A stretch of DNA of 40,465 nucleotides from Bacteroidota bacterium (GTDB lineage: Bacteria > Bacteroidota > Rhodothermia > Balneolales > Balneolaceae), in the NCBI GenBank assembly GCA_009926145.1, contig RFPJ01000002.1:1-40465 (forward strand). The letters are read 5' to 3'. The notes under the pieces are model-generated. The model was given only the letters and a program-made list of their open reading frames with translations, was not told the DNA's origin and made no database searches. The translations under genes and the position numbers were made by a program. Below, piece by piece: positions 1 through 40,465 of the stretch; the stretch's first letter is position 1, and the number at the start of each line of letters is the position of its first letter.

Positions 1-319
1 ATGTAAAACCCACTAAAAAAGCAGGAATCATACTAACTAAGACAAAACCTAGAAATTTAACCTGAGGTCGATCTTTATTTACGGAGGGATTTCTTAAAAA
101 ACCTAAACCTTCGGTAAGCAGATTAACAAGCTCTGTGCGATAGTAGTAAATAATGCTTACTAAGGTTCCAAAATGAACCACTACCTCAAATGTGATTCCA
201 GATTCCACATCAGAACCAAGAAATTGTTTACCCAATGCTAAATGCCCAGAACTACTGATGGGTAAAAATTCAGTGATACCTTGTAAGACGCCTAAAATAA
301 ATGCTTCTATTAAATCCAT
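1..319 (-). CDS. uppP: Undecaprenyl-diphosphatase UppP (BacA family), partial; C-terminus beyond window start
   Basis: Reverse-strand translation from ATG at 317-319 begins MDLIEAFILGVLQGITEFLPISSSGHLALG..., matching the conserved UppP N-terminal motif (GxxxGxTEFLPISSSGHL). Not in the supplied ORF track because it is truncated. Confidence 0.92.
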   Translation of the reverse strand, partial: MDLIEAFILGVLQGITEFLPISSSGHLALGKQFLGSDVESGITFEVVVHFGTLVSIIYYYRTELVNLLTEGLGFLRNPSVNKDRPQVKFLGFVLVSMIPAFLVGFT

Positions 320-388
320 TGCTTATGTTTAGAAATTGAAAGTGTGTTAAATTACACTTTAAAGAATTAAACCTAAAAAGAAATTAGC

Positions 389-1390
389 ATGAGTGAACAC
401 GCAATAGATATGATGGCCCTTGGAGAAAAAATTCAGGAGCGATCGGCCTTTATTGATGATATACGTAGAGAATTAGACAAAGTAGTTATTGGCCAGAAAT
501 ACATGATTGACCGTCTAATGATTGGCCTACTAACCAATGGACATGTGTTATTAGAAGGTGTTCCTGGTTTAGCCAAAACACTAACGATTTCATCTCTTGC
601 TACGGTAATCGATACCGATTTCCAGCGAATCCAATTTACCCCTGATCTTTTGCCTGCCGATTTGATTGGAACCCTCATTTACAATCAAAAAGAAGGTGAT
701 TTCTTTGTAAAGAAAGGTCCCATTTTCGCCAACATCATTTTAGCGGATGAAATAAACCGCTCACCTGCAAAGGTACAAAGTGCGTTATTGGAAGCTATGC
801 AGGAAAAACAAGTCACCATCGGTGAAGAAAGCTTTAAACTTCAAGAACCCTTTTTGGTACTAGCAACTCAAAACCCTGTGGAACAAGAGGGAACCTACCC
901 TCTTCCTGAAGCTCAAGTTGATCGATTTATGCTCAAGCTCAAGGTGGATTATCCAACCCCATCAGAAGAGCTTGAGATTATGAGAAGAATGGCTAGAACA
1001 GGGCCTAAAACAACCTTAAATAAGGTCGTTAGCCCTGATACTATTCTGCAAGCTCGAGAAGTTGTAAATGAAATTTACATGGATGAAAAAGTAGAGCAAT
1101 ACATTGTTGACTTGGTATTTGCTACTCGCAGACCGGCTGAATACGGAATCCAAGAATTGGACGAGCTTATTAGTTTTGGAGCTTCACCTCGTGCAACTAT
1201 TAACCTAAATTTGGCAGCACGCGCTCAAGCGTTTATGGAGCATCGCGCCTATGTTACCCCCGAAGATGTGCGTACCATCGCTATGGACGTCTTCAGGCAC
1301 CGTCTAATACCAACTTTTGAAGCTGAAGCTGAGGAAATTGGCGCGGAACAACTAGTGGAAATGGTTATGAATAACATACAGGTACCCTAG
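389..1390 (+). CDS. MoxR-family AAA+ ATPase
   Basis: 333 aa; Walker A GVPGLAKT, Walker B ILADEINR, sensor LATQNPVEQEGTYPLPEAQVDRFMLK typical of MoxR. Confidence 0.93.
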   Translation: MSEHAIDMMALGEKIQERSAFIDDIRRELDKVVIGQKYMIDRLMIGLLTNGHVLLEGVPGLAKTLTISSLATVIDTDFQRIQFTPDLLPADLIGTLIYNQKEGDFFVKKGPIFANIILADEINRSPAKVQSALLEAMQEKQVTIGEESFKLQEPFLVLATQNPVEQEGTYPLPEAQVDRFMLKLKVDYPTPSEELEIMRRMARTGPKTTLNKVVSPDTILQAREVVNEIYMDEKVEQYIVDLVFATRRPAEYGIQELDELISFGASPRATINLNLAARAQAFMEHRAYVTPEDVRTIAMDVFRHRLIPTFEAEAEEIGAEQLVEMVMNNIQVP

Positions 1391-1450
1391 TTAAGGCTTA
1401 GATATCAACGTTACATCAAAAGCCTAGAACACCTTATCATTAAACAAAAA

Positions 1451-1482
1451 AAGCCCCTGCTATTGCATGGGGCTTTTTTTTA
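1451..1482. terminator. Rho-independent, probably bidirectional terminator between moxR (+) and rpsA (-)
   Basis: AAGCCCC (1451-1457) / GGGGCTT (1469-1475) stem flanked by A-tract on left and T-tract on right; sits between convergent genes. Confidence 0.85.
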
Positions 1483-1504
1483 TAGAATGTAAAAGTGGGC
1501 GAAA

Positions 1505-3499
1505 TTATTCTTCAGTACTTTCCTCTGCCTGAGCTTTTTCTTCCGCTTCCATTTTCTCTTTTAGCTCGGCTAGACCAGACATTTCACCAAGAGTTGGTGC
1601 ACCCGTTTCTAGATCTGCTGTCTCATCTGCTTTTTTCTTAGCAGCTTTAGCTTTCTTTTGATCACCATCTAATTGGCTAAGCTCAATGTTTTTTGCTTGC
1701 TCATCAAACTTAAAGATAAAGGCTTCTACTTCATCTCCTTCTTTGAATTCCGCAACAACAGACTTAGTCATATTCAAGAAAGCATCGGCTCCTTTATCAA
1801 GAGCAACAAACACTCCTCGATCGGTGACTTTCACAACTTTACCTTTCACTTCGGTTCCTGGAGTGTATTCCTTTGCATAAGTTTCCCAAGGATTCTGAGT
1901 TACTTGTTTGTGTCCTAAAGTGATTCTACGGTTATCAAAGTCTACACCTAAGATGGCGACTTCGATTTCCTGATCTTTCTTCACAACCTCATTAGGATGC
2001 TCAATTTTATCTTCCCAACTCAAGTCGGATACGTGAATCAAACCATCGATACCTGGCTCTAGCTCTACAAATACACCAAAGTTAGTAAGGTTTCTAACCG
2101 TACCCTGATGTTTTGAACCAATTGGGAATCGCTCAAGAATATCGGCCCATGGATCGGTAGTCAGTTGTTTTACACCAAGTGAGATTTTCTTCTCATCTTC
2201 GTTGATGTTCAATACAATACACTCAACCACATCGTCTTTTTCAACAAGTTGAGATGGATGCTTAATATGCTGAGTCCAGGACATTTCAGAAATGTGAATT
2301 AAGCCTTCCACCCCTTTTTCCAGTTCAATGAACGCACCATAATCAGCGATGGAAACTACCCGACCTTGAACTTTCATACCTTCAGGATATTTTTCCTGAA
2401 TACCTTCCCATGGATGTGGCTGAAGTTGTTTCAACCCGAGAGAAACTCTCTTACTGCGCTCATCAAAGTCGATTACAGCAACATTTAAGCGTTGATCTAA
2501 TTGAACGATCTCGCTTGGGTTATCTACCCGACCCCATGAAAGGTCAGTGATGTGTAGAAGACCGTCTACACCACCAAGATCGATGAATACCCCGAAGTCG
2601 GTGATATTTTTAACGGCTCCTTCAAGAACCTGACCAGACTCAATGGTTTCAAGGATTTGCTCGCGTTGCTCTTCTAGATCGTTCTCGATTAGAGCTCGGT
2701 GAGATACTACAACGTTTTCAGCAACCATGTTTAGTTTCACTACTTGAAACTCCATGGTCTTGTTCACATAAGCATCAAAATCACGAACAGGACGTACATC
2801 AATCTGAGATCCCGGAAGGAAAGCATCTATTCCGAATAGATCAACCACCATACCCCCTTTAATACGTCGTTTAATAAGACCTTCGACCACTTCTCCACTG
2901 CTGTGCGAAGCTTCGATTTTCTCCCAAGCTTGTAGAATATCCGCTTTGCGGCGAGATAGAATAAGTTGTCCTTCTTTGTCTTCTACTCGATCTAAGAAAA
3001 CATCTACTTCATCGCCAGGGGCCATGTTCTCCAGTTGCTTGCTGTTGAACTCATTTACAGCAACAATACCCTCAGATTTAAATCCAATATCGATAACCAC
3101 ATATTTATCGTCGATGGAAATAATTCGTCCGGTTACAATTTCTTTCTCTTCAATTTCATTTAGGGTGTTTTCGTACATACCCATGAGTTGATTATACTCT
3201 TCTTCAGTATACTCATCGGATGGCTTAGCCAATTGATCGAGGGTGTAAACTTCTCCCTCTACTTCACCACTAAATACATGGGCTAAAACAGATTCGGTTT
3301 CGCCAACTAGTGGATTTTCAACCTCTTCTTCTTCAACTTCCTCTGCAGCAGGCTCGGCTACTTCTTCTACGGTTTCTTCTACGGTTTCTTCTGCCGCTTC
3401 AGGGGTGGTTTCTTCAACTACTTCCGTAGTTTCTTCATTGGAGATAGGCGTTTCGTTTAGTTCAGTCTCTTCAACTGATGTTTTGTTGTCTTCTGACAT
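1505..3499 (-). CDS. rpsA: 30S ribosomal protein S1, multiple S1 repeats, acidic N-terminal extension
   Basis: 664 aa; repeated S1 motifs (ITDFGVFIDLGGVDGLLHITDLSWGR, IADYGAFIELEKGVEGLIHISEMSW, LTNFGVFVELEPGIDGLIHVSDLSW); located downstream of cmk, a common arrangement. Confidence 0.96.
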   Translation of the reverse strand: MSEDNKTSVEETELNETPISNEETTEVVEETTPEAAEETVEETVEEVAEPAAEEVEEEEVENPLVGETESVLAHVFSGEVEGEVYTLDQLAKPSDEYTEEEYNQLMGMYENTLNEIEEKEIVTGRIISIDDKYVVIDIGFKSEGIVAVNEFNSKQLENMAPGDEVDVFLDRVEDKEGQLILSRRKADILQAWEKIEASHSSGEVVEGLIKRRIKGGMVVDLFGIDAFLPGSQIDVRPVRDFDAYVNKTMEFQVVKLNMVAENVVVSHRALIENDLEEQREQILETIESGQVLEGAVKNITDFGVFIDLGGVDGLLHITDLSWGRVDNPSEIVQLDQRLNVAVIDFDERSKRVSLGLKQLQPHPWEGIQEKYPEGMKVQGRVVSIADYGAFIELEKGVEGLIHISEMSWTQHIKHPSQLVEKDDVVECIVLNINEDEKKISLGVKQLTTDPWADILERFPIGSKHQGTVRNLTNFGVFVELEPGIDGLIHVSDLSWEDKIEHPNEVVKKDQEIEVAILGVDFDNRRITLGHKQVTQNPWETYAKEYTPGTEVKGKVVKVTDRGVFVALDKGADAFLNMTKSVVAEFKEGDEVEAFIFKFDEQAKNIELSQLDGDQKKAKAAKKKADETADLETGAPTLGEMSGLAELKEKMEAEEKAQAEESTEE

Positions 3500-3554
3500 T
3501 GAAATAGGTGTTAATGTTCATACCTCAAAATCGACTTTCGATTCTGGGATAAGG

Positions 3555-4217
3555 TTATAGTTTATTCTGTTGGATAGCTTCTCGGACATGCCCTGCAATT
3601 ATCTCCACTTGCTCGTCAAAACTGTACTCCGAGGTATCAATTAAAACAGCGTCTTCGGCTTGCTTTAAAGGATCTTTTTCTCGGGTTGAATCAATCTTGT
3701 CTCGGTGCTGAATATCATCATAGACTTCTTGATAAGAGATATCTATTCCCTTAGCTAGTAATTCTAGATGTCTTCTTTTTGCTCGGGTTGAAGGATTCGC
3801 AACCATGAAAAACTTACACTCCGCATTTGGAAATACGGCTGTGCCTAGGTCTCTTCCGTCCGCTATATAAATGTCGGAAGGGATGGCTTTATGCATAAGT
3901 TTGTTCACAAATTCTCGGACCTCAGCCATTGCTGCTACCGTACTTACTTTTGAAGAGATTTCGGGGGTTCGGATGATTTGAGTAAGATCTAAATCGTCCA
4001 CAAACACCTTGAATTCATCTTCGAAATAAAACGAAAAGTGTGATTTATACAGAGTTTCAAAGAACAGAGGCACTGACTCTTCACTTTTCAGAAAAAGATG
4101 AGTAGCTGCTCTATAAAGTGCTCCTGAATCTAAATATTGTATCTTTAGTTTCTGGGCAACTGCAAGAGCAGTAGAACTTTTTCCCGATCCAGCGGGGCCG
4201 TCAATTACCACTATCAT
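3555..4217 (-). CDS. cmk: Cytidylate kinase
   Basis: 220 aa; MIVVIDGPAGSGKSSTA P-loop, DSGALYRA, DGRDLGTAVFPNAECKFFMVA, RDKIDSTREKDPLKQAEDAVLIDTS; classic CMP kinase motifs. Confidence 0.95.
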   Translation of the reverse strand: MIVVIDGPAGSGKSSTALAVAQKLKIQYLDSGALYRAATHLFLKSEESVPLFFETLYKSHFSFYFEDEFKVFVDDLDLTQIIRTPEISSKVSTVAAMAEVREFVNKLMHKAIPSDIYIADGRDLGTAVFPNAECKFFMVANPSTRAKRRHLELLAKGIDISYQEVYDDIQHRDKIDSTREKDPLKQAEDAVLIDTSEYSFDEQVEIIAGHVREAIQQNKL

Positions 4218-4265
4218 AACAGAATAGCTAAATTACACCTATTTAAGTAATTATTCAATATTTTA

Positions 4266-4296
4266 TTGATTAGAAGAAAACTATCCCGTAATTTTG
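4266..4296 (+). promoter_or_regulatory. Putative Bacteroidota-type sigma-A promoter for rpsT
   Basis: TTG (4266-4268), 20 nt spacer, TAATTTTG (4289-4296) = exact TAnnTTTG; 40 nt upstream of the rpsT start. Confidence 0.6.
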
Positions 4297-4335
4297 GTTT
4301 CTATCTTAAATCTATTCTAAACTCCATAATTAGGA

Positions 4336-4587
4336 ATGGCTCAAAACAAATCAGCAATCAAACGCGATCGTCAAAATCAGAAGCGTAATGCTCACAACCG
4401 TGCAAGACGCTCTAAAATGCGTACGTTAACTAAGAATGTATTCGAGTCTTCTAACAAAGAAGAAGCAATGAAAGCGTACAAAGAAGCGGTAGCTTACTTA
4501 GACCGCATGAGCACCAAAGGTGTTATTCATGCTAATAATGCTGCTCGTAAGAAGTCGCAATTGACTCGTCATATTAACGCACTATAA
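4336..4587 (+). CDS. rpsT: 30S ribosomal protein S20
   Basis: 83 aa basic protein MAQNKSAIKRDRQNQKRNAHNRARRSKMRTLTK...; S20 signature. Confidence 0.96.
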   Translation: MAQNKSAIKRDRQNQKRNAHNRARRSKMRTLTKNVFESSNKEEAMKAYKEAVAYLDRMSTKGVIHANNAARKKSQLTRHINAL

Positions 4588-4598
4588 AGGAATCGGGC

Positions 4599-6116
4599 AT
4601 GTCCAACTTTAGCGCCAAAGCTCTTCTGGTAATATTAGATGGTTTTGGAATTGCAGTGGACAAGCAAGTAAGTGCCGTAGATTTAGCATCTACTCCGTTT
4701 TATGATTCACTTCTGGAGACCATGCCCCACACGCATCTCTCGGCCAGTGGTGAAGATGTAGGACTTCCAGAAGGCCAATTCGGTAATTCCGAAGTTGGCC
4801 ATCTTAATATTGGGGCTGGAAGAGTTGTCTGGCAAGCTCTCTCCCGAATTAACAAAGACATTAGAGACCGAAGTTTTTTCTCTAACCCCGCTCTGCTAGA
4901 GAGTATGCAACATGCCAAGAAATCGGGCCGACTACACGTTATGGGTCTATTTTCCGATGGGGGCGTTCATTCACATAACTATCATCTCTATGCCCTCTTA
5001 GAACTCGCAAAAGCTGAGGGTATATCGGAGGTATTTGTACACGCTTTTACGGATGGTCGAGATACCGCACCCAATTCGGGACGAAGGTATGTACAAGATT
5101 TTGAAGAAAAAGCAGCCGAAATTGGTGTCGGAAAGTTGGTAAGTATCATAGGTAGATATTATGCAATGGATCGAGATAACCGTTGGGAACGCGTTCAAAA
5201 AGCCTATGACCTGCTTTGCAGCGGTAAAGCAACGTATTTTGAATCTGCTTTGGAAGCGCTCGAGAGTAGTTATTCCGAAGGTACTACCGATGAGTTTATC
5301 GACGCTACCCTACTAGATCAACGTGATGAGACCAGAATTCAGAGTGGGGATACCGTAATATTTTACAATATCCGAGGTGATAGAGCACGTGAAATTACAC
5401 GTGCACTTACCGAGGACGGGTTCGATAAATTCACAACGCATGTTAGCAATCTACACTACACCTGTTTCACTTCTTATGATGCCACCTTCGAGCATGTTCA
5501 TGTGGCCTACCCTCCCCAAAATCTAGCCAATACCTTAGGTGAGTGGGTAAGTAAACAAGGTGGAGAACAATTTAGAATCGCAGAAACCGAAAAATATCCT
5601 CATGTGACTTACTTCTTCAATGGAGGAATAGAAGAACCCAATCCTGGTGAAGTGCGTCATGTTATTCCCAGTCCAAAAGTAGCGACTTACGACCTTCAAC
5701 CCGAAATGAGTGCTCCGGAAGTAGCCGACACCTTGGTTGGGGCTCTTAAAGAGAATCGTTATGACTTGGTGATCTTGAATTTTGCAAATCCCGACATGGT
5801 AGGTCATACTGGAGATATGGAAGCGGCCATCAAAGCGGTAGAGGCCGTTGATAAAGCTTTAAAGCAGGTTATCTCTGCCGCAAGTGAAGTGGGATACCGT
5901 TCTCTAATTATAGCCGATCATGGGAATGCTGATCAAATGGTTAAACCCGATGGCAGCCCCCACACCGCACATACAACGGCTCTTGTCCCCGCAATTTTTG
6001 TAGGCTTGGATGCCTGTGATCCCAAACCTGGAAAGTTAGCCGATGTAGCCCCTACCCTGCTAAAAATGATGGGGGTTCATGCTCCAGAAGAAATGACGGG
6101 GGCTGCTCTATATTGA
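4599..6116 (+). CDS. gpmI: 2,3-bisphosphoglycerate-independent phosphoglycerate mutase
   Basis: 505 aa; LLVILDGFG, GQFGNSEVGHLNIGAGR, FSDGGVHSH, FTDGRDTAP, IADHGNADQM metal-binding motifs. Confidence 0.96.
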   Translation: MSNFSAKALLVILDGFGIAVDKQVSAVDLASTPFYDSLLETMPHTHLSASGEDVGLPEGQFGNSEVGHLNIGAGRVVWQALSRINKDIRDRSFFSNPALLESMQHAKKSGRLHVMGLFSDGGVHSHNYHLYALLELAKAEGISEVFVHAFTDGRDTAPNSGRRYVQDFEEKAAEIGVGKLVSIIGRYYAMDRDNRWERVQKAYDLLCSGKATYFESALEALESSYSEGTTDEFIDATLLDQRDETRIQSGDTVIFYNIRGDRAREITRALTEDGFDKFTTHVSNLHYTCFTSYDATFEHVHVAYPPQNLANTLGEWVSKQGGEQFRIAETEKYPHVTYFFNGGIEEPNPGEVRHVIPSPKVATYDLQPEMSAPEVADTLVGALKENRYDLVILNFANPDMVGHTGDMEAAIKAVEAVDKALKQVISAASEVGYRSLIIADHGNADQMVKPDGSPHTAHTTALVPAIFVGLDACDPKPGKLADVAPTLLKMMGVHAPEEMTGAALY

Positions 6117-6185
6117 TGCACTTTTTGGGGATTATGAACTAAGCTTCGAATAAGTAAAAGAAAGTTCTGTTTTGGGTGCATTTTG

Positions 6186-6217
6186 TTTGCATTTCGATAC
6201 GACCCCTGCTACATTCG
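6186..6217 (+). promoter_or_regulatory. Putative clpC promoter
   Basis: TTTG (6186-6189), 20 nt spacer, TACATTCG (6210-6217), one mismatch to TAnnTTTG; in the 239-nt intergenic region before clpC. Confidence 0.4.
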
Positions 6218-6355
6218 ATTAGAACGAATTCAATAAATGAATCGTTAATATATTAGCAATCATTATGGTATGTAGAACTAAGCCTTCGCCTTTAGTGTTA
6301 CTACCACATAAAATCACAGTACTTACAGAAACTCACAGCATCAAAGGATATTCAC

Positions 6356-8980
6356 ATGGAGGGTAATTTCTCAAGCAAAGTAAGAGACGTCATTCAGTTT
6401 AGTCGTGAAGAAGCACTTCGACTTGGACATGATTACATAGGCACTGAGCACCTTATTTTAGGCATTGTACGACTAGGTGATGGTGTGGCGGTTCGCATTC
6501 TTAAAAATCTCGATTGCGATTTGTTCAAACTGAAAAAAACTATTGAAGATACGGTTAGGGGTACAGGTGGATCGGTTACCATAGGTAATATTCCATTGAC
6601 CAAACAGGCTGAAAAAGTACTGCGTATTACCTATTTGGAAGCCAAGCTATACAAGAGCGACACCATTGGCACCGAACATCTTCTACTTTCTCTTCTTCGC
6701 GATGATGAAAATATTGCCGCACAAATCCTGCAACAATTCAATATTTCCTACGATGCTGTTCGAGAGGAATTAGATCTAATTATTTCGGGTAAAACCCGAG
6801 AAGACTACGATGCCCCATCAGCTGTGGCTTCTGGTGAAGGGGGTAGTTCTGCGGCAGGCTCTGGTTCAACCCGAGAAAAGAAAAACGATAAATCGAAAAC
6901 CCCGGTACTAGATAATTTCGGCCGCGATTTAACTCAACTGGCCGAAGAAGGCAGACTAGATCCAATTATTGGTAGAGATAAAGAAATTGAGCGTGTAGCC
7001 CAGGTTTTAAGTCGGCGCAAGAAGAATAATCCGGTCCTTATAGGGGAGCCTGGAGTGGGTAAAACGGCTATTGCAGAGGGTTTAGCTTCGCGTATTCATG
7101 AGCGCAAAGTATCCCGAATATTGTTTGAAAAACGAGTCATTGCTTTAGATTTGGCTGCTTTGGTCGCCGGCACTAAATACAGAGGTCAATTCGAAGAACG
7201 AATGAAGGCCGTTATGACCGAACTTGAAAAAACAGATAATGTAATTCTGTTTATCGATGAACTTCATACCATTGTTGGTGCTGGGGGAGCTAGTGGGTCT
7301 TTGGATGCTTCCAATATGCTGAAGCCCGCTCTTGCTAGAGGTGAGGTTCAAGCCATAGGCGCAACCACCTTAAATGAATATCGTCAGTTTATAGAAAAAG
7401 ACGGTGCTTTGGAGCGTAGATTCCAAAAAATCATGGTCGACCCTACCACTCCAGATGAAACCCTAGAAATTCTAAATCAAATTAAGCCTAAGTACGAAAA
7501 GCATCATAGCGTACGCTATTCAGATGAAGCGTTAGAGGCCTGTGTGAAGTTGACGGATCGCTATGTTCCCGATCATTTTTTACCTGATAAAGCCATAGAT
7601 GCATTGGACGAGGCAGGCGCTCGAGTACATTTGGCCAATATTAATGTACCAAAGCACATTATAGAACTCGAAGAAACCATTGAAAAAACGACTACTGAAA
7701 AAAACTCAATGGTTAAGAAACAACGATTCGAGGAAGCTGCTAGGCTTCGGGACAAAGAAAAACGACTTATTGAGGATTTAGAAGTAGCTCAAAGAGATTG
7801 GGAAAAGGAATCTGAACAAATCGTCTTTGATGTTAAAGACGAGGATGTTGCTTCTGTGATTGCCATGATGAGTGGCGTTCCCGTAAATAAGATTAGCCAA
7901 AATGAAGGCCACAAACTCCTTAATATGAAAGAGGAGCTCAAAGGCAAGGTTATTGGACAAGACGAGGCTATTGTAAAGCTTACTAAAGCCATCCAAAGAA
8001 CCAGAGCGGGATTAAAAGATCCATCTAGGCCGATTGGTTCTTTTGTGTTCCTCGGCCCTACTGGTGTTGGTAAAACAGAATTAGCCAAAGTACTCGCCAA
8101 ATATCTTTTCGATAAGGATGAGTCATTGATCCGCATCGATATGAGTGAATATATGGAGAAGTTTAGTGTGTCTCGACTCATTGGAGCCCCTCCAGGCTAT
8201 GTAGGATATGAGGAAGGCGGTGTGCTAACCGAAAAAGTAAGACGCAAGCCCTACAGCGTCGTATTGCTTGATGAAATCGAGAAGGCGCACCCCGATGTAT
8301 TTAACATTTTGCTTCAAGTGCTAGATGACGGAATCCTAACCGATAGCTTAGGTAGACGGGTAGATTTCAGAAACACCATTATCATTATGACTTCAAATAT
8401 CGGAGCACGTGATATTAAAAATATGGGTAAAGGCATTGGCTTTAGTGACCAAGGTGAAAGTTCCTTTGACTATGCCAAGATGAAGACTACCATACAGGAT
8501 GCACTGAAAAAAGTATTCAACCCAGAATTCCTGAATCGAATCGATGATGTAATCACCTTCAAGCCGCTCGAGAAAGATGACATCTACCAAATTATTGATG
8601 TGTTAAGTCAAGAACTCTTCAAGCGCATTCAGGAAGTAGGATACATTATTGAGCTTACGAAGGGAGCAAAAGATTTTATTTCTGAGAAAGGCTTTGATCC
8701 AAAATATGGGGCTCGACCACTTAAACGAGCTATTCAGCGCTATATTGAAGATCCGCTTGCTGAAACGCTGTTAGAAGATAAAAAGCCTGAGGGTTCGGTC
8801 ATTAAAATAAAGCTAAACAAATCCAGAGATGATTTGAGTTTTAGTTGGGCCAAACCTAAGGCAACGAAAAAATCTAACGCGGTTACAGCTGAGAAATCCA
8901 CCAAAGAAAATTCCTCACAGTCGCACCCAGAAGACAATCAAACCACTCCTACTTCCGAGGAAGAAACCAAAAAGGTTTAG
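6356..8980 (+). CDS. clpC: ATP-dependent Clp protease ATP-binding subunit ClpC
   Basis: 874 aa; two Clp_N repeats, two AAA modules ([18 protein letters not shown]), UVR-type middle region, ClpC-like organisation. Confidence 0.95.
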
Positions 8981-8995
8981 TGTTTCAGGAACGGT

Positions 8996-10057
8996 TTAAC
9001 GAATCGTTATCGCAACATCTAATCCGTGTAGGGTAATTTTACTGGATGATTGTACTAAATAAAGAGGCGCAAGCTGCGTGACCTGTGGTACGGCAATAGG
9101 TGAACGAGATACTTTCCTAGCCTCTATATTGATGGTGTGTAGCTCCAAATCGCTAAGACTAAGCTTCTTTGCATCCAAAAGTCCTTGATTTACTTGGAGG
9201 TTTGTTGCCGCATTGGCCGTAATGGCAACAATTGAGGATTGGCTTGGAAGGTAATTAGCCGCTATAATGGCATTTCCACGAATGGATGAACTTCCTAATC
9301 GCTCACCAGTGAGCATATCAAAAACAGCTACTCGACCTCCTGAATAAAGTGTGTGATATCTCCCGTTATCGCTGAATTGAATTCCTTCAACGGCTTGATT
9401 GAAGACCCATGAACTAAGTTGATTACCGTATCGATCGAAGATAAGGACTTCATCATCTGTCGATTCTCTCGAGGTGATGAGTCCAATAAATGCTCCATCA
9501 GAGGATACCTTTACATCTCTAATCATACGATTGGTACTAAAATAAAGTGAAATACTTTGAAATGATTTGGACATAATTTGGGCGGAGGACCCAATACTAC
9601 CATCAAAATTTATCTTCGGAACAAATAACACATGCGTTCTTTGATTGGGGTCTGACACCCATTCCGACATAGACTCTCCACCCTGGGCTTGGGAGCTATT
9701 AGATGCGGAATGCTGTAATGAACCCTGGGCATCGTACCATAAAAAGTTGGATATATTTTCACGGATAACAGAACCAAAAGCATTGGCATAAACTTGCAAT
9801 GAAGGGTCCTCTTCATCTATAAATGAGTAGGATACCGCGGTTTGCTCATGACCTTGGGGGTCTTGAATGCGAATCTGATTGGAAGCTCTATCGAGTATTG
9901 CTCCAAAAGTACGAGTAGGCTCATGTTCAATTTCTACTTGCAGATCCTGTGCCATTAGGCTGGCAGAGAGCATCAATAGGATGACTAAACAGAAACCCGC
10001 GCTTGAATTCGTAATTTTTATTTCCGAAAAGATTGCTGGAACGGTAAAGATTTTCAT
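8996..10057 (-). CDS. Predicted secreted protein of unknown function, possible beta-propeller-like fold
   Basis: 353 aa; N-terminal hydrophobic signal ending ...SASLMAQ; repeats of the type VKVSSDGAFIGLITS / IQFSDNGRYHTLYSGGRVAVFDMLTGERLG resemble WD/PQQ-like blades. Confidence 0.6.
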   Translation of the reverse strand: MKIFTVPAIFSEIKITNSSAGFCLVILLMLSASLMAQDLQVEIEHEPTRTFGAILDRASNQIRIQDPQGHEQTAVSYSFIDEEDPSLQVYANAFGSVIRENISNFLWYDAQGSLQHSASNSSQAQGGESMSEWVSDPNQRTHVLFVPKINFDGSIGSSAQIMSKSFQSISLYFSTNRMIRDVKVSSDGAFIGLITSRESTDDEVLIFDRYGNQLSSWVFNQAVEGIQFSDNGRYHTLYSGGRVAVFDMLTGERLGSSSIRGNAIIAANYLPSQSSIVAITANAATNLQVNQGLLDAKKLSLSDLELHTINIEARKVSRSPIAVPQVTQLAPLYLVQSSSKITLHGLDVAITIR

Positions 10058-10163
10058 TCGCTTCCTAGGTCTTATTGACTTAAATTATGGCTCAAAATAA
10101 GGCTATTATTATTCACAACCCGAATTAGTTTAGTCGATTAATGTATAAAGTGAAGCTAAGTTC

Positions 10164-11213
10164 ATGAACTATCATCTGATTACCGGTGGATGCGGATTTG
10201 TAGGACGCAATTTTGTTAAGAGAATCAATCAAACCACCCAAGATACCTTATTGGTCATTGACGATTTAACCGTTGGCACCCACCCTAGCGAGTGGTTGCC
10301 CGAAGGAACCCCTATCCACAAAGAAGGCAATGTTGAATACTTTGGTGCGGATAAAAGAATCATATTTATCAAAGAAGATATTCGGTCTATTCTAAATGGT
10401 CTGATCGAACGCGAGGATTATCTCTCAGAATTTTTCAACATCGACATAGAGCATTTTACCGATGTGTTTCACTTTGCCGCCATTGTAGGAGGTCGAGCCA
10501 CTATTGATGGCGATCCAATGAAAGTAGCCCTAGATTTAGCCATTGATGCGCTCTTTTTCCGCTGGATTTGCCTTCATAAACCCAATCGCGTCCTCTACCC
10601 TAGTTCTAGCGCAGCGTATCCGGTTGACCTTCAAACCGAATCTGATGCCATAGCATTAAGCGAGTCGGACATCGATTTTAAGAAAATGGGTCAACCTGAT
10701 ATGACCTATGGATGGACTAAGCTAACGGGTGAATATTTAGCTTCTATCGCAGCATCTCATTACGGAGTCTCTGTTACTTGCATTCGACCTTTCTCAGGTT
10801 ATGGTGAAGATCAAGATTTGAGCTATCCCGTACCAGCTATTGCAAGAAGAGCCGCATTACTCGAAAACCCATTTGAAGTATGGGGCACAGGCAAGCAGGG
10901 ACGTGATTTTGTACACATTGAAGATGTAATGGATTGCACCCTGCTAGCGATGGATCATATTAAAGATGGGCGTGCCATCAATATTGGCTCAGGTAAACTA
11001 ACTTCCTTTTTAGATCTAATTGAAGTGTTTACTTCATTTGCAGGATACACTCCTGAGATTAAACCATTGCTAGACAAGCCTGTAGGTGTACATTCTCGCT
11101 ATGCCAACATGGACTATGTTTCCGATGTACTCAATTGGAAACCTAAATTAAGCCTAGAGCAGGGAATGCGCCGCGTGTATGATGTTGCCGTATCCAAGTA
11201 TATGAAATTATAG
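10164..11213 (+). CDS. NAD-dependent epimerase/dehydratase (extended SDR, sugar-nucleotide)
   Basis: 349 aa; ITGGCGFVGRNF Rossmann motif, YGWTK (YxxxK) active site, C-terminal LNWKPKLSLEQGMRRVYD typical of UDP/GDP-sugar epimerases. Confidence 0.88.
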   Translation: MNYHLITGGCGFVGRNFVKRINQTTQDTLLVIDDLTVGTHPSEWLPEGTPIHKEGNVEYFGADKRIIFIKEDIRSILNGLIEREDYLSEFFNIDIEHFTDVFHFAAIVGGRATIDGDPMKVALDLAIDALFFRWICLHKPNRVLYPSSSAAYPVDLQTESDAIALSESDIDFKKMGQPDMTYGWTKLTGEYLASIAASHYGVSVTCIRPFSGYGEDQDLSYPVPAIARRAALLENPFEVWGTGKQGRDFVHIEDVMDCTLLAMDHIKDGRAINIGSGKLTSFLDLIEVFTSFAGYTPEIKPLLDKPVGVHSRYANMDYVSDVLNWKPKLSLEQGMRRVYDVAVSKYMKL

Positions 11214-11220
11214 TTCTGCC

Positions 11221-12510
11221 ATGGGTAGTATCGTATGCTTTGGTCCAGGGCCTCGATTTAAAGGTGGAATTGCCAATTACAATACATCTTTAGCCAAAAC
11301 ACTGGATCGAGAAGCTGATCTCGATGTACATATTGTGTCCTGGACGCAACAATATCCTTCCATCATTCCTCGAAAGTTTGAAGACACTACTTCAAAGACC
11401 GATTTTATGGAGGGGACGGATATTCAGATTCACTATCTAACCAACTACAACAACCCCGTGAGTTGGCTTAAAACAGCTAGATTTATAGCTGATTTAAAAC
11501 CTGAAAAGGTCATTTTCCAATGGGCTATTGCCATCCAAGGCATACCCATGGGTTTTATTGCAAGACGCCTGAAAAAGTTGTGCTCGGCAGAGATAATTTT
11601 TGACTTACACTTTGTGGTTCAAAAAGAGAACAGCGGATTAGATCAGAGCTTAACTCGCTATGGAATTAAAACGGCACATACCTACCTAACACACGCGTAC
11701 AAAACTGTAAAGGAATTAGAAGCTCTATACCCTAATCAACTATTCAAGGTTAATGAGACAGGTGAACGGGTAGTTTCAACCGGAAAATCCAATGAAAAGA
11801 CGGTGATTAAACTATATCATCCCGTCTATGACTTATACAAACCAGACCCTGACTTTGATATCGAGGCCTTCAAGGAACAACTAGGTCTGAAAAAACACGT
11901 CTTCTTGTTTTTTGGATTTATTAGAAAATATAAAGGCCTACACAACGCCATACACGCATTTTCTAAACTTTCTAAAGAGCGAAATGACGTTAGCTTTCTC
12001 ATATGTGGAGAAGAGTTCTGGTCTACACTTAATCCCAATAAATTTTCAACCAAGATGAAGAATGTAGTTTTTAGCGGTTTGAAAAAAGTATTCCTCTCAA
12101 AGGATTCTGATGAGAAAGACTATCGTCCATTAGAGTTAATTTCAGACTTAGAGCTTGAAGGTTCTACCTATGTGAATAATAGCTTCATTCCGAATGAAGA
12201 GGTTCATAAATACTTTCAGGTAGCGGACTGCAGCATACTGTTTTATGAAACCGCCACCCCATCAGGTGTAGAGTCACTAACCTATAATTTTGAGCTACCC
12301 ATTCTAGCTACTCGAGTAGGCCATTTTCCAGAAACGATTCAGGATGGCTTTAATGGATATTTAGCAGAAGCAGAAGATATTGATTCTATGGCTCAGGTAA
12401 TGAGCAAGTTTATAGAGCAGCCATTAGATAGGAGTCATGTAAAAAGTTCTGCAGAGAATATGAGCTGGTCGAATTATGTGAAGGCGATTTTGGCTGATTT
12501 AAATACCTAG
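11221..12510 (+). CDS. Glycosyltransferase (GT4-like)
   Basis: 429 aa; GPGPRFKGGIANYNTSLA N-term; FFGFIRKYKGLHNAIHAF; ATPSGVESLTYNFELPILATRVGHFPETIQDGFNGYLAEAED GT4 donor-binding region. Confidence 0.85.
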   Translation: MGSIVCFGPGPRFKGGIANYNTSLAKTLDREADLDVHIVSWTQQYPSIIPRKFEDTTSKTDFMEGTDIQIHYLTNYNNPVSWLKTARFIADLKPEKVIFQWAIAIQGIPMGFIARRLKKLCSAEIIFDLHFVVQKENSGLDQSLTRYGIKTAHTYLTHAYKTVKELEALYPNQLFKVNETGERVVSTGKSNEKTVIKLYHPVYDLYKPDPDFDIEAFKEQLGLKKHVFLFFGFIRKYKGLHNAIHAFSKLSKERNDVSFLICGEEFWSTLNPNKFSTKMKNVVFSGLKKVFLSKDSDEKDYRPLELISDLELEGSTYVNNSFIPNEEVHKYFQVADCSILFYETATPSGVESLTYNFELPILATRVGHFPETIQDGFNGYLAEAEDIDSMAQVMSKFIEQPLDRSHVKSSAENMSWSNYVKAILADLNT

Positions 12511-12542
12511 AATTGTCTGTATAAATTAATTTAATATTTAGC

Positions 12543-12574
12543 TTGCCAACAGGGCAGGTAAAGCAGTATCTTTG
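12543..12574 (+). promoter_or_regulatory. Putative promoter of the tRNA cluster
   Basis: TTG (12543-12545), 21 nt spacer, TATCTTTG (12567-12574) = exact TAnnTTTG, 13 nt before tRNA-Pro. Confidence 0.6.
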
Positions 12575-12587
12575 GTGTCTATTGATT

Positions 12588-12661
12588 CGGGGAGTGGCGC
12601 AGTCCGGTAGCGCATTCGCTTTGGGAGCGAAGGGTCGCAGGTTCAAATCCTGTCTCCCCGA
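12588..12661 (+). tRNA. tRNA-Pro (anticodon TGG)
   Basis: Acceptor CGGGGAG/CTCCCCG, anticodon stem TTCGC-TTTGGGA-GCGAA, T arm GGTTCAAATCC; discriminator A. Confidence 0.95.
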
Positions 12662-12690
12662 CTTTTAGACCCTCATGACTATGTGTGGAT

Positions 12691-12764
12691 GCGCCCATAG
12701 CTCAACTGGATAGAGCAATTGCCTTCTAAGCAATAGGTTTCAGGTTCGAGTCCTGATGGGCGTA
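12691..12764 (+). tRNA. tRNA-Arg (anticodon TCT)
   Basis: Acceptor GCGCCCA/TGGGCGT, anticodon loop CTTCTAA in ATTGC/GCAAT stem, T loop GGTTCGAGTCC. Confidence 0.94.
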
Positions 12765-13036
12765 CTTTTTTACCTTCCTTTTCAACTCCACATTCTATAA
12801 CTGTCCCTTCCACTAAATAGAATAAGATATTTTTAACCATGGGAGATTTTAGTTGATACTGACCATACTAACATGGCAATCCCAAGAAATTGGTTAATAG
12901 CCTTTAGTTTTAACTAGTTGGAACTTCTTTTAAAAAAGAAACTTTTTTATTTACAATAGACTTATAAAGTCGTATTTTTTTAGTCTTTGAAATTATTGAA
13001 TACATGAGGCGCCAATGGCGGTTGCCTTACCGAATA

Positions 13037-13107
13037 GGCGACATGGCCGAGTGGCTAGGCAGAGGTCTGCAAAACCTTGTACGGCGGTTCGAATCCGCCT
13101 GTCGCCT
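13037..13107 (+). tRNA. tRNA-Cys (anticodon GCA)
   Basis: Acceptor GGCGACA/TGTCGCC, anticodon loop CTGCAAA, T arm GGTTCGAATCC, discriminator U as usual for tRNA-Cys. Confidence 0.94.
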
Positions 13108-13124
13108 CATATATATTGACTTAT

Positions 13125-13203
13125 TGATTGCCGCGTTCGTCTAGAGGCCTAGGACGCCGCCCTTTCACGGCGGTAGCACGGGTTCGAATCCCGTACGCGG
13201 TAC
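13125..13203 (+). repeat. Exact 79-bp direct repeat, copy 1 (second copy 13292-13370), containing tRNA-Glu
   Basis: TGATTGCCGCGTTCG...GTACGCGGTAC occurs at 13125-13203 and 13292-13370; identity includes 5 nt upstream of the tRNA. Confidence 0.9.
13130..13202 (+). tRNA. tRNA-Glu (anticodon TTC), copy 1
   Basis: GCCGCGTTCGTCTAGAGGCCTAGGACGCCGCCCTTTCACGGCGGTAGCACGGGTTCGAATCCCGTACGCGGTA; anticodon loop CTTTCAC. Confidence 0.95.
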
Positions 13204-13209
13204 TTTTAT

Positions 13210-13284
13210 GGAGCCCGTAGCTCAGTCGGTTAGAGCGCCAGGTTGTGGCCCTGGAGGCCGTGGGTTCAATTCCCATCGGGCTCC
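13210..13284 (+). tRNA. tRNA-His (anticodon GTG) with encoded G-1
   Basis: GGAGCCCG/CGGGCTCC 8-bp acceptor (G-1:C73), anticodon loop TTGTGGC, T arm GGTTCAATTCC. Confidence 0.93.
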
Positions 13285-13296
13285 CATTTACTGATT

Positions 13297-13369
13297 GCCG
13301 CGTTCGTCTAGAGGCCTAGGACGCCGCCCTTTCACGGCGGTAGCACGGGTTCGAATCCCGTACGCGGTA
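13297..13369 (+). tRNA. tRNA-Glu (anticodon TTC), copy 2, identical to copy 1
   Basis: Sequence identical to 13130-13202. Confidence 0.95.
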
Positions 13370-13381
13370 CGTTTAAACAAG

Positions 13382-14875
13382 CTATTTTACTTCGGTGATT
13401 AGCTTGTTTTTTGTTTCTGGCAGGTAGTAATAGATGACTATCCACCCAATAAGTGCAATCATAGCAAAACTGCCATAGGTAAATGAATCCCCAAGGATAT
13501 TTAATTCTAGCGGGAACAGGAACTGGGTTAGCCAGCTAGCTAATGAGTTTAAAAATCCTACTATTGAAATGGCAAGACCTCTATGAGTATCTGAAAATAG
13601 TTCGGATAAAAGCACCCACATTACAGGTCCCAAAGAACATGCAAAGCTAGCAACAAACCCAAGTATACCCATTAGCACCATCCAAGGGTGCTCAATGATT
13701 CGTGCACCTTTTACTAATTGGGTGTATACATTGGGTGCTAAGTCGGACTCATAATATTGACTCCAGACACGTTCTAGGGCTAATTTAAAATCTTCTTCTG
13801 TTTGATATGATTCGGAACTAATGGACTCAAAAATACCCATGGATGAAAGTTCAACAACTTCCATTGCCTCAAAATTACTACTTGAAAGCTGATAACTCTG
13901 TTGCATGAACCCATAACTAGTAATTCCCATACTAATTATAATTCCAGCTAATCCAGCAAGTAAGAGAAACCGTCTTCCTAGCCGGTCGATGGTTACCAAC
14001 GCTACTAGGGTAAACACAATATTTACTACCCCTATAATGACCGTTTGAGCCAAAGAAGCATCAATCCCAATACCTGTTTTTTCAAAAATTGATGTAGCAT
14101 AGAAAAAGATGGCATTAATCCCCGTTATCTGTTGTATAATACCTATAAATATGGCTATCAAGAATATATTTCTCCAAGATGGAGACCACAACTCTTGTAA
14201 ATAAACTCGCTGAATTCGGATCCACCCGAAAAATTTAGCTCCTATGGTCTCGTTAAGCACCACTCTCCTCTTTTTTTGTTGATGCTCCCACACAGGAGAT
14301 TCAGGTATTATTCGAAGTAGCATTAAATACAATAATGCGGGAGCTATTTCAATGCCTAACATCAACCTCCATAGAAGATTTTCATCTACAAACGTACCAA
14401 AATAAAGAGTGATTAAGTAATTACTGAAATAAGCCGCTAAAAAACCGAAAACAATATTCAACTGTTGAAATGAAACAAGCCTCCCTCTCTTATCTGCCGG
14501 CGCTATTTCAGAAATATAAATGGGCACTACAATTAACGCCCCACCAAAGGCGAGTCCACCAAGCATTCGAGCTAGGGCAATACCTATTATGGATTGGGAA
14601 ATCGTAGATAGTAAAGCTGATATGAAATAGATTACAGCTACGATTTGTAATGTCTTTTTACGACCAATTCGATCACTTAATAGCCCACTGCTCAGCATGG
14701 CAAACATAGCTGAAAAAGCAGGTGAACTTACGACCCATCCGGTATTCAATGGATCTAAATCAAAATCGGGAGTAATGTATATCAGAACACCAGAAATTAC
14801 CGAGGCATCAAAGCCAAACAAAAATCCTCCAATAGATACAATGAGGGTGTATTTGAGGACTTTATTAGGTTCCAT
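13382..14875 (-). CDS. MFS sugar porter family transporter
   Basis: Start ATG probably at 14873-14875 (MEPNKVLKYTLIVSIGGFLFGFDASVISG); SDRIGRKKT, PESPVW, DRLGRR, YYYLPETKNK sugar porter signatures. The supplied ORF start at 14953 adds an unlikely N-terminal extension. Confidence 0.92.
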   Translation of the reverse strand: MEPNKVLKYTLIVSIGGFLFGFDASVISGVLIYITPDFDLDPLNTGWVVSSPAFSAMFAMLSSGLLSDRIGRKKTLQIVAVIYFISALLSTISQSIIGIALARMLGGLAFGGALIVVPIYISEIAPADKRGRLVSFQQLNIVFGFLAAYFSNYLITLYFGTFVDENLLWRLMLGIEIAPALLYLMLLRIIPESPVWEHQQKKRRVVLNETIGAKFFGWIRIQRVYLQELWSPSWRNIFLIAIFIGIIQQITGINAIFFYATSIFEKTGIGIDASLAQTVIIGVVNIVFTLVALVTIDRLGRRFLLLAGLAGIIISMGITSYGFMQQSYQLSSSNFEAMEVVELSSMGIFESISSESYQTEEDFKLALERVWSQYYESDLAPNVYTQLVKGARIIEHPWMVLMGILGFVASFACSLGPVMWVLLSELFSDTHRGLAISIVGFLNSLASWLTQFLFPLELNILGDSFTYGSFAMIALIGWIVIYYYLPETKNKLITEVK

Positions 14876-14997
14876 TTGTATGAAAAAACTCAATTTTAAG
14901 TGATAATGCATTATGCCACAAACAATAACGACTTTTAAAGGTACAAATACCATTATTTACATTAAATGCTTATAATTGGTACCTATTGTCCCATAAT

Positions 14998-16002
14998 ATG
15001 AGAATCACACTAAAACACATTGCGGATAAAACCGGTTATTCGATATCTACGGTTTCTAGAGTTCTGAACGGCTCAAATAAAATCAGTCTAGATGTTCAGC
15101 GTAAGATTGTAAAAGTTGCCGAGGAGTTAGAGTACCCATTCAATAAGAATCAAATACCCATGTACTCTAATGGGGCCAAAGACATTGTGTTGATTACTGA
15201 ATTAGCTCATGGAGAATTTTATGCATCAGCATTCAGTGGCTATTTCAATGCCGCCAGTAAATTAGATGTTAATTTGTCCCTTATCAGTGCCAATCAACAG
15301 AATAAATCACTTTTCGATATAATTTCGGCACGTATCCAGCATCAAGTCGACGGAATTGCTCTTTTCATTCCCACCATGGAATATCAAGACTACTCCCAAC
15401 TGCTTAACCAGCTCAGAGAAGCTCAGTTATCGGTTCCAATGATATCCAATGGACTCATTGAGAATCCTATTCTACCAACCATCACTTTTGATGGTTATTC
15501 AGGTGGGTTTTTAGCTGCTGAGTGTTTTCATCAAAAAAATATGAGAAAGGTCGGGATTCTTAAAGGACCTTCTGGTAAGGCTGAAAGCAGTTTTAGAACC
15601 AATGGTTTCAAAGATTATTGTAACAATCACAATCTTGAGATTGTCTGGGAAGTGCAAGGTGATTTTACCTTTTACAGTGGTTTTCGTGCTTTTGAATCGT
15701 TTCGTAAAAGCCCAGAACAACCCGATGGCATCTTTTTTTGTAACGACCTAATGGCTATTGGATTTAGCAATGCCGCCATTAATGCTGGGCTACATATACC
15801 TCGTGATGTTTCTATTATTGGCTACGATAACTTACCCGTTTGTTATCAGCTTCAACCTAATTTAAGTTCTATAGAAACTGATTTTGAAGAATTGGGGCGT
15901 CTAAGCATCCAAACATTACTCGATATCATTGAGCGAAAAGAGCAACGCTCTACTTTGAGTCTGGTCCCTGTCAATTACAACAGAAAAGACTCCGTTAAAT
16001 AG
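14998..16002 (+). CDS. LacI-family transcriptional regulator
   Basis: HTH MRITLKHIADKTGYSISTVSRVLNGSNKIS; periplasmic-binding-like domain ending VSIIGYDNLPVCYQLQPNLSSIETDFEELGR. Supplied start 14986 is TTG; ATG at 14998 preferred. Confidence 0.93.
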   Translation: MRITLKHIADKTGYSISTVSRVLNGSNKISLDVQRKIVKVAEELEYPFNKNQIPMYSNGAKDIVLITELAHGEFYASAFSGYFNAASKLDVNLSLISANQQNKSLFDIISARIQHQVDGIALFIPTMEYQDYSQLLNQLREAQLSVPMISNGLIENPILPTITFDGYSGGFLAAECFHQKNMRKVGILKGPSGKAESSFRTNGFKDYCNNHNLEIVWEVQGDFTFYSGFRAFESFRKSPEQPDGIFFCNDLMAIGFSNAAINAGLHIPRDVSIIGYDNLPVCYQLQPNLSSIETDFEELGRLSIQTLLDIIERKEQRSTLSLVPVNYNRKDSVK

Positions 16003-16015
16003 TTATTTAACGATA

Positions 16016-16972
16016 CTAGCTTCGCTTACGAATGATGGGCTGGCGATTGTGGATGTGATTTTTATTTATCAATTCACCAAGGAAACCAGTAGACAAAAAT
16101 TGCACCCCCAATACCATTAGGAGAATCCCTAAGAACAATAAAGGACGGTCTCCTATCCCTTGATTTAGAAAGATTTTAATAGCCGCTAAATACACATTAA
16201 TTACCGATCCAATGGCCATAAAAAGGACCCCAATCGTCCCAAAAAAGTGCATGGGTTTTTGGAGATATTTCTGAACAAAAAGGATGGTGATTAAGTCCAA
16301 AAAACCATTGATAAAGCGAGAAAGGCCAAACTTAGTGGTGCCATATTTTCTAGCCCTATGTTGCACAACTTGCTCGGTAATTTTTCCAAAGCCAGCACGC
16401 TTGGCTAAGAAAGGGATGTACCTGTGTAATTCTCCGTATAACTGAATATGCTTTAATACTTCGCTGCGATACGCCTTCAACCCGCAATTAAAATCATGTA
16501 ACTGAATACCCGCTGCTCGCCGAGTAACCCAGTTAAAAAACTTGGACGGGATGGTTTTACTTATGGGATCAAAACGTTCTTTTTTCCACCCACTCACTAG
16601 GTCATAGCCTTCTTCAAGCCGTGCAATCATTTCTAAAATCTCGGCTGGGTCGTCTTGTAAATCAGCATCCATGGTTACCACATAACGACCTTGGACTTCA
16701 TTAAATCCTGCTTGTAAGGCGTAACTTTTGCCTTGATTTACCCCAAGTGATATTCCACGGACCGCATCGTATTTGGTGGTTAAATCTTGGATTACATTCC
16801 AGGATTCATCTGTTGATCCATCGTCTACAAATAACACTTCATAGGTGTGTGCGTGTAAGGCATCTTGAATCTGTTGCATCAATTCCCCTAAGGATTCTTC
16901 TTCATTGAATAGAGGAATTACGATACTGATGTCTATGCTGTTTTGTTCACTTGTTGAATTCACCGCAAACAA
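16016..16972 (-). CDS. Glycosyltransferase family 2 (DPM1/GtrB/ArnC-like) with two C-terminal TM helices
   Basis: SIVIPLFNEEESLGELM, FVDDGSTDESW, VTMDADLQDDPAEI, HRARKYGTTKFGLSRF then two hydrophobic segments. Confidence 0.92.
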   Translation of the reverse strand: MFAVNSTSEQNSIDISIVIPLFNEEESLGELMQQIQDALHAHTYEVLFVDDGSTDESWNVIQDLTTKYDAVRGISLGVNQGKSYALQAGFNEVQGRYVVTMDADLQDDPAEILEMIARLEEGYDLVSGWKKERFDPISKTIPSKFFNWVTRRAAGIQLHDFNCGLKAYRSEVLKHIQLYGELHRYIPFLAKRAGFGKITEQVVQHRARKYGTTKFGLSRFINGFLDLITILFVQKYLQKPMHFFGTIGVLFMAIGSVINVYLAAIKIFLNQGIGDRPLLFLGILLMVLGVQFLSTGFLGELINKNHIHNRQPIIRKRS

Positions 16973-17035
16973 CTTTATTTATTTTGGATAAAAAACGTAC
17001 TTTAATCAGCAAACAAAATACACTTTATATAGGCT

Positions 17036-17368
17036 ATGAAAAAATTGTATTATTCCATGGGCGAGGTTAGCACCCTTACCAATCTTCCTCCCCACGTACT
17101 TCGAAATTGGGAAAAAACCTATGCTGAATTAAGCCCCAAAAAAAATAGCGCCGGTAATCGAGCCTATACCGACGACGATGTAGCCTTGATTTTTAAAATC
17201 AAACAGTTGGTAGAAGATCAAAAATTTACGAGTGAAGGGGTAAAACGAGTACTAAAAGAAAGTGAACAGATTGCCCCAAAACAGCCTCAATCGGCACTGA
17301 CTCCAGAAATGCGAAAAGATCTAACAGAGGTTAGAGTCTTTATGCAGCAAATGCTTCAGAAGTTGTAG
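17036..17368 (+). CDS. MerR-family transcriptional regulator (short, HTH only)
   Basis: 110 aa; YYSMGEVSTLTNLPPHVLRNWEKTYAELSPKKNSAGNRAYTDDDVALI. Confidence 0.9.
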   Translation: MKKLYYSMGEVSTLTNLPPHVLRNWEKTYAELSPKKNSAGNRAYTDDDVALIFKIKQLVEDQKFTSEGVKRVLKESEQIAPKQPQSALTPEMRKDLTEVRVFMQQMLQKL

Positions 17369-18311
17369 TACGTTGAGTTAAAATCAAGATATAGATAAAG
17401 AGAACAGACAGTAATAAGGCGACTCCTATCAAATGGAGTACTTGTAATAAACCTGGCATGTGTAGCCATTGCAAACCAACACCCACCAAAACTTGAGAAA
17501 CTATCCCGATGGGTATCGCCATCGTAAGAACAATAAATAGACGATTTTCTTTTCGTTCAGAATTGGTTAAAGCACTATAATAGGTAAAGGAACGGTAACT
17601 AAAGGCTATAGTGGTTAGCAATAAAACCCAAGAAAAACTTCTATGGACTTTATATATGAGTCCTAACTCCTCAATCCAAAGGCTTCGATTTGGAGCCATT
17701 ATTACATCTTTAATGGTATCGACCCCTTCCCGTACCTGAGTGCCCAATATCATCTGAATAACTACTAGTATACCTAAGGCAATACCGTAATTTAGAAATT
17801 GCCGTTTCTGCCCAGCATGTAATCGGATTAGAACAAATTCTTCTTTCGATTTGAAACTAGCATAAAGCAGTACACCAACAATAATCATAGCCAAAAGCAT
17901 ATGAAGAGTGATGATACCTGTGGATAAGCCAGAGCGGACCACTTGGCCACCTAGCCATGCTTGAAATAACACCAAAACCAAAGCGATGAAAGAAGAAATG
18001 GTCACACTTGGTTTAGTTTTTCTATATCTAATCGAGCTTAAAAAATTGGCCGTAATAAATAACCCAACCAACACCCCGATAAGTCTATTAATATATTCGG
18101 TCCATGTTTTCAATGCATTAAAAGAAGCCAAATCAAAGCCTGCAGGCACATCACTCACCTGCATGGGTGGAATCCACAGCCCATAACATTTGGGCCAGTC
18201 TGGGCAACCTAATCCCGCCCCAGAAGCTCGAACAATTCCACCAACCATAATTAAAAATAAGGTAGCCCCAACGGTACTGATAGCGGTCTTTTGATAAAAA
18301 TTCAATTTCAT
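17340..18311 (-). CDS. ctaA: Heme A synthase (COX15/CtaA)
   Basis: 323 aa multi-TM; GGIVRASGAGLGCPDWPKCYG, TEYINRLIG, QAWLGGQVVRSGLSTGIITLHM, HRSFSW, QVLVGVGLQWLHMPGLLQVLHL. Confidence 0.93.
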   Translation of the reverse strand: MKLNFYQKTAISTVGATLFLIMVGGIVRASGAGLGCPDWPKCYGLWIPPMQVSDVPAGFDLASFNALKTWTEYINRLIGVLVGLFITANFLSSIRYRKTKPSVTISSFIALVLVLFQAWLGGQVVRSGLSTGIITLHMLLAMIIVGVLLYASFKSKEEFVLIRLHAGQKRQFLNYGIALGILVVIQMILGTQVREGVDTIKDVIMAPNRSLWIEELGLIYKVHRSFSWVLLLTTIAFSYRSFTYYSALTNSERKENRLFIVLTMAIPIGIVSQVLVGVGLQWLHMPGLLQVLHLIGVALLLSVLFIYILILTQRTTTSEAFAA

Positions 18312-18363
18312 ACGTACACCGGTTCTTTTAAGCTACAATTAAACTGATTATTCAGTATTTTTA

Positions 18364-19311
18364 GTGAGTACAAAAATACGCCTAAGAACATTTATTTGCT
18401 TGAATATCATCGAAAATAAGTTGTCTATTTCGTCAAAACTTGGTGCTAAACTAGCCGACTATTATGCCTTAACAAAGCCTGGTATTACCCTTACGGTTCT
18501 TATCAGTATGATTATGGGTTTTATCTTAGGTAGTCAGTCTAGCATAGACCTTGTATTACTGCTACACGCCATCATTGGGACCTATATGATTGCAGCGGGA
18601 ACCGCCGCTCATAATCAATTTCTAGAGCGAGGCTTAGATGGGCTCATGAATCGGACCAAATCACGTCCTTTACCTACGCAGAGAATATCGGCAACCGAAG
18701 GTCGATTCTTTTCACTAAGTCTAATCTTCGCTGGACTGGCTTATTTGGTGTTTCTTACCCACCCTATAGCAGGACTGGTATCACTAACAACGACACTCAT
18801 CTATTTAAAAGCCTATACACCCTTGAAGCGAATTTCAGCTTTCAATATTGTTATTGGTGCAGTTCCTGGAGCACTTCCACCTGTAGGAGGTTGGGCTGCC
18901 GCTACAGGAACCATTAGCGACCCAGGAATGTGGATACTTTTTGGCATTGTATTCCTCTGGCAAATCCCTCATGTCATGGCCATTGCTTGGGTTTGTAAAG
19001 ATGACTACTCAGGAGCTGGTTTTAAAATGCTTCCTAAGCACGATGAAGCTGGCATCAAAACCGCATGGTATGGTTTACTATGTATACTATTTCTCTTTGG
19101 GGTTAATTATGCGCTATTTTCACTAGGCTATGCCAGTGAACTCTTTGCCTATACAAGCGCTCTAGCGGGTATTATGTTTCTCTTTTACGGGTTGAAATTT
19201 TTACAGAACCGATCCCATCAACGTGCTAGAGCACTCATGTTTGCATCCATTGCCTATTTACCCATTATATGGTTGTTTCTAGGCTTGGATATTTTAATGA
19301 GCAATATCTAA
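18364..19311 (+). CDS. ctaB: Protoheme IX farnesyltransferase (heme O synthase)
   Basis: UbiA family; YYALTKPGITLTVLISMIMGF, NQFLERGLDGLMNRTKSRPLP, GAVPGALPPVGGWAAATG, WQIPHVMAIAW. GTG start is uncertain. Confidence 0.92.
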   Translation: MSTKIRLRTFICLNIIENKLSISSKLGAKLADYYALTKPGITLTVLISMIMGFILGSQSSIDLVLLLHAIIGTYMIAAGTAAHNQFLERGLDGLMNRTKSRPLPTQRISATEGRFFSLSLIFAGLAYLVFLTHPIAGLVSLTTTLIYLKAYTPLKRISAFNIVIGAVPGALPPVGGWAAATGTISDPGMWILFGIVFLWQIPHVMAIAWVCKDDYSGAGFKMLPKHDEAGIKTAWYGLLCILFLFGVNYALFSLGYASELFAYTSALAGIMFLFYGLKFLQNRSHQRARALMFASIAYLPIIWLFLGLDILMSNI

Positions 19312-19331
19312 AGAATACATTTAAAAATAAT

Positions 19332-20144
19332 ATGATGTACACCGCTCGAGATATTTCAGATACGCTAAAAGACACCTATGATTATTTAGCTATTCATGGA
19401 AAGCATTTATTAGGGATTTGGATGCTTTTTGCCGCTCCCCTACTCTTATTGCATCATTTTTTATTATCCAAGCTACCATTAGAAAACGTTCAAGCCCTTA
19501 TGGATTCTGGGGATTTCTGGATTCAGCTTAGTGCCCAAAATTCGATCAATGACATGTTGGGTGGATTATACCCTTTAGTCATTCTATCTGGAGTGATTAC
19601 GCAGGCAACTTCAATCGTTATTATATTAGAACATGTGAAGCGCACTAGAGAGTCCATCGAGTTTGGACCTGAAGATATTGCGTCTCTAGTTCCAAAAATA
19701 GCATTGTTTTCAATTTTATATGCTGGGTTTTCAATGGTACTTGGGCTCTCCATACTGTTTTTTGTTCTTCCCTTTTTCTTCATTGGACCTAAATTATGTG
19801 TCGTTTTTCAAGCTTATCTATTAGAAAATCGCTCATTCTCGGACAGTTTTGTTGATAGCTGGAAATTAACCACCTATCAATTCTGGCCAACTATTGGGCT
19901 CATATTATTACTAATTCTTTTTTCTTTTGTCTACGGTTCTATAATAGAAATCCCAAATAGTTTTCTACTCATTGCCTATGACAATTTAGGAATGGGCGAT
20001 GGGGCTATCGGGAATTTTTTCAGAACACTTAGTATGGGATTCTTTGCCGTCCTAAGCTCGTTAACAACTATTGTATTTCAGGTAGCACTGAGCTTTCACT
20101 ATTTTAACTTGAAAGCACGCAATGGCGATATGATCATTGAATAG
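19332..20144 (+). CDS. Predicted multi-pass membrane protein of unknown function
   Basis: About 270 aa from ATG at 19332 (MMYTARDISDTLKDTYDYL...); several hydrophobic helices. The supplied start at 19269 overlaps ctaB and is less likely. Confidence 0.65.
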   Translation: MMYTARDISDTLKDTYDYLAIHGKHLLGIWMLFAAPLLLLHHFLLSKLPLENVQALMDSGDFWIQLSAQNSINDMLGGLYPLVILSGVITQATSIVIILEHVKRTRESIEFGPEDIASLVPKIALFSILYAGFSMVLGLSILFFVLPFFFIGPKLCVVFQAYLLENRSFSDSFVDSWKLTTYQFWPTIGLILLLILFSFVYGSIIEIPNSFLLIAYDNLGMGDGAIGNFFRTLSMGFFAVLSSLTTIVFQVALSFHYFNLKARNGDMIIE

Positions 20145-20226
20145 CTTTTCATCGTTAGCTTCAATCAGTTACAGCCTGTCTGAAACCTAAAGTTGGAGAT
20201 TGGGAATCTAATTGATGTGGGCTTCT

Positions 20227-22665
20227 TTAGAATATTGGAGGATAGGCCTCGGGATTCGATTCCCTCACAAGGTTATATGCGGCCTGAATAATATCTTCTG
20301 CATTAGGCTTAGAAAAGTAATCACCATCCGATGAGTAAGCCGGTCTATGAGCTTTTGCCGAGAGGCAGACGGGTGCCGCATCCAATAGATAGAATATCTT
20401 ATGCACATCCATAAGTTGCTGAAGCATATAAGCCGTAGCTCCACCGGGTACATCTTCATCTATCAGCAATAACCGATTGGTTTTAGCCACTGATTCCCGA
20501 ATTACTCCCTTTATATCAAATGGAAGTAATGTACGCGCATCGATTAATTCTACCTCCACTCCTAGTTCTTGGAGTTCGGGTAGAACTGATTCAACCAAAT
20601 TTAAGGTGGAACCATAGGATACTATGGTTAAATCATTTCCTTTTTGTACGACATTAGGAACCCCTAGTGGAATGGTATATTCACCTAAATTTTTAGGTCT
20701 TGCCTCTTTCATTCTATAGGCATTCAAGGGTTCAACAACAATGGCGGGATCATCTCCTTGAAGAAGCGTGTTATAGAAACCAGCTGCCTCCGTGAGGTTG
20801 CGAGGCACACACAAATGAACTCCTCTCAAACTCCCCAAAAGTGCCGACATAGGTGAACCAGAGTGCCAAATTCCTTCTAAACGATGGCCTCTTGTACGAA
20901 TAATTACAGGTGATGCCTGCCCTCCTTTTGTTCGATAACGCAAACTAGCCAAGTCATCTGTAAGTACAAATAAGGCATAGAAAATGTAATCCAGATACTG
21001 AATCTCTGGTATCGGTCGCAGCCCCCGAATGGCCATACCAATACCCTGACCAATAATTGTAGATTCTCGTATCCCAGTATCCATAATGCGGTCGACACCA
21101 AATTCATCCTGCAACCCTTCTAAGCCCTTATTAACGTCACCCAATGCCCCAACATCTTCACCAAATGCTACCAATTCGGGATACTTTTTAAAGAGCGCTC
21201 GGAAATTATCGCGAACAATAATTCGCCCGTCAACCATACCCCCCTTTTTATCATAAGTGGGGGCCAGCTCAGCCACAAGAAGTGGTGACTTAGGAGTCTC
21301 GGAGTACAAATGAGTGTGATATCGATCGTGATTCAACTCTTGAAGGGTATCTAACCACGCTTGTAAGTCCTTTTTAGAAGTGGATTGCGTAGATCTGGTT
21401 TTACGAAAAGCCTTATGAATACTTGAAATCACATCTTTTCGAATAGGATTTGGGGTGGATTTTAGTCTGCGAATTATAGCTTCAATCTCAGTTTTCTGAC
21501 TTTGATCAGCCTCTGATAATTCGCCAACTAAGGCATTCAAAAGAGATAATACATGATCACGTTCGGCTTTAATGGGCTGAATGTATGCTTGCCATGCATC
21601 TTGTTTGGCTTGAAGGGCTTCTTTTTGAGCTTCAGCCTCAATGCTATCTAATTCTTCTTCAGAGGCTAATTTTTTTGCTAGAATCCATTTTTTAAACTGA
21701 ACTAAGCAACAATAGTCTGCCTCCCATTCCAAACGCTCTTTTGTTTTATAGCGCTCATGAGAACCCGAACTTGAATGCCCCAAAGGCTGGGTTAATTCTT
21801 CAACATGAACCAATACGGGAATATGTTGATTTCGAGCTAGTTCAGCAGCATGTTCATAGGTTGCTACGAGGTCTTCGTAATCCCATCCCTTTACCGTGAT
21901 TATTTCAACTCCTTCAGAAGTTGAACTACGCTGAAGTCCACTTAGGGCTTGTGAAATACTTTCTTTCGTTGTTTGAAATTTTTTGGGTACGCTAATCCCA
22001 TAACCATCATCCCAAACAGAAATAACAGCGGGGACTTGGAGTACCCCTAAGGTATTCATGGTTTCCCAAAAGACCCCTTCTGAGGTACTTGCATCTCCAA
22101 TAGTTCCAAATACCACCTCATTACCAAAATCAGAAAATCTCCGCCACTCTTCGGTTTGAAGACTTTTTTGGCTTCTATAAATTTTTGAAGCTTGTGCCAA
22201 TCCTGTAATCCTCGCCATTTGACCAGCCGTTGGAGATATACCAGAAACGGTATTTTTATTGTCAACTTGTTTGATCCATTGACCTTGATCATCCACAAAG
22301 CGTGATCCAAAATGAGCATTCATTTGCCTTCCGGCTGAGAAAGGGTCAAAAGCGACATCTGGATGGGCGTATAACTGAGCGAAAAACTGTTCTATGGTAG
22401 CCTCTCCAATGGCAAACATGAAGGTTTGATCACGGTAATACCCACTTCTAAAATCTCCAGGGCGAAAAGCTTTAGCCATAGCCAATTGAGGAAGTTCTTT
22501 ACCATCTCCAAAAATACCAAATTTAGCCTTGCCCGATAAAACCTCCTTTCTACCCACCAGAGAAACATGCCTACTGAGCCAACCTAGATGATAGTCGGAC
22601 AGAATCTCTTCTTTCTTCTTTTTTGAAAAACGAGATTGTTTCTGTTGAGTAGATGTTTCAGACAT
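20227..22665 (-). CDS. 2-oxoacid dehydrogenase E1 component, fused alpha and beta subunits (TPP-dependent)
   Basis: 812 aa; alpha part (FGTIGDASTSEGVFWETMNTLGVLQVPAVISVWDDGYGIS) and beta part (VAFGEDVGALGDVNKGLEGLQDEFGVDRIMDTGIRESTIIGQGIGMAIRGLRPIPEIQY) in one ORF. Confidence 0.93.
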   Translation of the reverse strand: MSETSTQQKQSRFSKKKKEEILSDYHLGWLSRHVSLVGRKEVLSGKAKFGIFGDGKELPQLAMAKAFRPGDFRSGYYRDQTFMFAIGEATIEQFFAQLYAHPDVAFDPFSAGRQMNAHFGSRFVDDQGQWIKQVDNKNTVSGISPTAGQMARITGLAQASKIYRSQKSLQTEEWRRFSDFGNEVVFGTIGDASTSEGVFWETMNTLGVLQVPAVISVWDDGYGISVPKKFQTTKESISQALSGLQRSSTSEGVEIITVKGWDYEDLVATYEHAAELARNQHIPVLVHVEELTQPLGHSSSGSHERYKTKERLEWEADYCCLVQFKKWILAKKLASEEELDSIEAEAQKEALQAKQDAWQAYIQPIKAERDHVLSLLNALVGELSEADQSQKTEIEAIIRRLKSTPNPIRKDVISSIHKAFRKTRSTQSTSKKDLQAWLDTLQELNHDRYHTHLYSETPKSPLLVAELAPTYDKKGGMVDGRIIVRDNFRALFKKYPELVAFGEDVGALGDVNKGLEGLQDEFGVDRIMDTGIRESTIIGQGIGMAIRGLRPIPEIQYLDYIFYALFVLTDDLASLRYRTKGGQASPVIIRTRGHRLEGIWHSGSPMSALLGSLRGVHLCVPRNLTEAAGFYNTLLQGDDPAIVVEPLNAYRMKEARPKNLGEYTIPLGVPNVVQKGNDLTIVSYGSTLNLVESVLPELQELGVEVELIDARTLLPFDIKGVIRESVAKTNRLLLIDEDVPGGATAYMLQQLMDVHKIFYLLDAAPVCLSAKAHRPAYSSDGDYFSKPNAEDIIQAAYNLVRESNPEAYPPIF

Positions 22666-22771
22666 TACTTAGATAAAGAATTATTTGCACACAGACCTAG
22701 ATTAGAGTCCAATACTTGATGACCCTTTCAATATAACGCACACTTTGCAACGATAAAAGTATTTTAGCCGA

Positions 22772-24157
22772 CTATTCTGTAAAACCACCTAAGGTCATCT
22801 TCATAGGATCCAGCGCAGCAATAAGCTCTTGATCACTCAAGTCGGTCATTTCTTTGGCTACATCCATAAGTGGTCTATTTTCTGCATACGCTTTTTTTGC
22901 AATTTTGGCAGCTAGATCATAGCCAATGAGTGGATTAAGCGCCGTAACCAATATTGGATTTCTACCAACTTTATCGGCAATGACGTCTTCTCTCACAGTT
23001 AATATCGACACGGATTTATCTGCAAAATTACGAGCCGCATTGGCAAGTATTTCAATAGACTGCAATAAATTGTGTGCGACTACTGGTAACATAACATTAA
23101 GCTCAAAATTACCCGATTGTCCTGCTATGGTTATGGTGGTGTCATTTCCTATAACCTGAGCACAAACCATGGCAACCGACTCTTCAATCACAGGATTTAC
23201 TTTGCCTGGCATAATGGAAGAACCAGGTTGAAGCGCCGCTAATTGTACTTCTCCTAAACCGCTATTGGGGCCAGAGTTCATCCACCGAAGATCATTAGCC
23301 ATTTTCATCATACCCACGGCAACGGTCTTAAGCTGAGCACTCATTTCAACCGGTGCATCTACAGTAGCTTGAGCTTCAAAGTGGTTTTTGGCTTCTTTAA
23401 ATCTATAACCTGTTTCGATTGTCACTTCTTGGGCAAATAGTTCTCCAAATTTGGCATCTGTATTGATTCCCGTTCCTACAGCCGTTCCACCTTGAGGTAA
23501 CTCGGTTAACCGTTCTAAAGCATCTGTAATTCGATCAATACCTAAGCGCAATTGCCGTGAGTATCCACTAAACTGTTGAGCGATGGTAACAGGCATAGCA
23601 TCCATCAAGTGCGTTCTACCCGTTTTAACCACATGGGCATACTCAGCACCTTTCGCATCAAATGCAGAAGCTAGATATTCCAATGCCGGCAATAGTTGTT
23701 GCTGAATTTGTACCACGGAGGAAATTCGTATAGCTGTAGGTATTACATCATTAGAACTCTGCCCAAAATTTACATGATCATTAGGGTGCACGGGCGTCTT
23801 TAACGTAGGATTCTCCTCGTTTGCCACATGCGATACCACCTCGTTGGTATTCATATTACTCGAGGTTCCTGAACCTGTTTGAAAAATATCTATTACAAAT
23901 TCACTATCAAGTGAACCATCTATAATTTGTTTACAAGCCTGTTGTATAGCTTCGGATACTTCAGGATCCAGTAAACCAAGACTCAGATTCGCTTTCGCTG
24001 CAGATGACTTAATAATACCCAAAGCTTGTATGAAAGCACGATTAAAGCCAATACCACTAATTGGGAAATTATCGGCCGCTCTTTGAGTTTGAGCTCCATA
24101 TTTAGCATTCTGAGGAACCTTAATTTCCCCCATTGAGTCCTTTTCTATTCGAAACAT
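22772..24157 (-). CDS. fumC: Class II fumarate hydratase
   Basis: 461 aa; GSGTSSNMNTNEVV, GRTHLMDAMPVT, GSSIMPGKVNPV signature. Confidence 0.96.
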   Translation of the reverse strand: MFRIEKDSMGEIKVPQNAKYGAQTQRAADNFPISGIGFNRAFIQALGIIKSSAAKANLSLGLLDPEVSEAIQQACKQIIDGSLDSEFVIDIFQTGSGTSSNMNTNEVVSHVANEENPTLKTPVHPNDHVNFGQSSNDVIPTAIRISSVVQIQQQLLPALEYLASAFDAKGAEYAHVVKTGRTHLMDAMPVTIAQQFSGYSRQLRLGIDRITDALERLTELPQGGTAVGTGINTDAKFGELFAQEVTIETGYRFKEAKNHFEAQATVDAPVEMSAQLKTVAVGMMKMANDLRWMNSGPNSGLGEVQLAALQPGSSIMPGKVNPVIEESVAMVCAQVIGNDTTITIAGQSGNFELNVMLPVVAHNLLQSIEILANAARNFADKSVSILTVREDVIADKVGRNPILVTALNPLIGYDLAAKIAKKAYAENRPLMDVAKEMTDLSDQELIAALDPMKMTLGGFTE

Positions 24158-24175
24158 GCGTATTGTCTTATTTGA

Positions 24176-25303
24176 TTATACTTCTAGTTTTTTGGCATAC
24201 ATCCGGTAACGCTTATCGATTCGTGCCCCTAAACGCTCGGCCACATGAATCATCTCGGTATTGTTGTCTAACACCCAACTCAACTCGGATTCAACAAAAT
24301 TTCGTTCTAGTGCACGTTCAATAGTTCGTTGATGGAATAAAGCATCTATTCCTTTGCCCTGATACTCGGGAAGTATGCCCATAAGAGCGGTTCTGATACG
24401 ATTAATTTTGCGCTTACCCCACAGAAATTTTATAAATCCAAAGGGCAAAAGATTCCCATTCATGGTTTTGAAAACTTGATTTAAATCTGGTAAGGCGATC
24501 GAAAAACCCACAGGCTTGCCTTCCCACTCTGCTATATGGGCGAAATCATCATCTAGCACCATTTTAAATTCTTTGGCTAATCCACTTAATTCCTCTATGG
24601 TCAAGGGTAAAAACCCCCAATTATTCTTCCAAGCCTCATTGTAAATATCCCGCACTATTTTAACCTCTTCCGAAATACGCTTTAAGGATACGGCACGAAT
24701 GGTAATCTCTGGATATCTACGCATGATCATTGCTTTGGCTTTTCTCATACGATCGAAGTCTACACTTTCCTTATCTACCACAAAAGCTAATAAGTCTCTA
24801 ACCCCTGTATAGCCCGCATTTAAGGCTAATTTTTCATAGTAAGGCTTGGTATAAGGCATCATGATGTAGGGGTATTTATCAAAACCATCTACCAGAAAAC
24901 CCAAAATATCCATCATACCAGGATTGGTTGGGCCTAAGACTTCTTCCACCCCTTGTTCTTTTAACCAATCTTCCGCTACTCGAAACATTAAATCGGCGGT
25001 AGGCTGATGATCTATACATTCAAAAAAAGCAAAATGGCCCGTATTTAATCCATGTTGCTTGTTGAACCTATCATCAACCACAGCTGCAATTCTGCCAGCA
25101 GGTTTACCATTATGCTCTGCCAAAAACATGGCCATTCTGGCTTGCTTAAAAAATGGGTTTTTCTCGGTGTCTATTAATTTTTTTTGTTCAGATCGTAGGG
25201 GAGGAACAAAAAAACCATCGGTTGCATAGTGTTGATACGGAAATTCTACAAATTCCTTTTTTTCTTGGTCGGAACTTACAAAGGTTATACCACTCGATGC
25301 CAT
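24176..25303 (-). CDS. GNAT-like N-acyltransferase family protein; candidate bacterial ceramide synthase (bCerS)-type
   Basis: 375 aa; FPYQHYATDGFFVPPLRSEQKKLIDTEKNPFFKQARMAMFLAEHNGKPAGRIAAVVDDRFN; GPTNPGMMDILGFLVDGFDKYPYIMMPYTKPYYEKL; 7-nt gap after the SPT-like gene suggests translational coupling. GNAT-like call is strong; bCerS assignment is a hypothesis. Confidence 0.7.
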   Translation of the reverse strand: MASSGITFVSSDQEKKEFVEFPYQHYATDGFFVPPLRSEQKKLIDTEKNPFFKQARMAMFLAEHNGKPAGRIAAVVDDRFNKQHGLNTGHFAFFECIDHQPTADLMFRVAEDWLKEQGVEEVLGPTNPGMMDILGFLVDGFDKYPYIMMPYTKPYYEKLALNAGYTGVRDLLAFVVDKESVDFDRMRKAKAMIMRRYPEITIRAVSLKRISEEVKIVRDIYNEAWKNNWGFLPLTIEELSGLAKEFKMVLDDDFAHIAEWEGKPVGFSIALPDLNQVFKTMNGNLLPFGFIKFLWGKRKINRIRTALMGILPEYQGKGIDALFHQRTIERALERNFVESELSWVLDNNTEMIHVAERLGARIDKRYRMYAKKLEV

Positions 25304-25310
25304 GGCGTAC

Positions 25311-26546
25311 CTAGGAGACTAATGAATTTCCATTTTGATCAATAATTCCATGCTTCAAACCCACTTTACGGAATGCTTCGAGAATTCTGTCCAAATGTTC
25401 ATCGGTATGTGAAGCCATATAACTAGTTCTGAGTAACGATTGACCAGCAGGTACGGCTGGCGGAATGACGGCATTGGCATACACACCTGCTTCAAACAGA
25501 TCTTTCCAAAACTGGAAACACATCATCATCTCGCCTATTACAATGGGTATAATGGGTGTTTCTGAAGTCCATACATTAAAACCTAACTTACGAAGCTCGG
25601 TACGCATATAGGTTGAAATTTCATTTAATCGCGTTAACCTCCAAGGCTCTTCCTCCATAATATCCATAGCCTTCAAGACTGTAGCCACATTAGCAGGCGG
25701 CATAGATGCACTAAAGATGTGTGCAGGTGAGTGATGCCTTATGTATTCGATAACTTCTCGCTTACCAACTAAAAATCCTCCAAGGGAAGCAAATGATTTC
25801 GAGAAGGTTCCACTGACTAAATCAACCTGATCGAGACTTCCAAAAGTAGATGCCGAACCTCTACCTCCTTCTCCAATTACTCCAACAGCATGAGCATCAT
25901 CCAAATACAATCGGGCTCCAAATTCTTGTGATAACTGTATTAAATCGGGTATTTTCGCAATGGTACCCGACATAGAAAATACTCCATCACTAATAATGAT
26001 TTTACCAGCCTCAGGATCCGCTTTTTCTAATAGGCGTCGTAAATGATCCATATCATTGTGCTGATATCTCACTGTTTTGGCCACTGAACATTGAGTTCCA
26101 ACCACGATACAGGCATGATTGTCTTTATCAGAGAAAATGATATCGTTTCGTCCTGCGATCGTTTGAATGGATCCCTCATTGGTTTGATAACCGGTACTAA
26201 AAAGAACACAGGACTCTTTCTGCATGAATGAAGCCAAGCGATCTTCCAACTCTAAGTGAATATCAAGGGTACCATTTAAATATCGTGAACCTGTACAGCC
26301 TGTCCCATACTTTACCAATGCATTTTTTGCCGCTTCAATGGTTCTGGGGTCATTGGTTAAGCCCAAATAATTATTTGAGCCTGCCATAATAACTTCATTA
26401 CCTTCGATTTCGACAATAGTGCCATCAGTAGCTTCTAATGGCTTAAAATAAGGGTATAAACCCATTGCCTTAACCTCGTCTGCCTTGGTAAACCCAAAGG
26501 CCTTCTCGAAGATATCTGACCGTACTAAAGGAGTTGTTTCAGCCAT
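25311..26546 (-). CDS. Alpha-oxoamine synthase, serine palmitoyltransferase / cysteate fatty acyltransferase-like (PLP-dependent)
   Basis: 411 aa; SNNYLGLTNDPRTIEAAKNALVKYGTGCTGSRYLNGTLDIHLELE, DDAHAVGVIGEGGRG, GTFSKSFASLGGF (PLP lysine). The GTGC(A/T)GSR(Y/F)LNGT block looks more like SPT than glycine C-acetyltransferase; no tdh neighbour. Confidence 0.75.
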   Translation of the reverse strand: MAETTPLVRSDIFEKAFGFTKADEVKAMGLYPYFKPLEATDGTIVEIEGNEVIMAGSNNYLGLTNDPRTIEAAKNALVKYGTGCTGSRYLNGTLDIHLELEDRLASFMQKESCVLFSTGYQTNEGSIQTIAGRNDIIFSDKDNHACIVVGTQCSVAKTVRYQHNDMDHLRRLLEKADPEAGKIIISDGVFSMSGTIAKIPDLIQLSQEFGARLYLDDAHAVGVIGEGGRGSASTFGSLDQVDLVSGTFSKSFASLGGFLVGKREVIEYIRHHSPAHIFSASMPPANVATVLKAMDIMEEEPWRLTRLNEISTYMRTELRKLGFNVWTSETPIIPIVIGEMMMCFQFWKDLFEAGVYANAVIPPAVPAGQSLLRTSYMASHTDEHLDRILEAFRKVGLKHGIIDQNGNSLVS

Positions 26547-26660
26547 TAACTAAAATTCAGTTAGGTGGTAAATGTTGTAATATAATTAGTCTGCACAAGG
26601 TATCAAATAAAGCTGGGTGCTTCGTGCTGATCTCTAGTATAGTTTTACAAATGAACTATC

Positions 26661-27920
26661 TCATGAAACTTGATAAAGATACTGAATATATTGCTTCGTC
26701 ACCCTATTCCATGTGAATTTTTCCCAAACCGTTATAAACGCTTGATAAGCTAATTGTTCGGGTTGCTTGGCACGTATTACCATATCTATATACTTAACAT
26801 ACTCATCGATTTGTTTAGTAGGCACTTTATACCCATTAACGCCTTGCTCAACAACATCCCTCATCCCCTCCAAATCGGCACAAAGTACGGGAGTAAAATG
26901 GATATTAGCTTCTAGTAGAACGATGCCAAAACCCTCCATATCACCTGGTACCTTTATATTGGGCATCAGAAATAGATCGGATGCCGCATAGGCCTTGTGG
27001 ACTACATCATCTTCTTGTCTACCGAGTACGTAAACCCTAATTCCTTTTTCCCGAAACAAAGATGCTTTTTGCTTCAAAATATCCTGTATTCGTTGATGTT
27101 CGGGCCCATCTCCAATGAGTATATAATTACAGGCATCATCCATTTTGGGCAACACTTCTTCTATAAACCAGGCATGCCCTTTTCGTTTGACTTGCCTACC
27201 CACCGAAAGTAATAACGGCTCAGCGCCAAGGGATATACCAAGTTGACGTTCCAATCCAGCTCTAGCCGAAGCTTTTAATTCTTTAATCCTACGCTTTGCC
27301 TGCGCTTCTGGTATCTCTAGGAGTTGTTTAACGCTATCCACTGACCATTCACTCTCACCCTTAGGAAGAAAATCGTTCACATGAATACCATTGGGTAAAG
27401 CAACCCCTTTGCTTGCCAACATCCCCCTTTCAATACTGGCTTCTCGGGTTGCCGAGGATACTGAAATGACTCCATCAATGGCTTCAAATATCTTTCGGAC
27501 ATGTCGCTGGTACCACCCATAAGGCATGGTTACATCCTGCCCATGATTAATGGTAACCATGGGAACATCGACCCGTTTTCTAAGCCATCGTGCCATACTT
27601 GCTGTTACCATCGATGAAAAAAGGATCACATCTGGTTTCCACTCCCTTTCAACCCGAGGAAGTAAAATTAGGAGCTTTAATAGAAAGCCGATGGTCTTTA
27701 TTTCAATCCCTTTCCATGCTGTTTTTTGGACAAGGCACCGCAGCTGAATGGATGAATCCTGCGCAAGGGATTCGGATAGTTGCACACTCACTCTTTGCAT
27801 CCCCCCCATGTTATCCAGGGGCGCATCTTCTGGCGGATGTGAATGAGAGATGTAAAGTACGCGTAACGGACCCTTAGAGCTCTCATGTTGCCTTCTATCT
27901 GAATGAATTTTTTGGGTCAT
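26661..27920 (-). CDS. Glycosyltransferase family 4
   Basis: 419 aa; VLYISHSHPPEDAPLDNMGGMQRVSVQL; LLSVGRQVKRKGHAWFIEEVLPKM; GFGIVLLEANIHFTPVLCADLEGMRDVVEQGVNGY. Confidence 0.92.
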   Translation of the reverse strand: MTQKIHSDRRQHESSKGPLRVLYISHSHPPEDAPLDNMGGMQRVSVQLSESLAQDSSIQLRCLVQKTAWKGIEIKTIGFLLKLLILLPRVEREWKPDVILFSSMVTASMARWLRKRVDVPMVTINHGQDVTMPYGWYQRHVRKIFEAIDGVISVSSATREASIERGMLASKGVALPNGIHVNDFLPKGESEWSVDSVKQLLEIPEAQAKRRIKELKASARAGLERQLGISLGAEPLLLSVGRQVKRKGHAWFIEEVLPKMDDACNYILIGDGPEHQRIQDILKQKASLFREKGIRVYVLGRQEDDVVHKAYAASDLFLMPNIKVPGDMEGFGIVLLEANIHFTPVLCADLEGMRDVVEQGVNGYKVPTKQIDEYVKYIDMVIRAKQPEQLAYQAFITVWEKFTWNRVTKQYIQYLYQVS

Positions 27921-29095
27921 TAAGTACTCTTTTTATGCTTTATGGCGTATTCATCAATGACCTTATAATAGTCTTCAACCAGAGCTTGATTAATGGAACT
28001 CCACTGATAATTCATCGCCATAACCCTAGATTGCTGAGCCATTTGCTCTCGCAAACTCGCATCTTCAATTAAAATCCTGAGCTTGGTAATAAAATCCGAT
28101 AAATCACCAGCTTTAGCCAAAAATCCGTTTTGCCCGTCAATGACCAGCGAGCGGGATCCAATGGCATCAGCCACTAAACAAGGCAATCCGCTCGACATGG
28201 CTTCAAGGGTAACATTTCCAAATGTTTCGGTAAAGGAAGGAAACAAAAATATATCCGAACTTGCGTATGCCCGAGCGAGATTATCACCGCTGCAAAATCC
28301 TGTGAAAATTCCATTGGGTAATAATTTTTGAGCTTCCTTCATAGCAGGCCCATCCCCAACTACCATAGCGCGCACCTTCGGGAACTCTTTTTGAAGGCTT
28401 CGCACACTTTCTATATAGGTTCGAAGCTCTTTTTCCCAAACCAAACGAGACACAAAACTCACCACCAATTCATCGTCTGCAATTCCCACCGAACGTCTCC
28501 ACTCTTCATCTCTTTTTTTCGGGTTGAAACTGTCCGTATCAATTCCACGAGCCCATATTTTCATGTGACCATGTATGTGCTCTCGAGCCAGTTCATCGAT
28601 CATGGATTGCGTGGGTACATAGGTTCTTTCACACTGAGGGTAAAACCATTGCATCATTTTCTTAAAAGGCCATTTAACTGGCCCTAAGAATAATTTGTAG
28701 TAATCTACATAACTCAGGAAATGGGTGTGATACGAACTTACAACAGGAACTTTATGCTTCTTTGCCCATTTCAGAGCACCAATACCCAAACCATCTGGGG
28801 TCGCTATATGAATAAGGTCCGGGTTGAAAGCGGCCAGTTCTCGGCGATCTTTTCTAGGGAAATGGGTGGCCACTCGATATTCTTTCCTTCCCGGAACGGG
28901 CATGGAAATTGAAGGGGTAACGATCAACTCCCCGGCATGGGGTACAATAGCAGGTTGTTGGCTACTGGGCGCGAAAATTTTCACCGCAATAGATTCCTGC
29001 TCTAAGTGATGAACCAGGCGATTGAGTGTCAAGGCCACTCCATCTCGTATATGATTATAATTGCCCGAAAATAAGGCAACTCTAAGTGGTTTCAT
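27920..29095 (-). CDS. Glycosyltransferase family 4 (mannosyl-/sulfoquinovosyltransferase-like)
   Basis: 391 aa; VALFSGNYNHIRDGVALTLNRLVHHLE, HIATPDGLGIGALKWAKKHKVPVVSSYHTHF, SFTETFGNVTLEAMSSGLPCLVADAIGSRSLVIDGQNGFLA. Stop and next start share a base (TAATG). Confidence 0.92.
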   Translation of the reverse strand: MKPLRVALFSGNYNHIRDGVALTLNRLVHHLEQESIAVKIFAPSSQQPAIVPHAGELIVTPSISMPVPGRKEYRVATHFPRKDRRELAAFNPDLIHIATPDGLGIGALKWAKKHKVPVVSSYHTHFLSYVDYYKLFLGPVKWPFKKMMQWFYPQCERTYVPTQSMIDELAREHIHGHMKIWARGIDTDSFNPKKRDEEWRRSVGIADDELVVSFVSRLVWEKELRTYIESVRSLQKEFPKVRAMVVGDGPAMKEAQKLLPNGIFTGFCSGDNLARAYASSDIFLFPSFTETFGNVTLEAMSSGLPCLVADAIGSRSLVIDGQNGFLAKAGDLSDFITKLRILIEDASLREQMAQQSRVMAMNYQWSSINQALVEDYYKVIDEYAIKHKKST

Positions 29096-29250
29096 TCGGC
29101 AGTAAGATGTAGGTTATCGACTAACGGTGAATGTGTAATGGTTTACAAGCCGATGGCTTCTTTGTATTTTCTTCTTAGTATTATGTTAGTGAGAGGGAAA
29201 AACAAATGCTGTTTACTCGACAGACTAACAATCTTTAAATATACACATTT

Positions 29251-30252
29251 ATGAAAGCCTTTGTTACTGGTGGAACCGGTTTTGTTGGAAGCCATTTAGT
29301 AGAATCTCTTCTCTCTAATCCAAAAGTAGAGGAAACCAAAGCCCTTGTACGAACACAAGAAAAATGGCTTAAAGGCTTAGCCTATACCCCCGTTCATGGA
29401 ACGTTAGAGCAGATTGATGCCATAGGGCCGCATCTGGAAGGTATAGACGTTCTGTTTCATTGCGCAGCAATTCTACATGCCCCTAATTTGGAGAGTTTTA
29501 TACAAGCCAATGTGGATGCCACCATTCGACTGGTTGAAATGGCGGCTGAATTTGGGGTAAAAAATGTAGTCGTACTTTCCTCCCTTGCGGCCGTAGGCCC
29601 TTCAAATGCAGATGCCCATGCGCTTACGGAAGATTCTGCTATGCATCCCATAAGCGGATATGGCCGGTCTAAAATGATGATGGAGCAACGACTCCGAGAA
29701 CATTTTGAGCAATCAAATTCCTACCCCAATCTGAGCATTAAAATTCTACGACCACCAGCGGTGTACGGACCTCGTGAAACAGATATTTTTGGTCTTTTTA
29801 AAGCATTGAATATGAGAATAGCACCCATTATAGGCCCCTTTCAGCAAGAAAACCTTTCTCTTATTCATGTGAAAGATTTAGTAGAAGGAATTTGCAAGAG
29901 TATCAAGTGGACGACTCCTGGTATTCACACTTATTTCGTAGGGGGTGAAAAAGACGCTTATTCTTGGGAACAAATATTTTCAACCAGTGCGAATATTTTA
30001 GGTAAATCCTATCTGAAAATTCCCATCCCAAAGTCCCTTTTGTTTACGGTTGCCAGATTATCGGAACTAACCGCTCCAATGCTGAAGCGTTACCCCCCTT
30101 TAAACGTAGAAAAAGCTCAAGAGCTAAGTCAAAACTGGGTTTGTAACTCCGATAAGGCCCGAAGAGATTGGGGATACTCTCCTTCTGTTAATCTCGAAGA
30201 GGGCTTAACAAATACTTTAGGTTGGTATAAAAAACAAGGCTGGTTATCGTGA
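29251..30252 (+). CDS. NAD(P)-dependent epimerase/dehydratase (extended SDR, 3-beta-HSD-like); candidate CerR-type reductase
   Basis: 333 aa; MKAFVTGGTGFVGSHLVESLL, SGYGRSKMMMEQ (YxxxK), RPPAVYGPRETDIFGLFK. Extended-SDR assignment is strong; CerR role is a neighbourhood-based hypothesis. Confidence 0.85.
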   Translation: MKAFVTGGTGFVGSHLVESLLSNPKVEETKALVRTQEKWLKGLAYTPVHGTLEQIDAIGPHLEGIDVLFHCAAILHAPNLESFIQANVDATIRLVEMAAEFGVKNVVVLSSLAAVGPSNADAHALTEDSAMHPISGYGRSKMMMEQRLREHFEQSNSYPNLSIKILRPPAVYGPRETDIFGLFKALNMRIAPIIGPFQQENLSLIHVKDLVEGICKSIKWTTPGIHTYFVGGEKDAYSWEQIFSTSANILGKSYLKIPIPKSLLFTVARLSELTAPMLKRYPPLNVEKAQELSQNWVCNSDKARRDWGYSPSVNLEEGLTNTLGWYKKQGWLS

Positions 30253-30293
30253 TTTAACCTCTATCCAATGCAAAAGAATTAGTACCTTTACAT

Positions 30294-31946
30294 ATGGATC
30301 AAAAAAATATCACCCCCATGATTAACCTGTTGGTTGGACTCCTTCTAGTTTTCACAACGGCCGACCTTTGGGCTCAGCGGTCACTTGAAGAAAACCCGCT
30401 CAACACCCCTTCGACTTCAAGCACTACAGAGGATACTGGAGTGGAATTCATTTCTGAGATGAATATCTCAAATGTGCGTACCATTTCTGCCAGTGCTAGT
30501 CATCTCTATGTGTTATCGGAAAGTGAAGGATTGGCCGTGTTTCGTATTCAACCCGGAAAAAAAGCACAATGGCTCTATACCAATAACGGCATGCAAAAGA
30601 GGGGCAGTATTATAGAAAGTGACATTCGCTTTGCCTATTTATATGGCAATAGCACCCGGCTGACAATTTTGGAACCCACCTCTGTTTTGGGAGTGTATTC
30701 GTCTACTTTTTTACCGAAAGAACCCTTAGGAATTGCAAGGGTAAGAAATTACGTGTATTTGGCCATGGGAGATCAAGGTTTAGGTGTATTAGATGTAAGT
30801 ACTCCCGAGAGTTTTGATTCGGAAGTCCAGACCATCGCCCATGAAGAACTTAAACGAGACCCCGTCTTGGATTTGGTATCTGTTCCAAATTCGCATCAAC
30901 TTTTTGTGTTAACTCCTGGTAATCTTCATCATTTTAGTTGGCCTTCCGATCAAGACACCCTTCAATGGGTAAATAAGATTGAAATCGACTCGAGCATACA
31001 ACAAATCTATTTGGTTGGTAATACTTTCTATGGTTCCAATAAAGATGGGTTTATGTTTCGCATCACTTCTCAAGGCTCAGAACTAATGGATATAGATTTG
31101 GGCGCACCTATTAGTAATATCACTCGGTTTGAAAGTGATTTATACCTTCAGGTTATCCATATGGGTGCATCAGAGTTATGGCGCTATCATCCAACCAAAG
31201 GACTACAAAGGTGGAAAAAAGATGCACAAGCCAATTATTTACTTACCGGTAATGATGCTCAACTCTGGTTACATGAATTTGGACTACTTGGGCAGCTTCG
31301 TCCGAAAGGAAGCCAAATTTCATCGGTATCGGATACCACCCATGCGGGGGTGGATAGAATGAAAACCTTGCCGTCCTCTTTATCTATTGTGCCCTATCCT
31401 CCTCAGGTTGTCCCCTACCCCTATCCTGTAATTTTAGGTATATCAACCCAAGAAAATTGGCCCAATAATGCGGTTCGTTTCAGTGTGAAAGATGCTCCTG
31501 CGGGTCTTCAGATTAAAGGTAATGGGATGTATTGGCAGCCCCAATTTAACCAGATAGGTATGCACCGCTTTCAAATCATTGCAACCACTTCTAATGGATT
31601 AATCGATAGCACCTTTATTCAAGTAGATGTTCCAAGCTTCAATGCTCCACCGCGCATGAGTCCTATTCGAACCAGTACTTTGGTAATGGGTGATGCCTAT
31701 GAAGTACGTTATACAGCCCTAGACCCAGAGTCTAGACATCAGGGCGCCTCTATGGTTAGATTCCTAGGCGTTGATTTGCCAGAGGGAGCCCGATTAGATG
31801 AAAAAACAGGACTACTGCAATGGACCCCAAAAGAAAAAGACTTGGGTAAACATCGCTTTAAAGTTATTGCTACCGATGCGCTTGGAGCGGCCAGCTCAGT
31901 GGATGTGGAACTTCAAGTGATTGATCTCCCAAGAGACAATGAGTGA
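30294..31946 (+). CDS. Predicted secreted protein with beta-propeller-like N-terminal region and two C-terminal putative Ig (He_PIG/cadherin-like) domains
   Basis: Signal peptide ...LLLVFTTADLWAQ; C-terminal repeats APAGLQIKGNGMYWQPQFNQIGMHRFQIIATTSNG and LPEGARLDEKTGLLQWTPKEKDLGKHRFKVIATDALGAASS. Confidence 0.75.
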   Translation: MDQKNITPMINLLVGLLLVFTTADLWAQRSLEENPLNTPSTSSTTEDTGVEFISEMNISNVRTISASASHLYVLSESEGLAVFRIQPGKKAQWLYTNNGMQKRGSIIESDIRFAYLYGNSTRLTILEPTSVLGVYSSTFLPKEPLGIARVRNYVYLAMGDQGLGVLDVSTPESFDSEVQTIAHEELKRDPVLDLVSVPNSHQLFVLTPGNLHHFSWPSDQDTLQWVNKIEIDSSIQQIYLVGNTFYGSNKDGFMFRITSQGSELMDIDLGAPISNITRFESDLYLQVIHMGASELWRYHPTKGLQRWKKDAQANYLLTGNDAQLWLHEFGLLGQLRPKGSQISSVSDTTHAGVDRMKTLPSSLSIVPYPPQVVPYPYPVILGISTQENWPNNAVRFSVKDAPAGLQIKGNGMYWQPQFNQIGMHRFQIIATTSNGLIDSTFIQVDVPSFNAPPRMSPIRTSTLVMGDAYEVRYTALDPESRHQGASMVRFLGVDLPEGARLDEKTGLLQWTPKEKDLGKHRFKVIATDALGAASSVDVELQVIDLPRDNE

Positions 31947-33033
31947 TTCTCTAGCCGCACAGGTTCCAAACGTTCCAAGCTTACTTAGCTGGTACCAAAA
32001 GGAGCACAGACCTATGCCTTGGCGGGAAACTAAGAATCCCTACTATATTTGGATATCTGAGATCATGCTGCAACAAACGAGGGTGGACCAAGCACTCCCC
32101 TATTTTGAGCGGTTTATTACTGCCTTTCCAACCGTTGAGCATCTAGCCTTAGCGGACCAACATGATGTATTGATGCTTTGGGAAGGACTGGGATATTATA
32201 GTCGAGCACGTAATATTCATAAGGCCGCAAAGCAAATTATAAGTGATTTTGGAGGAAAGTTACCCGCTAGTTATCAGGAATTACTTTCACTTCCCGGGAT
32301 TGGACCTTATACCGCTGCTGCAATCTCTAGCATTGCCTTCAAGCTAGAACATGCCGTTATGGATGGGAATGTAATTCGGGTTGTTTGCCGCTACTTAGGT
32401 CTTGAGGAAGATACCCGTAAAAACTCTACTCGTAGTAGGGTTCAAAAGGTAGTGGATGAATGGATTATAGGACAAGCTCCCGATGATTTTAATCAGGCAA
32501 TTATGGAGTTAGGGGCTACTGTATGCACTCCTCATCGGCCTAATTGTGAAAGCTGTCCCATTTCGGTCCAATGTGTGGCATATAGCGAATCGAAAACGGA
32601 TGTGATTCCCTATGCTTCAAAAAAAGCGAAGCGCCCTCATCATCAGATTTCCGTTGCCATCATTATGAATGAAAATAATGAACTACTCATTGCACAAAGA
32701 CCAAATGAAGCCATGCTTGGCGGCCTCTGGGAATTCCCTGGAGGTAAACAAGAATCGAATGAGAGCATTGAAGATGCCTTATTGCGCGAAATTAAAGAAG
32801 AATTAGGAGTAGAGATAACCATTCTAAATGAGTTTATGCAACTTGATCACGCCTATTCACACTTTAGTATTCACATGACCGCTTTTCTATGCTCATTGGC
32901 AGATTCTAAACAACAACCCAAGCCTAAAGCCAGTCAACAGATTCGATGGATTCCAGTGGAAGAACTCACAAACTACCCCTTTCCGAAAGCAAACCGCATG
33001 CTAACCCTAGCTTTAATTGATGAGTTTGCGTAA
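31939..33033 (+). CDS. mutY: A/G-specific adenine glycosylase with NUDIX-like C-terminus
   Basis: MPWRETKNPYYIWISEIMLQQTRVDQALPYFERF, LPGIGPYTAAAISSIAF, 4Fe-4S Cys pattern CTPHRPNCESCPISVQC, NUDIX box GGKQESNESIEDALLREIKEELG. ATG 31939 overlaps the upstream stop by 8 nt (supplied start 31921 is TTG). Confidence 0.96.
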   Translation: MSDSLAAQVPNVPSLLSWYQKEHRPMPWRETKNPYYIWISEIMLQQTRVDQALPYFERFITAFPTVEHLALADQHDVLMLWEGLGYYSRARNIHKAAKQIISDFGGKLPASYQELLSLPGIGPYTAAAISSIAFKLEHAVMDGNVIRVVCRYLGLEEDTRKNSTRSRVQKVVDEWIIGQAPDDFNQAIMELGATVCTPHRPNCESCPISVQCVAYSESKTDVIPYASKKAKRPHHQISVAIIMNENNELLIAQRPNEAMLGGLWEFPGGKQESNESIEDALLREIKEELGVEITILNEFMQLDHAYSHFSIHMTAFLCSLADSKQQPKPKASQQIRWIPVEELTNYPFPKANRMLTLALIDEFA

Positions 33034-33847
33034 ACGTTCTCGGAATCAGTTACTTAAGCTTAAACCTACTCTAGACCAATGGGTAGATAGGATGGAGAAA
33101 CCGGAATATATCGACTCCGATCCCATCCAATTCCTGCATGCCTTTCAAGATGCCGATGATATCAATGTAGCAGGATTTTTTACGGCCACCATGGCTTGGG
33201 GTAAACGTTCAATTGTGATTTCCAAGGTGGATGATTTTTTATCGAGACTATCGTATAAACCTGTGGAATTTATTGGGAATTTCACCGAACAGGATTTTAA
33301 ACATCTCAGAGGGTTCAAACACAGAACTTTTAATGATGAAGACATGTATTGGTTGGTCAAAACCATGCAATCCATACTTCAACAATATGGGAACTTTGAG
33401 TCATTCTGGCTTGCATGTTATGAACAGGCCAAGAGTGAAATACGCCCATTAATGGGGGTGTTTCATGAAAAATTCTTCTCTTTTTATCCTGAAATTCCAA
33501 ACAGAACTCGAAGGCATATTTCGAACCCTGAAAAAGGTGGGTCATGTAAACGATTGTACATGTATTTGCGATGGACTTTGAGGGACGGGCCTGTGGATGT
33601 AAAGAGTATGAGCTTTATGGATCCGTCGGAAATCTATATTCCACTTGATGTGCATGTGGCTAGGCAAAGTAGAAAGTTAGGGCTAATCACTCGAAATCAA
33701 AATGACTGGAAAGCGGTACTTGAACTACAAAAGGAGTTGGTATTCCTAGACCCCTCCGATCCATCCAAGTATGATTATGCACTTTTTGGTTTAGGCTTGA
33801 ATCCCGAGTGGCTAGATCCAAAATGGATTTTAAACAAAGTGGTTTAG
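33020..33847 (+). CDS. TIGR02757/DUF2400 family protein
   Basis: GGSCKRLYMYLRWTLRDGPVD...IPLDVHVARQSRKLGL...FLDPSDPSKYDYALFGLG matches the DUF2400 pattern; overlaps mutY 3' end. Confidence 0.85.
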   Translation: MSLRKRSRNQLLKLKPTLDQWVDRMEKPEYIDSDPIQFLHAFQDADDINVAGFFTATMAWGKRSIVISKVDDFLSRLSYKPVEFIGNFTEQDFKHLRGFKHRTFNDEDMYWLVKTMQSILQQYGNFESFWLACYEQAKSEIRPLMGVFHEKFFSFYPEIPNRTRRHISNPEKGGSCKRLYMYLRWTLRDGPVDVKSMSFMDPSEIYIPLDVHVARQSRKLGLITRNQNDWKAVLELQKELVFLDPSDPSKYDYALFGLGLNPEWLDPKWILNKVV

Positions 33848-33909
33848 GATGTATCGCTCAACTCGAACTTCGTTCCTACTATTTTCTTTCACTCTAAGCC
33901 AAAAACCGT

Positions 33910-33917
33910 TATATTTG
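33910..33917 (+). promoter_or_regulatory. Putative -7 promoter element for rpsU
   Basis: TATATTTG, exact TAnnTTTG, 47 nt upstream of rpsU; no clear -33 TTG. Confidence 0.45.
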
Positions 33918-33964
33918 GTTCTCTCAATAATGAGAAATAATAAAATGAAAGGAAGTGAGGCTCA

Positions 33965-34159
33965 ATGCTAGGCGTTGAAGTTAAAGACAACGAAAGCGTT
34001 GAACGCGCGATTAATCGTTTCAAAAAGATGGTGACTCGTTCTCGAATTCTTAATGAATATAAGGATCGTCAACAGTTTACCAAGCCATCTATTGAACGAC
34101 GGGAAGCCATGAAAAAGGCCGTCCGTGAGCAGCGTCGACGTCAAAGAGAAAACTTCTAG
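33965..34159 (+). CDS. rpsU: 30S ribosomal protein S21
   Basis: 64 aa; VEVKDNESVERAINRFKKMVTRSRILNEYKDRQQFTKPSIERREAMKKAVREQRRRQREN. Confidence 0.95.
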   Translation: MLGVEVKDNESVERAINRFKKMVTRSRILNEYKDRQQFTKPSIERREAMKKAVREQRRRQRENF

Positions 34160-34185
34160 TTTCTCCAACGATTGTTTATCACATC

Positions 34186-34214
34186 AAAAACCCTGGATTT
34201 TCCGGGGTTTTTTT
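34186..34214 (+). terminator. Rho-independent terminator of rpsU (possibly bidirectional with radA)
   Basis: AAAAACCCTGGA-TTT-TCCGGGGTTTTT 12-bp stem (one G:U) followed by T-tract. Confidence 0.88.
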
Positions 34215-34232
34215 TGCCCCATAGTCAATACA

Positions 34233-35573
34233 CTAAGCTCTTGCTAAGGTAGTAACGATATCGGAAAGTTGAGGCTTTGAACCTTTTTTCCCTGCTTCAT
34301 AGCCCTGCTTATACCCCAGTTTTTGTGCTTCTTTGAGTCTACGCTCTAATTGAGCAACCTTGCGCAACTCCCCTCCTAATCCTATCTCCGAGAGCCACAT
34401 TTCTTGATGATTCAATGGTATGTCTAATAGCGATGAAACCAATGCCATACATAGGGCTAAATCCGAGGCAGGATCTTTAATTTTAAAACCACCAGCTACA
34501 TTTACATAGACATCTTTATCTGAAAATCGAAAGCCCGTCCGCTTTTCTAGTACCGCTAATAATAAAAGAACCCGGTTCCTATCCATCCCACTTACCGTTC
34601 TCTGTGGTGTTCCATAGGCACTAGGACTCACCAGAGCCTGAATTTCAATAAGAATTGGTCTAGACCCCTCCAAAACACAACTGATGGCACTTCCCGAAAT
34701 AGCTTCATTACGCTCAGACAAAAAATAGGCCGATGGATTCTTCACCTCTTCAAGACCGTCCGACTTCATTTCAAACACGCCCACTTCATGAGCGGGACCA
34801 AAACGATTTTTTATACTCCTCAACAAACGATAACTGTATTGATCATCACCTTCGAACTGCAAGACCGTATCGACCATATGTTCCAGTACACGAGGGCCAG
34901 CCAAATCTCCCTCTTTGGTGATATGACCAATGATCATTATGGCTAATTGAGATTTTTTTGCCAACTGTTGAAGCAATGCCGCACATTCTTTGACTTGTTG
35001 AACACTACCTGGCATACTGCTGAGCTCGTCCCGATAAACAGTCTGAATAGAGTCTACGATTAATAAATCTGGGCTCAGGTTCTGTGCTTGTTGGATAATA
35101 GCTTCAATCCGAGTCTCATTGATTAACCATAGGTTTTCGGATTGAACACCCATTCTCAATGCTCTCTGCTTAATTTGCATAACCGATTCTTCACCCGCAC
35201 AGTACAAGATTTTCAGGGTCGAATTTGCCTTGGCAATTTGTAAAGTTAAAGTACTTTTACCCACACCAGGAGCCCCTCCTAACAAAACATACGAACCACG
35301 CATACATCCTCCACCTAAAACCCTATCGAACTCTTCTATTTTCGTATAAAATCGGCTTTCGGCTTCTGATTGAATATCAGCCAATTTTTGTGGTTGATCT
35401 GAGCCAGTAGAATCCAGACCCTCAATTTTTGCTTTATGTGTTTTGGCTGCTGAAGTCATGCGTGTTTCTTCAACAAAGCTATTCCACTCTTTACAACCGG
35501 GACAACTGCCTAACCATTTGGGAGATTCGTGACCACAAGAACTACAAATATAAAATTGTTGAGATTTCGCCAT
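34233..35573 (-). CDS. radA: DNA repair protein RadA
   Basis: 446 aa; N-terminal zinc motif CSSCGHESPKWLGSCPGCKEWNS, Walker A GGAPGVGKST, KNRFG motif, Lon-like C-terminal domain. Confidence 0.96.
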   Translation of the reverse strand: MAKSQQFYICSSCGHESPKWLGSCPGCKEWNSFVEETRMTSAAKTHKAKIEGLDSTGSDQPQKLADIQSEAESRFYTKIEEFDRVLGGGCMRGSYVLLGGAPGVGKSTLTLQIAKANSTLKILYCAGEESVMQIKQRALRMGVQSENLWLINETRIEAIIQQAQNLSPDLLIVDSIQTVYRDELSSMPGSVQQVKECAALLQQLAKKSQLAIMIIGHITKEGDLAGPRVLEHMVDTVLQFEGDDQYSYRLLRSIKNRFGPAHEVGVFEMKSDGLEEVKNPSAYFLSERNEAISGSAISCVLEGSRPILIEIQALVSPSAYGTPQRTVSGMDRNRVLLLLAVLEKRTGFRFSDKDVYVNVAGGFKIKDPASDLALCMALVSSLLDIPLNHQEMWLSEIGLGGELRKVAQLERRLKEAQKLGYKQGYEAGKKGSKPQLSDIVTTLARA

Positions 35574-35602
35574 GTTCGTGAAAAGTAACGTTTTTTTAAT
35601 GC

Positions 35603-36643
35603 TTAGGTACGTTTTAGGTCTTGAACCTCTTTATTTACATACCAGGTGGTGGCCATCATTCCAAAACCTATGGTGATGTAATAGCTGATAATTCTCCATA
35701 AGAATAAGGCTAAACCAATGAAGGCTTCTCGTGAGATTAAGGGCCCTTGAAAGAGTACAAACAAACCTTCTACCCCACCACTTCCTCCAGGAGTAGGCAC
35801 CACAAGAAAGGCCAAATTCATGGCAAGGCTTCTGAGTACGGATAACAATTCAGGAGCAGGTAATAAGCTTAAAATAACAATTGGAGCTAAGGCTATACGA
35901 GCCAACCAGGACATGGTTGAATAGTAGAAGGCCTGTAAAATGAACCGAAATGGTTTACCTTTTAATTGATGTGCATATTGTTCGAGGTTAATGGCCTCGT
36001 GGTCAATTTTTTCTCTATATCTTCTTAAGAATGGTAATTTGGCAACCCATTTAATGATTTTGGAGATGGCAGCAGGGTTAATTAAAACCCCATACGCAAG
36101 CACCGAAGCATAGGATAGTAAGGCCACATAGAGTACCAGCATGGATGCCTCTCCTATAAACCCGACTTCTGGTGGTACTACATCAAGATAAATACCTGCA
36201 AACAGTAGAATAGGAATAGCAATAGCAAACCAAATTTGATCTAACAACACACTGTAAAGTATAATTGCCGTAGATTCACCCAACTTTAGTCCTTCCTTAG
36301 TCATGGCATAAGTAGCCATTGGGGCACCTCCTATGGTAGAAGGCGTAACGGCCGAAGTAAAATCCCAACTTAGTTGTACACGAAAAGCACCCCACCAGCT
36401 AATTGTTTTTTCGGATAGAAACCGGATTTTAGCGGCCGAGAACCATACACGTAAAAAAGAAACCACTAAGGCGATGACTAGACCAGGTAATCTTTTGGGT
36501 GCCAAATACTCTAAAATTCCAGGAGTATAGGTGTACCAAATAACCCCAGCCATGGTTACCAGGCTGAGTGATATAGAAAAGATCAGATACTTCTTTGAGA
36601 TGATCTGATTTGGACTATGTAAGGTATTGCGGTTTTGGTTCAT
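35603..36643 (-). CDS. YbhN/UPF0104 (LPG synthase TM-like) membrane protein
   Basis: 346 aa polytopic; FLRVWFSAAKIRFLSEKTISWWGAFRVQLSWDFTSAVTPSTIGGAPMATYAM and VVPTPGGSGGVEGLFVLF motif. Confidence 0.88.
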   Translation of the reverse strand: MNQNRNTLHSPNQIISKKYLIFSISLSLVTMAGVIWYTYTPGILEYLAPKRLPGLVIALVVSFLRVWFSAAKIRFLSEKTISWWGAFRVQLSWDFTSAVTPSTIGGAPMATYAMTKEGLKLGESTAIILYSVLLDQIWFAIAIPILLFAGIYLDVVPPEVGFIGEASMLVLYVALLSYASVLAYGVLINPAAISKIIKWVAKLPFLRRYREKIDHEAINLEQYAHQLKGKPFRFILQAFYYSTMSWLARIALAPIVILSLLPAPELLSVLRSLAMNLAFLVVPTPGGSGGVEGLFVLFQGPLISREAFIGLALFLWRIISYYITIGFGMMATTWYVNKEVQDLKRT

Positions 36644-36653
36644 ACTCTAGTAT

Positions 36654-36693
36654 AAAAAAAAGCCTTGCAGGAAACCCTACAAGGCTGAAAAAA
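36654..36693. terminator. Rho-independent (bidirectional-looking) terminator downstream of class I aldolase
   Basis: AGCCTTG (36661-36667)/CAAGGCT (36680-36686) stem flanked by A-tracts on both sides. Confidence 0.6.
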
Positions 36694-36715
36694 ATAACCT
36701 GAAGTGCAAGCACAT

Positions 36716-37786
36716 CTAGGCGATAGTAACATCTTCATTTAAGTAGACATCTTGTATCATCTGAAGTAACTTAACTCCTTCTCCTAGTGGACGTTGGAAA
36801 GCTTTTCTTCCGCTTATTAGACCCATACCACCTGCTCTTTTATTAATAACAGCAGTTTTTACAGCATCGGCAAAGTCATTAGAACCGGAAGCCCCACCAG
36901 AATTGATGAGTCCAGCACGTCCCATAAACGAATTAATTACCTGATATCGAGTAAGATCAATAGGATGGTCAGTGGTTAATTCTGTATAGATACGATCATC
37001 TAGTTTTCCATAAGAGGAATTACCTGAATTCAGTGCCTTGTATCCCCCGTTGTTAGTAGGCTGTTTTTGCTTCACAATATCCGCGCCAATGGTGGTACCG
37101 ATGTGATTCGCCTGTCCGGTCAAATCAGCTGAGGTATGATAGTCCACACCATCTACTTTGAAGGCATCATTTCGAGTATAGCACCAAAGAATAGTAGCCA
37201 TTCCTAATTCGTGAGCATAGGCAAATGCTTGAGCTACTTCCTGAATTTGACGAGCAGATTCCGCAGAACCAAAATAAATAGTAGCACCTACCGCTGCCGC
37301 ACCCATATCGTACGCTTGATCGATAGTGCCATACATAATCTGATCAAATGTATTTGGATAGGTTAATAGTTCATTATGATTAATTTTCACAATGAAAGGA
37401 ATCTTATGGGCATATTTTCTAGAAACTGAACGGAGTGCTCCAAACGTAGATGCTACTCCATTACAACCAGATTCGATGGCTAGTTTGACAATATTTTCCG
37501 GATCAAAATAATCTGGATTTTTAGCAAATGAAGCCCCAGCCGAGTGCTCAATACCCTGATCTACGGGTAAAATTGAAAGGTATCCGGTGCCCCCTAGACG
37601 GCCCGAATCCATAAGCCATTGTAAATTTCCTAAAACTCGGTTGCTACGATCAGAATGATACCAAACCTGATCTACATAATCCGGTGTAGGTAAAATCAAT
37701 TGATCTTTCGTCACTGTTTTACTGGTGTGATTGAGAAGGTACTCCGACTCATCTCCTAGTAGTTCTTCAATCTTCGATGTATCCAT
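36716..37786 (-). CDS. fbaB: Class I fructose-bisphosphate aldolase (DhnA/FbaB-type)
   Basis: 356 aa; [81 protein letters not shown]. Confidence 0.9.
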
Positions 37787-37915
37787 GAGTGTTTATTTAT
37801 CTTATTGTACTGTATAGATTCAAAATATAGCAGTATTAGCATCAAATGACTAACAAAAATCACAACATTAGTCTGACTCCTCGTGATCTGTGAATATTCT
37901 ATTCCAACTAATTTG

Positions 37916-37923
37916 TATCTTTG
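37916..37923 (+). promoter_or_regulatory. Putative -7 element immediately upstream of dus start codon
   Basis: TATCTTTG, exact TAnnTTTG, ends 3 nt before ATG at 37927. Confidence 0.45.
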
Positions 37924-37926
37924 GTT

Positions 37927-38934
37927 ATGAGCTCTAACACATTATTTAAGAATCTATTCAAAGATGCCAATAGGCCTCTTTTCCTAGCACCCATGGAAGA
38001 CGTCTCAGATGCTCCTTTTCGGCAGATTTGCCGAAGTATGGGTGCCGATATGGTGTTTACTGAATTTATTAGTTCTGAGGCACTCATAAGAGATTCGGAT
38101 ATTGCACTTCATAAAATGACCTTCAGCGAAAAAGAACGCCCCTTGGGTATTCAAATATTTGGGGGTAGAGAAGAAGCGATGTACGGTGCGGCTAAGGTTG
38201 CCGAACAGAGTAATCCAGATGTAGTAGATATAAATTTTGGATGCCCGGTGTACAAAGTAGTCAATAAAGGTGCCGGAGCAGCTTGTCTAAAAGATTTAGA
38301 CATGATGGAACGTATGGCAGGAACTGTGGTGGACGCTGTGAACTCGAAACCCGTAACCGTAAAAACCCGATTAGGTTGGGATGAATCTACCATAAGAATA
38401 CAGGAAGTCGCGCTTATGCTTCAGTCGGTGGGGGTACAAGCTCTTACCGTTCATGCACGAACAAGGGCACAGAAATACAAAGGAGATGCCGATTGGAGTT
38501 GGTTGAAAAAATTAAAAGACACTCCTGGTTTACATATTCCTATTATTGGTAACGGAGATGTTACTAGCCCTGAAAAAGCCTTACAACTGTTCGAAACTAC
38601 TGGAGTAGACGCCGTCATGATAGGAAGAGGTGCGATTGGAAACCCATGGATATTTAAACAGTGTAGAAACTATCTGGAATATGGCGAATACGAACCTGAA
38701 GTTTCCCTTCAAGAGCGACTCGAGGTTTGTGCCGAGCAGCTGAGATTATCCGTGGAACATCAAGGAGAGCGCTACGGAGTCATTATCATGAAAAAACACT
38801 ACGGTCAATACTTGAAAGGCGTTCGAAATGGCAAAAAATTGCGCCTCGATCTTATGCAATTTGATACTATGGACCCTATTCTAGAACGCCTATTGAATTT
38901 TCGAGAGGAAGAATATTTCTTTGTAAGTAGTTAG
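37927..38934 (+). CDS. dusB: tRNA-dihydrouridine synthase (DusB-like)
   Basis: LFLAPMEDVSDAPFRQICRSMGADMVFTEFISSEAL, INFGCPVYKVVNKGAGAACLKD, VKTRLGWDEST, IIGNGDVTSPEKAL, MIGRGAIGNPWIF. Supplied start 37921 is TTG; ATG at 37927 preferred. Confidence 0.93.
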   Translation: MSSNTLFKNLFKDANRPLFLAPMEDVSDAPFRQICRSMGADMVFTEFISSEALIRDSDIALHKMTFSEKERPLGIQIFGGREEAMYGAAKVAEQSNPDVVDINFGCPVYKVVNKGAGAACLKDLDMMERMAGTVVDAVNSKPVTVKTRLGWDESTIRIQEVALMLQSVGVQALTVHARTRAQKYKGDADWSWLKKLKDTPGLHIPIIGNGDVTSPEKALQLFETTGVDAVMIGRGAIGNPWIFKQCRNYLEYGEYEPEVSLQERLEVCAEQLRLSVEHQGERYGVIIMKKHYGQYLKGVRNGKKLRLDLMQFDTMDPILERLLNFREEEYFFVSS

Positions 38935-40199
38935 AGATACTCTCTGTTCAAATAGGGCTTTAAAACCTCGGGGACTCGTATCCTTCCATTTTCGGTTTGA
39001 TAGGCTTCTAATAATGCGGCTAACACACGGGGCAATGCAAGGCCTGAACCATTTAATGTATGAAGTATTTCGGTTTCTTTTTCTGCCTTCCGATAGCGTA
39101 ATTGCATTCTTCTGGCTTGAAAAGCTTCAAAATTAGAACATGAGCTTACTTCAAGCCATCGTTCTTGACCCGGACTCCATACTTCTATATCGTACTTTTT
39201 CGATTGTGTGAAGCCCATATCTCCCGTACACATGAGTAGTGTTCGGTAGGGTAAGTCCAGTTTTTGAAGCAATTGCTCTACGTGTTCACGTAACCGTTCC
39301 AAGCAATCATAGGAATCTTCAGGTTTTACAAAATGAACCAGTTCTACCTTGTCGAATTGGTGCAAACGATTAAGACCTCGAACATCTTTTCCATAAGAGC
39401 CCGCCTCTCGTCTCCAACATGGCGTGTGACATACATACTGAATAGGCAATTGATCTTCCAAGATGATTTCATCCCGATGAAAATTCGTTACGGGCACCTC
39501 TGCAGTCGGTATGGCGAAAAACCCATCTCTAGGAATAACATACATCATATCCTCTTTATCCGGAATTTGACCCGTACCTCTAGCAGAATCTTCATTAATA
39601 AAGAAGGGTGCTTGAATTTCTGTATAGCCAGCATTATTAGCTTCATTGATAAAGAAGCTGATGAGTGCACGTTGTAGTTGAGCTAAAGGCCCAATATAAA
39701 ATGGAAAACCAGCACCCGTAACTTTTACCCCACGTTCAAAATCAATCCAACCATGGCGCTCTAAAAGTTCCCAATGAGCCTTTCTCCACTGATCTTGGGA
39801 AGGGGCTCCCCATGTTCCATATACCTGATTATCCTCTTCGGTTGCGCCTACTGGCACCGAAGGGTGAGCCACATTAGGGATACGCAACAGTAGTTGCGTA
39901 CGCTGATTCGCTACCGTTTTAAGAGTTTCCTCAATGTCCTTAATTTGTTCTTTTGCCTGAGAGGTTTGTTCAATGATTTTTTGAGCTTCCTCTTTTTTAC
40001 CCCCCGCCATCAATGCACCAATTTCCTTCGCTGCCTTATTACTCTCACTCCTTAGGGTATCTACCTTGTGAACGAGCGTTCTCCACTCCTCATCCTTATT
40101 GAGTACATCCGCCACGATGCCAACTTCTTTTTCACCCTTGTTTAGCATGGATGTTTCAACCAAGGCCTGGTTATCTCTGATAAAACTAATATCTAGCAT
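38931..40199 (-). CDS. serS: Seryl-tRNA synthetase
   Basis: 422 aa; MLDISFIRDNQALVETSMLNKG, GAGFPFYIGPLAQLQRALISFFI, TAEVPVTNFHRDEI, CHTPCWRREAGSYGKDVRGLNRLHQFDKVEL, NGSGLALPRVLAALLEAYQ. Confidence 0.97.
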   Translation of the reverse strand: MLDISFIRDNQALVETSMLNKGEKEVGIVADVLNKDEEWRTLVHKVDTLRSESNKAAKEIGALMAGGKKEEAQKIIEQTSQAKEQIKDIEETLKTVANQRTQLLLRIPNVAHPSVPVGATEEDNQVYGTWGAPSQDQWRKAHWELLERHGWIDFERGVKVTGAGFPFYIGPLAQLQRALISFFINEANNAGYTEIQAPFFINEDSARGTGQIPDKEDMMYVIPRDGFFAIPTAEVPVTNFHRDEIILEDQLPIQYVCHTPCWRREAGSYGKDVRGLNRLHQFDKVELVHFVKPEDSYDCLERLREHVEQLLQKLDLPYRTLLMCTGDMGFTQSKKYDIEVWSPGQERWLEVSSCSNFEAFQARRMQLRYRKAEKETEILHTLNGSGLALPRVLAALLEAYQTENGRIRVPEVLKPYLNREYL

Positions 40200-40395
40200 A
40201 GTACATGATTTTGTTCGGTATTAAAGATACAAGGTAATTGTACATTTCGTTAGTTCTTTTTTTAATTATTGATGCTTAGAAAATTCCAATTATTGGCATG
40301 AATTCGTATTTTGTACTTAAGAACTTTAAGCCATTTACTAAATAATTTTGATTATTTAAGTAATTCTACCCATTGGCCAATAAATATTTTTCATC

Positions 40396-40465
40396 ATGAT
40401 TCCATTACTAGACGAGATCGACGTAAAAATTTTAAATCACTTACAAGAACATGGACGTGCACAGC
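40396..40465 (+). CDS. Lrp/AsnC-family transcriptional regulator, N-terminal fragment (runs off window end)
   Basis: ATG at 40396 gives MIPLLDEIDVKILNHLQEHGRAQ..., typical Lrp/AsnC start (LDxxDxKIL..LQ..GR). Confidence 0.75.
   Translation, partial: MIPLLDEIDVKILNHLQEHGRAQ

Follow-up and report, generated by a model that had tools for sequence, protein, structure and literature searches.

Layout and conservation of the locus

The window, that is the whole stretch of DNA analysed here, comprises 40,465 nucleotides from a MAG of a marine bacterium of the Balneolaceae (Balneolales, Bacteroidota). The genes and features of interest are the following.

22772-24157, minus strand: fumC, prolonging the minus-strand run, 18 nt from the GNAT gene
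24176-25303, minus strand: GNAT-like gene of the bCerS/CerS family (375 aa; Pfam Acetyltransf_1)
25311-26546, minus strand: SPT-type alpha-oxoamine synthase (AOS) gene (411 aa; Pfam Aminotran_1_2)
26661-27920, minus strand: glycosyltransferase gene GT4a (419 aa; Pfam Glycos_transf_1/Glyco_transf_4)
27920-29095, minus strand: retaining glycosyltransferase gene GT4b (391 aa; Pfam Glycos_transf_1/Glyco_transf_4)
29096-29250: divergent intergenic region of 155 nt, from the ORF coordinates
29251-30252, plus strand: extended SDR gene of the CerR type (333 aa; Pfam Epimerase)
30294-31946, plus strand: gene of a secreted, conserved protein whose C-terminal domain is putatively Ig-like (He_PIG; Pfam)

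The five-gene layout described in the earlier note is confirmed throughout: all ORFs and strands, the TAATG junction of the two GT4 genes, where one base is common to stop and start, the 7-nt gap between the AOS and GNAT genes (25304-25310) and the 155-nt divergent gap are as described there, and the Pfam classes agree. Absent from that note were the 114-nt gap between the GT4a and AOS genes, the extension of the minus-strand run into fumC across only 18 nt, and the secreted-protein gene, 41 nt downstream of the SDR gene. We infer rather than observe the promoters presumed to lie in the 155-nt region and to serve both transcription units, because promoter-like matches in a scan of this region were no commoner than in shuffles. 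No gene for a dedicated ACP or acyl-ACP synthetase adjoins the cluster. Contig C91 carries another ACP together with an AMP-ligase; it was weighed as the dedicated carrier but rejected, as it sits among polysaccharide-type genes.

The conservation of the gene neighbourhood, which the earlier note had proposed to examine, is borne out. Of 38 relatives, all have the GNAT and 37 have SPT. The order GT4-SPT-GNAT with a divergent SDR is syntenic in 20/20 extended regions from five families of Balneolales, so that the arrangement cannot be ascribed to chance. GT4b and the SDR are kept in all 33 of the named Balneolales loci whose upstream sequence is long enough to be informative; of these loci, 32 have the secreted He_PIG-domain protein and 27 have GT4a. 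GT4a is the more variable glycosyltransferase, being swapped for another GT4 or missing in some relatives, and the secreted protein is tied to the cluster by association only. Elsewhere, Rubrobacter and Streptomyces plasmids likewise have SPT-GNAT-SDR as an operon, and a divergent SDR adjoins SPT-GNAT in Aureispira and in one Ignavibacteriae locus. In Rhodothermales, GT4a and GT4b are missing from the SPT locus, and an unrelated glycosyltransferase stands directly upstream of SPT-GNAT in 11 loci.

The oxoamine synthase and its two partners

The assignment of the window AOS to the SPT type is well supported by NCBIfam, PDB and tree comparisons. Its best NCBIfam match is serine palmitoyltransferase CFB (NF047600), with 488 bits for a cut-off of 640; NF047599 gives 380 bits, under the cut-off of 500. 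Such equivalog cut-offs are annotation rules and not biochemical definitions; it is because the scores lie below them that the enzyme is called SPT-type here, and not SPT. In a sequence search of the PDB, the best solved match is the SPT of Sphingobacterium (398 bits), the SulA/CFAT structures 7u7h/28eh reaching 216-229 bits and BioF/KBL structures 185-294 bits. In the alignment, the enzyme keeps Lys250 (the PLP lysine), His144 (the stacking histidine), Asp216, His219 and Arg373. In the tree, it belongs to a clade uniting enzymes of Rhodothermales, Ignavibacteriae and Aureispira, the link of which with Sphingobacterium SPT is not resolved.

An enzyme of the KBL/BioF type, acting in amino-acid or biotin metabolism beside unrelated cell-envelope genes, may be envisaged, given that it would belong to the same superfamily and that many NCBIfam AOS models match the window protein. 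This is extremely improbable. A grouping of the AOS with glycine C-acetyltransferase or BioF, which in the earlier note would have spoken against a lipid pathway, is not what the tree gives: KBL and BioF make up a group of their own (90/99), which leaves out the window AOS, and tree and scores together rule out this identity. Moreover, relatives own separate KBL-like and other AOS paralogues, and conservation extends to the bCerS and CerR partners.

It is established that Salinibacter ruber makes sulfonolipids (papers cited in PMC9304779). The Salinibacter SPT-type enzyme belongs to the same clade as the window AOS, and in the S. altiplanensis genome no CFAT/SulA orthologue was found, the only AOS being this SPT-clade enzyme and a KBL-like one. 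Together with a tree that does not resolve the relative branching of the SPT groups and the CFAT clade, this would favour an AOS using cysteate, in which case the locus would make 3-ketocapnine and sulfonolipids. We regard this reading, which corresponds to the sulfonolipid half of the earlier note, as highly improbable. Lys281 of SulA is the diagnostic residue proposed to separate sulfonolipid from sphingolipid synthases (PMC9304779), and the window AOS has Ala280 at this site, within an Spt-type FSAS motif. It also stands outside the CFAT clade (100/100), and clade and residue together rule out a CFAT identity. The family has a separate CFAT orthologue with the SulA-type Lys; of 22 Balneolaceae genomes, 21 carry such an orthologue away from the cluster. 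The copy of the window genome itself looks broken, with an apparent deletion, and the CFAT gene neighbourhoods do not resemble a sulfonolipid operon. Finally, a sulfonate at C1 would presumably leave the neighbouring glycosyltransferases without a C1 hydroxyl. The CFAT proposal is thus not supported for this locus, in view of the position of the enzyme in the tree, its alanine and the presence of the orthologue elsewhere.

It may still be imagined that the Ala-type SPT-clade enzyme of Rhodothermia/Balneolia is promiscuous or has shifted to cysteate, which we hold to be quite unlikely. The lysine rule would then fail, since the Salinibacter genome searched offers no further candidate for the enzyme of this sulfonolipid maker. 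If this were true, one N-acyltransferase and one reductase may serve both a glycosphingolipid and a sulfonolipid line in Balneolaceae.

The two partner proteins speak for the ceramide reading. YghO of E. coli and the SDR that accompanies it are listed as the counterparts of Caulobacter CC_1154 and CC_1164 (PMC9386255). The window GNAT is 34.9% identical to YghO over 373 aa (E 3e-76) and 34.5% to the Sphingomonas homologue. With YghO as query in 23 genomes, the best match is the window GNAT or its orthologue, located on the SPT contig in 21 of them. The protein is predicted to adopt a tandem GNAT fold (pLDDT 89.6); a PDB sequence search returned only weak generic acetyltransferases, and a fold search with the confident model returned tandem GNATs and no ceramide synthase. 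As a member of the bCerS/CerS family, it is proposed to N-acylate the 3-oxo base. The SDR carries GGTGFVG (Rossmann GxxGxxG) and YxxxK, and is 33% identical to the SPT-linked SDR of Aureispira, 27% to that of E. coli and 26% to that of Sphingomonas. Queries with the Aureispira and E. coli proteins retrieve it as the best match in the window genome, and in relatives they retrieve its orthologues; in nearly all relatives too, the best matches of YghO and of its partner are the cluster GNAT and SDR. We propose that it reduces the 3-oxo group. The relationship to bCerS and CerR, on which the earlier note had made its proposal depend, is therefore present, and the ceramide half of that note is well supported, with an SPT-type AOS, a bCerS-family GNAT, a CerR-type SDR and conserved synteny.

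The glycosyltransferases and a proposed pathway

Both glycosyltransferases keep the EX7E motif (EGFGIVLLE in GT4a, ETFGNVTLE in GT4b). In NCBIfam, GT4b scores best against lipid glycosyltransferases acting on glycerolipids, namely GlcN-PG synthase (147 bits) and monoglucosyl-DAG synthase (134 bits), in neither case reaching the cut-off; PDB searches with GT4a and GT4b returned only generic GT4 enzymes. GT4b probably adds the first sugar and GT4a, probably, the second. Ceramide is a plausible acceptor in view of the conserved gene order. Two headgroup glycosyltransferases, as proposed in the earlier note, are plausible, and the GT4 genes are conserved.

In a different model, SPT, GNAT and SDR would make ceramide while the GT4 enzymes act elsewhere, on diacylglycerol or a lipid-linked polysaccharide, leaving a sphingolipid that is unglycosylated or bears another headgroup. 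The breadth of the GT4 family, the glycerolipid enzymes matched by GT4b, the variability of GT4a and the Rhodothermales locus devoid of both genes would all be compatible with it. However, GT4b lies beside SPT in every informative Balneolales locus, and a different glycosyltransferase often occupies the same place in Rhodothermales. This model appears rather unlikely.

We consider that the locus is likely a Balneolales gene cluster for the synthesis of dihydroceramide and, probably, of glycosphingolipids, the lipid probably being capped with one or two sugars. With the chemistry assigned by homology, from the catalytic steps and acyl carrier to the identity and order of the sugars and export, SPT would join serine and a fatty acyl thioester, for which the housekeeping ACP is the most likely carrier, to give 3-oxosphinganine. 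The GNAT would N-acylate this base and the SDR would reduce the ketone, yielding dihydroceramide. GT4b, then GT4a, would use sugar nucleotides to glycosylate the C1 hydroxyl at the cytoplasmic face, adding one sugar or two, and the glycosylated lipid would be moved to the outer membrane by a putative transporter.

Because three ceramide enzymes and two sugar-adding enzymes are kept order-wide, sugar-headed sphingolipids are very probable in Balneolales. The type strain of a Fodinibius (Balneolaceae) has two unidentified glycolipids (PMC12260241). Literature searches covering Balneola sphingolipids and Balneolaceae glycolipids gave only unidentified glycolipids; no lipid identification was found for the source organism or a close relative, and no paper reporting sugar-headed sphingolipids for Balneolales. 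With the present data, gene-based evidence of complete sphingolipid synthesis, likely including sugar headgroups, reaches an entire order of Bacteroidota from marine and hypersaline settings. Gracilimonas mengyeensis DSM 21985 is a cultured relative carrying the cluster. Cultured strains would allow direct tests of ceramide glycosylation, of CerR location and of the choice of the AOS between serine and cysteate.

Comparison with known systems

The GNAT and SDR are homologous, via their E. coli and Sphingomonas counterparts, to the products of bcerS/cerS (CC_1154) and cerR (CC_1164), which act with spt in Caulobacter crescentus. Unlike the Caulobacter set, which includes acpR and aasR, the window genes have no adjoining dedicated ACP or acyl-ACP synthetase, and the window SPT belongs to a different subgroup from that of Caulobacter. 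Caulobacter CerR is reported to be periplasmic (PMC11087976), whereas no signal peptide is visible by eye in the window SDR MKAFVTGGTGFVG. If CerR were periplasmic here as well, a concrete conflict would arise, as the substrate of the cytoplasmic GT4 enzymes would then have to be the still oxidised ceramide, prior to its export.

Two GT4 enzymes, Sgt1 and Sgt2, act in sequence on ceramide in Caulobacter (PMC6445935), and the GT4 pair of the window may be likened to them by description. The numbering of the sgt genes (CCNA_00792/793) places them away from the Caulobacter ceramide genes, whereas the window GT4 genes belong to the SPT run. BF9343_3149 of Bacteroides fragilis, an alpha-galactosylceramide synthase, is a Bacteroidota GT4 acting on ceramide (PMC9692976), with which the window enzymes share the family.

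Alistipes finegoldii SulA (PDB 7u7h) and CFAT (28eh) are of the same AOS superfamily as the window enzyme, which differs from them by its separate clade and its alanine in place of Lys281; their Balneolaceae orthologue is a different gene. Lastly, known Bacteroidota producers have their Spt, bCerS and CerR genes at distant places (PMC11334938), whereas genes of all three types lie in one cluster in the window.

Layout of the locus and its source

Homology and synteny together provide good support for a conserved sphingolipid cluster, the product of which would probably be a glycosphingolipid. The five open reading frames proposed in the earlier note were recovered with their strands, as were the TAATG junction of the two GT4 genes, the 7-nt gap between the alpha-oxoamine synthase (AOS) and GNAT genes and the 155-nt divergent gap. 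Their classes were borne out by Pfam (Aminotran_1_2 for the AOS, GNAT, two GT4s, NAD-dependent epimerase/dehydratase for the SDR).

24176-25303, minus: GNAT protein
25311-26546, minus: AOS
26661-27920, minus: glycosyltransferase GT4a
27920-29095, minus: glycosyltransferase GT4b
29251-30252, plus: SDR
30294-31946, plus: secreted protein with an Ig-like He_PIG domain, directly 3′ of the SDR in 32/33 Balneolales loci

The minus-strand run is continued by fumC, 18 nt beyond the GNAT gene. The secreted protein could have a part in lipid handling. About 5 kb from the cluster, an LPG_synthase_TM/flippase-like membrane protein (35603-36643, minus) weakly matches a glucosaminyl-PG flippase model; speculatively, it is a possible candidate lipid exporter.

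The organism belongs to the Balneolaceae (Balneolales, Bacteroidota). Its MAG, of which the window is contig C2, measures 1.4 Mb and is 63% complete. The serine palmitoyltransferase (SPT) gene is 90-92% identical to those of same-genus MAGs, including Balneola sp. SP292 and Balneolaceae UBA1514.

The synthase and a possible sulfonolipid branch

Against NCBIfam, the AOS scores highest with the CFB-group serine palmitoyltransferase model (488 bits, below the cut-off of 640); among solved structures, the Sphingobacterium SPT comes first (398 bits, versus 229 for a CFAT, 216 for SulA and 185-294 for BioF/KBL). Maximum-likelihood analysis of 33 AOS proteins groups it with Balneolales and Rhodothermales enzymes (support 100/99), then with those of Ignavibacteriae, Kryptonia and Aureispira (95/94), and separates it from KBL/BioF (90/99) and the CFAT clade (100/100); the tree does not settle how the SPT groups and CFAT branch relative to one another. 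SulA and Spt are told apart by Lys281 of SulA, an alanine in Spt (PMC9304779). At this site, the window enzyme and all aligned Balneolales and Rhodothermales relatives carry FSAS (Ala), and every aligned CFAT carries AKS (Lys).

A separate Balneolaceae AOS scores 450 bits against the CFAT structure 28eh and 422 against SulA, and is by sequence a true CFAT orthologue. Within the window's family, 21 of 22 genomes have it, whereas all 16 genomes from the order's other families lack it. Both genes are found in Gracilimonas mengyeensis DSM 21985, Rhodohalobacter sulfatireducens and Balneola sp. EhC07. In the window's own genome (G000), the CFAT/SulA orthologue lies at C161:11891-12885 (locus L212, 5892-6886, minus). 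Set against same-genus copies, some 226 bp are missing from it, corresponding to residues 265-339 with the diagnostic Lys among them, and the reading frame is disrupted, which points to either a pseudogene or an assembly fault.

Sulfonolipids are known from Salinibacter ruber. However, no CFAT orthologue was found in the genomes searched of Salinibacter altiplanensis (L130) and Salinivenus iranica (L145), where the AOS proteins comprise only an SPT-clade enzyme and a KBL-like one. The S. ruber lipids and the S. altiplanensis result speak against a simple SPT/CFAT rule, so the SPT clade is only presumptively serine-specific. Elsewhere, open frames of 1113 aa (L169/L203, G046:C210) and 1132 aa (L207, G049:C275) each include an AOS domain, that of L169/L203 being 47% identical to the Balneolaceae CFAT. 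They are possible CFAT fusion proteins in Rhodothermia.

Putative ceramide partners and conservation

A tandem GNAT fold is confidently predicted for the GNAT protein (pLDDT 89.6). Along its whole length it shares 33-41% identity with E. coli YghO and with proteins whose genes adjoin SPT or lie close to it in Rubrobacter, Streptomyces, Aureispira, Sphingomonas and Roseomonas. The counterparts of Caulobacter CC_1154 (ceramide synthase) and CC_1164 (CerR) are yghO (ECD_02850) and ECD_02852, respectively (PMC9386255); our yghO reference is the cluster on an E. coli plasmid record (L078), assumed to carry the same genes as that strain. In each of 23 Balneolales genomes, a YghO query gave one clear top match; in 21 this match shares a contig with SPT, and in the remaining two it falls on a short contig end.

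The SDR is 33% identical to the Aureispira SDR, which is divergent from SPT-GNAT, 27% to that of E. coli and 26% to that of Sphingomonas. In this comparison the window's sugar epimerase (10164-11213) showed marginal similarity only. With the Aureispira query, the top match shared a contig with SPT in 33 of 38 relatives; in one more, the gene is divided between two contigs, and the remaining four are fragmented assemblies. With the E. coli query, the top match was on the SPT contig in 20 of 23 genomes.

SPT occurs in 37/38 relatives (leaving out a distant paralogue in the exception, the incomplete genome G010) and GNAT in 38/38. The order GNAT-SPT-GT4-(GT4), with the divergent SDR and the secreted protein, is kept in 20/20 extended regions, which come from five families; of these regions, 16 have a recognisable GT4a, one has another GT4 in its place and three lack it. 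Upstream sequence of 4.2 kb or more was available for 33 named Balneolales loci: all of them have GT4b and SDR, 27 have GT4a and 32 the secreted protein. Identity among relatives is 75-92% for SPT versus 42-57% for GT4a, which argues for tighter constraint on the core than on the second sugar step.

The bCerS-like GNAT is single-copy in the window's genus and in the order's other families. Of the family's 13 genomes from outside this genus (G009-G021), 12 carry one or two additional, distant bCerS-like GNATs (24-30% identity), the extra copy of which may serve the sulfonolipid branch. SPT-GNAT-SDR operons also occur on actinobacterial plasmids of Rubrobacter (L073, with CRISPR genes and an LTA synthase-like gene nearby) and Streptomyces (L077), likely representing ceramide genes in Actinomycetota.

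Probable glycosylation, acyl supply and known systems

Both GT4 proteins carry the family's EX7E motif, and GT4b most resembles lipid glycosyltransferases (models for GlcN-PG synthase and monoglucosyl-DAG synthase, with scores under the cut-off). Two GT4 enzymes modify ceramide in sequence in Caulobacter (PMC6445935), and a GT4 makes alpha-galactosylceramide in Bacteroides fragilis (PMC9692976). From gene order, ceramide would be the acceptor here too. In Rhodothermales, SPT-GNAT alone persists, mostly in a parA-parB-DUF5683 neighbourhood. An unrelated glycosyltransferase, classed as PF13528 from one scanned member, lies immediately upstream in 11 loci (L119, L120, L132, L133, L146-L148, L151, L152, L155, L156) and apparently stands in for the GT4 pair.

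Neither an ACP nor an acyl-ACP synthetase adjoins the cluster. One genomic ACP is on contig C187 and a second, with an AMP-ligase, on C91 inside a polysaccharide-type cluster. Most simply, the donor would be housekeeping acyl-ACP. The cluster belongs to an already known kind of system, with predicted enzyme activities and lipids. Whereas Proteobacteria use dedicated AcpR/AasR (PMC9386255), the Balneolaceae cluster presumably draws on housekeeping acyl-ACP instead.
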